Below, one piece after another: positions 1 through 45,428 of a DNA stretch of 45,428 nt. How positions within the stretch are numbered: the first letter of the stretch is position 1; each line of letters starts with the position of its first letter. Under the pieces are notes generated by a model. That model searched no databases, had not been told where the DNA came from, and saw only the letters and a list, made by a program, of their open reading frames with translations. Position numbers and translations under genes: made by a program. The DNA is from Chloroflexota bacterium (GTDB lineage: Bacteria; Chloroflexota; Dehalococcoidia; UBA2979), in assembly GCA_003670735.1 (NCBI GenBank), contig QWQU01000007.1, positions 1-45,428 of the forward strand, in the 5' to 3' direction.

Positions 1-1113
1 TGGCGCCCGATCGGCATCGCGCTCGCCGCGCTGGTCGCCGTCGTGATCGTCGGCTGGTGTGCGCTGCCCGGCATGCTCACGCAGGACCGCAGCACCCAGC
101 TCAACGATGCGCTCGCCTCCGCGCAGGGCCACATCACCGCCGCACAGTCCGCGAGCGACGTCGCGAAGAGTCGCACCGAGCTCGACGCTGCCCGCAACGA
201 CATCGCGAGAGCTCGCGGACTGAAGCCAGACGAGGCGAAGGTCGCCGCACTGCAGACCCAGGTCGACACAATCGGGAAGTCGTACGACGCCGTCGTCGAT
301 CTCGGTGATGGCCTCCGTCGTGTGATTGCCTTCGATGGCACGGTCACCGCGCCCTTCAACATGGTCACTGCCACCTTTGGTGACGGCGCCCTCTGGCTCG
401 TCGAGAGCCAGCGCGGCCGCGTCTTCCGCCTCGATCTCTCCGGCAAGTCCGACCCCGTCGAGGTCTACCGCACCGGTGCGACCTATGGCGGCACGACCGC
501 GCGCGACCCGAAGGCGATCACCTGGGACGCCGCTGCCGGCCGCCTGCTGATCGTCGACGCTGGCCCCACGCTCTTCTCGATCACGCCCAGTAAGACGCCG
601 GTGCCGATCACATTGCGCGGCGCGAAGGACCTCAAGTCGATCGGCGCGATCGCCACCTACGGCAACAACCTCTACGTGCTCGACCCGCAGGCCGGCGACG
701 TCTGGCGCTACCTGCCCGGTGGCGACGGCTTCGACTCGGAGCGCAGCGGTTTGCTCGGCAGCATCGACCTCGGTGACGCGCGCGCCTTTGCGGTCGATGG
801 CGACTTCTACATCCTCGGTGGCTCGAGCCTCCGCCACTTCAGCCCGCCTCGCGAGCTGCCGCCGATGCTGCAGGGCGTCGACCGCCCCATTGCGAGCGCC
901 GCCGGCGTCGCCGCCGACGCACAGCGCCGTCTCATCTACGTCGGCGATCGAGGCGGCCGTCGCATCGTCGTCTCCGACCGCGACGGCACCTACCGCCGCC
1001 AGTACCGTCACCCGCAGTTCGTCGACATCCGTGGTGTCGCGCTCTCCGCTGACGGCACCACCGCCTACGTCCTCACCGGTGACGCCCTCTACTCCTTCGC
1101 CCCGAGCCCGTAG
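1..1113 (+). CDS. membrane-anchored beta-propeller protein, 5' partial
   Basis: The reading frame is open from the first base, so the gene begins outside the window. The visible part starts with a hydrophobic segment (about residues 4-24, many Ala/Leu/Val/Ile) that looks like one transmembrane helix. It is followed by an Ala/Lys/Asp/Glu-rich helical stretch with coiled-coil character (to about residue 95). The rest consists of repeated short units such as GALWLVES, NLYVLDP and RLIYVGDRGG, each resembling a blade of an NHL- or SMP30-type beta-propeller. The likely topology is a cytoplasmic N-terminal domain that is not visible here, one membrane span and an external propeller. No catalytic residues were recognised, and the function is unknown. 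The internal GTG at 43 is not a credible start because the frame and membrane helix continue upstream of it. Confidence 0.75.
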   Translation, partial: WRPIGIALAALVAVVIVGWCALPGMLTQDRSTQLNDALASAQGHITAAQSASDVAKSRTELDAARNDIARARGLKPDEAKVAALQTQVDTIGKSYDAVVDLGDGLRRVIAFDGTVTAPFNMVTATFGDGALWLVESQRGRVFRLDLSGKSDPVEVYRTGATYGGTTARDPKAITWDAAAGRLLIVDAGPTLFSITPSKTPVPITLRGAKDLKSIGAIATYGNNLYVLDPQAGDVWRYLPGGDGFDSERSGLLGSIDLGDARAFAVDGDFYILGGSSLRHFSPPRELPPMLQGVDRPIASAAGVAADAQRRLIYVGDRGGRRIVVSDRDGTYRRQYRHPQFVDIRGVALSADGTTAYVLTGDALYSFAPSP

Positions 1114-1267
1114 GCCTTACTCCTCGTCGCTGTGATCGCACGAGTTCGCAAGGCGCGTGCTCGACGAATGCGCGCGCTCGCACTCCTGTTGTCGCCACTG
1201 CTGCTGGGTTGGGAAACAGATCGCCGTTCGGTACGTTCGAGTACCAACAGCACGCGCGGAGCATGCC

Positions 1268-2818
1268 ATGCCGATCACCGTGACCGTTCGCAGCGCGCTG
1301 CTGGCGTTGCTCATCTGCGCCACGCTCGTGATCAGCGCAGCGCCAGCGCGTCACGCCGCCGCCGCCGACGAGTTCCGCCTGTTCGTATTCGCCGGCGGCA
1401 ACTTCGACCGACTGACGAGTGCCGCTGGCTGCACGTCCTCGCCACTCGCGTTCTGGGCGACGGATGCGAGTGGCGGCTTCGCCTCCTTCATACCCGCGAG
1501 CACGCTCAGCGCCGTCAACGCGAACTTCGAGGCGCGCTTCCCTGGCCGCGCGATCCCCGCGAACACGCCGCTGATCGTCCGCTGCGGTCAGGCGCAGTCA
1601 GTGCAGTCCCCGCCCACGCAATCGTCGCCGCCCGCGCAGGCCTCGCTCCCCACGCTGCCGGCGGCGTGGCCGCGCACGCTGCAGCTCGGCATGACCGATG
1701 CGCCCGGAGGCGCACGTGCGCTGCGCGACACCACGCAGTTCGGCTTCCGCTACCAATACCTGTCTGCGGGCGCGAACACTGGCAGCGGTTGGGCGACCTG
1801 GAACCCGGATGGCGAGTTCGCCACCAACTACATCCGCGAGTCGATCGCGGCCGGTGTCATGCCGGTCTTCAGCTACTACCAGATCCTGCAGTCGAGTCCG
1901 GGCAACCAGCGGGGTGAGCCCGAGGGCGTCTACGCGAATCTCGAGAACCGCGACACGATGGGTGCCTACTTCCGCGACCTGCGCCTCTTCATGCAGCGCG
2001 CCGCCGCGTTCCCGCAGACCTCCGTCGTGCTGCAGGTCGAGCCCGACATGTGGGGTTACATCCAGCAGCGCGCCTCGAACGACGACTCGCGCACCGTGCG
2101 CGTCCAAGTCGGCAGCGCCGGCCTCGAGGAGTTCGCCGGGCTCCCCGACGACGCGAGCGGCCTCGCGCAGGCGGTGCGTCGCCTTCGTGATCGTTACGCC
2201 CCGAACGTGCTGCTCGCCTACCCGATCAGCATCTGGGGCACGAACGTCGACATCGTCCACAGCAAGCCAAACGACGACGGCGTGCACAACGTCGCGGAGC
2301 GCGCAGCGAAGTTCTACCAGTCACTCGGCACTGACTTCGATATCGCCTTTGCGGAGTTCAGCGATCGCGATGCGGCGTTCAAGCAGATCCAGAACGGTGA
2401 CAACGGCATCAACTGGTGGCGCGAGGATGACTTCCGCCGTCACGCGCTCTTCCTCAAGGACTTCGTTGCCCGCACCAACAAGCGAGTCGTGCTCTGGCAG
2501 ATCCCGCTCGGCAACACGCGCATGCGAGCGATGAACAACACCTGGAACCACTACCAGGACAACCGCGTCGAGTGGCTGCTCGATGACCCCAGCCGCGCCC
2601 ACCTCAACGCCTACCTCGAAGCGGGCGTCGTCGCCTTCCTCTTCGGCCGTGGCGCCGATGGCGCGACCTGTGCTTGCGACGCGGACGACGACGGCATAAC
2701 GAATCCCTCGCCGATCAACGGCAACGACCGCGCCTCACTCAACGCCGACGACGATGGCGGCTTCTTCCGTGACCGCGCCGCCGCCTACTACCGCACCGGA
2801 GCACTCGTGCTCCCCTAG
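1268..2818 (+). CDS. secreted protein: small N-terminal domain plus barrel-like region
   Basis: ATG 1268 is chosen because it begins a clear signal peptide (MPITVTVRSALLALLICATL, ending near AAPARHAAAA). The open frame further upstream encodes Cys/Arg-rich sequence unlike a protein N-terminus, and a GGAG lies just upstream. After the signal comes a domain of about 70 residues with GGNFDRL, FWATD, IPASTLSAVNA and a closing VRC. It closely matches the small protein at 15619-15972. A Pro/Gln/Ser linker then leads to about 380 residues with features reminiscent of a TIM-barrel glycoside hydrolase (GWATWNPDGEFATNYI, VFSYYQIL, VVLQVEPDMWGYI, VVLWQIPLGN). An Asp-rich loop (DADDDG) near the end could bind calcium. 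The glycosidase-like reading is inference from pattern only; no family is claimed and catalytic residues were not assigned. Confidence 0.75.
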   Translation: MPITVTVRSALLALLICATLVISAAPARHAAAADEFRLFVFAGGNFDRLTSAAGCTSSPLAFWATDASGGFASFIPASTLSAVNANFEARFPGRAIPANTPLIVRCGQAQSVQSPPTQSSPPAQASLPTLPAAWPRTLQLGMTDAPGGARALRDTTQFGFRYQYLSAGANTGSGWATWNPDGEFATNYIRESIAAGVMPVFSYYQILQSSPGNQRGEPEGVYANLENRDTMGAYFRDLRLFMQRAAAFPQTSVVLQVEPDMWGYIQQRASNDDSRTVRVQVGSAGLEEFAGLPDDASGLAQAVRRLRDRYAPNVLLAYPISIWGTNVDIVHSKPNDDGVHNVAERAAKFYQSLGTDFDIAFAEFSDRDAAFKQIQNGDNGINWWREDDFRRHALFLKDFVARTNKRVVLWQIPLGNTRMRAMNNTWNHYQDNRVEWLLDDPSRAHLNAYLEAGVVAFLFGRGADGATCACDADDDGITNPSPINGNDRASLNADDDGGFFRDRAAAYYRTGALVLP

Positions 2819-2873
2819 GTCCACACGCTCGCTACCTCCGAGATGCTTCGAGTCGTGATCGCTCCGAACGCCG

Positions 2874-2948
2874 CGCAGTGCACGGAGACGATGCACTGCG
2901 ATGACACGAACGTGACGTCACGCGGGGCCAGAAGGGCACGAGTGCCCT
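2874..2948. promoter_or_regulatory. three palindromes upstream of tsaD
   Basis: Three perfect dyads are packed between the secreted-protein gene and tsaD. CGCAGTGCA (2874-2882) pairs with TGCACTGCG (2892-2900). CGTGACGTCACG (2911-2922) is self-complementary. AGGGCAC (2933-2939) pairs with GTGCCCT (2942-2948), ending 11 nt before the tsaD start. The first could be a terminator stem, although no T-run follows. The others could be operators or RNA hairpins. No regulator is assigned. Confidence 0.4.
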
Positions 2949-2959
2949 ACGATGGTGGC

Positions 2960-4054
2960 ATGACCACGATCCTCGCGCTCGAATCCTCGTGCGACGAAAC
3001 CGCTGCCGCCGTCGTCGTCGACGGTCGCCGCATGCGATCGAACGTCGTCGCCTCGCAGACCGAGCTGCACGCCGTCACCGGTGGCGTCGTCCCCGAGGTC
3101 GCTGCACGCCAGCACCTCCGCGCCGTCGTCCCCGTCGTGCGCCAGGCGCTGCAGGATGCTGACTGCACGTGGGACGACATCGACATCGTCGCAGCCACCT
3201 CTGGCCCAGGCCTCCCCGGCGCGCTCGTTGTCGGCCTCAACGCTGGTCGCGGTCTCGCCTTCGCGCGCGGCCTTCCCTTCATCGCCGTCGACCACCTCGA
3301 AGGTCACGTCTGCGCCAACTGGCTGTTCCCCGATCCTCCACGGACAGCCAGTACCGCAAATGCTGGTGGCTTGCAGATGCCGGTGGTGACGATGGGCGAA
3401 AACGGGGTCGAAGACCCCCCGCCACTACCCGCGATTGCACTGATAGTGTCGGGCGGTCACACCGAGCTGATGCTGATGCGCGAGGACGGATCCTTCCGAC
3501 GCCTCGGCGGCACGCGAGATGACGCTGCAGGCGAGGCCTTCGACAAGGTCGCGCGCCTGCTCGGCCTCCCGTACCCCGGCGGCCCGGCCGTCTCGAAGCT
3601 CGCCACCGAAGCCGGCAAGCATCGAGTGCGCCTTCCGCGCGCCTGGCTGCGTGGCACCGACGACTGGTCGTTCTCCGGCCTCAAGACCGCCGTGCAGCGC
3701 ATGGTCAACGAGCCCGACGCCCCACCGCTCGCGCAGATCGCCGACGCCTTCGAGGAGTCTGTCGCCGACGTGCTCAGTGCGAAGACCGCCCACGCCGCCG
3801 AACGCGAAGGCGTACGCAGCGTGCTCGTCGCCGGTGGCGTCGCCGCCAACCCGCGCCTGCGCGCCCGCGTCCGCGAACGTGTCGAGGCGCTCGGCATCAG
3901 GTTCTTCGTCCCGCCGCCCGTGCTCTGCACCGACAACGCCGCCATGATCGGCGCCGCCGCCGCGCGCCACCTCGATGCCGCCTGCGATCCCGCGACCGCG
4001 GTCGACATCCACTCGACGCTCTCGCCCGCCAACAGGGGTTCTCTGCTCGCGTAG
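2960..4054 (+). CDS. tsaD: tRNA N6-adenosine threonylcarbamoyltransferase TsaD
   Basis: TsaD transfers the threonylcarbamoyl group from threonylcarbamoyl-AMP to A37 of ANN-decoding tRNAs (t6A), working with TsaB and TsaE, neither of which is in this window. The protein opens with ILALESSCDET, the family's ATP-binding start. It contains the metal-binding HLEGH (His112, His116), the glycine-rich VSGGHTEL, DAAGEAFDKVARLLGLPYPGGP, FSGLKTAV and a late CTDNAAMIG motif, so all main family signatures are present. ATG 2960 places ILALESS directly after the start; an upstream extension of the frame has no family similarity. Oddity: about 25-30 residues rich in Gly, Thr and Pro (roughly 125-155) are inserted between HLEGH and the LIVSGGHT strand, where most homologues are much shorter. 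Length is 364 residues, slightly above the usual 335-345. Confidence 0.95.
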   Translation: MTTILALESSCDETAAAVVVDGRRMRSNVVASQTELHAVTGGVVPEVAARQHLRAVVPVVRQALQDADCTWDDIDIVAATSGPGLPGALVVGLNAGRGLAFARGLPFIAVDHLEGHVCANWLFPDPPRTASTANAGGLQMPVVTMGENGVEDPPPLPAIALIVSGGHTELMLMREDGSFRRLGGTRDDAAGEAFDKVARLLGLPYPGGPAVSKLATEAGKHRVRLPRAWLRGTDDWSFSGLKTAVQRMVNEPDAPPLAQIADAFEESVADVLSAKTAHAAEREGVRSVLVAGGVAANPRLRARVRERVEALGIRFFVPPPVLCTDNAAMIGAAAARHLDAACDPATAVDIHSTLSPANRGSLLA

Positions 4055-4055
4055 T

Positions 4056-4607
4056 TCAGGCCGTGTGGGTCGAGGCGTTCCGTTCACTGCGCAGCAATCC
4101 GTACCAGACCTCATCCACGCGTTCGCCGCGCGCAATGCGATGCGAGCGCAGCGTCCCCTCGTGTTTCATGCCGAGGTGCTGCATCACGCGCTGCGAACCG
4201 ATGTTGCGTGCGTCCGCCGTCGCGAAGATTCGCTCGAGGTCCAGCGTATCGAATCCATACGCGACCACTGCCTGCGCGGCTTCGGTCGTGATCCCACGAC
4301 CCCACCAGTGCTGCCCGATGCCGTAGCCCAGGCTCGCGCGCTGCATGTCCGGCTCGATACGCAGGCTGATCCCACCGATCGCGTGTCCCTCGAACTCAAT
4401 CGCCCAGCTCGCATGCACGCGTGGGTCGAGCAGTGCCGTGCTCGCGAGAAACGTCACCGCGTTCTCGCGCGAGTACGGGAACGGCACCGCCGGCAGATAC
4501 TGTGAGAACGCCTCGTCCGCGCAATACGCGAGCACATCGTCGACGTCGTCCTTCGCATATGGACGCAGCAACAATCTCGACGTCTCAATCGATATGAGAT
4601 CAGTCAT
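4056..4607 (-). CDS. GNAT acetyltransferase, RimJ/RimL type
   Basis: The 183-residue protein starts with TSRLLLRPYAKDDVDDVLAY, the typical opening of the RimJ/RimL branch of GNAT N-acetyltransferases. It has GYGIGQHWWGRGITTEA, where QxxGxG/A-type residues form the acetyl-CoA pyrophosphate loop, and the late ADARNIGSQRVMQHLGMKHEG motif, in which the Asn and the GM/GF pair are conserved. Substrate is unknown; members acetylate ribosomal protein N-termini or small amines. The start codon overlaps the stop of the upstream DUF2851 gene by 4 bases (ATGA), so the gene is probably translationally coupled as the last member of a three-gene leftward operon. It ends 1 base after the convergent tsaD stop. 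Confidence 0.88.
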   Translation of the reverse strand: MTDLISIETSRLLLRPYAKDDVDDVLAYCADEAFSQYLPAVPFPYSRENAVTFLASTALLDPRVHASWAIEFEGHAIGGISLRIEPDMQRASLGYGIGQHWWGRGITTEAAQAVVAYGFDTLDLERIFATADARNIGSQRVMQHLGMKHEGTLRSHRIARGERVDEVWYGLLRSERNASTHTA

Positions 4608-5671
4608 GGTCGACTCTCGGATTCACCCGCAGCGCCGGTCGAGAACGGGCACTGCCCGCAACCCGCGCGCGAGCACCACAAGTCCTGCGTATGCAGCAAC
4701 CCCTGCGTCTGCATCGCGCGTCGAGGTGTGACGCGCAACGCAGCGCTCAGCGCGAGCGTGCGCCCGTACGGCCGTGGCGCCGGCCACGTCGTAACCAGCG
4801 CCGCCACATCGCGCGCGAGATCAACGTCGTCATACGCCGCCGCGAGCGCCGCGAGCAGCGGCAGCACCGCATCCCACCCGAGCTCCGCCGCACGCGACTC
4901 GCCAAGTACATGTGCGCGCAGCGCATCGATCACGACACGCGGCGCGCGTGACTGCGCGAGCAGCGCGAGTTGTGCCAGCGGCTCCGGTCCCAGCGCGAGC
5001 CCGATCGCTGCGAGCAGCACTGCGCGCTCGTTATCGGACTCGCGTCGTCGCCCTGCGCTCGCTACCAGCGCACGCTCGAGCAGCACCTGCCACGCCTGGA
5101 TCCATCCGAACTGCGCCGCCAGCGCACCGGCACGCCAGGTGCGCTCCGCCAGTCGCCGCTGCCCCTCACGCCCGAGGGCATCGAGGTGCCCCTCAGGGTC
5201 ACCAGAGGCGCATGGCGTGTTCCCGTTCGGCCCGAGTGCGATCAGCGCGCGCAGCTGCGCCACGCTCCCACCGAGCAACGACGCCACGGCGACGGTCCGC
5301 GCCTGCCCGCCACCGTCGAGTGCGGTCGGTACGCCAGCATCGCGACGGTCGTCCTCGAACACGAGGTGCAGCACGACGTTCCGATACGCAGCATCCGAGG
5401 CGTGCCCGTGCCGCACGAAGTCGCTCGCGCGCAGATGCACTTCCACATCCCCCGCGAGCACGACCCCCGTCGGCAGCGCGAACGCCGCCTCGCGCACATC
5501 CGGCCCCGCCCCACGGCCGGCTCGGCCGGCGCTGATCAACTGCCACGGTTCGATCACTACGGGCGGTATTCGTCCAAGCAGCCATGCCGCAGTGAGTTCC
5601 TGCTCCGCGAGCTGCTCACGTGCAGCGCCCGAGTAGACCGGCGCGTCTTCGCGCACCATGAGCGTCCTCAT
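4604..5671 (-). CDS. DUF2851 family protein
   Basis: This protein of about 355 residues matches DUF2851 in pattern. It has an N-terminal SEE-like region with LLGRIPPVVIEPWQLISAGR, then GPDVREAAFALPTGVVLAGDVEVHLRASDF, then HASDAAYRNVVLHLVFEDD, the most distinctive block. The C-terminal half is helical and ends with a Cys pair region (CSRAGCGQCP). The biochemical role of the family is unknown; the beta-rich first half with an Asp-Val-Glu-Val-His motif has a nuclease-like look, but that is only a suggestion. The ATG at 5671 is preferred over the upstream extension because it overlaps the stop of the XRE gene as ATGA; the next in-frame ATG at 5659 is an alternative. It also overlaps the following GNAT gene by 4 bases. 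Confidence 0.82.
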   Translation of the reverse strand: MRTLMVREDAPVYSGAAREQLAEQELTAAWLLGRIPPVVIEPWQLISAGRAGRGAGPDVREAAFALPTGVVLAGDVEVHLRASDFVRHGHASDAAYRNVVLHLVFEDDRRDAGVPTALDGGGQARTVAVASLLGGSVAQLRALIALGPNGNTPCASGDPEGHLDALGREGQRRLAERTWRAGALAAQFGWIQAWQVLLERALVASAGRRRESDNERAVLLAAIGLALGPEPLAQLALLAQSRAPRVVIDALRAHVLGESRAAELGWDAVLPLLAALAAAYDDVDLARDVAALVTTWPAPRPYGRTLALSAALRVTPRRAMQTQGLLHTQDLWCSRAGCGQCPFSTGAAGESESRP

Positions 5672-5910
5672 GACGACTGCTCGCCCTCGTCCGTGGGTGT
5701 CGAGCGCGCCTCGTACGCCGGCGCCTGCTCTGCGATCAGCGTCAGCAGCCGCTGCGCCATCCGCGCGGGCCGGCTCGTCCCGCGCTCCCACTCCGAGATC
5801 GTCTGCTGCCGCGTCCCCACCCGATCGGCGAACGCCTGCTGACTCTCCCCGAGCCGCGCCCTCAGCTCCTGCACCCCTTCGGCGTCCCAGTCCGGTCTCG
5901 CCTCACTCAT
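5668..5910 (-). CDS. XRE-family helix-turn-helix protein
   Basis: This is an 80-residue protein dominated by one Cro/C1-type HTH: LRARLGESQQAFADRVGTRQQTISEWERGTSRP, in which QQAFADRVG is helix 2 and QQTISEWE the recognition helix. The tail (ARSTPTDEGEQSS) is polar and probably disordered. It is the first gene of the operon XRE-DUF2851-GNAT, all linked by 4-base ATGA overlaps, so it may regulate its own operon. Its start lies about 250 bp from groES and is transcribed divergently from it. No operator was identified. Confidence 0.85.
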   Translation of the reverse strand: MSEARPDWDAEGVQELRARLGESQQAFADRVGTRQQTISEWERGTSRPARMAQRLLTLIAEQAPAYEARSTPTDEGEQSS

Positions 5911-6045
5911 GCCGTGAGTCTACACGATTCCGTGTAAGACCCCTCCAGATCCCAGCTCACCCGCCCAAGGAGTCCCACGCCAAGTCCGAGTGGGCGCGAG
6001 CTGCGCCCCAGATCGCTGGGCGAACACCGCCATCGGCGGCGGCGG

Positions 6046-6072
6046 CTGGCAGTCCCCTATCGAGAGTGCTAA
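6046..6072 (+). promoter_or_regulatory. CIRCE element (HrcA operator) upstream of groES
   Basis: The right half GAGTGCTAA (6064-6072) is a perfect match to the CIRCE consensus TTAGCACTC-N9-GAGTGCTAA. The left half CTGGCAGTC (6046-6054) matches at 6 of 9 positions with exactly 9 spacer bases. It lies 94 bp before the groES start. In other bacteria HrcA binds CIRCE to repress chaperone genes until heat stress; hrcA is not in this window. Confidence 0.82.
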
Positions 6073-6165
6073 CATCCCGCCTCGCGGCGCGATGGGGGCA
6101 TCGAGGCTCGGCGCACGCACCAGAACACGACTCAAGCAGTGAGTGCACTGAAAGGGAAGGCACCT

Positions 6166-6510
6166 ATGCCGACCAGCGTTGTCCCGTTGACCGACCACAT
6201 CGTCCTCAAGCCCGTCGAGCAGGAAGAGATCACCTCCTCCGGCCTCGTCATTCCCGACTCCGCCAAGGAGCAGCCGCAGCACGGCCACGTCGTCGCGGTC
6301 GGCCCCGGCAAGATGAACGACGCCGGCACGATCGAGACGATCGAGCTCAGCATCGGTGACCGCATCCTGTACCAGAAGTACACGGGCCAGGAGATCACCG
6401 TCGACAAGCAGGAGTACATCGTCATCCGCTTCCAGGACGTGCTCGCACGCCTCGAAGAGAGCGCTGCTCCCGCCGCCGCGTCGCGCAGCCGCGCCGCCGC
6501 CCGCAAGTAA
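6166..6510 (+). CDS. groES: co-chaperonin GroES
   Basis: GroES caps the GroEL ring and closes its folding chamber in the cytoplasm. The protein has VVPLTDHIVLKPVEQEE, the mobile-loop region EEITSSGLVIPDSAKEQPQHGHVVAVGPGK, GDRILYQKYTGQEITVDKQEYIVIRFQDVLA, all in the order expected. ATG 6166 is chosen because GGAAGG (6155-6160) lies 5 bases upstream and the protein then begins at the expected point; an upstream start at 6139 would lack a site. The protein is 114 residues, longer than the usual 95-100, because of an Ala/Arg/Ser-rich tail (ESAAPAAASRSRAAARK) that is probably flexible and unusual for the family. It is followed by groEL after a 104-bp spacer. Confidence 0.96.
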   Translation: MPTSVVPLTDHIVLKPVEQEEITSSGLVIPDSAKEQPQHGHVVAVGPGKMNDAGTIETIELSIGDRILYQKYTGQEITVDKQEYIVIRFQDVLARLEESAAPAAASRSRAAARK

Positions 6511-6554
6511 CGAGCGCACCCGCGCGCTGCTTGCTCGCGCGAGTAGCGCGCTGA

Positions 6555-8264
<1,710 letters not shown>

Positions 8265-8303
8265 GCGGCGACTCGTCGCTTCTCGCCCGGTCGCATCTGA
8301 ACG

Positions 8304-8336
8304 CAGGCCACCTCACAAGGGTGGCCTGCTTCGTTG
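8304..8336 (+). terminator. hairpin terminator after groEL
   Basis: CAGGCCACC (8304-8312) pairs perfectly with GGTGGCCTG (8320-8328) across a 7-base loop. It is followed by CTTCGTTGT, a weak T-rich tract. It lies 40 bases after the groEL stop and probably ends the groES-groEL transcript. Confidence 0.75.
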
Positions 8337-8411
8337 TCCGGCGATCTCGCGCATGCTCGGTTCCACGTTGACATGCTGCGGTACGGTTACTGTCGCAGGA
8401 GACGGACGCTG

Positions 8412-8645
8412 ATGACCCGGGACGAGCTGCAGGCACTCAAGTCGGCCCTGAATGCCGTCGGGCTGGACGCGCAGATCTACGCGGCCGAGCATCTGGATGT
8501 CGTTGCCGAATCCGAGTACCTCATCGCACAGGCCGAGCAGGCCTGCGCGAGAGCCGCGCTCATCGCTCGCCGCTCCCGCTTTGCGCTGTGGCAGAGCCGG
8601 GCCGTGCACGAGCGCTGGGGCGCTGAGCTCACCACGTCCCGCTAG
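8412..8645 (+). CDS. small hypothetical protein, helical
   Basis: The likely product has 77 residues and starts MTRDELQALKSALNAVGLDAQ. GGAG lies 10 bases upstream of ATG 8412. The frame is open further upstream, but those codons overlap the groEL terminator and code for Arg-rich sequence. The protein appears to be almost entirely alpha-helical (Leu/Ala/Glu heptads from residue 5 to 60) with a basic-aromatic end (RRSRFALWQSRAVHERW). No signal peptide or membrane segment is seen and no family was recognised. It overlaps the convergent GNAT gene by 4 bases. It could still be a chance ORF. Confidence 0.5.
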   Translation: MTRDELQALKSALNAVGLDAQIYAAEHLDVVAESEYLIAQAEQACARAALIARRSRFALWQSRAVHERWGAELTTSR

Positions 8646-9139
8646 CCGATCGACGAAGCCTTCGAGTGAGCAGCCCCATCGCTGTGCGTCCGCATGACGT
8701 AGTGCGTGCCGATGTCCTCGATCTCGCGAAACCCGAGCCGGCGATACAGCCGCTGCGCCGGGTTCACCTTGTAGACCCGCAGCTGCACCGGCCGCGGCGC
8801 AGCCTCCGTGATCACCCGCTGCACCAGCGCACCGCCGAGCCCACGCCCCTGCATCGAGGGCGCCACGCGAATGTTGTTCAGCGCGACGAACTCCCCCTCA
8901 TCCTCCACATCGAGGTACCCCGCGACCGCCCCACCAACGAGCACCACATCCAGCGTGCGATTCGTCGCCACCTGAATGTCGCCCCAGCGCCGCCAGTACA
9001 CCTCGCGCTCATGCGCCTCATCCCACGGCCCGAACGTCGCCTCGACGTACCCACGCATCGTCTCGACGTGCAGTGCATACAGCCCCTCGATGTCCCCATC
9101 GAGTGCGGGCCGCAGCGTGTACTCGGGAATGTCAGCCAT
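8642..9139 (-). CDS. GNAT acetyltransferase
   Basis: A 165-residue GNAT fold protein. YTLRPALDGDIEGLYALHVETMRGYVEATFGPWDE opens the fold. FVALNNIRVAPSMQGRGLGGALVQRVI carries the acetyl-CoA loop (Q-G-R-G-L-G), and VYKVNPAQRLYRRLGFREIEDIGTHYVM is the closing motif, with Tyr as the usual general acid position. The pattern resembles a common group of small GNATs of unknown substrate. ATG 9139 is chosen because sequence upstream of it in frame has no similarity to GNATs and would run into the divergent SIR2-like gene. It is convergent with the small ORF on its left and divergent from the SIR2-like gene, with about 40 bases between the starts. Confidence 0.88.
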   Translation of the reverse strand: MADIPEYTLRPALDGDIEGLYALHVETMRGYVEATFGPWDEAHEREVYWRRWGDIQVATNRTLDVVLVGGAVAGYLDVEDEGEFVALNNIRVAPSMQGRGLGGALVQRVITEAAPRPVQLRVYKVNPAQRLYRRLGFREIEDIGTHYVMRTHSDGAAHSKASSIG

Positions 9140-9179
9140 TAGTGCAGTGTGCCACACGAGAACGAGCGATAATCCGTTG

Positions 9180-10340
9180 GTGCACTCCCCGCGCGAGGTT
9201 GCTGCTGTGGTTGAGTCGTTGCCAAAGACTGCGGTTGTTGTAGTTGGGGCCGGCGCATCAGCAGGTGCCAGCCACCTGACGAGTCCCGTGGCTAATGACT
9301 GGCGGCCCCCGGTCGTTCGACAGCTTTTCAATTGGACTAACGCCAGCGCTGATCATTTCCGGAACCATTCGGGTGCTGATCTCATCCGTGGTGCGTTCCC
9401 TGAGCTAGCGAACGGTGACGAACCAGATCTTGAGTCGCGACTCCTCGAGTTGTCGCGTGACCCTTACTATTCACGCCCTTTCGTCGATGTACCGATGTTC
9501 TTGCGGGATCTGCTGCTTGACTGCGGTAGGCGTTGCCTACCCGGTGGACCGGAGACTTACGCGACGCTTGTCGGTCGATTGCTTCAAACTGGCCATGACG
9601 TTGCCTTCGTCTCGCTCAACTACGACAACATGCTTGAGCAGGCGGTGTGGGGTTTTCAACGAGATCGACGAAACCGCGGTCTTGATGGGTACGTTTCTGA
9701 AAACCCATTGGTAGTGAAGGTTCATGGATCGGTCGATTGGTTCTGGTTCTATCCGCGGCACGACCAAAATCCGGAGAAGTTTCTGGACACGATGGCCGAG
9801 TGGAACCGAACGAACCGCCGTCCCGAAGGGCAGTTACTTGTGTACCGCAGCCAGCACTCAGTCACCGCGCCTGAAGAACATTTCCTAGATGTGCGCGATG
9901 GTCGTTACGTGATTGTGGGTGGCGGAGGTGGCTCGCGAAATCCGGCGTGGGCATATCCGGCGCTTACCGCTCCACTCGCAGGCAAGACAAGAGAGCGAAT
10001 AATCGCTCCGCGGTATCATCTGGAAGCTTTGCAAAAGTTGCAGCATCGCAACACGAAGTACGCGTTCATCGGCACGAACGGGTACGACGAGCATGTTCTG
10101 CAAATGCTTGGTGAGCACTGCAGCCCCGCTATCAATTTGGCACTAGTGACTCAGACGACGATGTCGGAGGCTGAGGCAGCAGCAACACGTATTGTCGACG
10201 GAATGCGTACCGGTCAGCGTGACGGCGAGCTAGGCGCTCGCACATCGATCTGGCACGAAGGGTTTCGGGAGTGGTTGCGCTCTCCCGCTTTCGAGAAGTT
10301 CCTCGAACTTCCTTCGCCGAACGAGAGCATCCGAGTCTAG
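9180..10340 (+). CDS. SIR2-like domain protein, possible antiviral effector
   Basis: SIR2-like domains bind NAD+; in several defence systems they destroy NAD+ to stop phage replication. Here VVVVGAGASAGA gives the glycine-rich NAD-binding start (about residues 19-30). VAFVSLNYDNMLEQA corresponds to the conserved N-D block, VVKVHGSVDWFW to the catalytic-His block, and YAFIGTNGYDEHVLQML to the last NAD-contacting strand. The protein is about 386 residues and no other effector or sensor domain was recognised. The gene looks foreign: it has less C in third positions and more A/T than its neighbours (runs such as TTTTCAATTGG). The start is uncertain: GTG 9180 is chosen, with TTG 9177 and GTG 9207 as alternatives. 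No partner defence gene lies next to it, so it is either a single-gene system or an orphan. The defence role is inference. Confidence 0.8.
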   Translation: MHSPREVAAVVESLPKTAVVVVGAGASAGASHLTSPVANDWRPPVVRQLFNWTNASADHFRNHSGADLIRGAFPELANGDEPDLESRLLELSRDPYYSRPFVDVPMFLRDLLLDCGRRCLPGGPETYATLVGRLLQTGHDVAFVSLNYDNMLEQAVWGFQRDRRNRGLDGYVSENPLVVKVHGSVDWFWFYPRHDQNPEKFLDTMAEWNRTNRRPEGQLLVYRSQHSVTAPEEHFLDVRDGRYVIVGGGGGSRNPAWAYPALTAPLAGKTRERIIAPRYHLEALQKLQHRNTKYAFIGTNGYDEHVLQMLGEHCSPAINLALVTQTTMSEAEAAATRIVDGMRTGQRDGELGARTSIWHEGFREWLRSPAFEKFLELPSPNESIRV

Positions 10341-10344
10341 GGCG

Positions 10345-10848
10345 TTACCCCAGCTCGGCCGCAGCCCTGAACGCCATGCGTTCGACCTCAGTCGACAGCG
10401 CGGCCAGTGCCTCATCCAGCGACATCACCTCGAAGCCCGCGAGCAGCAGGTCCACCTCAGGCTCACCCGACACCGGCTGCAGCACCGAGCGAAGCCAGCC
10501 CGTCGTCTGCGCACCCACACGAGGCGAGGACATGCGCACCGGAATCCGCGACTCGCTCATCCGCGCAGGCCCCGTCGCGTCCAGGTGCAGCCGAGCGCGC
10601 ACCAGGTCTGCGGCGCCGGCCTCCAGCGTGTCGTCGCCGACCGGCGGCGCCAGCGACAGCATTGTCGGGTGCGGCCAGTCCGGCCACATCGCCAACACGA
10701 ACCGCGGCCCGTCCTCGGTCTCCATCACTGGGAGCACCACGATCCGCTCGGGCGCCAGGGCTTCCACCTCGCGCTCGCTCAGCGCGGCCGCGTGCAGCAC
10801 GGCACCGGTCGCCCCGACCTGGTCTTCTTGCTCGGCTTCGTTCGTCAT
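10345..10848 (-). CDS. hypothetical protein
   Basis: The 167-residue product is not recognised. It starts at an ATG with no good ribosome binding site, 24 bases after the stop of the M16 peptidase gene, so it is likely the last gene of that leftward operon. The middle (IVVLPVMETEDGPRFVLAMWPDWPHPTMLSL) suggests beta strands. The end (GEPEVDLLLAGFEVMSLDEALAALSTEVERMAFRAAAEL) is an amphipathic helix pair that faintly resembles the last helix of NUDIX hydrolases. However, no NUDIX box (GX5EX7REUXEEXGU) is present, so that assignment is not made. No signal peptide or membrane segment is seen. Confidence 0.7.
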   Translation of the reverse strand: MTNEAEQEDQVGATGAVLHAAALSEREVEALAPERIVVLPVMETEDGPRFVLAMWPDWPHPTMLSLAPPVGDDTLEAGAADLVRARLHLDATGPARMSESRIPVRMSSPRVGAQTTGWLRSVLQPVSGEPEVDLLLAGFEVMSLDEALAALSTEVERMAFRAAAELG

Positions 10849-10872
10849 AGTGGTGATGCTAAGCGCGCGATG

Positions 10873-12135
10873 CTACAGGTGCACGCCGTGCAGCAGTGGC
10901 TCGGCGTCCGAGTACGGCCCCACGATCGCAATCCGCAGTCGCGACTCGTCGATCACCTCGTGCGCGATCGCGGAGATATCCTCACGCGTCACCGCCTCGA
11001 AGCGAGCGACCGTCTCATCCGGCGTCAGCAGCGGCAGCCCCCGGATCGCGCGCGACCCGTACCAGCTGGCGACCGCGCTCGTGTCCTCCACATGCAGCTC
11101 GATGCGCGAGCTCAACAGGCCCTTCGCGCGCACTAGCTCGTCATCCGTCACACCCTCGTCGCGCACGATGCGCAGCACCGAGGCGATCTCGCGCAGCGTC
11201 GGCGCGGCATTCGAGGGGTCCACGCCTGCGTAGATGCCGAACGAGCCCGTGTCCGCCAGCTGCGTCGTCGCCGAGCGCACGTCGTAGCAGAGCGCCAGCT
11301 CCTCGCGCAGTCGCACGAACAGCCGTGACGACATGCCCTCGCCTGTGATCACCGACAGTGCACCCAGCGCGTAGCGACGCATGTCCGTCGCCGGCAGCCC
11401 CAGCATCCCCAGCGTGATGTGCGCCTGCTCCGTGTCCTTCTCCAGCAGCGCCGTGCGCTCGCCGCCCTCGACCATGTTCGGGCGCCACTGCGCCGGCCGC
11501 CCCGACTGCCAGTCGCCCAGCAGATCCGTCGCCAGCGCCAGGCCCTCTTCGTCCGTGATCGCACCGGCGATCGAGCACACCGTCGCGTTCGCCACGTACT
11601 GCTCGCGGTAATAGTCGCGCAGCCGCTCCTGCGTCACCGCGCTCACCGTCTCCGCCGAGCCCGCGATGTCACGACCGTGCGGCTGCCCCGGCCAGAGCAG
11701 CCCGTCCAGCGCGATGCCGACGAGCTCGTCCGGGGAGTCCTCCACCGCCGCGAGCTCCTCGAGGATCACCCCGCGCTCGCGCTCAATCTCATCACCAACA
11801 AACAGCGAGGCGCGCAGCATGTCCGCCAGCACGTCCACCGTGCGTGCCGTGTGCTTCGGCGTCACTTTGCCGTAGTAGACCGTGTACTCGCGCTCGGTCG
11901 CCGCGTTCAGCGACCCACCGACCGCGTCCAGCTCCATCGAGATGTCCTGCGGTCGCGGGCGCCGCTCGGTGCCCTTGAACGCCATGTGCTCCACGAAGTG
12001 GGACAGCCCCGCCTCCGGGTCCATCTCGAACCGCGACCCGGCCGCCACGTACAGCGCCACCGCCACCGACCGCGCATGCGGCATTGGGGTCACGAGGACC
12101 CGCAGCCCGTTGGCGAGTGTCACGAGCTGTGGCAA
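10873..12135 (-). CDS. M16 family zinc peptidase (pitrilysin-like)
   Basis: M16 peptidases are zinc metalloproteases with an inverted HxxEH motif. It is seen here as HFVEH (His46, Glu49, His50), followed by the third-ligand region GVILEEL around residue 126. The two-lobed M16 pattern continues: N-terminal VTLANGLRVLVTPMPHARSVAVALYVAAGSR, then the C-terminal lobe with QAHITLGMLGLP, MSSRLFVRLREELALCYDVRS and the final HLxR-type region. The start is TTG 12135, supported by GAAGGAG five bases upstream; the longer frame from 12213 has no site. The protein is 420 residues, the normal size for the bacterial single-chain form (PqqF/YmxG-type). It follows the MBL-fold gene after about 200 bases without a clear terminator. 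YmxG-like members are thought to process proteins or peptides; the substrate here is unknown. Confidence 0.93.
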   Translation of the reverse strand: MPQLVTLANGLRVLVTPMPHARSVAVALYVAAGSRFEMDPEAGLSHFVEHMAFKGTERRPRPQDISMELDAVGGSLNAATEREYTVYYGKVTPKHTARTVDVLADMLRASLFVGDEIERERGVILEELAAVEDSPDELVGIALDGLLWPGQPHGRDIAGSAETVSAVTQERLRDYYREQYVANATVCSIAGAITDEEGLALATDLLGDWQSGRPAQWRPNMVEGGERTALLEKDTEQAHITLGMLGLPATDMRRYALGALSVITGEGMSSRLFVRLREELALCYDVRSATTQLADTGSFGIYAGVDPSNAAPTLREIASVLRIVRDEGVTDDELVRAKGLLSSRIELHVEDTSAVASWYGSRAIRGLPLLTPDETVARFEAVTREDISAIAHEVIDESRLRIAIVGPYSDAEPLLHGVHL

Positions 12136-12333
12136 AGCGGCTCCTTCAGAGGCGCAGGTTCGAGGTCGCACGATCCTATGGTCGCCCCCCGCCCCGCACA
12201 ATCCCGCCCCCATCGCGCGCCGCCGCCCAGAGGTTTGAGGGGAATTACGGAATCGCCGAGCCCGCCGCCCTATCGAGACGCTCTAGGCGGAAGTCGTCTG
12301 GGCCAATGCCTCAAGAAGCTGGACGAGAACAGC

Positions 12334-13011
12334 TCAAGAGCTGTACCAGGTGACGTCGCCAGCCAAATCGTCTGGGTGCTCCTTGTTCGCGAACACCGCG
12401 TACTCCACCTGCGAGGCACGAATCGACGTCCCGTCGCCATGACCCGGCAGCACCACCGCGTGCCCCGGCAGCACGTGCAGCCGCGACACGATCGAATCGA
12501 GCTCCTGCATCAGCGCCTCGTGCGAGCCCGTGCGCCCCGGCCCGCCCGGGAACAGCGTGTCGCCCGTCAGCACCGCGCCACCCATCGACGACTTGATATA
12601 GAGACAGATCGAGCCCGGCGTATGACCGGGCGTCGAGATCACCTCAAGCTCCGCGCGCCCCACCGCCAGCGACTCCCCATCACGCAGCACCTCGCTGTGC
12701 ACGTCGATCTCCAGGCGCTGCGGCTCGTCGCCCATGTACACCGGTGCATCGACGCTCGCACGCAACGTCGCGAGGCCGGCCCAGTGATCGCGATGCTGGT
12801 GCGTGATCACGATCGCCGACACCGCGTCGCCACCGAGTGCGGCCACGACCGCCTCGCTACCCTCGGGCGCATCGACCACGATCGCCGGCCCCCCCCCACC
12901 ACCGAGCGGACGAACGATGTACGAATTGTTCCCGAGTGGTCCCAGCGGGCCGACCATCTCGATCGTCACGCGTGTGTCCTCGTAGATCGCGTTGATCGGA
13001 TCACCGCTCAT
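12334..13011 (-). CDS. metallo-beta-lactamase-fold hydrolase
   Basis: This 225-residue member of the MBL superfamily has the metal motif HQHRDH (His71, His73, Asp75, His76). It also has STPGHTPGSICLY (His), VLTGDTLFPGGPGRTGS (Asp) and VVLPGHGDGTSI (His), all in the order of glyoxalase II-type enzymes. The GRTG/GDTLF arrangement resembles the YcbL-like group. It may hydrolyse thioesters or similar small substrates in the cytoplasm; the exact substrate is not known. ATG 13011 overlaps the stop of the MutY-like gene by 4 bases (ATGA), so the two are translationally coupled. The frame upstream of it lies inside the MutY-like gene and is not part of the protein. Confidence 0.92.
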   Translation of the reverse strand: MSGDPINAIYEDTRVTIEMVGPLGPLGNNSYIVRPLGGGGGPAIVVDAPEGSEAVVAALGGDAVSAIVITHQHRDHWAGLATLRASVDAPVYMGDEPQRLEIDVHSEVLRDGESLAVGRAELEVISTPGHTPGSICLYIKSSMGGAVLTGDTLFPGGPGRTGSHEALMQELDSIVSRLHVLPGHAVVLPGHGDGTSIRASQVEYAVFANKEHPDDLAGDVTWYSS

Positions 13012-13973
13012 CGTGTCCCACTCTCTGCTGCACCCACGTCTTCGGAACCCAGACCAGACCAGCCCGCACGTTGCCACGCGAAGCCTTCATCACACAGCGC
13101 GCGCAGCATCGCACGCACCGTCGCCGCCTCACCCTCGTCGTGCGCGAGATCGCGCAGGAGCGTCGAGGTGCGCACGCGGCCATCATCGCGCCCGCGCAGC
13201 GCACGCATGATGCGCCCACGCCACATCCGATTCGAGCCGTCGTACTTCGACTGCGCGCGCACCGGGGTCGCCAGCGCCCCCGCCGCGAACTTCGAGCGTG
13301 CCTCGCACATCGAGGCGAGCGCGCACACATCGCACTTCGGCTTGGGCACGCACACCTGCGCGCCGTAGTCCATCATCGCCGCGTTCCACGCGCCCGCGTC
13401 GCCCGGCGGCAACAGCCGCTCCGCTGCGACTCGAATCGCCGCGGCTGGCGTCTCGAGCGCCGGCTGCACATCCCCGTACACGAGTCGCCCGAGCACACGC
13501 ACGACGTTTGTATCTATCGCGGCGCCGTCATCACCGAAGCCGAAGCACTGCACGATTGCCGCCGTGAACGGCCCCACCCCCGGCAGCGCCAGCAACGCCT
13601 CGTACTCCCGAGGCAACCCGCCGCCGTGCTGCGCAATGCAGCGCTGCGCCGTCTCACGCAGTGCCAGCGCGCGCTTCGGGTACCCGGCCCCCGCCCACAC
13701 GCGCAGCACCGTTGCCGTGTCCGCCGCCGCTGCATCGGCCAGCGTCGGGAACGCCGCCGTCCATCGCTCCCACAGCGGGAACACGCGCGACATCTGCGTC
13801 TGTTGGCTGCACACCGCCGCCACCAACGCCCAGTACGGATTGCGCGCATCACGCCACGGGAAGTCCGAGCTGTGCTCCGCGCCCCACGCCAGCAGCCCGC
13901 GCCGAATCCGCCCGACACGAGCGGCCGTCAGCGAAGCGGGCAACGAGCTCGGTGCAGCGCGAGTCGATGGCAT
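13008..13973 (-). CDS. MutY-like HhH-GPD DNA glycosylase lacking the catalytic Glu
   Basis: MutY removes adenine mispaired with 8-oxoguanine. The protein has PWRDARNPYWALVAAVCSQQTQ, the helix-hairpin-helix LPGVGPFTAAIVQ, the catalytic aspartate region AIDTNVVRV (Asp154) and a four-cysteine iron-sulfur loop. Two departures are visible. The residue that is glutamate in MutY (SEVMLQQTQ) is Ala53 here. The cysteine spacing is C-x5-C-x2-C-x5-C (Cys208, 214, 217, 223) instead of C-x6-C-x2-C-x5-C. The C-terminal NUDIX-like 8-oxoG recognition domain is absent; the last 80 residues look like a winged helix (GSNRMWRGRIMRAL), as in actinobacterial relatives. Neighbours are coupled: the stop overlaps the next gene by 4 bases. 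It could be a different base-excision glycosylase. No gene symbol is given because of the missing residue. Confidence 0.85.
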   Translation of the reverse strand: MPSTRAAPSSLPASLTAARVGRIRRGLLAWGAEHSSDFPWRDARNPYWALVAAVCSQQTQMSRVFPLWERWTAAFPTLADAAAADTATVLRVWAGAGYPKRALALRETAQRCIAQHGGGLPREYEALLALPGVGPFTAAIVQCFGFGDDGAAIDTNVVRVLGRLVYGDVQPALETPAAAIRVAAERLLPPGDAGAWNAAMMDYGAQVCVPKPKCDVCALASMCEARSKFAAGALATPVRAQSKYDGSNRMWRGRIMRALRGRDDGRVRTSTLLRDLAHDEGEAATVRAMLRALCDEGFAWQRAGWSGLGSEDVGAAESGTR

Positions 13974-14037
13974 GCAGCCACCCTATAGATGCACGATGCT
14001 GCTCGCATCCTCGTCGCGTTCGAGGAAGGACGTGCCC

Positions 14038-14553
14038 GTGTTCCAGCTCCAGGTACCGCTATTCGAGACCGTCGCGCGCACGCTGATCGTGTACGTGCTC
14101 GTCCTCGTCGGCCTCCGCCTCGCCGGCAAGCGCGAGGTCGGCCAGATGACCCCGTTCGACCTCGTCGTCGTGCTGCTCATCGCCAACGCCGTGCAGAACG
14201 CGATGGTCGGCCCCGACAATTCGCTCACCGGCGGCCTCATCGCCGCCGCCGTGCTACTCACCGCCAACTACACGCTCGCCTTTGCCAGCGACCGCATCCC
14301 GTGGCTCCGCCAGGCCGTCGAGGGCACTCCCACGGTGCTCATCAGTGACGGTCACCTCATCGGCAAGAATCTCAAGAGCGAGCAGCTCGACGTCGAAGAA
14401 GTCCTCATGGCGATGCGCGAGCACGGCGTCGAACACATCGAGGACGTCCGCCTCGCCGTCCTCGAAACCGATGGCTCGATCAGCATCGTCCCCGCCAGCA
14501 GCGACGACAGCACCCGCACCAAGCGCCGCATCCGCCAGCGCGAGCACGGGTAG
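14038..14553 (+). CDS. DUF421 membrane protein (YetF-like)
   Basis: The 171-residue protein starts with a hydrophobic helix (VARTLIVYVLVLVGLRLAGKREVG), followed by QMTPFDLVVVLLIANAVQNAMVG and a third helix (GGLIAAAVLLTANYTLAFAS). The KREVGQMTPFDLVV block is the hallmark of DUF421, and GTPTVLISDGHLIGKNLKSEQLDVEEVLMAMREHGV is its cytoplasmic beta domain. YetF-type proteins act in Bacillus in the spore or membrane context, but the role here is unknown. The start GTG 14038 is chosen for its AGGAAGGA site 7 bases upstream; ATG 13996 is in frame but has no ribosome binding site. It is divergent from the MutY-like gene and convergent with the MerR/TipAS gene 6 bases away. Confidence 0.9.
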   Translation: MFQLQVPLFETVARTLIVYVLVLVGLRLAGKREVGQMTPFDLVVVLLIANAVQNAMVGPDNSLTGGLIAAAVLLTANYTLAFASDRIPWLRQAVEGTPTVLISDGHLIGKNLKSEQLDVEEVLMAMREHGVEHIEDVRLAVLETDGSISIVPASSDDSTRTKRRIRQREHG

Positions 14554-14559
14554 CGCGGA

Positions 14560-15318
14560 CTAGTCGCCCTTCGCGACGTCGAAGCCGTGCGCATCATTCG
14601 AGCCAGCACCGATCGCCTTGCTCATGTACGCGCCGAGCTCTTCCGACATGAGGCCATGCGTCGCCGCCACTGCCCCCTCGCGTTCCACCATCGAGATCAT
14701 CGCGCCCGCCAACTCCGGCTCGCCCACGAATTCCAGGAACAACGCCTTCAGTCGCCCGATCATCTCGAGCACATGCGGTGCCTGCGGATCGATCCCGGCC
14801 ACACGTGCCGCGTCGAGCTCGGTCAAGATCGCCTGCTGCTCCACGCTCGCTGCCTGGATGCGCTCGATCCCGATCGAGCTGCGGTGTTCGCGCAATCGTT
14901 CCATCTGCTCAGTGCTCAGGTACCGTTCTAACATCGTCATGTCCTCCATCACGCGCAGTAACGCTTCGCTGGAGAGCTGACCGAACTCGAGTGACGAATG
15001 CACACGCCGCAGTTGCGCGGCGAGTCGTTGCTGCCGCGTGATCGCCGCCTCCGTCTGCGCGAGATGCTCCGCAACCACATCACGCAGTTCACGAGGTGAA
15101 TCGAGCTGCTCGCGAATCGCCGCCAGCCCGAGCCCGATCCGACGCAGCACGAGAATCTCGTACAGCCGTGCCACATCCGCGTTCGAGTACACGCGATGCC
15201 CCGCATCCGTGCGACTCGATGGCACCAGCAATCCTTCGTGCTCGTAGTGTCGCAGCGCGCGCACGGTCAGCCCCGTCTCGCGCGCCAGCTCCCCCGTCCG
15301 CCACGTTCGAGTTCCCAT
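14560..15318 (-). CDS. MerR-family regulator with TipAS-like C-terminal domain
   Basis: The N-terminal 70 residues form a MerR winged helix (TWRTGELARETGLTVRALRHYEHEGLLVPSSRTDAGHRVYSNADVARLYEI). A long dimerisation helix follows (to about 130). The C-terminal helical domain has QAASVEQQAILTELDAARVAGIDPQAPHVLEMIGRLKAL, which resembles the TipAS antibiotic-recognition domain that covalently or tightly binds thiopeptides. Here the ligand is unknown. ATG 15318 is preceded by GGAGGG. The regulator likely acts on a promoter with a long 19-bp spacer, but no target promoter was identified. It is divergent from the small membrane gene at 15401, which may be its target (inference from position only). 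Confidence 0.88.
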   Translation of the reverse strand: MGTRTWRTGELARETGLTVRALRHYEHEGLLVPSSRTDAGHRVYSNADVARLYEILVLRRIGLGLAAIREQLDSPRELRDVVAEHLAQTEAAITRQQRLAAQLRRVHSSLEFGQLSSEALLRVMEDMTMLERYLSTEQMERLREHRSSIGIERIQAASVEQQAILTELDAARVAGIDPQAPHVLEMIGRLKALFLEFVGEPELAGAMISMVEREGAVAATHGLMSEELGAYMSKAIGAGSNDAHGFDVAKGD

Positions 15319-15400
15319 CAACCCTCCGAGCCGAACCGTAGGACGTGACGCAGCGTCACCTGCAAGCACCCCCGCTCGACACCGCAACTACGCTCGAATC

Positions 15401-15619
15401 ATGCGTTGGTGGCTCGAGATCATCGCGGCACTGATCTGCGCGTTAGCAGGGTTGGTGCTGCTGTACTTCGGCATCGCAGGCTTGGCGTCCCTCACGAACG
15501 GTAGATCATCCGACAGCGGCCCCTGGTTCATTTGGGTGGTCGAGATCGCCTACCTGACTGGCAGCATCACCGCACTCCGACAAGCATGGCGCCTCGTCCG
15601 CGAGAAAGATCTCTTCTAG
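15401..15619 (+). CDS. small two-helix membrane protein
   Basis: The 72-residue protein has two strong hydrophobic segments: LEIIAALICALAGLVLLYFG (about 5-24) and FIWVVEIAYLTGSITALRQAW (about 43-63). They are joined by a polar loop (NGRSSDSGP), and the end is charged (RLVREKDLF). No family was recognised. It starts at an ATG about 80 bases upstream of the divergent regulator gene. Its stop codon overlaps the next gene's GTG start by one base (TAGTG), so the two are probably co-translated. A poor ribosome binding site precedes the ATG. Confidence 0.65.
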   Translation: MRWWLEIIAALICALAGLVLLYFGIAGLASLTNGRSSDSGPWFIWVVEIAYLTGSITALRQAWRLVREKDLF

Positions 15620-15972
15620 TGCGAGCGTTCCGAGTCCTGCTCGTACTCGTCTTACTCCTATCGTTGGTCACATCGTCCGCACGCGTTGAGGCGAGCCAAC
15701 CAGCCCTTCCCATGATCTGCGGTGGCGCACCGCCACCGCCTGGTGGATTCGGTCTCGTTGTGTACTGCGGCGGGCAGCTGGACTACCTCCGCATTGGCGC
15801 ATGTCCACAACAACTCGGCGCCGATCGCTACTGGGTGAGCGACGGTCGAGGCAACTTCGTTATCTGGGTTCCCAACTCGACAGTCGCTGCCGTGAACGCC
15901 GAGTGGGATGCCATGTACGGCCGATACCTGGTGTTACCGCCGTCGCTCCCTGTGCTCGTGAAATGCTCATGA
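15619..15972 (+). CDS. small secreted protein with the shared ~70-residue domain
   Basis: The 117-residue protein begins VRAFRVLLVLVLLLSLVTSS, a signal peptide with a positively charged start and a long Leu/Val core, ending near RVEAS. The mature part has a Pro/Gly segment, then a domain running from CGGQLDYLRIGAC to VLVKC at the very end. Its motifs YWVSDGRGNF, VPNSTVAAVNAEWDA and the last Cys align with those of the N-terminal domain of the protein at 1268-2818 (FWATDASGGF, IPASTLSAVNANFEA, VRC). The two Cys at the borders may form a disulfide. GTG 15619 overlaps the preceding stop codon by one base. No known function is claimed. Confidence 0.7.
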   Translation: MRAFRVLLVLVLLLSLVTSSARVEASQPALPMICGGAPPPPGGFGLVVYCGGQLDYLRIGACPQQLGADRYWVSDGRGNFVIWVPNSTVAAVNAEWDAMYGRYLVLPPSLPVLVKCS

Positions 15973-16047
15973 CCGCATAATTGAGACGTGCTCTCGTCGA
16001 TACAAGGTATCGAGACGAATCAACGCGTAGCGCCATACGCTGGTGAT

Positions 16048-16981
16048 ATGGCAGCGCCCGCAGCCCACGACCACTCGCACGCAGCGCAAGGCACGAGGCT
16101 GGCCGCTGCCCTCGGCCTCGTCTTCGCCACCGCAATCCTCGAGCTTGTCGGTGGCTTGCTCACGCACTCGCTCGCACTGCTTGCTGACTTCGGCCACGTC
16201 GCCAGTGACGTCGCCGCGCTCGCCCTCGCGCTCTTTGCCGTGCGCGTCTCAGCGCGCCCGCACAACATGCAATGGACCTTTGGCTTCCATCGCGCCGAGG
16301 TGATCGCGGCCGCAATCAACGGCCTCACCCTGCTCGCCATCGCCGTCTAGATCGCGTTCGAGGCAGTTCAGCGCCTCCGCCATCCAGAACCGTACGTCGG
16401 TGCCATTGGCCTGATCGTTGTCGCCGTCATCGGCCTCATCGCCAACCTCATCAGCGCCTGGCTGCTCGGCCACGGCGACTCCCTCAACATGAAAGCCGCG
16501 AGGCTGCACGTCCTCATGGACTGCATCGGCTCGGTGATCGCGATCGCCGCCGGCCTTGTCATCGCCCCCCACCGGCTGGACCGTCGTGGACCCACTGCTC
16601 TCCCTCGCCAGCGTCGTGCTGCTCGTCATCGGCGCCATCCGCCTGCTGCGCGATGCGCTCGGCGTGCTCATGGACGCCGTCCCGCCCGACATCGACCTCG
16701 ATGCGATCGCCCGAGGTCTGCGCGGCGTCTCCGGCATCGTCGCCGTCCACGACATCCACTGCTGGTCGATCGACACCGGCGTCGCCGCCTTCGCCGCCCA
16801 CATCGAGGTCGCCCCCGGACACAACCCCCAGTTCGCCGTGCAGCGTGCCACCGAGGTGCTCCGCACCCGCTACGGCATCGGCCACGTCACGCTGCAGCCC
16901 GAGGTCGTCCCCGTGCACCGCCCCGCCGACCCCTTCATCCCCGACGTCGAGGTCACCGAAGGCCGCCCGCACCAGCACTGA
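16048..16981 (+). pseudogene. cation diffusion facilitator transporter, broken by a stop and a frameshift
   Basis: The pieces in order give a full CzcD/ZitB-type cation efflux protein of about 310 residues. HDHSH and LLADFGHVASDVAALALALFAVR lie in frame 1 from ATG 16048. VGAIGLIVVAVIGLIANLISAW and LNMKAARLHVLMDCIGSVIAIAAGLVIA follow in the same frame, after an in-frame TAG at 16348-16350. TGWTVVDPLLSLASVVLLVIG and the cytoplasmic domain to GRPHQH continue in another frame. At TAG the family usually has Trp or a similar residue, so one TGG-to-TAG change would explain it. The frame is lost in a run of six C (16565-16570); five C would restore it. Other codons show no sign of decay. Either the gene was recently inactivated or the two lesions are sequencing errors. 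An intact gene would export Zn2+, Co2+ or similar ions. Confidence 0.88.
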
Positions 16982-17019
16982 TCCGCGTCCTACCCTCCTT
17001 GCGATCCTGTAACAAAGAC

Positions 17020-17036
17020 CCGATCGACTCGATCGG
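17020..17036. repeat. 17-bp near-perfect palindrome upstream of the histidine kinase
   Basis: CCGATCGA (17020-17027) and TCGATCGG (17029-17036) are perfect inverted copies around one central C. They lie 80 bases before the histidine kinase start and close to a TATAAC at 17043-17048 that could be a -10 element. It may be an operator; the regulator is unknown. Confidence 0.45.
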
Positions 17037-17115
17037 CTCCTCTATAACCTGACGCCCGAGCCTAGACTGACGCCCAGCGAATCGAATGCGCATTGGCGCA
17101 GTTGGGTCATGACTC

Positions 17116-18543
17116 GTGGCGACTGAATTTCTGCCCCGCACGAAGCAGTCGAATGTCTCGATCGAGACCGATGCTGCGGAGCAGGACTCGGGCGACGACT
17201 ACCGTCTCGACCCGGTCGCTGCGGCGCAAGCGCTGCACGACACCGAGCTCCTCCTCCAGACGCAGCTCGAAGACGCGCGCCTCCTGCAGGAGTTGAGCGC
17301 ACGCCTCATCGAGCAGCACGGCGCGCAGGACCTGTACGAGCAGTTCGTCGACGCGGCCATGACGCTCATGCACGCCCAGTTCGGCACCATGCAGATGCTG
17401 CGCGAGGACGAGTCCGGCCATCAGCGCCTGGAGCTCATCGTCCACCGCAACTTCGATCCCGAATCCGTCGACTTCTGGTACTGGATCGAGGCACACGAGA
17501 CCACCAGTTGCGGCATCGCAATGATCACCGGCGAGCGCTCCATCATCGAAGACCTCGAGGCAGTGCCGAGCATGCAGGGCACGCGTGACCTGGAGATGTT
17601 CCGCCGCGAGGGCATTGCTGCCGTGCAGAGCACGCCGCTCCGTTCCCGCACTGGCCGATCGCTCGGCATGATCTCCACGCACTGGAGCGAGCCGCACTAC
17701 CCCACCGAACGCGAGCTGCGCCTCTTCGACATTCTCGCGAGGCAGGCCGCAGACCTCATGGAGCAGCGCCAGGACATGGAGCTCCTCCAGCAGCGCGAAG
17801 CCGAGCTGCGCTCCGCGCTCGAGGCACGCAACGTCTTCCTCGGCCTCGTTTCGCACGAGCTCCGTACGCCGATCGCCATCGTCTCCGCGAACGTCGAGCT
17901 CATGCGCCGCGCCATCGAGCGCAACGACACCGAGCGCCTCACCGACATCCAGCACGAGATGGCCGAGAACATCGACCGCACCAGCCGCACCGTGGACAAC
18001 ATGCTCGCGCTCGCGCGCATCGAGGCCGGCACGATCTCCGAGGCGGAGCCCGTGCTCCCCGCGCGTCTGGCTGAAGGCGTCGCTGCGCGGCACCGCCGCT
18101 GGAACCCCACGCGCACCATCGCGCTCATCGACAACTCGTCGCTCCACCCCGTGCTCTCGCACGCCGACCACATCGAGCAGGTGCTCGATAACCTCCTGAG
18201 CAACGCACTCAAGTACTCCGACGGCGCCATCGAGATCGAAGTCATCGCCGTCGTGAACCCCAGCACCGATGACTCGAGCGCTGACGACTCGTGGATTACC
18301 GCGCACGTCCGCGACCGCGGCCCCGGCATCCCCGACGACGTCACGCGCGCGCTCTTCCAGCCCTTCACCCGCGGCGCCGAGCACGCCACGATCCCCGGCA
18401 TCGGCATCGGCATCGGCCTCGGCCTGAACGTTTGCCGCCGCCTCATCGAGGTACACCACGGCCGCATCTGGGCCGAGAACCGCCCCGACGGCGGCGCCGA
18501 CTTCGCCTTCTCACTGCCCGCTGCCGCCGCGCCCTTCGACTAG
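17116..18543 (+). CDS. orphan sensor histidine kinase (GAF, HisKA, HATPase)
   Basis: The protein has 475 residues and no membrane segment, so it is probably cytoplasmic. About residues 55-215 resemble a GAF sensor domain. A linker helix (EQRQDMELLQQREAELRSALEARN) leads to the HisKA H-box LVSHELRTPI, with phospho-acceptor His247. The N-box is DNLLSNALKYS (about 359-368), the G1 box VRDRGPGIP (about 398-406), and the G2 box a Gly-Ile/Leu repeat, IGIGIGLGL. All catalytic elements are present. GTG 17116 is used as start. No response regulator lies beside it, so it is an orphan kinase; the downstream SDR is separated by 140 bases. GAF ligands are usually small molecules or light; the ligand here is unknown. 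Confidence 0.93.
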   Translation: MATEFLPRTKQSNVSIETDAAEQDSGDDYRLDPVAAAQALHDTELLLQTQLEDARLLQELSARLIEQHGAQDLYEQFVDAAMTLMHAQFGTMQMLREDESGHQRLELIVHRNFDPESVDFWYWIEAHETTSCGIAMITGERSIIEDLEAVPSMQGTRDLEMFRREGIAAVQSTPLRSRTGRSLGMISTHWSEPHYPTERELRLFDILARQAADLMEQRQDMELLQQREAELRSALEARNVFLGLVSHELRTPIAIVSANVELMRRAIERNDTERLTDIQHEMAENIDRTSRTVDNMLALARIEAGTISEAEPVLPARLAEGVAARHRRWNPTRTIALIDNSSLHPVLSHADHIEQVLDNLLSNALKYSDGAIEIEVIAVVNPSTDDSSADDSWITAHVRDRGPGIPDDVTRALFQPFTRGAEHATIPGIGIGIGLGLNVCRRLIEVHHGRIWAENRPDGGADFAFSLPAAAAPFD

Positions 18544-18683
18544 GCGGCTCGAGCCCGCCCCAGATTCGCTACAGTGACTCCGACCTCGACGGCTCCCTCG
18601 TCATGCCAGTGGTCCGCTCGCGAGCACGTCGCTCTCGAGTCGTTACGCGAACACGTCAGAACGAGAAGTTCGAGGAGTACCCA

Positions 18684-19397
18684 ATGCCTACATCTCTAGC
18701 TGGCCAGCGCGTGGTGATTATCGGCGGCAGCAGTGGCCTCGGCCTCGCCACTGCCGCCCTCGCCCGCGAGCACGGCGCCACCGTCACCATTGCCGGCCGC
18801 TCCGAGGACAAGCTCCGCGAGGCGTCCGCCGCACTCGGCGAAGCCGACACCGCCAGCGTCGACATCTCCGACGAGTCGTCAGTGGCCGCGCTCTTCGCGC
18901 CGTACGACCACATCGACCACCTGATCATCACCGCCGGCACGCTCGGCCCCAGCGGCGTCACCCAGCAGGACCTGCCCACGCTGCAATCAGTGCTGGAGCA
19001 GCGCCTCTGGGGTGCCATCTACGCCGTCCGCGCCGCCGCCCCGAAGATGACCGCCGGCGGCTCCATCACGCTCACCTCGGGCGGCATCGCTGCTCGTCCC
19101 CGCGCCGGCGCCGCGATGATCAGCGTCGCCCTCGCCGCCGTCGAGGCCCTCGCCCCCGCCCTGGCCCTCGAGCTCGCCCCGGTGCGCGTCAACTGCATCA
19201 CCCCCGGCGTCGTCCTCACCCCGCTCCAGGGCAGCGGCCCCGAGGCCGAAGCCCGCGTCGCAGAGCGAGGCAAGACCCTCCCCGTCGGCCGCGCCGGCAA
19301 CGTCGACGACCTCGCGCAGGCCTACCTGATGGCCATGACCAACGGCTACCTCACCGGCGAAGTCCTCCACATCGACGGCGGAGGCCGCTGGCTCTAG
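18684..19397 (+). CDS. SDR-family protein lacking the catalytic Tyr and Lys
   Basis: The 237-residue protein has the classical SDR Rossmann start VVIIGGSSGLG (GxxxGxG, residues 14-20), the AGR after beta2, HLIITAGT in place of NNAG, and VRVNCITPGVVLTPL followed by GYLTGEVLHIDGGG at the end. The active site is unusual. Ser132 is present, but the positions of the Tyr-x3-Lys pair are Met145 and Ala149 (AGAAMISVALAAVEAL). Enzymes with this pattern cannot use the normal SDR proton relay. The fold and cofactor site still look intact. ATG 18684 follows CGAGGAG six bases upstream; the longer open frame upstream lies in the histidine kinase gene. Either a different reaction or a non-catalytic role is possible. 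Confidence 0.9.
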   Translation: MPTSLAGQRVVIIGGSSGLGLATAALAREHGATVTIAGRSEDKLREASAALGEADTASVDISDESSVAALFAPYDHIDHLIITAGTLGPSGVTQQDLPTLQSVLEQRLWGAIYAVRAAAPKMTAGGSITLTSGGIAARPRAGAAMISVALAAVEALAPALALELAPVRVNCITPGVVLTPLQGSGPEAEARVAERGKTLPVGRAGNVDDLAQAYLMAMTNGYLTGEVLHIDGGGRWL

Positions 19398-19459
19398 AGG
19401 TATGCACTGGGGCGCCGCCGCGACGCTTGGCATCCGTATTCCAGAAATTGTGAACTTGA

Positions 19460-19542
19460 CCGAATGGTGGTATACGCTCGAAACGCCTACGGCGAGGAAG
19501 CCAAACGGCGGCTTCCGGTTTCGAGCGTATACCACCATTCGG
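19460..19542. repeat. 25-bp perfect inverted repeat with inner hairpin
   Basis: The left arm (19460-19484) and right arm (19518-19542) are perfect reverse complements over 25 bases, beginning CCGAATGGTGG and ending CCACCATTCGG. Between them, GGAAGCC (19496-19502) and GGCTTCC (19510-19516) form a second, nested 7-bp hairpin. The whole could fold into a very stable stem in DNA or RNA. Confidence 0.9.
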
Positions 19543-19590
19543 GTATCGATATCCTAGCCCCCTCTCGGGGCACCTAATTGATCACTTGCG

Positions 19591-19664
19591 GAGGCCCCGT
19601 ACACTTCATGCAAGAAGCCTGCGGCTTCGACCCTTACAGGGTTGCATGAAGTGTACGGGGCCTC
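19591..19664. repeat. 23-bp perfect inverted repeat with inner hairpin
   Basis: The left arm (19591-19613) and right arm (19642-19664) are perfect reverse complements over 23 bases, beginning GAGGCCCCGTAC and ending GTACGGGGCCTC. Inside is a second hairpin, GAAGCC (19614-19619) and GGCTTC (19623-19628). The inner stem resembles that of the other large repeat only 50 bases away, while the outer arms differ in sequence. Confidence 0.9.
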
Positions 19665-19770
19665 GTGCGTGGGCTTCTTTGCTATTTCACCTCTACGAAA
19701 TCTTCCTCGGTATTCCGATACTTGAAAACGTACATCCAATGTGCGTACATTCTGGGTGCCTTATTTGGCA

Positions 19771-19784
19771 GCGGAAATTTCCGC
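19771..19784. promoter_or_regulatory. 14-bp palindrome, possible operator of the TA pair
   Basis: GCGGAAATTTCCGC is a perfect palindrome about 43 bases before the antitoxin start. DUF1778-type antitoxins are ribbon-helix-helix repressors that bind palindromes near their own promoter, so it is a candidate operator. This is inference. Confidence 0.45.
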
Positions 19785-19826
19785 GTTAGTTTTTGAAGGC
19801 GCCATAAACGCCTTGATGTGGGTGTG

Positions 19827-20105
19827 ATGATGACTGCTGTGACGAAGCGCGATGAACGTATCTCTTTGCGAGTCACTTCTGACCAGCGCCAGCTTCTGGA
19901 TAACGCGGCAGAAGTAACTGGTAAAACTCTGTCCGCATTCGTTCTCGAAACGGCGTGTGTTGAAGCTCGGCGCACTCTTGCTGATCAACGCCTATTTCTT
20001 TTGGACGATGAGAGTTGGGAGCGATTCAACGAGATGTTGGATCGACCAGTGTCGGACAATCCGGCACTGCGGGCGCTACTGAACACGCCAGTAGAGATTC
20101 GCTAG
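19827..20105 (+). CDS. DUF1778 antitoxin (TacA-like)
   Basis: A 92-residue antitoxin of the DUF1778 family. The N-terminal DERISLRVTSDQRQLLDNAAEVTGKTLSAFVLETACVEA is a ribbon-helix-helix DNA-binding domain. The C-terminal part (LADQRLFLLDDESWERFNEMLDRPVSDNPALRALLNTP) is the segment that wraps and neutralises the GNAT toxin. It starts at ATG 19827 or 19830. The toxin gene begins 12 bases after the stop. Its base composition is poorer in G+C than surrounding genes, as expected for a mobile module. It probably represses its own operon together with the toxin. Confidence 0.92.
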   Translation: MMTAVTKRDERISLRVTSDQRQLLDNAAEVTGKTLSAFVLETACVEARRTLADQRLFLLDDESWERFNEMLDRPVSDNPALRALLNTPVEIR

Positions 20106-20117
20106 ACCGACTTCTGG

Positions 20118-20639
20118 GTGCCCGAGAAGATTTCTGCGGTCGAATTACTGACCGCTGATCATGACTTGTCTGAATTCGACTGTGGAACCGAGGTATTCGA
20201 TACCTGGTTGCGTGATCACGCCCTACAGAGCCAGCGGAGTGACGGAGTCAAGGTACGGGTTCTTCACCGCGCGGGGCGGGTCGTTGCGTATTACGCGCTG
20301 ACCTTTGGGTCTGTTGGTCGGGAGAGCGCTCCGCCCCGCGCCGGCAAAGGGCTCGGGGACTATGGCGGAATCCCTGTGATCATCCTCGCGCGGCTTGCTG
20401 TAGATCAGCGGGAACAGGGCGCGGGCCTCGGGCGGTACTTGGTTCGGGACGCTCTGCTCCGCTCCGCTGCTGCTGCTGAAATTGGCGGAGTTCGTGCGCT
20501 ATTGATCCACGCCTACGAAGAGAAGGTCAAAACCTTCTATGCGAAATCCGGAATCAAAGAAGAATCGCCGACCGACCCTCTGCATCTCTTTCTATTAATG
20601 AAAGACTTGCGGGCGATGATCTCCAGCGGCTTGGGGTAA
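20118..20639 (+). CDS. GNAT toxin (TacT-like)
   Basis: TacT toxins acetylate the amino group of aminoacyl-tRNAs and block translation. The 173-residue protein shows FDCGTEVFDTWLRDHALQSQRSDGVKVRVLH near the start and GIPVIILARLAVDQREQGAGLGRYLVRDALLRSA, the family's acetyl-CoA motif (QGxGxG-like). It also has IHAYEEKVKTFYAKSGIKE, where the Tyr of FY is the probable catalytic residue. Translation starts at GTG 20118; no strong ribosome binding site is seen, so translation may depend on the upstream antitoxin. Its usual partner, a DUF1778 antitoxin, is immediately upstream. Confidence 0.93.
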   Translation: MPEKISAVELLTADHDLSEFDCGTEVFDTWLRDHALQSQRSDGVKVRVLHRAGRVVAYYALTFGSVGRESAPPRAGKGLGDYGGIPVIILARLAVDQREQGAGLGRYLVRDALLRSAAAAEIGGVRALLIHAYEEKVKTFYAKSGIKEESPTDPLHLFLLMKDLRAMISSGLG

Positions 20640-20789
20640 CTCCCCTTCCTTGCTTATGCCTCCCAACTCGCCCCCTCCCCCTCCCGCATGCGATAATCCG
20701 CCCACTCCGCCGCGAGGCTTCCGAGCAACACAGCTCCCAACCCACCGCAGCCGAGCCCAACCCAACGCCCACCGCCGAACGCGGGGATC

Positions 20790-22130
20790 ATGACCACCGA
20801 CACTCCCGCGGCAGCCACGCTGCCGCTCTCCCACCTGCTCCCAGTCACCGCCGGCCTCTCGCTGGCCGGCAACCTCCAGGTAGGCGGCTGCGACCTCGCC
20901 GACCTCGCCCGGGAGTACGGCACCCCCCTCTATGTCTACGACGCCGAAACCGTCCGCCGGCAGTGCCAGTGGGCGCTCGGCGCCTTCAAGGCCGAGCACG
21001 AGGACACCCAGGTCCTCTACGCCTCCAAGGCGTTCCTCAACCGACCCTTCGCCCGCTTCATCGCCGATCAGGGCCTCGGCTTCGACGCCGTCTCCGGCGG
21101 AGAGATCGCCGTCCTTCAGGCTGCCGGCGTGGACATGAGCACCGTCTACTTCCACGGCAACAACAAAGGCCCCGATGAGCTCGCGCTCGCCGTCCAGGCC
21201 GGCGTTGGCCGGATCGTCATCGACAACCTTGGCGAGGTCGCCCTCGTCGAGACCGCCGCCGCCGCTCAGGGCAAGACCCAGGGCGTCATGATCCGAGTCA
21301 GCCCCGGCATCGACGGTCACACGCACGAGAAGACCACCACCGGCATCCTCGACTCCAAGTTCGGCCTGCCGATCAGCACCGGCGCCGCAGAGGCCGCCGT
21401 CGTCTCCATCGTCGCCGCCCCCCACCTCGACTTCCGAGGCCTGCACATGCACCTCGGCAGCCCGATCTTCGAGCTCGAGCCCTACGTCGCCGGCGTCGAG
21501 GTCATGGCCGCCTTCATCGCCGACCTCCGCGACCGCCTCGACATCGAGGTGCCCGAGTTCTCCCCCGGCGGTGGCTTCGCCGTCGCCTACCTCGGCGAGC
21601 AGGAGCCGCCCGCGTGGCAGGCGTATGCCCAGGCCATCTGCGGCACCCTCAAGCGCGAGGCCGACACGCGCGGCTTCCCGCTCCCCCACGTCACCATCGA
21701 GCCCGGCCGCAGCATCGTTGGCCGCGCCGGCATCGCCATCTACACCGTGGGTGCCCGCAAGGAAGTCCCCGGTATCCGCACCTTCGTCTCCGTCGACGGC
21801 GGCATGGCCGACAACATCCGCCCCGCCATGTACGGGTCGAGGTACGAGGCGATCACCGTCCAGCGCCCCAACGCGCCCGCGGAGGAGCTCATCTCCGTCG
21901 CCGGCAAGTACTGCGAGTCTGGCGACATCCTCATCAAGGACATCAACCTCCCGCGCCTCGAAACGGGCGAGCTGCTCGCCATCCCGGCCGCCGGCGCCTA
22001 CCAGCTGATGATGTCCTCCAACTACAACATGGCCACCACGCCGGCCGTCCTCATGGTCGACGGTGGCAACGCACGCCTCATCCGCCGCCGCGAAACCGCG
22101 GACGACCTGATGGCACTGGACGTCGACTAA
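20790..22130 (+). CDS. lysA: diaminopimelate decarboxylase
   Basis: LysA makes L-lysine from meso-diaminopimelate, the last step of the pathway, using PLP. The 446-residue protein has YASKAFL, in which Lys80 should hold PLP. It also has HMHLGS (about 219-224), SPGGGFAVAYLGEQ for phosphate binding, EPGRS (about 304-308), KYCESGDIL with Cys375 contributed to the neighbouring subunit's active site, and AGAYQLMMSSNYN at the end. All the main residues are present. Transcription probably runs on into holB 3 bases after the stop. The 150 bases upstream show no lysine riboswitch. Confidence 0.97.
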   Translation: MTTDTPAAATLPLSHLLPVTAGLSLAGNLQVGGCDLADLAREYGTPLYVYDAETVRRQCQWALGAFKAEHEDTQVLYASKAFLNRPFARFIADQGLGFDAVSGGEIAVLQAAGVDMSTVYFHGNNKGPDELALAVQAGVGRIVIDNLGEVALVETAAAAQGKTQGVMIRVSPGIDGHTHEKTTTGILDSKFGLPISTGAAEAAVVSIVAAPHLDFRGLHMHLGSPIFELEPYVAGVEVMAAFIADLRDRLDIEVPEFSPGGGFAVAYLGEQEPPAWQAYAQAICGTLKREADTRGFPLPHVTIEPGRSIVGRAGIAIYTVGARKEVPGIRTFVSVDGGMADNIRPAMYGSRYEAITVQRPNAPAEELISVAGKYCESGDILIKDINLPRLETGELLAIPAAGAYQLMMSSNYNMATTPAVLMVDGGNARLIRRRETADDLMALDVD

Positions 22131-22133
22131 CCC

Positions 22134-23183
22134 ATGACCACCGCAGCGTGGAACATGCACGGACAGGCCGAGCCCGTCCGCGCGCTCCGACACGCGCTCG
22201 ACGGTGGACACCTCTCGCACGCCTACCTGCTCACCGGCCCCGCCGGCGTCGGCAAGGCCACGCTCGCCCGACGCCTCGCCCAAACCCTTGTCTGCGAGTC
22301 GCTCGAGGATGGCGCGCCCTGCCTCGAGTGCCGCACCTGCAAGCAGATCGAAGCCGGCACCTACCCCGACATCGAGCACATCGCGATCGGTGGTGTCTGC
22401 GACGAAGGCGGCCCCGCACACAAGGACCACTCCGCCGATAACTCCACGCGCATCCGTATCTGCCAGGTGCGCCGCCTCGAGCGTGTCGCGAACCTCGCGC
22501 CCTACGCCGCCCCGCGCCGCATCTTCATCATCGACACCGCTGATGACTTCCAGCGCGAAGCCGCGCACGCGCTGCTGAAGACGCTCGAGGAGCCGCCGAG
22601 CTCGGTGCTCCTCATCCTCCTTGCCACCGACATCGACGCGCTGCTCCCGACCGTGCGCTCGCGCTGCCAGGAGATCGCGCTCCACCCCATGCCGTACGCC
22701 GAGCTCACCGCCGCCCTGCGCGAGAGCTTCGAGCTCGACGAGATCACCGCCGCACGACTCGCACGAGATGCGCACGGCCGCTACGGCCTCGCGCACCGCA
22801 TGCACACCGACCCCTCGCTCGCCATGCTGCGCGAGACTGCGCTCGCCGACTGCGAGCGCCTCGCTGCCGCTGGTCGTAACGAGCGCTTCGACTACGCCGG
22901 CACCGTCGCCAGTCGATGGTCCCGCGAACGCGCGAGTGTCCTCGAGACGCTCGACGCCTGGCGCTACTGGTGGCGTGACCGCCTCCACGAAGCCGCCAAC
23001 ACCCCAGGCCCCACCCGCTGCACTGCAGCGGAGGCGGTGCGCGCGCTGCAGGCACTGACCCGCGTGCGCGAGCACCTCATGGCAAACACGTACCCCCAGC
23101 TGGCGATGGAGGCGATGATGCTCGACCTCCCCACGCTCGCTGCTGCACACGGAGAGGAGTCGCGCGCACCGCTCATGGTGTAG
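22134..23183 (+). CDS. holB: DNA polymerase III subunit delta'
   Basis: The delta' subunit is part of the clamp loader, which opens the sliding clamp at primer ends. The protein has HAYLLTGPAGVGKATLARRLAQ (Walker A) and a zinc module with CLECRTCKQIEAGTYPDI. IFIIDTADDFQREAAHALLKTLEEPPSSVLLILLATD is the Walker B/sensor 1 block. VRSRCQEIALHPMP is the usual RSRC motif. A helical collar follows to residue 349. It lies 3 bases after lysA and the ricT homologue follows immediately; holB next to ricT (yaaT) is a conserved arrangement in Firmicutes, which supports both calls. Confidence 0.93.
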   Translation: MTTAAWNMHGQAEPVRALRHALDGGHLSHAYLLTGPAGVGKATLARRLAQTLVCESLEDGAPCLECRTCKQIEAGTYPDIEHIAIGGVCDEGGPAHKDHSADNSTRIRICQVRRLERVANLAPYAAPRRIFIIDTADDFQREAAHALLKTLEEPPSSVLLILLATDIDALLPTVRSRCQEIALHPMPYAELTAALRESFELDEITAARLARDAHGRYGLAHRMHTDPSLAMLRETALADCERLAAAGRNERFDYAGTVASRWSRERASVLETLDAWRYWWRDRLHEAANTPGPTRCTAAEAVRALQALTRVREHLMANTYPQLAMEAMMLDLPTLAAAHGEESRAPLMV

Positions 23184-23228
23184 ATGCACACGCATCACAT
23201 CGAGGTATGCAACGCGCGACAGACGCAC

Positions 23229-24401
23229 ATGAACGACGACATCGTCGGCATTCGATTCATCGAGGCCGGACCCATCAGCTACTGCAGTCCTGAAGGCATC
23301 GACCTCGGCGTCGGCGACTACGTTGTCGTCCGCACCGACCGTGGCGAGCGCCTCGGCTGGGTCGTGATCAGCGCTGACCAGGTCATCGCCGGCACGCTCC
23401 CCCAGGGCCCGCGCAGCATCGTCGACCGCATTGCGGACGGCGAGGATGTGCAGGCGTGGGAGTACAGCAAGGAACGCGCCAAGGAGGACCGCGGCCGCGC
23501 GCAGGCCCTCGCGGCGCGCAATGACTCCCGCGTGCGCGTCGCGAGCGTCGTCTACGACTTGAGCGGCAGCATCGCTGAGGTCACCTTCACCGCCCCGGAG
23601 CGCATCGAGTACCGCTGGCTCGAGCAACAGCTTGCCGACCTGCTCCAGGCCGACGTCAACGTCTCGCAGGTCGGCGACCGCGACCGCGCGAAGGCCGCCG
23701 GCGCGATCGACGTCTGCGGTCGCGAGGCCTGCTGTTCTACGTGGATGACCGAGTTCCCCTCGATCTCCATCAAGATGGCCAAGGACCAGGACCTCGCCCC
23801 CAATCCCAGCAAGATCTCCGGCGTCTGCGGGCGCCTGCTCTGCTGCCTGTCGTTCGAGGTCGAGGCCTACCGCGAGCTCCGCGGCGACCTCCCCAAGGTC
23901 GGCAAGCGCGTCACTACGCCCGCCGGCCGCGCCAAGGTGCTCAGCGTGAACTCGCTCAAGCAGATGGTCCGCCTCCGCTTCGACGAGACCGGCCAGATCG
24001 TCGAGATGAGCGCCGACGAGCTCCGCCAGCAGTACGGCACCGTCGTCCGCCCCGAGGAGCTCGAGGCCACCGTCGAGGAGCCGCTGCGCCGCCAGGACCG
24101 CCAGCGCCGCGACGCGTTCGTCGGCGTCATGAGCCCCATCGAGCGCCCCGCCGCCCCGCGCCCCGTCCGCACTGAGCGGACGGAGCGCCCCGCAACTCCA
24201 GTCATCACCGTCGACTCCGACGCTGACGCGGTCGATGCCATCGCCGATGGCAACACCACCGAGGATCCCGACGCCCCGCGCAAGCGCCGCCGTCGCGGTC
24301 GCCGCGGCGGTCGAGGTCGCAACCGCACTAACGCCGACGGCACCGTGAACGAGTCACCCGAAGGCGAGTCCGACTCCGAGGGTGAATCCTCCGAGGAGTA
24401 G
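23229..24401 (+). CDS. ricT: PSP1 domain protein, RicT/YaaT-like
   Basis: RicT (YaaT) is part of the Ric complex that affects RNase Y and RNA processing in Bacillus. The PSP1 core is clear: VVGIRF-like start (DIVGIRFIEAGPISYC), RGERLGWVV, the two cysteine clusters CGREACC and CGRLLCC (iron-sulfur ligands in the family), DLAPNPSKISGVCGRLLCCLSFE, and VGKRVTTPAGRAKVLSVN. The C-terminal extension of about 100 residues is new: a basic block RKRRRRGRRGGRGRNR followed by a Glu/Asp/Ser-rich tail, probably disordered and RNA-binding. ATG 23229 is chosen because the family starts close to VGIRF; an in-frame ATG at 23184, directly after the holB stop, is possible. Confidence 0.9.
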   Translation: MNDDIVGIRFIEAGPISYCSPEGIDLGVGDYVVVRTDRGERLGWVVISADQVIAGTLPQGPRSIVDRIADGEDVQAWEYSKERAKEDRGRAQALAARNDSRVRVASVVYDLSGSIAEVTFTAPERIEYRWLEQQLADLLQADVNVSQVGDRDRAKAAGAIDVCGREACCSTWMTEFPSISIKMAKDQDLAPNPSKISGVCGRLLCCLSFEVEAYRELRGDLPKVGKRVTTPAGRAKVLSVNSLKQMVRLRFDETGQIVEMSADELRQQYGTVVRPEELEATVEEPLRRQDRQRRDAFVGVMSPIERPAAPRPVRTERTERPATPVITVDSDADAVDAIADGNTTEDPDAPRKRRRRGRRGGRGRNRTNADGTVNESPEGESDSEGESSEE

Positions 24402-24406
24402 CGCGC

Positions 24407-24838
24407 ATGACTGCCGAGTACATCCCGAGCCCGAGCGAGCGCACCGCGCAGCAGGTCGAGCAGTACGAGTCTTCGAACGGTCGTGAAGGCACGACCATGC
24501 GAGGCATGCCGGTCGTCATCGTCACCATGCGCGGCCGCAAGACTGGCGGCATTCGCAAGGTGCCGTTGATGCGCGTTGCCGACGGTGACAACTACGTCAT
24601 CGTCGCCTCCAAGGGCGGCGCGCCGGAGCACCCCGTCTGGTACTACAACCTCATCGACGACCCCGACGTCACGCTGCGTGACCTCGATGTCGTCACCGAC
24701 CGTCGAGCACGCCTCGTCACGGATCCCGAAGAGCGCGCGCGTCTCTGGGCCGTAGCGTGCGAGGCCTACTCCGACTACGAGCCGTACCAGCAGCGCACCG
24801 AGCGCCAGATCCCCGTCTTCTGCCTCGAACGTCGCTAG
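24407..24838 (+). CDS. Ddn-like nitroreductase/deazaflavin-dependent oxidoreductase
   Basis: The 143-residue protein matches the DUF385 (Ddn-like) family of F420H2-dependent reductases. RGMPVVIVTMRGRKTGGIRKVPLMRVADGDNYVIVASKGGAPEHPVWYYNLIDDPDVTL is the typical block: R-x-T-G-x-x-R-x-x-P, then GG-x-x-x-x-P-x-W-x-x-N. ERARLWAVACEAYSDYEPYQQRTERQIPVFCLERR is the characteristic end. It likely uses F420 or a related deazaflavin to reduce an unknown substrate, though some relatives use heme or FMN. It begins 5 bases after the ricT stop, so it is probably in the same transcript. The next gene is convergent. Confidence 0.9.
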   Translation: MTAEYIPSPSERTAQQVEQYESSNGREGTTMRGMPVVIVTMRGRKTGGIRKVPLMRVADGDNYVIVASKGGAPEHPVWYYNLIDDPDVTLRDLDVVTDRRARLVTDPEERARLWAVACEAYSDYEPYQQRTERQIPVFCLERR

Positions 24839-24854
24839 GCGGCGTCGAGGGCAG

Positions 24855-25196
24855 CTACGGTCGGAAGATATCGACCGAGATCTCGATCGCCGGCGTCGTG
24901 CCGGTGTTCTCCAGCCAGTGCAGCGTAGTCGCGTCCTCAGGCCAGCCCACACCAGGCCCGTATTCGCGAGCGATCCCGTCGCGATGGTCAGTGATCGTCC
25001 CCTGCAAGACGTAGACCACGCCTGGTCGATCGGCGTGGTCGTGCACTGGCCCGAGTACGCCGCCCGGATCGATCGTCACCATCCGCATCCGTAGCTCACG
25101 CCCCGCCATCCCCTCGATCTCCGGCCCGAGATCGACAGCGACGAGGTGCTGCACCGTCACGCCCCTCGTCTCCGGCGGCTCTTGCTCACGTGTCAT
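24855..25196 (-). CDS. cupin-domain protein
   Basis: The 113-residue protein has one conserved barrel domain. RMRMVTIDPGGVLGPVHDHADRPGVVYVLQGTITDHRDGIAREYGPGVGWPEDATTLHWLENTGTTPAIEISVD gives the two cupin motifs, with His-x-His and Glu/His metal positions partly conserved (HDHADRPGVVYVL; HWLENTG). The protein looks complete. ATG 25196 is preferred: GGAG sits six bases upstream in the transcript, while the TTG at 25214 has no good site. It is convergent with the Ddn-like gene (16 bases between the ends) and divergent from the sulfurtransferase. Its substrate is unknown. Confidence 0.85.
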   Translation of the reverse strand: MTREQEPPETRGVTVQHLVAVDLGPEIEGMAGRELRMRMVTIDPGGVLGPVHDHADRPGVVYVLQGTITDHRDGIAREYGPGVGWPEDATTLHWLENTGTTPAIEISVDIFRP

Positions 25197-25344
25197 CGCG
25201 TGCTCCGTTCTCAACCATCGAGGCGAAGCCTACGCCGGCTGACCAGCGCGCACAGTCGTGCGCGAACGCGCGCACTACACTGAAGCAGCCAGCGCCGCGT
25301 AGATGCAGGCGATGAGCCGCAAGGCGAAGAGCAAGGAAATACTG

Positions 25345-26196
25345 ATGCCCGTTCAGAACGAAGCCCTCGTCACCGCCGACTGGCTCGCCGCGCACATCGA
25401 CGACCCCGACCTGCTCGTCATCTACGCCGGCCGCGATGCCGACGACGAAGCGAACTACAACAAGGAACACGTCCGCGGTGCCATCTTCACCGACGGCTAT
25501 CGAGACTTCGCCGAGGACCGCGACGTCCGCGCGCTCGTCCCCCTGCGCGAAACCTTCGAGACCACCGCGCAGCGCCTCGGCATCAACCCCAACAGCAACA
25601 TCGTCGTCTACGCCTCAGAGCGATCCATGTGGCCCGGCCGCGACTACTGGGCGCTCCGCTACTTCCGCTACCCGCGCGTCCACATGCTCAACGGCGGCAA
25701 CGAGCAGCTCCGACAGCACGGCCTGCTCACCGCAGACCCCACCCCGCCGCGCCCCGACGCCACGATCACGATCGCCGAGCCCGACACCAGCATCATCAGC
25801 ACCTACCAGGACGTGCTCGCCGCAGTGGAACAGGCCAGCGCGCAGGGCCACCCGGTCATCCTCGACTGCCGTACCGACGGCGAGTTCGTCGGCACCAGTC
25901 ACGGCCACCGCGAGGCCGCACGTCTCGGTCGCATCCCCCAGGCGCAGCACCTCAACTGGGAGCTCATCGTCAACACCGACGGCACCTGGATCCCACTCGA
26001 GCAGATGCGCGCCCTCTATACCGCCGCCGGCATCGACGGCACCCACACCGTCTACCCCTACTGCGGCGCCGGCATCCGAGCCGCCGTCGAATGGTTCGCC
26101 CTCCACGAGCTCCTCGGCTACACCAACGTCAAGAACTACGACGGCTCCTGGGCCGAATGGGCCCAGCGCACCGAACTCCCGATCGAAGTCGGTTAG
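25345..26196 (+). CDS. sulfurtransferase with two rhodanese domains
   Basis: The 283-residue protein has two rhodanese-like domains. The first (about 1-130) has the family blocks LLVIYAGRDADDEANYNKEHVRGAIFTD and VVYASERSMWPGRDYWALRYF but no catalytic Cys. The second (about 150-283) holds the active site YPYCGAGIRAAVEWFALHELLGY, with Cys240 as the persulfide carrier, after VILDCRTDGEFVG and GRIPQAQHLNWE. This is the layout of thiosulfate or 3-mercaptopyruvate sulfurtransferases. The loop C-G-A-G-I-R is atypical beside the usual CRxGxR. ATG 25345 has AAGGA seven bases upstream. It is followed after 5 bases by an unrelated A/T-richer gene. Confidence 0.92.
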   Translation: MPVQNEALVTADWLAAHIDDPDLLVIYAGRDADDEANYNKEHVRGAIFTDGYRDFAEDRDVRALVPLRETFETTAQRLGINPNSNIVVYASERSMWPGRDYWALRYFRYPRVHMLNGGNEQLRQHGLLTADPTPPRPDATITIAEPDTSIISTYQDVLAAVEQASAQGHPVILDCRTDGEFVGTSHGHREAARLGRIPQAQHLNWELIVNTDGTWIPLEQMRALYTAAGIDGTHTVYPYCGAGIRAAVEWFALHELLGYTNVKNYDGSWAEWAQRTELPIEVG

Positions 26197-26201
26197 CGCC
26201 A

Positions 26202-27059
26202 GTGCCGAACCTCAAGAGTGCGCGATCGAAACTCGAGCGTGGTAGTGCTCGACTAGAGGAATTGTGGCGCGCACTCAGCGATGCATTTGATGACGATGAG
26301 CACGACTTCATCACTGACCTGCGCGACTACCCTTATCCGAAGCGACCGGTCGACGATCCGAGGGATTGGCGGGCCTTCACGGTCTACGCAGTGGCTGTAC
26401 CCGAACTTCCCGACACGATCACTCATCTGTTAAGCGAGACGGTTCAGCATTTCCGGAACGCACTCGACCATGTTGCTTGGTCGTTCGTTAAAGCTCGATA
26501 TCAATCGCGCCTCACGGCCGGCCAGCAGCGCCGTATCGAGTTTCCGATGCGGCCAAACCGAAAGGACTTTTGGAAGTCCGTTGGTTCGAGTCTTCGAGGT
26601 ACAAGTCCGGATGATCAACGCCTCTTCGAGCAATACCAACCCTACCTACGGACAGACGCGGGCCGAGCCATACGGCAACTGCAGATCCTCTCGAATACCG
26701 ACAAGCACCGAACGATTGTTCCCGTCCTGAGTCTTCCTCAGACATTCGAGTACACGTTTCATTGGCAACGGCTGGGCGGCGATCCGATCGATCAAGTACT
26801 GGCTCTGAGTCCGCTCAAGGAAGGTCGGCCGATTAGAGTCGGAGCCGACTTGGCGACCTTTGTGTTAGTCGGTGGCACGCCCGGTCAGCGGCAAGTTGCG
26901 GTCGAAGGCAACGCCCGCTTGGTTCCGTTCCTGCCGCGAACAGTGGTGCCGCCAGACAGAGGTGAGAAGTCGCTTCTACTTGAACCGGCGCTGAAGAAGA
27001 TTGAGGCCGTTTGCACCGAATTTGTTGAGAAGGCCGAGGTGCAGTTGCGCCGGTCCTAA
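26202..27059 (+). CDS. hypothetical protein with HEPN-like RxxxxH motif
   Basis: The 285-residue product starts at GTG 26202. The central region reads LPDTITHLLSETVQHFRNALDHVAWSFVKARYQ. RNALDH (Arg85-x4-His90) has the form of the active-site motif of HEPN RNases, and ILSNTDKHR about 70 residues later is a common companion in uncharacterised proteins of this type. The rest is a beta-rich C-terminal half with no recognised domain. The gene has lower G+C and a less C-ended codon pattern than its neighbours, suggesting transfer. It overlaps the convergent HIT-like gene by 4 bases. The HEPN reading is inference from a short motif; no adjacent nucleotidyltransferase antitoxin was seen. Confidence 0.7.
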   Translation: MPNLKSARSKLERGSARLEELWRALSDAFDDDEHDFITDLRDYPYPKRPVDDPRDWRAFTVYAVAVPELPDTITHLLSETVQHFRNALDHVAWSFVKARYQSRLTAGQQRRIEFPMRPNRKDFWKSVGSSLRGTSPDDQRLFEQYQPYLRTDAGRAIRQLQILSNTDKHRTIVPVLSLPQTFEYTFHWQRLGGDPIDQVLALSPLKEGRPIRVGADLATFVLVGGTPGQRQVAVEGNARLVPFLPRTVVPPDRGEKSLLLEPALKKIEAVCTEFVEKAEVQLRRS

Positions 27060-27535
27060 CCCAACTCCGCACGCAGCCGCGCCACAATCTCGCGCCGCTG
27101 CTCCAACGTCTCATCCCAACCCGCCACCACCGCATCAGTGAGCACCCACGGCTCCTGACGCCACTCGACAGGCAGCTCGCCAAACTCCGCCCCGAAGGCC
27201 TTCGCCCCCAACAACACCTCGAGGTGTGACGTTGCCTGCTGCTCCAGCGCGCCAACGTGCGCGTGCAACGTCAGCCCATCCGGATCGAGCACGCGCACCA
27301 ACGCCGTCGCCGCATCGCGCGCCGCCAGCAACACCGCCGCGAACTCCGCCTCGTTCAGCTCCGTCACCGTCGAGGCATGACGCAACGGCGCGACCGCCAC
27401 CTGGTCGACGCTATCCGCATCGAACGCACACACGTACGAGATCGTCACGTCATCGCGCCACAGCTCGTCACGCCCGAGCGCTGCACCATCGCGAATCAGA
27501 GCGCACACCGCGCACGCGTCCGCCGCGCTCGTCAT
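27056..27535 (-). CDS. degenerate HIT-like protein, paralogue of its neighbour
   Basis: The 159-residue protein aligns with the HIT protein directly upstream of it: VAVAPLRHASTVTELNEAEFAAVLLAARDAATALVR compares with IVFPVRHVSTLMELTDEETAAIATETRAMAGALER. An N-terminal C-x2-C (Cys8, Cys11) is kept. The histidine triad is lost: where HIT proteins have HxHxH, this protein reads SHLEVLLG, with only His104 left. It extends about 40 residues beyond the usual fold (AEFGELPVEWRQEPWVLTDAVVAGWDETLEQ). ATG 27535 overlaps the HIT gene's stop as ATGA. It is probably a tandem duplicate that lost nucleotide hydrolase activity. Confidence 0.78.
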   Translation of the reverse strand: MTSAADACAVCALIRDGAALGRDELWRDDVTISYVCAFDADSVDQVAVAPLRHASTVTELNEAEFAAVLLAARDAATALVRVLDPDGLTLHAHVGALEQQATSHLEVLLGAKAFGAEFGELPVEWRQEPWVLTDAVVAGWDETLEQRREIVARLRAELG

Positions 27536-27975
27536 GGCCTCGCCTCGATCAATCGAGCGATCAACGCCGCGCGCTCCGGTACCGCCGGCTGCGACCAGCC
27601 GAACCGCATTCGCGGCCACCCGCTCCCCTCACGTCGAGGCACCACGTGCATGTGCACATGCGGCACCTCCTGGAAGCTCGCCGTCCCGTTGTTCTGATAG
27701 ATCAGGAACCCACCGACCTCGGGATACGCCCGCTCCAACGCGCCCGCCATCGCGCGCGTCTCCGTCGCGATCGCCGCAGTCTCCTCGTCCGTCAGTTCCA
27801 TCAACGTCGACACATGCCGCACCGGAAACACGATCAGATGCCCCACCTCATGCTGTCGAGGTATGACGCAGGTGATCGTCAACGCATTCCGGCGCACCTC
27901 GCTCACCGATGGCAGCCGCCCCGCCACCAGCTCGCAGCACTGACACGTCTCACCGTTCGCGAGTGTGATCGGCAC
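27532..27975 (-). CDS. HIT-family nucleotide-binding protein
   Basis: The 147-residue protein has the histidine triad HVHMHVVPR (His106, His108, His110). It also has VGHLIVFPVRHVSTLMELTDEE in the first half and QNNGTASFQEVPHVHMH, as in HIT hydrolases that cleave nucleoside phosphates (Hint/Fhit-like). An unusual cysteine cluster CQCC lies at residues 11-14, possibly for zinc. It starts at ATG 27975. The gene is followed by a coupled degenerate paralogue, and the two genes form a leftward operon divergent from the ArsR operon about 100 bases away. Confidence 0.92.
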   Translation of the reverse strand: MPITLANGETCQCCELVAGRLPSVSEVRRNALTITCVIPRQHEVGHLIVFPVRHVSTLMELTDEETAAIATETRAMAGALERAYPEVGGFLIYQNNGTASFQEVPHVHMHVVPRREGSGWPRMRFGWSQPAVPERAALIARLIEARP

Positions 27976-28043
27976 GAGTTCGCCCCCTCAGTCGCCGCGA
28001 GTCTACGCGCCGCGGCCGCTCCCCGATTGCAATGTCCCGAGCA

Positions 28044-28075
28044 TTGACAGGTAAGTAATACCTTACCTATTGTCA
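28044..28075 (+). promoter_or_regulatory. promoter and ArsR-type operator of the arsR-SRPBCC-VOC-DUF1801 operon
   Basis: TTGACA (28044-28049) and TATTGT (28068-28073) form a near-consensus sigma70-type promoter with an 18-base spacer. AGGTAAG (28049-28055) and CTTACCT (28062-28068) form a perfect dyad inside the spacer, and TGACA/TGTCA (28045-28049, 28071-28075) extends it. The -10 ends 6 bases before the ATG at 28080, so the message may be leaderless. Confidence 0.75.
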
Positions 28076-28079
28076 GTGC

Positions 28080-28481
28080 ATGGTCACGAGGACACGACAA
28101 ACCGCCGAGGCCGAGCCGTACACGGCCATCAGCCACCCAGTGCGACGCCGCATCCTCGACCTCCTCGTCGAGGACGACATGCCCGTCCACGCCCTCGCCC
28201 AGCAATTCGAGATGTCCCGCCCCGCCGTCTCCCAGCACCTCAAAGTCCTGCTCGACTCCGGCCTCGTCAGCGAACAGCGCCACGGCCGCGAACGCCGCTA
28301 CCGCCTCGCCCCCGACGGCTTGCGCACCGTGCGTGACTGGATCGCGCAATACGAGCGCTTCTGGGACGACAAGTTCGAGCGCCTTCGCGAACACCTCGAA
28401 GAGACGAACCCAACCACACCCACAACTCCGGCCCACGAGGCCGACACCAAACGCCAGCAGCAGAAAGGCCCCCAGCCATGA
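28080..28481 (+). CDS. ArsR-family winged-helix repressor
   Basis: The 133-residue protein has an ArsR winged helix: YTAISHPVRRRILDLLVEDDMPVHALAQQFEMSRPAVSQHLKVLLDSGLVSEQRHGRERRYRLAPDGLRTVRDWIAQYERFW. It lacks the metal-binding Cys pairs of the metal-sensing members, so it probably belongs to the common group that controls SRPBCC proteins. A dyad in the promoter in front of it suggests autorepression. The start ATG is very close to the -10 element with no ribosome binding site, consistent with a leaderless transcript. It overlaps the next gene by 4 bases (ATGA). The C-terminus has a Thr/Pro linker and a basic end. Confidence 0.94.
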   Translation: MVTRTRQTAEAEPYTAISHPVRRRILDLLVEDDMPVHALAQQFEMSRPAVSQHLKVLLDSGLVSEQRHGRERRYRLAPDGLRTVRDWIAQYERFWDDKFERLREHLEETNPTTPTTPAHEADTKRQQQKGPQP

Positions 28482-28891
28482 CCACCGCATCCGACACGAC
28501 CGTCGTCCGAGACCTCACCTTCCCCCAGCCACCCGAGGCGGTATGGAAGGCCCTCACCGACACCAACGCCCTCGCCGCATGGCTCATGCCCAACGACATC
28601 AAGCCAGAGGTCGGCCACAACTTCGAATTCCGAGGCCAGGCCTACGGCGACTGGGACGGCGTCATCCACTGCGAAGTCCTCGAGTCCGTCCCCAACGAGC
28701 GCCTCGTCTACACCTGGGCGAGCCTCGGCATCGAAACCACCGTCACTTTCGAGCTCACCCCTGACGCCGGCGGCACCCGCGTCCACTTCGAGCAGACCGG
28801 CTTCGACGAGACCCAGACCCAGAACAAGCAGGGCGCCGAGTACGGCTGGAACGCCTTCTTCCAGAAGCTCACCGAAGTCCTCGCCAAGTAA
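28478..28891 (+). CDS. SRPBCC (AHSA1-like) protein
   Basis: A 137-residue START/Bet v 1-fold protein. VVRDLTFPQPPEAVWKALTDTNALAAWLMPNDIKPEVGHNFEFRG is the typical opening, with W-x-A-L-T-D. It continues with ESVPNERLVYTWAS, VTFELTPDAGGTRVHFEQTGF and a C-terminal helix (AEYGWNAFFQKLTEVLAK). The family is related to the Hsp90 activator AHSA1 and to polyketide-like ligand binders; bacterial ones bind unknown hydrophobic ligands. An ArsR gene directly upstream is the usual partner. It is the second gene of the operon and its start overlaps the first. Confidence 0.93.
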   Translation: MTTASDTTVVRDLTFPQPPEAVWKALTDTNALAAWLMPNDIKPEVGHNFEFRGQAYGDWDGVIHCEVLESVPNERLVYTWASLGIETTVTFELTPDAGGTRVHFEQTGFDETQTQNKQGAEYGWNAFFQKLTEVLAK

Positions 28892-28914
28892 CGGCGCGAA
28901 AGGAACTCCCCAGA

Positions 28915-29307
28915 GTGAAAATCAATCTCACGACTATCTACGTCGACGACCAGGAGAAGGCGCTCGCCTTCTACACCGACGTCGTCGGCTTCACGAAGAA
29001 GAACGACTTCACCAACGGCCCCTACCGCTGGCTCACCGTCGCCTCGCCCGAGGACCCCGACGGCACCGAGCTCCAGCTCGCCGCCAACGACAGCCCGCAC
29101 GGCAGCGCCTACCAGCACGCACTGCGCGCGCAGAACCAGCCCGCCGCCATGTTCGCCACCAGCGACATCGATGCCGACTACGAGCGCATGAACGACCGCG
29201 CCAACTTCACCATGCCGCCCTTCGATGCCCCCTGGTCCCGAGTAGCCACGTTCGACGACACCTGCGGCAACCTCGTCCAGCTCGTGCAACTCAAAGCCTG
29301 GCAGTAA
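28915..29307 (+). CDS. VOC-family protein (glyoxalase/dioxygenase fold)
   Basis: The 130-residue protein begins INLTTIYVDDQEKALAFYTDVVGFTKKNDF, the first beta-alpha-beta-beta-beta unit of the VOC fold. It ends with MPPFDAPWSRVATFDDTCGNLVQLVQL, the second unit, in which D-x-x-G-N-x-x-x-L is the familiar metal-site end. Its substrate is not known; family members bind metals and act on glutathione adducts, antibiotics or ring compounds. GTG 28915 has AAGGAA about 9 bases upstream. It is third in the ArsR operon. Confidence 0.9.
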   Translation: MKINLTTIYVDDQEKALAFYTDVVGFTKKNDFTNGPYRWLTVASPEDPDGTELQLAANDSPHGSAYQHALRAQNQPAAMFATSDIDADYERMNDRANFTMPPFDAPWSRVATFDDTCGNLVQLVQLKAWQ

Positions 29308-29332
29308 CCCCCGCACGTTCGAGGAGGCCACC

Positions 29333-29785
29333 ATGCCCGCAGCAAAGACCACCACGAAGCGCACGAGTGCGAACGCGGACACGTTTAGTGCCGACGAAAA
29401 AGCCGCAATGCGAGAAGCCGCCGCCGAGCGCCGTAAGGCCAAGGCCGGCAGCACCGACGGCACCGCCGACGTCCTCGCCAAGATCGCGGAGATGCCCGAC
29501 GACGAACGCGCCCTCGGCGAGAAGCTGCACGCGCTCATCATGAAAACCGTGCCCGACATGCAGCCGCGTACCTGGTACGGCATGCCCGCCTACTACCACG
29601 ACAACGAGCAGATCTGCTTCTTCCAGCCGGCCGCCAAGTTCCAAGCCCGCTACCTCACGCTCGGCTTCAGCGACAAAGCGCAGCTCGACGACGGCAACAT
29701 GTGGCCCACCAGCTACGCCATCACGAAGCTCACGAGCGCAGACGAAACAAAGGTCCGAGCCCTCATCAAACAAGCCGTGAGCTAA
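29333..29785 (+). CDS. DUF1801 family protein
   Basis: The 150-residue protein has a Lys/Ala/Thr-rich, probably disordered N-terminus (1-45), then a DUF1801 (YdhG-like) domain. It includes LHALIMKTVPDMQPRTWYGMPAYYHDNEQICFFQPAAKFQARYLTLGF with the W-Y-G-M-P-A-Y signature and a closing LIKQAV helix. The family is related to frataxin-like folds; its role is unclear. ATG 29333 follows CGAGGAGG, a strong site. It is the last gene of the ArsR operon and is followed by a hairpin. Confidence 0.88.
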   Translation: MPAAKTTTKRTSANADTFSADEKAAMREAAAERRKAKAGSTDGTADVLAKIAEMPDDERALGEKLHALIMKTVPDMQPRTWYGMPAYYHDNEQICFFQPAAKFQARYLTLGFSDKAQLDDGNMWPTSYAITKLTSADETKVRALIKQAVS

Positions 29786-29809
29786 CGCTCCCCCTTCCGA
29801 GGTGGACAC

Positions 29810-29897
29810 GGGCCGGCACACGCCGGCCCTCTCCATACCCCGAGTCCTCACCGGGAGGTGCAGGAGGCCCACCTCCTGCTGGCTGCGAACGCAGCCA
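29810..29897. terminator. cluster of hairpins between the two operons
   Basis: GGGCCGGC/GCCGGCCC (29810-29817, 29822-29829) is an 8-bp stem with an ACAC loop. Next come two alternatives that cannot form together: GGAGGTG/CACCTCC (29854-29860, 29870-29876) and GCAGGAGG/CCTCCTGC (29860-29867, 29872-29879). TGGCTGCG/CGCAGCCA (29880-29887, 29890-29897) follows. None has a good T-run. The first probably ends the ArsR operon; the alternating pair could be a control element. Confidence 0.55.
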
Positions 29898-29961
29898 CGA
29901 CCCGGAAACAGCCCGCGTCACAAAGATGCTGACGATGAGCGCTTGCGCGAAGAGTACTAGA

Positions 29962-29989
29962 CAGGTACCTTTCATATACATGGTACCTG
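29962..29989 (+). promoter_or_regulatory. PadR-type operator overlapping the start of padR
   Basis: CAGGTACC (29962-29969) and GGTACCTG (29982-29989) are perfect inverted copies with a 12-base AT-rich spacer (TTTCATATACAT). The right arm lies inside the first codons of the PadR gene. A bound dimer would cover the promoter and start codon, giving autorepression. The regulator assignment comes from position. Confidence 0.6.
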
Positions 29990-30363
29990 AACTGACCGAC
30001 CAACCACCCCTCGAGCAGGACTCGTTCGCACCCCTGCGGCGAGGCCTCTTGGAGTTCGCCGTCCTCACGGTCTGCTCCACTGGCCTGCTCTACGCCGCGG
30101 AAGTGCTCGCCCGCCTCGACGGCACGCACTTCGCCACCCGCGAAGGCACGCTCTACCCCATGTTCGGCAAGCTCCGTCGCGACGGACTGCTCGAATACGA
30201 GTGGCAGGAGTCCGAGGCCGGCCCGCCCCGCAAGTACTACCGCCTCACCGAGGCCGGCACCCAGCGTCTGACCCAGCTCCGTGAGAACTGGTCGGAGCTC
30301 GGCACCACCCTCGAGCAGCTCGGCCTCCGCCAGGAAGCCGCAGCAGACGGAGCAGCCCAATGA
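29980..30363 (+). CDS. PadR-family transcriptional regulator
   Basis: The 127-residue protein has the PadR winged helix: APLRRGLLEFAVLTVCSTGLLYAAEVLARLDGTHFATREGTLYPMFGKLRRDGLLEYEWQESEAGPPRKYYRLTEAGTQRL. GTLYPxxxxLxxxGLL and GPPRKYYxLTxxG are the family's signature blocks, followed by a short C-terminal dimer helix. ATG 29980 is chosen because the codon follows the operator's AT-rich spacer and the protein then starts at the expected point; longer versions extend into the hairpin cluster. Its TGA overlaps the next gene's ATG (ATGA), a common arrangement with HAAS/PspC-domain membrane proteins. Confidence 0.93.
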   Translation: MVPELTDQPPLEQDSFAPLRRGLLEFAVLTVCSTGLLYAAEVLARLDGTHFATREGTLYPMFGKLRRDGLLEYEWQESEAGPPRKYYRLTEAGTQRLTQLRENWSELGTTLEQLGLRQEAAADGAAQ

Positions 30364-31745
30364 ACCGAGTAGAGATCGTGAACCTCGGCGGCCGCGCCCG
30401 GCACATCGAGACCGACGGCGCCAGCGCTATCGACGCTTGGCTCGACGAGGCTCGTCGTCACCTCAACGGTGACCCCGACCGCGACGAGATCCTGAACGAC
30501 TTCGAGCAGGCCATCGGCGAGAAGTGCGACGCCGTCCTCACCGGCGACCGCGAGGTCGTCACCACCGAGGAAGTCGCCACCATCCTCGAGTCGCTCGGCA
30601 CCATCGAGCCGTCCGCCAGCTACGACGCTGGCCCCAGCTACACCGCCGGTGGCGCCGCCACGCCGAGCTTCGCTGCTGCCGGCGCAGGCTCGGCTGCCGG
30701 TGCAGCAATCGAGGATCGACCGCGCCGTCTCTACCGCCTCCCCGACGAGCGCAAGGTCGCCGGCGTCGCCGCCGGTGTCGCTGCCTGGATGCGCTGGGAC
30801 GTCACCATCGTCCGCGCCGCCTGGGTGCTGCTCCCCATCTTCATGCTCGGCGTCACCCACGGCTCATCGATCCCGATGGCCGTCGGTCTGTACGCCATCC
30901 TTGCCTTCGTGCTCCCCCGAGCAACGTCGCCCGAGGCACGCGCTGCCGCGCACGGCTACGGCACTACCGCGCAGGACCTGCTCGTGCAGGCGCGCTCCGG
31001 CGTCGAGCCTGCGATGAGCGAGATCGGCAGCCGCCTCGGCGCACTGATCCGAGTGGTGATGCATGTCGCGCGCATCCTGATGCTCGTTGCCATCACCGCA
31101 CTGCTCGTCATGTGGGTCGTCAGCGCGGCATGGCTCGCCATCGCGGGCCAGCCGGTACGTGAGGTCTTCGGCCCGAACTTCTCGACATGGCTCGCGCCGC
31201 TCTTCATCACCTGTATCGCGATCGCCTGCATCGCGCCGATCACCGCCGTCGTCGCCATCATCGACTACGGCCTGCGCACCACTGCCGCCGCGGCCAGCGC
31301 TGTCCAGCAAGGCAGTAGCCACCTCACCATGTGGTTGCTCGGTTCCACCGCTGCCTGGTTTGCGGCAGTCACCATCGCGGTGCTCGTCGTCAGCACCATC
31401 CCCGGCATGCGCGACCTCTGGGCCACCGGCGAGTCACGCATCTACTTCCGAGGCACCACCTACTGCTTTGTCGCCGACAACACCTCGGACCACTGCCAGC
31501 CCGGCGACCAGATCCTTCGCGACGACGGCCCGCCCCCGCCCCCCGCGCGTCGAGGTGTCCCGGGTGCCTTCGGCCCCAACGGCCAAACCGACTGCATCGA
31601 GCTCCCCCGCGGCGGCGTCCACTGCGAGACCTTCACTCCCATCCCCGGCCTGCCCGGTATCCCCGGCATGCCAGGCGCCATCGTCACCCCCGTGCCGGTC
31701 GCACCGACCCCACCTCCTGTCGATGCCACCGAGTCCCCTCGCTAG
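30360..31745 (+). CDS. HAAS-like and PspC-domain membrane protein
   Basis: The 461-residue protein has an N-terminal helical HAAS-like part (AIDAWLDEARRHLNGDPDRDEILNDFEQAIGEKCDAVL, about 24-60) followed by an Ala/Gly/Ser linker. A PspC domain (about 121-190) follows: RRLYRLPDERKVAGVAAGVAAWMRWDVTIVRAAWVLLPIFMLG. Next are several transmembrane helices (about 230-345, starting VVMHVARILMLVAITALLVMWVVSAAWLAI). The C-terminal tail is outside or periplasmic, Cys- and Pro-rich (GLPGIPGMPGAIVTPVP). PspC proteins take part in envelope-stress responses. PadR is co-translated upstream and probably represses the pair. A strong terminator follows. Confidence 0.88.
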   Translation: MNRVEIVNLGGRARHIETDGASAIDAWLDEARRHLNGDPDRDEILNDFEQAIGEKCDAVLTGDREVVTTEEVATILESLGTIEPSASYDAGPSYTAGGAATPSFAAAGAGSAAGAAIEDRPRRLYRLPDERKVAGVAAGVAAWMRWDVTIVRAAWVLLPIFMLGVTHGSSIPMAVGLYAILAFVLPRATSPEARAAAHGYGTTAQDLLVQARSGVEPAMSEIGSRLGALIRVVMHVARILMLVAITALLVMWVVSAAWLAIAGQPVREVFGPNFSTWLAPLFITCIAIACIAPITAVVAIIDYGLRTTAAAASAVQQGSSHLTMWLLGSTAAWFAAVTIAVLVVSTIPGMRDLWATGESRIYFRGTTYCFVADNTSDHCQPGDQILRDDGPPPPPARRGVPGAFGPNGQTDCIELPRGGVHCETFTPIPGLPGIPGMPGAIVTPVPVAPTPPPVDATESPR

Positions 31746-31767
31746 CAGCCGCGCCGCTCGAGCGCAT

Positions 31768-31804
31768 ACAACGAAGCCCCGGTTCATCACCGGGGCTTCG
31801 TTGT
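31768..31804. terminator. strong bidirectional hairpin terminator
   Basis: ACAACGAAGCCCCGGT (31768-31783) pairs perfectly with ACCGGGGCTTCGTTGT (31789-31804) across a 5-base loop, 16 bp in all. It lies between the PspC gene and the oppositely oriented small membrane gene. The GAAGCC/GGCTTC core resembles those of the hairpins near 19.5 kb. Confidence 0.88.
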
Positions 31805-31821
31805 GTAACGCTGCTGGACGG

Positions 31822-32196
31822 TTAGGCGACCCGCGCTCGATCGTGAGCCTGCGGAGACTTCGAGTACGTTGCGCCACTGCTACCTGCGAAACGAATCGGC
31901 GGACCAGGTGCTCGAGTGACGCTCGCGGCGATAGCCGCTCGTTGCTGCGCCTCACGCTGACGCGCGGCCATATCAGCAAGTTGCAGCGAGGCCGTCACGA
32001 TCAGTCCGATCACGATCAACGTGATCACGATGGCCCAGCCCATGTTCATCACACCGAGTAGATGCAGTGCGACGAGCACCGCCCCACCCAATACGCCGAG
32101 TCCGCACGCGGCCATCAGCGCAACGGCACGACCGATGCGCCACGCCCACACCGGCATCAACTGCGGCACCGTTGAGCGAACTGCTTGTGCTTCCAT
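31822..32196 (-). CDS. small membrane protein, two helices
   Basis: The likely product has about 124 residues. It has two hydrophobic segments: WAWRIGRAVALMAACGLGVLGGAVLVALHLLG and GWAIVITLIVIGLIVTASL. A helical, positively charged tail follows (ADMAARQREAQQRAAIAASVTR). No family was recognised. The ATG at 32196 gives a short leader, but GGAAGG lies only one base from it, so the start may instead be the in-frame TTG at 32235. It is convergent with the PspC gene, the strong terminator lying between the two. Confidence 0.6.
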   Translation of the reverse strand: MEAQAVRSTVPQLMPVWAWRIGRAVALMAACGLGVLGGAVLVALHLLGVMNMGWAIVITLIVIGLIVTASLQLADMAARQREAQQRAAIAASVTRAPGPPIRFAGSSGATYSKSPQAHDRARVA

Positions 32197-32279
32197 GCCT
32201 TCCAGTATGTGACCGACTGCGCCGCGAGACGACAAAACGGAACGACATCTCCGTCAACGCGACGTAACAACCGCGTGCG

Positions 32280-32819
32280 TCACGCCGTCGCGGTGATCGA
32301 CTCCCTGAACTCCCGATCGAGCACGGCCATCTGCGTCATATCGACCCACTGCCCAAACCGCCAACGCGCCTCGCGTGCAACACCTTCAACGCGGAACCCG
32401 CACTGCTCATACACATGCTGCGCTCGAGGATTCTCGACACTCACATCGAGTTCGATCCGATGCAGTCCCATCTCCTCGAAGCCGAAGCGCACCATCGTGC
32501 GTGTCGCATCCGTGCCGTAACCCTGATCCCAGTGCTCACGCGCGATCGCGATCCCGAAGTCAGCGGAGCGATGCTCCGCGCTACCGCGCTTCAGGCGCAC
32601 GTATCCGATCAGCGTGCCCTGCTCAGTCTCAATCCCGAACGATGCGTCGCGGAACCCCGGCTCACCAACGCCGTGCAGCCACTCCGCAATCTGGCCACGC
32701 GAGGCGGGATAGAGCCAACCATCGAGCACGTGCAATTCGTGGTCTTGGTGCCACGACCAGATCGCTTCCACGTCAGTTGGTTCCAGCGCACGCAGCCGAA
32801 CGCGATCGCCCTGCAGCAT
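32280..32819 (-). CDS. GNAT acetyltransferase, RimJ/RimL type
   Basis: The 179-residue protein starts LQGDRVRLRALEPTDVEAIWSWHQDHELHVLDGWLYPASR. It has DFGIAIAREHWDQGYGTDATRTMVRFGFEEMGLHRIELDVSVENPRAQHVYEQCGFRVEGVARE. The D-Q-G-Y-G-T loop binds acetyl-CoA and the ending is the usual NxRAxxxYExxGF. ATG 32819 has GGGAGG six bases upstream; upstream codons add only seven residues. Its target is unknown. It ends close to the next gene's start region and is not overlapped. The DinB gene on its right runs in the same direction and has its own terminator. Confidence 0.9.
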   Translation of the reverse strand: MLQGDRVRLRALEPTDVEAIWSWHQDHELHVLDGWLYPASRGQIAEWLHGVGEPGFRDASFGIETEQGTLIGYVRLKRGSAEHRSADFGIAIAREHWDQGYGTDATRTMVRFGFEEMGLHRIELDVSVENPRAQHVYEQCGFRVEGVAREARWRFGQWVDMTQMAVLDREFRESITATA

Positions 32820-32879
32820 CTCGCCCTCCCGCCCCACGCCTCAATCTTCCGAGGCCGGCCGGAGAGTATACAGAACGAA

Positions 32880-32907
32880 ACGAGCCCCGGTGATCACCGA
32901 GGCTCGT
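32880..32907 (-). terminator. hairpin terminator after the DinB gene
   Basis: ACGAGCC (32880-32886) pairs with GGCTCGT (32901-32907) after a single mismatch, and the inner CGGTGATCACCG (32888-32899) is a perfect palindrome. Read on the minus strand, TTTCGTTCTGT follows. It ends the leftward transcript that contains the DinB, ridA and parAB genes. Confidence 0.75.
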
Positions 32908-32935
32908 ACACAAAGAAGCAGGGCCAAGAGGGGCG

Positions 32936-33436
32936 CTAAGCGCCCGCGCTCATCTTGCCGAGTTGAGCCAGGTGCTCATCGAAGTGAACACGCATCGCTC
33001 GAGCCTGCTGCTTGATCGAGCGGCGCCCATCCTCCGGGTGCTGCCCCGGCCGCCCCCATGACGAGTCCGGCAGCTCCTTCAGCAGGTGCGTGATCTCAGC
33101 GACCCCCGCCTCCAGCTGCTCCAGCAGCGCCTCGCGCGACTGCGTCTGCCACTGGTGAATCTCCTGCTGACCATCGTGGTCCAGCCGCTTGATGATCGGG
33201 TCCGTCATGTACGACATGCGGTACAGGTTCTCGCGGCTCACCCAGCAATACGCGATCAAGTGACCGACGAGGTGTGCGGGCGCCCACTCGGCGTCCGCCG
33301 GTTCGCGGAACCACGTCGCGTTGTGACCGGCCGAGCCCGCGGCCACCAGTGCCGGCAACTCCGAGATCGCCTCGATCTCCGGCACATACCGGCGCACTGC
33401 CCCCGTCACGAAGTTGATGCGAATCGTCTCCGGCAT
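32936..33436 (-). CDS. DinB-family protein
   Basis: This is a 166-residue four-helix-bundle protein. EWAPAHLVGHLIAYCWVSRENLYRMSY carries the first His of the metal site, and ARAMRVHFDEHLAQLGKM the last two (H-x-x-x-H). A further candidate lies in the loop around HDGQQEIHQW. Members bind zinc and several function as thiol-dependent transferases; the exact role is unknown here. ATG 33436 has GGAAGG ten bases upstream. It follows ridA by 44 bases and is the end of a leftward operon headed by the par genes. Confidence 0.85.
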   Translation of the reverse strand: MPETIRINFVTGAVRRYVPEIEAISELPALVAAGSAGHNATWFREPADAEWAPAHLVGHLIAYCWVSRENLYRMSYMTDPIIKRLDHDGQQEIHQWQTQSREALLEQLEAGVAEITHLLKELPDSSWGRPGQHPEDGRRSIKQQARAMRVHFDEHLAQLGKMSAGA

Positions 33437-33480
33437 CGGCCGAAACCTTCCGTAAACCGTCGTTCGAGGCAGCCCGCAGG

Positions 33481-33945
33481 CTAGCTGCCCGACACCTCGA
33501 ACCATAGCTCGATCTCGACTGGAGCGCGCGCCGGCAGCGACGCCACCCCCAACGCGAGTCGCGCCCCGACGCCGAGGTCTTCACCGAACACATCGCGCAG
33601 GAAGCCGCTCGCCCCATTCACCACCTGCGGGTGCTGGTCGAACTCGCCCGTACACGCCACATAGCCCACCGTCCGCACCAGCCGCAGCCCCTCGAGGCTA
33701 CCGAGCAGGCCCTGCACCGCCGCCAGCGCATTGATCGCCGCGACCTGTGCCGCCTCCTGCCCCTGCTCGATGCTCACGTCGGCGCCGAGCAGGCCCGGGT
33801 GCACGACCGCGCCCTCGCGCGTCGGCAGCTGGCCCGACACGTAGACCATGTCCCCGACGCGGATCGCCGGCTTGTAGATCCCCAGTGCCGCCGCCATCGA
33901 GGGCAACGTCACACCGAGCTCCGCCAGTCGCGACTCCACCGTCAT
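33481..33945 (-). CDS. RidA-family protein
   Basis: RidA hydrolyses reactive enamine/imine intermediates made by PLP enzymes. The 154-residue protein has LPSMAAALGIYKPAIRVGDMVYVSGQLPTREGAVVHPG and, near the end, ARLALGVASLPARAPVEIELWFEV, in which the Arg/Glu pair region is the family's active site. The segment GADVSIEQGQEAAQVAAINALAAVQG in the middle matches the subtype found in many actinobacteria and Chloroflexota (YjgF-like). The start overlaps the parB stop by one base (TGATG), so expression is coupled with parAB. It lies between parB and the DinB gene. Confidence 0.9.
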   Translation of the reverse strand: MTVESRLAELGVTLPSMAAALGIYKPAIRVGDMVYVSGQLPTREGAVVHPGLLGADVSIEQGQEAAQVAAINALAAVQGLLGSLEGLRLVRTVGYVACTGEFDQHPQVVNGASGFLRDVFGEDLGVGARLALGVASLPARAPVEIELWFEVSGS

Positions 33946-34856
33946 CAGGACTCCCCCACCCCGAGGCGATCGAGTACGCCCTCGAGCTCTTCATCGCTGT
34001 AGAAGTAGATCGTCAGCGCACCCTGGTTGCGCTTCCCGACCCGCAACGACACCTTCGTGCCGAGCGCACGCTGCACCGATGCTTCGAGTGCGACACGCTG
34101 ATGCTCGGTCGTAGGCACTGGCACATCCGCGACCGGTGCCGCTGCCTTATGCTCCGTCACCGCCGTGCGCGCGAGCTGCTCCGCCTGCCGCACCGACAGC
34201 TGCTTCTGAATGATCTGTTCCCAGATCGCGTGACGTACGAGTTCGTCGTCGACCGCGAGCAGTGCGCGCGCGTGCCCCTCGCTGATGTCCCCATCCGCGA
34301 GTGACTGCTGCATCTCCTGCGAGAGCGACATCAGTCGCAGCGTGTTCGCGACCGCGACGCGCCCCTTGCCGACGCGCGCCGAGACTTCGGTCTGCGTCAG
34401 CTTGAACTCGTCGATCAGTCGCTGGTACGCGGCTGCTTCTTCCAGCGCGCTCAGATCCGCGCGCTGCACGTTCTCGATGATCGCGAGCTCGAGGAGCTCC
34501 TGCGTCGTTGACTGTCGAATCGTCACCGGCACACGTGCGAGGCCGGCTGCCTTCGCCGCCCGCAGTCGCCGTTCGCCGGCGATCAGTTGATACGTCGGCT
34601 GCCCATCGTCGCCCGGCTCTTCAGTAACCAGCAGCGGCTGAATGATCCCGTGCTCGCGGATCGACTCCACAAGCTCGGCGAGCTTCTCCGGGTCCATCAC
34701 CGATCGTGGCTGCCACGGGTTCGGCACCACGCGCTCGATCGCAACGTCCGTCTGCGGAATGCGAGCGTCCGAGGCTGCTGGTGGATCGCCCACAGGAATC
34801 AGCGCACCGAGCCCACGTCCCAACCCTCGAGGCGACCCGCTCTTCTTAGAAACCAC
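33945..34856 (-). CDS. parB: chromosome partitioning protein ParB
   Basis: ParB binds parS and spreads as a CTP-dependent clamp, helping ParA segregate the origin. The 303-residue protein has an N-terminal ParA-stimulating patch (GLGRGLGALIP). The CTP pocket contains YQLIAGERRLRAAKAAGL with the GERR motif. ENVQRADLSALEEAAAYQRLIDEFKLTQTEVSARVGKGRVAVANTLRLMSL is the HTH region, and the C-terminal dimerisation domain is intact. GTG 34856 is chosen for GGAGG 6 bases upstream; it overlaps the parA end by 11 bases. Two perfect parS sites lie about 4 kb away. Confidence 0.96.
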   Translation of the reverse strand: MVSKKSGSPRGLGRGLGALIPVGDPPAASDARIPQTDVAIERVVPNPWQPRSVMDPEKLAELVESIREHGIIQPLLVTEEPGDDGQPTYQLIAGERRLRAAKAAGLARVPVTIRQSTTQELLELAIIENVQRADLSALEEAAAYQRLIDEFKLTQTEVSARVGKGRVAVANTLRLMSLSQEMQQSLADGDISEGHARALLAVDDELVRHAIWEQIIQKQLSVRQAEQLARTAVTEHKAAAPVADVPVPTTEHQRVALEASVQRALGTKVSLRVGKRNQGALTIYFYSDEELEGVLDRLGVGES

Positions 34857-35640
34857 CGCGCGCCTCCACCGGTCGTGCTGGCCCACGCAGTTGTTCAAGG
34901 AGTTCGTCGGCCAGCTCGTCGTACGCCACGGCGCCGGGCGATCGCGGGTCGTAGATCTGAATCGGCTCGCCATGACTCGGCGCTTCGGAGAGACGCACCG
35001 AACGCGGAATCACCGCGCGGAACGTGTTGTCGAAGTGCTTGCGTACTTCGTCCTGCACCTGCTTCGCGATGTTCGTGCGACCGTCGTACATCGTCAGCAC
35101 GATCCCGCGAATCTTCAGCTTCGGATGCAAGTTCGATTGCACGAGGCGAATCGTCTGCGAGAGATGACTCAGTCCTTCGAGCGCGAGGAACTCGCACTGC
35201 ACCGGAATGATCACTTCGTCCGATGCCGTCAGTGCATTCACCGTCAGTAGTCCGAGCGATGGCGGGCAGTCGATCAGGATGATGTCGAAGCGCTCACGCA
35301 GTGGTTCGAGGATGCGACGCATCCGGAACTCGCGTGCCATCGTCGAGACCAGCTCGACCTCCGCACCCGCGAGGTTTGGTGTCGTCGGTACCAGCCACAG
35401 TCCGATCACATTCGTGCCGACGATCGCAGTGTCGATCGATTGCTCATCGACCAGCGCTTCGTACAGGCCCGCGGATCCAGACTGGCGTTGTCCCAGTGCC
35501 GTTGTTGCGTTCGCCTGCGGATCGGCGTCGATGATCAGCGTGCGCTGACCGCGCCCTGCCAGCGCCGCGCCAAGTGACACCGTCGTCGTCGTCTTGCCGA
35601 CGCCGCCCTTCTGGTTCACCACGGCGAAGACAAGGCTCAT
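34846..35640 (-). CDS. parA: chromosome partitioning ATPase ParA/Soj
   Basis: A 264-residue deviant Walker ATPase: VVNQKGGVGKTTTTVSLGAAL with the signature Lys, TLIIDADPQANATTALG, ILIDCPPSLGLLTVNAL, and RGIVLTMYDGRTNIAKQV. It binds DNA non-specifically in the ATP form and is released by ParB. It starts at ATG 35640 and is followed by parB with an 11-base overlap. About 220 bases separate its start from the jag end. The arrangement, next to yidC-jag near the origin, is common to many bacteria. Confidence 0.97.
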   Translation of the reverse strand: MSLVFAVVNQKGGVGKTTTTVSLGAALAGRGQRTLIIDADPQANATTALGQRQSGSAGLYEALVDEQSIDTAIVGTNVIGLWLVPTTPNLAGAEVELVSTMAREFRMRRILEPLRERFDIILIDCPPSLGLLTVNALTASDEVIIPVQCEFLALEGLSHLSQTIRLVQSNLHPKLKIRGIVLTMYDGRTNIAKQVQDEVRKHFDNTFRAVIPRSVRLSEAPSHGEPIQIYDPRSPGAVAYDELADELLEQLRGPARPVEARGGF

Positions 35641-35854
35641 CCGTTACCCCTATGCACGTGTCACCTCGATCGCTCGAGGCACACGCGCTACGGAAACCTC
35701 ACGCGGCAATCCGAAGACGCCGCGCCCGAGATTCAATCGCATTCCCCGCACGCCGCATGTGCAGAGAACGCGAGTATACGAGCCGCGTTTCGCCCCTCGT
35801 CCGCGGCACATGTTGCGATTCCTCGCACATGTACCGAAGCCTCAGGGCCAAACC

Positions 35855-35869
35855 CCCGGCTAAGCCGGG
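35855..35869 (-). terminator. short hairpin at the jag stop codon
   Basis: CCCGGC (35855-35860) pairs with GCCGGG (35864-35869) around TAA. On the minus strand it contains the jag stop and is followed by GGGTTTGG. It may be a weak terminator; the T-tract is poor. Confidence 0.4.
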
Positions 35870-36993
35870 TCGGCCGGAAGGACTTCCACCTGGCGGTCAG
35901 TGCCGGAGCCAACGCTCTCGGTCCGCACGCCCGGCTCGCTCTCCAGCGTGATGTGCACGATCCGCCGCTCGGCGGCCGGCATCGGCTCCAGCGTGATCAC
36001 GTCGCCGCTCTCACGCACCTCGGCCGCGATCCGCTGCGCCATCTCGATCAGCGCCTGCTCGCGACGGTGTCGGTACTGCTCGATGTCGAGCCCGATCACG
36101 TACTCGGAGTCGTACTTGGTCGAGATCAGCACGTTCAAAAGGTACTGCATTGAAGATAACGTGTCGCCCCGCCGGCCAATGAGCAGACCGAGGTCGTCCG
36201 ACGTCGTCTCGTCGTTGCCATAAACGTCAAGAACCTGCGTCACGAGGCCCTTCCCATCGCCAGCCGTCTCCGGCTCGCGCGCCGAGATCTCGGTCTCGGT
36301 CAGGCCGATCAGGTTCAGCACGTCGCGCAGTGCGCGCCCTGCGTAATCGAGCTCGTCCTCGGCGTCCGCCGGAGGCGCAAGCGGCAGGTCATTCGGTGCA
36401 CCCGGGACGCGCTGCTCGTTGCCGGCCGAAACCGGTTCGCCGCGCGGGCGCATCTCGTCGCCGCCGCGGCCCATGCCACGTCCGCGACTTTCGCCCATGC
36501 CGCCACCGGAGCGGCCGCCACCACCACCACGGCCGCCGCGGCTGTCGCCCCGACCGCCCTCACTCCGCCCGCTGTCACTGCGGCCACCGCCGCCAGCGCT
36601 GCGTCGTTCACCATTGGTCGGTCCGTTGCTGTCCGTGCCCTCAGCGCGCGGCGCTCGAGGCTCACGCGGAGGTCGAGCGTCGCCGCCCGCACCCTCAGCT
36701 CGGGGTTCACGCGGCGCGCGCGGCTCACGAGGAGCTCGCTCCCCGCCCTGCGCCCGTGGCTCACGCGGCGGTCGGTCGCCTCGCGGCGCACGATCACCAC
36801 CACCGCTGGATTGAGTTGCCTTGGCCGTGACCCGGACGATGGCATCTTCGCCACCGAAACCGAGGAACCCGCCTTTACCCTCGCGGATTACGTCGACGTC
36901 GACCTGATCGCGCCCCAGGGCCAGCTGTTCCAGCGCCCGAGCCACCGCCTCGTCGACCGTCTTCCCGCTGACTTCCACCACTCGCTGACGCAT
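35860..36993 (-). CDS. jag: RNA-binding protein Jag/KhpB with long disordered linker
   Basis: Jag (KhpB) is an RNA-binding partner of KhpA. The 377-residue protein has the Jag_N domain (VVEVSGKTVDEAVARALEQLALGRDQVDVDVIREGKGGFLGFGGEDAIV, about 5-55). A KH domain follows (GLLIGRRGDTLSSMQYLLNVLIS) and then an R3H domain (EMAQRIAAEVRESGDVITLEPMPAAERRIVHITL). Between Jag_N and KH are about 150 residues of low complexity, with repeated RPPREPRAP units and GGRGG-type tracts; this long RGG-like linker is unusual for the family. ATG 36993 is used, with a GGGGGA seven bases upstream. The gene overlaps yidC by 119 bases in a different frame. Confidence 0.93.
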   Translation of the reverse strand: MRQRVVEVSGKTVDEAVARALEQLALGRDQVDVDVIREGKGGFLGFGGEDAIVRVTAKATQSSGGGDRAPRGDRPPREPRAQGGERAPREPRAPREPRAEGAGGDARPPREPRAPRAEGTDSNGPTNGERRSAGGGGRSDSGRSEGGRGDSRGGRGGGGGRSGGGMGESRGRGMGRGGDEMRPRGEPVSAGNEQRVPGAPNDLPLAPPADAEDELDYAGRALRDVLNLIGLTETEISAREPETAGDGKGLVTQVLDVYGNDETTSDDLGLLIGRRGDTLSSMQYLLNVLISTKYDSEYVIGLDIEQYRHRREQALIEMAQRIAAEVRESGDVITLEPMPAAERRIVHITLESEPGVRTESVGSGTDRQVEVLPADPA

Positions 36994-37825
36994 CGGAATC
37001 CCCCGAACTGGTCTGGCCGCCCCGGGCGGCGCTTGAAGAAGCGTTGGATACACCGGCGCCAAAGGCGGCCGGGCGCAGCTGGGCAGGGATCAGCGAGCCC
37101 CAGGTGAAGTCACCCGGCCCGACAAATGCCCACTGCAGCACCAACGAGATGACCGTACCAACGCCCCAGTAGAGTCCCAGGGCCGCCGGCAGCGATACCA
37201 CAAAGAAGTAGCCGAAGAAGATCGGCATCATCCACTGCATCGTGGAGTTCATTTGCGCCTGCTGGCTGCCAGGAGTGGCAGCCGTGCGCGAGGACGAGAT
37301 GCGCTGCTGGAGCCACATCGCGGCAAATACCGCGACGCCCAGCGGAACAGTCCCGTTCTCAGAGAGGTCCATGAAGAGGAAGTTAGAGGACAGGGGAATC
37401 GCCTCACGGATGTACGGGAAGTCGTACAGCCGGGACGACAGCGCCAGCAGGCCTTCGGGCGTGTTGCCCATCGTCAGGCGGATCGTCGCATAGAGGGCGA
37501 TGAAGATCGGCATCTGAATCAGCTGAGGGCCAAGGCAGCCCAGCGGGTTCACGCCGTTCTCCTTGTAAATCTTCATCGTCTCTTCGGAGCGACGACGTGG
37601 GTCGGAGTAGCGCTTGTTCACCTCGGCCAGCAGCGGCGAGATCACCTGCATCTGCTTCATGGAGCGCAGCGTGCGCAGCATCAGCGGGAAGGTCACCAGG
37701 CGCGTGATTACCGTGAACAGCAGGATCGCCAGCCCGTACGAGCCGAATGAGGCCCGCGCGAGCAGGATCATGAAGTTGATCAGTGGGGTTTCAAGGAACG
37801 TCTGCCAGATCAGGCCGATGGGCAT
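36875..37825 (-). CDS. yidC: membrane protein insertase YidC
   Basis: The 316-residue insertase of the YidC/Oxa1 family inserts membrane proteins. The core has FGSYGLAILLFTVITRLVTFPL, with Arg in the hydrophilic groove, and then SMKQMQVISPLLAEVNKRYSDPRRRSEETMKIYKENGVNPLGCLGPQLIQMPIFIALYATI, the coiled-coil loop. The later membrane helices are MQWMMPIFFGYFFVVSLPAALGLYWGVGTVISLVLQW. The N-terminal periplasmic domain is absent, as in Gram-positive-type YidC. The C-terminal tail of about 60 residues (ending RRRRNPRG) is strongly basic and may bind ribosomes. Its last 119 bases overlap the jag start. The 5' end is 4 bases from the propeller gene. Confidence 0.95.
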   Translation of the reverse strand: MPIGLIWQTFLETPLINFMILLARASFGSYGLAILLFTVITRLVTFPLMLRTLRSMKQMQVISPLLAEVNKRYSDPRRRSEETMKIYKENGVNPLGCLGPQLIQMPIFIALYATIRLTMGNTPEGLLALSSRLYDFPYIREAIPLSSNFLFMDLSENGTVPLGVAVFAAMWLQQRISSSRTAATPGSQQAQMNSTMQWMMPIFFGYFFVVSLPAALGLYWGVGTVISLVLQWAFVGPGDFTWGSLIPAQLRPAAFGAGVSNASSSAARGGQTSSGDSDASASGGSQREDGRRGGGSGAGTAGPGARSGRRRRNPRG

Positions 37826-37829
37826 GCTG

Positions 37830-39005
37830 CTACTTGCCTCGCTTGTAGAGCAGGTTCACACCCTGGTCCTGGGGAGTCACTCGGTAGAGCGAGCCATCCT
37901 CAGCGGCGTAGACGACGCCCGAGTCTAGCACCAGCGGGTCGGCCAGGAAGGCGGCCTTATCGATGGCCTTCCGCCACTGCTCAGCCCCGGTAGCCGGGTC
38001 CAGCGCGACCACCACGCCCGTGCGTGTCGCAATCAAGAGTGAGCCGCCCAGCAGCACCGGAGCGGTGCGCACCTCGGCGGTCAGCGGCACGGAGTGCCAT
38101 TTCTCGCTCCCGGTTGCCCGGTCTAGCGCGTACACCGTTCCAGAGGCGGTCGCGACGTAGACGACATCGTTCGTCGCCAGTGGCTGCGCCCAGAACCAGT
38201 TGTCGCCGGTCATCTTCCAGCGCTGCTCGCCGCTGGCGATATCCAGCGCGACCACGGCGCTGTTCAGCGTCGGGACGATCAGCAGGCCACTCATCACCGC
38301 GGGATTGCCGGCGACAGCGCCGCCGACGTCGGTCTTCCAGCGCTCAGCCTTCGAGTTCGGGTCGATCGCTCGCACCGTGTGGTCGAGTGAGGAGATGTAG
38401 AGGGTGCCATTCAGCAGCAGCGGCTCCGCCCACACTCGAGCGCCGGTTCCCACGATTGCCCCGCCGACCGAGCCGTTAGCGGCGTCGAGCGTACGGATGT
38501 CGCCGTGGTTCGTGCCCAGATAGAGCAACTTGCCGTCGAATGCCGGGGTCGCCGCCACGCGGCCGCCCACGTTCACAGTCGCCGGCCAGCCAGTCGCCGG
38601 CTTCCCGGTGGCCGCGTCGAGGGAGATCACGTCGCCCGTGTAGGACGCCAGGAAGACCCGCTGCTGGTTACCAACTGTTTCAACACGAGGCGTTGCATAG
38701 ACTGCGGAAAAGTTCGAGGCCTTCTTGTTACCTGAGAACAGTCCACCAACAAAGTTGAAGAACCTGCTGACGAAATCCTCCGAGCCGCCCGACGAAGCCG
38801 CCGCCTGCTCGGGATACGTCCAGGCGACCGTCGGCGCGTCTGCGCCAGCAGTCTTCAGTCCGGAAATCGTGCCGTTCTGGTTGGTGACGATCACCATGCC
38901 ATTCGCGGCGACCGGGGCTGCCCAGCCGATCGGATTCGTGTTCCCGGTGCATGCCGTCCCCACGAGGGCGATGGCCACAGCAGCACCCATCAGGGAGCGT
39001 CGCAA
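37830..39005 (-). CDS. probable lipoprotein, PQQ-type beta-propeller (BamB-like)
   Basis: The protein has a signal sequence (RRSLMGAAVAIALVGTACTGN) whose Cys is a plausible lipid site, although the residues before it are not a perfect lipobox. Then come repeated blades of the PQQ/BamB type: VFLASYTGDVISLDAATGKP, LLYLGTNHGDIRTLDAANG, LYISSLDHTVRAIDPNS, VVYVATASGTVYALDRATGSEKW and VVYAAEDGSLYRV. It could help assemble or check envelope proteins together with YidC, whose gene is 4 bases downstream. TTG 39005 (giving LRRSLMG) or ATG 38990 is the likely start. The frame stays open to 39143, but that upstream part spells LFHVKQ twice, once per parS site, so it is noncoding parS DNA. Confidence 0.75.
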   Translation of the reverse strand: MRRSLMGAAVAIALVGTACTGNTNPIGWAAPVAANGMVIVTNQNGTISGLKTAGADAPTVAWTYPEQAAASSGGSEDFVSRFFNFVGGLFSGNKKASNFSAVYATPRVETVGNQQRVFLASYTGDVISLDAATGKPATGWPATVNVGGRVAATPAFDGKLLYLGTNHGDIRTLDAANGSVGGAIVGTGARVWAEPLLLNGTLYISSLDHTVRAIDPNSKAERWKTDVGGAVAGNPAVMSGLLIVPTLNSAVVALDIASGEQRWKMTGDNWFWAQPLATNDVVYVATASGTVYALDRATGSEKWHSVPLTAEVRTAPVLLGGSLLIATRTGVVVALDPATGAEQWRKAIDKAAFLADPLVLDSGVVYAAEDGSLYRVTPQDQGVNLLYKRGK

Positions 39006-39027
39006 ATGCGATCGGGTCTTATCAATT

Positions 39028-39043
39028 TGTTTCACGTGAAACA
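39028..39043. other. parS: parS site 1 (ParB-binding centromere)
   Basis: TGTTTCACGTGAAACA is a perfect 16-bp match to the bacterial parS consensus. It lies 45 bases from the second site, in the AT-rich gap between the yidD gene and the propeller gene. It is probably a ParB loading site close to the replication origin. Confidence 0.96.
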
Positions 39044-39072
39044 ATTGATTCGGTTTAGTCTGGTGCGCAATT

Positions 39073-39088
39073 TGTTTCACGTGAAACA
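39073..39088. other. parS: parS site 2 (ParB-binding centromere)
   Basis: A second perfect TGTTTCACGTGAAACA, same orientation in effect because the motif is palindromic. The two sites are centred 45 bp apart. Two closely spaced sites strengthen the case that this is a functional centromere. Confidence 0.96.
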
Positions 39089-39139
39089 ATCGATTCAGTT
39101 CAGTCTCGTCAGCATTTGAGGGCTGCGAGTGCGACTCGT

Positions 39140-39361
39140 TCACTTGTGGGAGCTCGGAATAGGGTCGAAGCCGCCGGAGGCCCAGGGCACGCAGCGCGCA
39201 ATGCGCACGAGCCCAAGCCCGACGCCCTTGAGTACGCCAAAGCGGTCAATCGCCTCGAGCGTGTACTGCGAGCAGGTCGGCTGATACCGGCACCGTGCAC
39301 CGAGCGACGGCGAGAGCGCTCGCTGATACCAGCGAATGGCCGCGATCGCAGCAGCTTTCAC
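39140..39361 (-). CDS. yidD: membrane protein insertion efficiency factor YidD
   Basis: The 73-residue YidD is a small factor that aids YidC. It has [61 protein letters not shown], a near-complete match with the family's C-x-x-Y/P-T-C-S-x-Y and GG-x-D-P-x-P motifs. It starts with GTG 39361, whose first bases overlap the rnpA stop (GTGA), so both are translationally coupled. It is followed by the parS region and the propeller/yidC genes. Confidence 0.95.
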
Positions 39362-39741
39362 GATGTTTGGGTAGCTTCGATAAGGATTCCGGCCCGCTTC
39401 GCGCTCGAGGTGAACACGTCACGCAGCGTCCCGTACGGGGCGTCGGCGCTCTGAGCGTAGCCGGTGATCACGAGGTCGTAGCCGGACGCGATCGGGAGGG
39501 CGCGGACAATCTCGCGCAGGCGACGTCGGGTGCGGTTTCGTACCACTGCCGAGCCTACCCGTTTCCCAATCGCGTAGCCCACCCGGGTTTCGGGCAAGCC
39601 ATTTAGACGCACGCCGATGGCAACGAGCCGATGTCGGACTCGCTTACCTTCGTTCAGTACCGTGAGGAAGTCCTGACGGCGGCGGAGTCGTTCGACTCCT
39701 GACGCCGGCGCCCCTCGCCGTACTGGTGGCGTGGGGGCCAC
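39358..39741 (-). CDS. rnpA: ribonuclease P protein component
   Basis: RnpA is the protein subunit of RNase P, which trims the 5' ends of tRNAs. The protein of about 127 residues has [59 protein letters not shown] (the RNR motif) and [25 protein letters not shown] 39741 is the first good start in the frame after the rpmH stop; further upstream the frame runs in an unrelated reading of rpmH. It is followed by yidD with an overlap of 4 bases. Confidence 0.94.
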
Positions 39742-39755
39742 AGTCGGGGCGGGAA

Positions 39756-39890
39756 CTAGACGGTCAGCTTGGCGCGACCGCGGGCGCGGCGGCGCTTCAG
39801 GACGTCTCGTCCATCGCTGGTAGACATGCGCGCGCGGAAACCGTGCTTGCGCAGTCGTGGGATTCGCTTGGGTTGCCAGGTCCGCTTCAC
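39756..39890 (-). CDS. rpmH: 50S ribosomal protein L34
   Basis: A 44-residue L34: [43 protein letters not shown], typical in sequence and length. It starts with GTG 39890 and has a good GGAGG five bases upstream. The frame continues upstream but that part has no L34 character. It is the first gene of the leftward rpmH-rnpA-yidD operon. In most bacteria rpmH lies beside dnaA; here dnaA is not found within the window. Confidence 0.97.
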
Positions 39891-40036
39891 AGCGGCCTCC
39901 GTTCGGACGATTCGTTGAGCCGAGGGAGTATACGGGTGGCTTGTGGCTCCGAGCAATCCGCACCACAACCACTAGTAGGTTCTGGCTCACTCGCTGGGAC
40001 GTTGCTAGACTCGGCGGGTTCGCGGAGGAGGCCGAG

Positions 40037-40285
40037 ATGACCGGTTTGCGCTCGTTGGCTGTGGGGCTGGGTGGTCTGGTGGCATTCGTCCCGGCCGGCG
40101 CCCTCGCCGAGGAGGCCTCGCGGACGCTCCCGCCTGCCTCGAACGCGTTTCAGGTCTTCGCCTGGACGGCTGCTGTCCTGATCTCCGCCTTCTCGGTCGC
40201 CGCTCTCGGCTACCTCTACGAGCGTCGCCGCGGCCTGCACTGGGACTTCCAGACGGACGCCTCGCATGCCAACGACCACCACTAG
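40037..40285 (+). CDS. small single-span membrane protein
   Basis: The 82-residue protein has a probable signal peptide (MTGLRSLAVGLGGLVAFVPAGALA), a short loop, one membrane segment (VFAWTAAVLISAFSVAALGYLY) and a positively charged, His-rich end (ERRRGLHWDFQTDASHANDHH). It starts at ATG 40037 with GGAGGA seven bases upstream. It is divergent from rpmH and about 30 bases before a good terminator. No family was recognised. The layout suggests a small envelope or respiration-related factor, but there is no evidence for this. Confidence 0.7.
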   Translation: MTGLRSLAVGLGGLVAFVPAGALAEEASRTLPPASNAFQVFAWTAAVLISAFSVAALGYLYERRRGLHWDFQTDASHANDHH

Positions 40286-40316
40286 GTCCTGGTAAACTGT
40301 GTGAGCCGATCTTGCG

Positions 40317-40345
40317 GGGCGCCTACGGGCGCCCTTCTTGTTGCC
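40317..40345 (+). terminator. hairpin terminator after the small membrane protein gene
   Basis: GGGCGCC (40317-40323) and GGCGCCC (40328-40334) form a perfect stem with a TACG tetraloop, followed by TTCTTGTTGCC. It is also close to the end of the convergent DinB gene and could serve both. Confidence 0.8.
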
Positions 40346-40356
40346 CTGACTCTTGG

Positions 40357-40797
40357 CTAGCTCTCGGCGTTGCGGGCGAGCCGCTCGATGACCTTGAGGT
40401 GGGCGCGCAGGTGCTTGAGGTTCCGCTCGAGCGCTGCCTGGGCCACGTCCGCCTCGGTGCGTTCAAGAAGGGCGATGGTCGCCGGGTGGATCTCGTCCCA
40501 GGCGGTGAGCACGTCCTCGAGGCTGGGTGTCGTGGTGATCGGCGGGAGCTTGCGAGCCTCCTGCATGCCGTCCGGGTCGTAGCCGAGCGGGCTCCACTCG
40601 AGCTGCTTGTCGAACGGGCGCACGAGGTGGAGCTGCTCTGCGAAGAGCAGATGCCGCACGTTCTCGATGATCGACCAGGCGCCTCCCGCCGGACGCTGCG
40701 CGATAGCGCCACCCGGCACCTGCTCCAGCACGAGGCGCAGATGCGCGCGCTCCTCTTCGAGCTGTTCGATCAGAAGTTGGATTGGGTCACTCGTCAT
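40357..40797 (-). CDS. DinB-family protein
   Basis: The 146-residue protein is a second DinB-like four-helix bundle. GGAWSIIENVRHLLFAEQLHLVRPF has the first His of the metal site (H in NVRHL), and ERNLKHLRAHLKVIERL the other two (H-x-x-x-H). The order and spacing match the DinB_2 group. Start and stop are well defined: it starts at ATG 40797 and has a terminator near its end. Its function is unknown. It is not closely similar to the DinB protein at 32936-33436. Confidence 0.87.
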   Translation of the reverse strand: MTSDPIQLLIEQLEEERAHLRLVLEQVPGGAIAQRPAGGAWSIIENVRHLLFAEQLHLVRPFDKQLEWSPLGYDPDGMQEARKLPPITTTPSLEDVLTAWDEIHPATIALLERTEADVAQAALERNLKHLRAHLKVIERLARNAES

Positions 40798-41044
40798 CTC
40801 GGGACTGTAGAGCGCACCAACTACGGCCGCATACCTCTTCGGACCTGCTCGTCTGCACGAGCATCTGTGTGATCTGGCTGTGTCCCGTCGACTTTGCGTG
40901 GTGTCGGTGCTGTCGCCGTTGGACCGTGTGCTTCGCAGTGATCGCTTTCACATCGAGATCATCTCGACGTATCTCTGTGCGATGTACGAGGTCATCGGTC
41001 GAGCCGGATCGCGCTCGCGTGGTGTGCGATCTCCAGCACGATGA

Positions 41045-41212
41045 TCGCGGCGGTGCCCTTGCGTCAGGTACTGATCGTTTCGTAGCCTCGTTCTCGCGTG
41101 TGTTTGCGAAGTCGGTGTGATTCCGGCGCTGTCCCGCAACTGTGATCGGTCGAGGGTTCCTCGATCGTCAGTCAGGTCGCCAACGTACGCACAGCATTGC
41201 CGCCTGCGTGGA
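41045..41212 (+). ncRNA. cobalamin riboswitch
   Basis: The core at 41107-41145 (GAAGTCGGTGTGATTCCGGC, then GCTGTCCCGCAACTGTGA) matches the cobalamin riboswitch consensus GGGAA..GGTG.AA.TCC...GC.G.CCCGC.ACTGT.A. GTCAGTCAGGTCGCC (41168-41182) corresponds to the 3' B12 box region, and GGTGCCC (41052-41058) to the 5' part. The exact ends are approximate. It lies in front of a switchable terminator and a secreted protein gene. The predicted effect is OFF when B12 is plentiful. Confidence 0.87.
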
Positions 41213-41215
41213 TAC

Positions 41216-41282
41216 GGGTGAGCGCTCGGCGGATTCGTCCCGCCTCGTGACTCACCCCTCCGCGCGGAGGGGTTTGTTGTTT
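41216..41282 (+). terminator. riboswitch expression platform: antiterminator and terminator
   Basis: The terminator is CCCCTCC (41255-41261), GCGC loop, GGAGGGG (41266-41272), then TTTGTTGTTT. An alternative pairing, GGGTGAG (41216-41222) with CTCACCC (41251-41257), shares bases 41255-41257 with the terminator's left arm. Both cannot form together. This is the typical antiterminator/terminator arrangement of a transcriptional riboswitch. Confidence 0.85.
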
Positions 41283-41314
41283 CCCGCGCGAGGAGGTGCG
41301 GGGCGGAGGTCACG

Positions 41315-42562
41315 ATGTTCGGGGTTCGCGCACGCACTGGCATCTGGTCGTTGGCCTTCGCGATCGTCCTCGTGGCGATCGGCGCTATGGCTGCGCCGCG
41401 CTCTGTGCAAGCTGCGAGCCCGTACACGATGAGTATGTCGTTCCAACTGCGGTCGACGACGTGCACGAAAGCCGTGGCAGAGAGCGCGAATGCGGTTGCG
41501 TCGATCAGCGCGGACGGTGCAGTCGCAACGTATGGGCTCTGCATCTATGTCGAGGATTCGTCGACGGGGTTGCCTGTTTCCGATGGTCCAGTCGAGGTGC
41601 GCACGCTGGTTGGCACCATGGGGGTGTCAGGCACCGCTCGGTATTCCGGGTTTCTGTTTACGTCGTCGAGTGGTGTAGCGACGATCTCGTACCGCGGCGA
41701 TGGGAAGTCGTTCGGCGGTGATACGGCGATCGGTTACTACGCCGGTACGCGTGCAGTTGCGACGAGCTCGATGTTGCTGACACCAGCAGCGGGGCGCTAT
41801 CCCACGCAGATCGCGGTAATGGCTCCCGGTGCTACGCGGATCGCGAGCACTCGCACTGACTCGTTGAATCGGTATGTGAGTCCGACGTCGGGGGTCAATG
41901 TCGCGGCGCAGGTGCAGGATATGAACCAACTGGGGGTCAACGATCAGGTCGTGCTGATCCGCGCTGATGGCGCGATGCTCGTGTCGAACCCTGGCTTCGC
42001 GCAGACGGTGACGAATGCATGCGCGGGCGTGACGACGCGCGCGCTGGTGCTGACGACCAACGCGACGAACTCGCTCGTACCATCAGGGGTGGCGATGCCG
42101 GGGAGCGTGGACTTCGTGGTGTGCGCGGACACCGAGCGCATTGCTGGGGATATCAGTGTTTACGTGCAAGTGGTCAGCGCGGTCGTGCCGAATGCGGTGC
42201 TGACGCTCGAGCAGGTCGGGCGTCCTGCTGCGATCTCGGCGAGTTTTGATGGCATGCGGCTGGCGGCGAGGGTGACAGATGTGAATGGGCGACCTGTTGT
42301 GGATGGGACGCCCGTGCAGTTCGTGCTGCCTGATGTGGGTGGCGCGCTGTCGGCACCGTGTTCGACGACGAGCAAGGGTGTGGCCTCGGTGGTTGCGGCG
42401 GTGGGCGCCTCGACGGCGACGGCGGCGGTGAGTGCTGGCTACAACGAGTCGGGTGTGGCGGCATCGTGCGCGGTTGCTGGTGCGCGACTGATCTCGGGCT
42501 CGGTCGCTGTGGGTGCGGACGCCGCTACGCGTGTGGCTTCGTCGCCATCAGCGAGTAGGTGA
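41315..42562 (+). CDS. secreted Ig-like domain protein under a cobalamin riboswitch
   Basis: The 415-residue protein has a signal peptide (IWSLAFAIVLVAIGAMAAPRSVQAAS). The rest is beta-rich, Ser/Thr/Val/Ala-heavy sequence that looks like repeated Ig-like (Big/invasin-type) domains. Examples are VYVEDSSTGLPVSDGPVEVRTLVGTMG and RLAARVTDVNGRPVVDGTPVQFVLPDVGGALSAPCSTTSKGVASVVA. No C-terminal membrane anchor or sortase signal is seen. It starts at ATG 41315, four bases after GGAGGT. No B12-binding or transport motif was recognised. Because of the riboswitch directly upstream, a link to B12 capture or to a B12-limited state is likely; the rest is inference. It overlaps the convergent methyltransferase gene by 38 bases. 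Confidence 0.8.
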   Translation: MFGVRARTGIWSLAFAIVLVAIGAMAAPRSVQAASPYTMSMSFQLRSTTCTKAVAESANAVASISADGAVATYGLCIYVEDSSTGLPVSDGPVEVRTLVGTMGVSGTARYSGFLFTSSSGVATISYRGDGKSFGGDTAIGYYAGTRAVATSSMLLTPAAGRYPTQIAVMAPGATRIASTRTDSLNRYVSPTSGVNVAAQVQDMNQLGVNDQVVLIRADGAMLVSNPGFAQTVTNACAGVTTRALVLTTNATNSLVPSGVAMPGSVDFVVCADTERIAGDISVYVQVVSAVVPNAVLTLEQVGRPAAISASFDGMRLAARVTDVNGRPVVDGTPVQFVLPDVGGALSAPCSTTSKGVASVVAAVGASTATAAVSAGYNESGVAASCAVAGARLISGSVAVGADAATRVASSPSASR

Positions 42563-43337
42563 GCGGGATCGTGGGCATGTCGGCGGGCATGCGGTAGGTG
42601 TTTTCGGCGCCGTGCTCGAGGAAGGGCCAGCGCTGGTAGTACGCCTCGGCGCGTTCGTGCAGGAACTCGATGTGCAATCCTGCGGTCGCGAGGCTCGTGA
42701 TGATGCTGCCGATGGTGTGGGTCCACTCGAACGTTGTGTTGTGTGCGGTGGATGCGTTCGCGTCGGCGTAGCTGCCAGGCTCGTCCCAGCGCATGGGCTC
42801 CGCGCTGAAGTAATCGACTTCGACGGTGAGTTGCTCTTCGCCGAAGACGTGGCTGTAGGGATGGCCGTCGAGCAGGTAGAGGCGACCGCCGGGTCGCAGT
42901 AACTGCGCGACGATGTCGGCCCAGACGTGTACGTCGGGGAGCCAGACGAGCGAGCCCATGTTCACGTAGACGATGTCGAACTGTCGTTGCTGGAGCGCGG
43001 CGACGGCGTCGTAGACGTTCGAGGTGACGAAGTCCGCTTCGATGTTGAGTTCATGGGCGAGTGCACGCGCTTGCTCGATCGCTGCGTTGGAGAAGTCGAG
43101 GCCGGTGACGCGTGCGCCGAGGCGCGCCCACGACAGCGTGTCCATGCCGAAGTGACATTGGAGATGCACGAGTGCTTTGCCGGCGACGTCGGTGAGCTCT
43201 TCGAGTTCGAAGGGGTGGAGCGTGTTGCGGCCTGCTCGGAAGGCGGCGAGGTCGTAGTACGGGCTGGCGAGGTGAATGGGGACGCGCTCGTCCCAGTTTC
43301 TGCGGTTGGCGTCGAGGCGTTCGGCGTCGGTGGTCAT
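42525..43337 (-). CDS. class I SAM-dependent methyltransferase
   Basis: The 270-residue protein has a SAM-binding Rossmann fold: ALVHLQCHFGMDTLSWARLGARVTGLDFSNAAIEQARALAHELNIEADFVTSNVYDAVA, with motif I in the L-Q-C-H-F-G-M-D-T form typical for one group of small-molecule methyltransferases. IVAQLLRPGGRLYLLDGHP (motif IV) and a C-terminal YYFRxW-like block follow. A Trp-rich middle (MRWDEPGSYADANASTAHNTTFEWTHTIG) likely covers the substrate. ATG 43337 is chosen; the upstream frame is Arg/Pro-rich and unlike the family. The substrate is unknown. Confidence 0.92.
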   Translation of the reverse strand: MTTDAERLDANRRNWDERVPIHLASPYYDLAAFRAGRNTLHPFELEELTDVAGKALVHLQCHFGMDTLSWARLGARVTGLDFSNAAIEQARALAHELNIEADFVTSNVYDAVAALQQRQFDIVYVNMGSLVWLPDVHVWADIVAQLLRPGGRLYLLDGHPYSHVFGEEQLTVEVDYFSAEPMRWDEPGSYADANASTAHNTTFEWTHTIGSIITSLATAGLHIEFLHERAEAYYQRWPFLEHGAENTYRMPADMPTIPLTYSLMATKPHA

Positions 43338-43686
43338 GGCGTGGCGTCCTCGATGTGTTGTGGGTAGAACGCGCGAGGTGTGCGCAGGTTGCCGTGTGCG
43401 GTTGTGTGCGATGGTCGGCGCCGGACAGTGTTGGAACTCGGCGCTGCGCGCCTCGTTCAGTATTGGACCCACCCGCCCGCCCTTGTGCGAGGGCTTTGCC
43501 CTCGCGCTCCCTTCGGAGCGCGCGTTGTCATCTCGAAGTTTGGTGAGGGGCGCTTCGAGCGTGCTTCGCACTGCTCGAAGAAGTGCGGTTCAGATGGGTG
43601 GGTGCGGGGCTTCCTTGCATGAGGGAGATAGCAAACGAGGTGCCGTGAGGCACCTCGTTGGTTTGTGTTGTGTTGCTGGGCTCGTG
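43338..43686. other. 349-base noncoding gap with a row of hairpins
   Basis: No gene is supported here. From 43487 on, four hairpins follow: GCGAGGGC/GCCCTCGC (43487-43494, 43498-43505), CGCGCTCC/GGAGCGCG (43503-43510, 43515-43522), a nested stem CTTCGAGC-GTGC/GCAC-GCTCGAAG (43553-43580) with one bulge, and a terminator-like stem (43634-43659). The first two share three bases and exclude each other. Confidence 0.7.
43634..43659 (-). terminator. hairpin terminator after the MerR gene
   Basis: AACGAGGTGCC (43634-43644) and GGCACCTCGTT (43649-43659) form an 11-bp perfect stem with a GTGA (TCAC on the minus strand) tetraloop, followed on the minus strand by TTTGC. It is 28 bases after the MerR stop. 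Confidence 0.8.
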
Positions 43687-44196
43687 CTAGGCGCGGGCGG
43701 GTTGCTGCTTGAGTTCTTCGACGCGGGTTTCGAGGCGGGTGATGCGCTCGGCGAGGTCGGAACGGAGCTCCTGGAGCTGGGTGATCTTGGGCTCGACGAC
43801 CTGGAGCTGTGAGCGGAGGGCCTTCAGCGCCTGCTCGATGCGAGCGCGAGCGATGGCGGGGTCGACATGGTCGGGGTCTTCGGGACGGGTGGCGCGGATG
43901 TGCGCTCGCGTCTCTTCGGCTTCGACCATCTCTTTGATCTCGGCGAGGCTGAAGCCGAGCAGCTGCTGGAGCTGCTTGATGAGGCGGATGCGTCCGATGT
44001 CGGCCTCGGAGTAGAGGCGGAAGCCGCCATCCATGCGGTCGGCCGGGGTGAGCAGGCCCTTCTCTTCGTAGAAGCGCAGGGTGCGCTGGGTGACGCCGGT
44101 GCGGTCGGCGACTTCGCCGATCTGGTAGCGCGCTTCGGTGTCAGCAGTGACGGAGGCCGTCGCTGCGTCGCGTGGTGTGGTCAGGTCCTGGGTCAT
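43687..44196 (-). CDS. MerR-family regulator
   Basis: The 169-residue protein has RYQIGEVADRTGVTQRTLRFYEEKGLLTPADRMDGGFRLYSEADIGRIRLIKQLQQLLGFSLAEIKEMVEAEETR, a classic MerR HTH with dimerisation helix. The rest is a long coiled coil (EQALKALRSQLQVVEPKITQLQELRSDLAERITRLETRVEELKQQ). No Cys ligands of metal-sensing MerR proteins are seen, so the signal is unknown. ATG 44196 follows GAGGG nine bases upstream; the region before it carries a dyad that could be its own operator. Confidence 0.9.
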   Translation of the reverse strand: MTQDLTTPRDAATASVTADTEARYQIGEVADRTGVTQRTLRFYEEKGLLTPADRMDGGFRLYSEADIGRIRLIKQLQQLLGFSLAEIKEMVEAEETRAHIRATRPEDPDHVDPAIARARIEQALKALRSQLQVVEPKITQLQELRSDLAERITRLETRVEELKQQPARA

Positions 44197-44269
44197 GGTG
44201 TGTGCGCCCTCGCGAAAGTTGGGGGGGTGCGGATCGGCGCAAGGATAGGGGAGGGCGAAACAGCCCGGC

Positions 44270-44313
44270 AACTTACCGTACGCGTGAGAATTGGTAAAAC
44301 TTTCACTCGTACG
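44270..44313. promoter_or_regulatory. overlapping dyads, candidate MerR operator
   Basis: CGTACGCGTGA (44277-44287) and TCACTCGTACG (44303-44313) are inverted copies at 10 of 11 positions with 15 bases between. A second dyad, TTACC (44273-44277) and GGTAA (44293-44297), overlaps it. They lie about 80-115 bases upstream of the MerR start. A MerR-type dyad there is likely but not proven. Confidence 0.45.
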
Positions 44314-44450
44314 TTGAGGTTTAGGCACCTTCGGTGCCGTCTTCGCCCCAGCGTTGCGGGGCGGTGGCTCGGTGGTGACGAAGGGGTACCGCCCGACTGG
44401 GTCGGGCGCTCGGACTCGGACGCTGGGAGGCGGGGACGAGTTAGCGGGGG

Positions 44451-45218
44451 CTACTCGTCGTCGTCGTCATCGAGGTCGGAGCCTGCGGGCGGGGCCGGGA
44501 CGATGGCGTCGCCTCGGTCGCGGTCCTGCTCGCGCTTGCGGGGCTCGGGGACGGCGTCGGCGGCCTTGGCGAGCTCAGCGGTGAGGCTGGCTGCGCCGAG
44601 GACGATGGCGACGCCGGTGTCGCGCCAGAGCTCGAGGGTCTTGGCGGAGACGGCGTTGGCGACGTGGACGAAGAGCGGCTTGCGGACGAGCTCGCCGAGG
44701 CGGCGCGACTGGAGCTGCTGGCGGACGGTCATGGTCTCCGGCAGCGAGTTGAAGAGGACGCCGTCGAGGTCGAGCGCTCGGAAGGAGCGCAGGTGGGCGT
44801 CTCGATCGGTGTCACTGATGACGGGGGTGACGCTGACGGCCGGGGCGACGAGGACGTAGCCGATGCGGGTGTCGGTGAGGGCGGCGGCGTCGGTCTGGTC
44901 GTCAACGCAGACGAGGAAGTGGGCACCGGACTCGCGGATCGCGGTGGTGTCCTCGGCGGTGGCGCCATCAACGCGCCAGCCGACGACGGCGTTGGGGGCG
45001 GCCTTCACGGCGTCGTCGAGGCCGGTGACGTCACCGGTGTAGATGATGACGTCGGCGCCAGCGGTCGCGGCCTGACCGGCGGTGGCCACGGAGTCGGCCT
45101 CGGCGGCGATCAGGATCTGGCGGGAGGTGTTGGCTTCGGTTTCGCGCATGGCGGCGAAGCCGAACGGGACGGGTCGGCGTCGAGAGATGTCGCGGATGCG
45201 GTCGCGCAGTTTGCTCAT
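44451..45218 (-). CDS. hypothetical protein, TIM-barrel-like
   Basis: The 255-residue protein has alternating helix/strand patterns (ILIAAEADSVATAGQAATAGADVIIYTGD, VVGWRVDGATAEDTTAIRESGAHFLVCVDDQ, KPLFVHVANAVSAKTLELWRDTGVAIVLGAASL) like those of alpha/beta barrels of the HisA/TrpC type. No catalytic residues are recognised. The C-terminus is acidic (DLDDDDDE). The basic N-terminus (MSKLRDRIRDISRRRPVPFG) may bind a partner. The start ATG 45218 has GGAGG seven bases upstream. It lies downstream of the tRNA in the same direction. The family is unknown to me. Confidence 0.7.
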   Translation of the reverse strand: MSKLRDRIRDISRRRPVPFGFAAMRETEANTSRQILIAAEADSVATAGQAATAGADVIIYTGDVTGLDDAVKAAPNAVVGWRVDGATAEDTTAIRESGAHFLVCVDDQTDAAALTDTRIGYVLVAPAVSVTPVISDTDRDAHLRSFRALDLDGVLFNSLPETMTVRQQLQSRRLGELVRKPLFVHVANAVSAKTLELWRDTGVAIVLGAASLTAELAKAADAVPEPRKREQDRDRGDAIVPAPPAGSDLDDDDDE

Positions 45219-45270
45219 CGCTTGCCTCCATTTTTGCGGTTTCTGAGGAGGGGCCCCGGTTGGGGTCTGT

Positions 45271-45288
45271 ATCTCCTGGTGAGGAGAT
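45271..45288 (-). terminator. small hairpin after tRNA-Thr
   Basis: ATCTCCT (45271-45277) and AGGAGAT (45282-45288) pair with a 4-base loop directly after the CCA end of the tRNA. It may guide tRNA 3' processing or termination. No T-run is obvious. Confidence 0.4.
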
Positions 45289-45362
45289 GGAGCCGGCGGG
45301 GGGAATTGAACCCTCGACCTGCTGTTTACGAAACAGCTGCTCTACCGCTGAGCTATGTCGGC
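45288..45362 (-). tRNA. tRNA-Thr (anticodon CGT)
   Basis: The cloverleaf is clear on the minus strand: acceptor GCCGACA, D stem GCTC/GAGC, anticodon stem GCTGT/ACAGC with loop TTCGTAA (anticodon CGT, for ACG Thr), variable loop AGGTC, T loop TTCAATT and an encoded CCA end. Three A-C mismatches are present: 5-68 and 7-66 in the acceptor stem, and 50-64 in the T stem. The gene may still be functional. Confidence 0.85.
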
Positions 45363-45387
45363 CGGTGTGCTTGGATCGGGCTCTGCA

Positions 45388-45428
45388 GGAGCAACATCTT
45401 GCTCCTTGACAGCCAATCCGACAGCCAA
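45388..45428. repeat. hairpin and short direct repeat at the window edge
   Basis: GGAGCAA/TTGCTCC (45388-45394, 45399-45405) form a hairpin, and GACAGCCAA occurs twice (45408-45416, 45420-45428) with a 12-base period. The second copy ends at the last base, so more copies could follow outside the window. Confidence 0.55.

Follow-up and report, generated by a model that had tools for sequence, protein, structure and literature searches.

A MutY-type glycosylase without the catalytic glutamate and with a remodelled base pocket in two clades of Dehalococcoidia

Introduction

The window analysed here, a whole stretch of 45,428 nucleotides, encodes a MutY-type DNA glycosylase in which alanine stands at the place of the catalytic glutamate, and the question raised by this locus is what such a protein does. 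In the part of PMC12871665 available to us, recruitment of the glutamate is called a cornerstone innovation, the step by which MutY became an adenine glycosylase; Glu43 (Geobacillus numbering) protonates N7 of adenine and activates the nucleophile, and adenine excision is 3,600 times slower in E43Q and 5,500 times slower in E43S. The same part confines the glutamate to MutY and the related MAG1/MIG enzymes, states that every HhH glycosylase uses an aspartate, and notes that the bases taken out by most other glycosylases are damaged ones, held by a weaker glycosidic bond. A metagenome survey counted the glutamate in 160 of 160 MutYs (PMC11078426, accessible part), and the open-access literature searched gave no description of a MutY clade that naturally lacks it.

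Materials and methods

The sources of homologues were 60 near relatives, 294 class genomes, 251 phylum genomes and GTDB contigs; 100 regions, a selection of all class and phylum matches, were fetched. Sampling outside the Chloroflexota came from the GTDB-contig set only, whose 11 loci were Chloroflexota plus one Ignavibacteriales locus with the glutamate. The alignment held 172 rows including the query: 45 of clade 1 and 9 of clade 2, the two Glu-less clades, both Dehalococcoidia; 100 ordinary Chloroflexota MutYs with Glu; and 18 distant rows called MIG-like by eye. The partial L043 and L089 (the latter G208), L001 and L003 (the query itself) and identical cores were dropped before counting. 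Loci L189–L228 were fetched later and lie outside the alignment, and L026 and L042 were excluded from the trees. Trees were built with the trait columns removed, one of 170 rows and a careful one of 77 rows comprising 29 of the 53 Glu-less and 48 of the 99 ordinary rows of the former. Geobacillus numbering of positions was taken from sequence alignments and papers.

For other repair genes, 59 genomes were searched with TIGR01084; 54 of them carry the Glu-less type, and many are incomplete bins. The further TIGR01084 matches listed for the 54 carriers were all read individually, and NUDIX_4 matches in the genomes were taken as free-standing Nudix genes.

Results

The gene, its protein and its neighbours

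The features of the locus are as follows.

10873..12213, minus strand: M16 peptidase, the next downstream gene
12334..13011, minus strand: MBL-fold hydrolase, glyoxalase II-like (Pfam Lactamase_B, 70.6 bits)
13008..13973, minus strand: Glu-less MutY-type HhH glycosylase, 321 amino acids (ATG start, ORF call, profiles, AlphaFold2)
13050..13253, minus strand: C-terminal winged-helix domain, residues ~241–308, as in MutYX 8uuc (AlphaFold2 secondary structure and structural alignment)
13305..13352, minus strand: [4Fe-4S] cysteine motif C208-x5-C214-x2-C217-x5-C223
13506..13508, minus strand: Asn156, at the place of Asn140/Asn146, retained (54/54 clade rows)
13512..13514, minus strand: Asp154, catalytic Asp138/Asp144, retained (54/54 clade rows)
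13566..13568, minus strand: Phe136, at the place of Tyr126 of Geobacillus (alignment)
13806..13808, minus strand: Ser56, at the place of the adenine-sandwiching Leu40/Leu46 (alignment)
13815..13817, minus strand: Ala53 codon, at the place of catalytic Glu37 (E. coli) or Glu43 (Geobacillus) (alignment)

The protein matches HhH-GPD (Pfam, 54.5 bits) and the mutY profile TIGR01084 (NCBIfam, 181 bits), carries the hairpin LPGVGPFT at residues 130–137, and has MutYs as its nearest solved structures by sequence in the PDB (8uuc and those of E. coli and Geobacillus). An AlphaFold2 model built from 92 rows reached pLDDT 95 and pTM 0.91. Its first Foldseek match, over the whole length, was the clusterless MutYX 8uuc, solved opposite 8-oxoG; in a second structural alignment 8uuc ranked level with the MutY entries of Geobacillus (Z 27.3 to 26.9), with 264 residues of 8uuc_A aligned to model residues 18–308 (Z 26.9, rmsd 2.6), a span that takes in the C-terminal domain. 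The helix-strand arrangement predicted at the C-terminus is read as a winged helix, which stands where a Nudix domain might be looked for: NUDIX_4 gave no Pfam match in the 321-residue protein. The missing Nudix domain does not set the clades apart, because short Glu-bearing Chloroflexota MutYs are without it too. A conference abstract also describes a common winged helix for archaeal MutYA and bacterial MutYX, and states that E. coli MutY can be substituted by MutYAs (PMC12585504). Since this layout is already known, the pocket is the new part, and fold, domains and ancestry all read as those of MutY.

The preliminary description of the gene called the iron-sulfur cysteines shifted. The spacing is real: x5 separates the first two cysteines in all 44 clade-1 rows that could be scored and in 5 of 9 clade-2 rows, whereas 93 of the 94 ordinary rows scored have C-x6-C-x2-C-x5-C and a single one has x5. 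It looks, however, like a trait of the lineage. Glu-bearing MutYs of the clusterless type, which have no four-cysteine motif, also occur in Ignavibacteriales and Chloroflexota (L042, L148–L151 and L178).

Other genes of the window include a DUF421/YetF-type membrane protein divergent from the glycosylase gene (14035–14553, plus strand), a MerR regulator that ends in a TipAS antibiotic-recognition domain (14560–15387, minus strand) and a weakly SIR2-like ORF (8976–10340, plus strand; SIR2_2 24.8 bits versus a cut-off of 24.5), possibly a defence or NAD-related gene.

Loss of the glutamate and changes around it

The query segment LVAAVCSQQTQ aligns with LSEVMLQQTQ of MutY, so that Ala53 falls on the catalytic glutamate. 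This column holds alanine or glycine in all 54 Glu-less rows (34 Ala and 11 Gly in clade 1; 9 Ala in clade 2) versus glutamate in all 118 other rows, and four extra fragments (L194–L197, from G208, G022, G030 and G033) have alanine there too; neither chance nor assembly error therefore explains the loss. What had been described for one gene, and proposed for checking among its homologues, thus extends to both clades. The retention of Asp154 and of the HhH, noted at the same time, is equally confirmed. Asp154, Asn156, Gln57, Gln58, Thr59, Tyr98 and Met201 are kept in 54 of 54 rows, among them the counterparts of the opposite-strand residues Gln48, Thr49 and Tyr88 (here Gln58, Thr59 and Tyr98); of the 100 ordinary rows, 95 have Asp in the Asp154 column and the other 5 have Glu.

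The positions around the glutamate, among which the preliminary description had missed Phe136 for Tyr126 and the changes at Leu46, Val51 and Ala130, differ as well. Both clades have Ala/Ser/Thr at Leu46 (54/54; Leu in 97 of 100 ordinary rows), Met/Ile at Val51 (54/54; Val in 84, Ala in 11 and Ile in 3 of 100 ordinary rows) and Ile/Val at Ala130 (54/54; Ala in 100/100). Tyr126, present in all 100 ordinary rows, is Phe in 52 of 54 (43 of 45 in clade 1), the exceptions being the clade-1 rows L097 and L100. The arginine preceding the LPW motif, which is probably E. coli Arg19 by alignment, occurs in 99 of 100 ordinary rows versus none of the 54. Confined to clade 1 are Cys/Ala at Met45, small residues at Leu86 and, at Tyr89, a Pro where 83 of 100 ordinary rows have Asn. 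At the Gln182/Glu188 position clade 1 has Pro/Ala/Ser in 45 of 45 rows, while clade 2 has Gln in 9 of 9.

Set against the E. coli adenine-binding residues R19, E37, L40, N140, Q182, M185 and D186 (PMC2714593, accessible part), three of the seven are gone in clade 2 and four in clade 1, the catalytic one included. The backup proton donors suggested in the part of PMC12871665 available to us are Tyr126 and a water held by Arg31/Glu188; in clade 1, Glu43 and Glu188 are gone throughout and Tyr126 in 43 of 45 rows, so that these donors are lost in nearly all members. Among the positions listed as separating clade 1 from ordinary MutYs, no substitute acid is conserved in both clades. A clade-1 loop at residues 168–175 (window 13449–13472, minus strand) has conserved Asp168, Gln170, Pro171, Glu/Asp174 and Thr/Ser175, and its acids were dropped as a substitute because clade 2 is without the loop. 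Comparison of the rows indicates that the base-binding pocket has changed in a patterned way and not by drift.

Origin and selection

Each Glu-less clade is monophyletic (SH-aLRT 99 in the 170-row tree; 100/99 each in the 77-row tree). On the 170-row tree, parsimony needs a single change for both; in the 77-row tree clade 2 lies closer to six Glu-bearing rows (support 80/75), but the AU test still allows a grouping of the two as one clade (p 0.38). The pocket changes would thus trace to one or two events, for which reason their joint occurrence does not amount to many independent observations. In eleven close pairs dN/dS was 0.109–0.386, which shows purifying selection on the Glu-less gene; a stop was reported inside the matched stretch in four clade rows and none in the window gene.

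In three Glu-bearing MutYs, L171, L172 and L173 (families f104 and f112), Leu46 is replaced by Ala and Val51 by Ile, and it is possible from their sequences that they represent an evolutionary intermediate towards the Glu-less pocket. The rows L097 and L100 (G020 and G006) are of the Gly type, evolve fast, retain Tyr126 and come from genomes of 1.1–1.2 Mb. Named clade-1 records are labelled Dehalococcoidia or Chloroflexi, and two are labelled Thermoflexus: L033 and L039, titled Thermoflexus hugenholtzii JAD2, are clade-1 sequences that duplicate L005 and L010 from G001 and G019, kin of the window genome, and these record names may be wrong.

Other repair genes of the carriers

The TIGR01084 search did not show an ordinary MutY in 53 of the 54 carrier genomes. 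The further matches were 31 EndoIII-type genes, with the Lys motif in 31 of 31, four genes with Glu that were assigned to the MIG-like group by eye (L190 in G016, L189 in G028, L164 in G093 and L163 in G198), and one Glu-bearing MutY. Beside L189 and L190, in two clade-1 genomes, an ORF resembles, by eye, an AMP-dependent synthetase. The Glu-bearing MutY, L193 in G176, has Tyr, C-x6 spacing and Ala at Leu46, and shares this genome with the clade-2 Glu-less L103; its contig has 4,194 bases and the bin a contamination of 4%, so that it may be a genuine second gene or a contaminant. Coexistence, if real, favours a new role, and the 53 carriers in which no ordinary MutY was seen fit replacement.

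The second, normal MutY that the preliminary description proposed to look for was not found by profile search in the window's own genome (77% complete), where the sole other HhH-GPD match was taken as AlkA-type from its sequence. Fpg was present in 57 of 59 genomes and 52 of 54 carriers (G023 and G024 are without it), and a UDG family in all 63 genomes tested for it (36 Glu-less carriers and 27 Glu-type); there is therefore no uracil-repair gap for the Glu-less protein to fill, and this candidate role was discarded. A good number of relatives apparently manage without MutY: among the 294 class genomes, many of them incomplete bins, 171 had no match at 1e-20.

The MBL-fold neighbour

The mutY stop and the MBL start overlap in ATGA (13008–13011), a coupling that the preliminary description considered unusual. 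The MBL gene follows on the same strand, no more than 1.5 kb downstream, at 22 of 45 clade-1 and 6 of 9 clade-2 loci (28/54). It does so at none of the 100 ordinary mutY loci, and for 84 of these 1 kb or more of downstream sequence is present. The linkage is conserved but not universal among the Glu-less loci: it is absent from all 13 aligned f20 loci, and MBL lies ~1.7 kb downstream in G014, ~2.6 kb downstream in G215 and on another contig in G205. MBL homologues of 33–52% identity were found in 32 of 36 Glu-type genomes tested, none directly downstream of mutY (in G150 on the same contig, ~3.3 kb away on the other strand), and an exclusive MBL–glycosylase partnership was rejected on this count. 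The linkage is shared synteny. The M16 peptidase follows downstream in the same order in many f1 loci. The genomes of L097 and L100 gave no MBL match at 1e-25, and a distant MBL (26%) stands beside L097 only, on the other strand. The MBL protein of the window has GSH_gloB as its top NCBIfam match (86.7 bits, under the cut-off of 200.8).

Discussion

To judge from its pocket, the Glu-less enzyme probably acts on a base other than that of MutY or does no more than bind DNA. The reading that we favour, and to which we give an even chance, is a MutY descendant with a rebuilt base pocket that works with Asp alone, reads G or 8-oxoG, and has a target other than plain adenine. Conservation, the joint pocket changes, purifying selection and the high-confidence MutY fold speak for it. 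The fold, the iron-sulfur cysteines, the DNA-wedging and opposite-strand residues and the winged helix are still MutY's, as is the Asp/Asn pair, which stabilises the sugar cation; the Glu that protonates N7 of adenine has gone, and with it the surrounding Tyr, Leu, Val and Arg. Such an enzyme may scan one strand for G or 8-oxoG, flip the opposing base and cleave it with Asp alone, and because Asp alone would do the cleaving, the expected target would be a better leaving group than plain adenine, such as a damaged or modified base. The plainest reading would then be a return of the clade to chemistry by Asp alone, acting on another, more labile base, with the opposite strand still read as in MutY.

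Several observations stand against this reading. The Glu-less protein occupies the place where MutY would be in 53 of 54 carriers, and 52 have Fpg, which would also fit continued 8-oxoG:A repair; clade 2 keeps Gln at Gln182, and L097 and L100 keep Tyr126. Conservation of Asp154 is also no proof of catalysis, because the residue can be kept for structure. The fuller proposal, a glycosylase of new specificity that recognises G or 8-oxoG on one strand and, by means of Asp alone, takes out a partner base other than plain adenine (oxidised, alkylated or otherwise modified), that replaced MutY in two Dehalococcoidia groups and that possibly acts in concert with the adjacent MBL hydrolase, is tentative and somewhat less probable than its negation. 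The joint changes of the base pocket agree with the earlier suggestion of another lesion or mechanism, though they do not point to a particular substrate.

A catalytically silent binder of 8-oxoG:A or G mismatches, kept for binding, signalling or repair recruitment, is rather unlikely. Loss of the Glu alone nearly abolishes adenine excision (PMC12871665, accessible part), the DNA-reading residues and winged helix are retained under purifying selection, and the pocket mutants V45A and Q182L of E. coli MutY acquire tight binding to T/G but do not excise from it, according to the part of PMC2714593 available to us. Such a binder would leave unexplained why Asp154 and Asn156 persist in every clade row, more strictly for Asp than in ordinary rows, and why the pocket change is patterned. 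The inactivity once considered for this protein is accordingly contradicted by dN/dS and the Asp/Asn pair in the sense of decay, and survives in the sense of a maintained, binding-only protein.

We consider it unlikely that the protein is still an adenine glycosylase on 8-oxoG:A, acting through a slower or inverting Glu-independent route. Its occupation of the place of ordinary MutY beside Fpg would suit this, and Geobacillus E43S is measurably active with an alpha-anomer product; that activity, however, is the 5,500-fold reduced one, assayed at 60 °C, and E. coli MutY with the Glu replaced gave no repair in cells (PMC12871665, accessible part, for all three). Both backup donors are moreover affected, Tyr126 in 52 of 54 rows and Glu188 throughout clade 1, the class includes many genomes (incomplete bins among them) with no match to the protein, and the carrier G176 also has the Glu-bearing L193.

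MBD4 is an HhH thymine glycosylase without the MutY-type Glu. A T:G or U:G mismatch glycosylase, MIG- or MBD4-like, would be a special case of the Asp-only reading and is improbable. Weak MBD4 profile matches and the structural closeness of MIG (1kea, Z 24.1) argue for it; the Glu-less pocket is nevertheless not MIG-like, because the distant MIG-like rows keep Glu in 18 of 18 and Tyr in 17 of 18, and the UDG family is present in all genomes tested. A decaying pseudogene or assembly artefact, for which only the missing catalytic residue speaks, can be dismissed almost entirely in view of 54 related sequences in the same state, the dN/dS values and the conserved synteny.

These clades are a natural case in which the Glu was lost together with its neighbours and the remaining protein stayed under selection. 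They provide a ready-made experiment on the MutY scaffold without its Glu, and they bear on 8-oxoG repair where Fpg is present and ordinary MutY as a rule absent.

Among known systems, Endonuclease III shares the HhH-GPD core and the cluster, whereas the query has Phe136 at the place of the catalytic Lys (located there in the HhH by the accessible part of PMC11754123) and scores just 59 bits against TIGR01083. MIG (Mig.MthI, 1kea) has the same core and cluster (Z 24.1), and in the part of PMC2714593 available to us it has six of the seven residues that bind adenine in E. coli MutY, the Glu among them, with Leu for Gln182; the query pocket lacks the Glu, Leu and Arg of that set of seven and so is not of the MIG type. 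Geobacillus and E. coli MutY (TIGR01084) agree with the query in the HhH core, Asp144/Asn146, the Fe-S cysteines and Gln48/Thr49/Tyr88, while the query is without the Nudix domain and FSH loop, has no Glu, and has a first spacing of x5 instead of x6. Of the features that mark a MutY, the query thus has the Asp/Asn pair and the opposite-strand residues and not the catalytic Glu. Its 181 bits lie below the TIGR01084 cut-off of 286.5, which is not decisive, because five short Glu-bearing relatives (176, 187, 237, 245 and 248 bits) fall below as well; L180, matched nearly to the model end, reaches 339 bits.

The ordinary Chloroflexota MutYs, short and with a winged helix, are 36–47% identical among the phylum matches listed, and share the opposite-strand residues and, in most rows, the C-terminal F.GS.R..RG; they differ by Glu, Tyr, Leu, Val/Ala, Arg and Ala in the pocket and by having no MBL gene directly downstream. 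MutYX 8uuc, from Eggerthella sp. YY7918, keeps the Glu (VSEVMLQQTQ) and is without the Fe-S cluster, whereas the query has Ala and four cysteines; the two share a MutY catalytic core, a winged-helix C-terminal domain and the F.GS.R motif, and the query thus has the winged-helix domain on a MutY core that characterises MutYX and MutYA.
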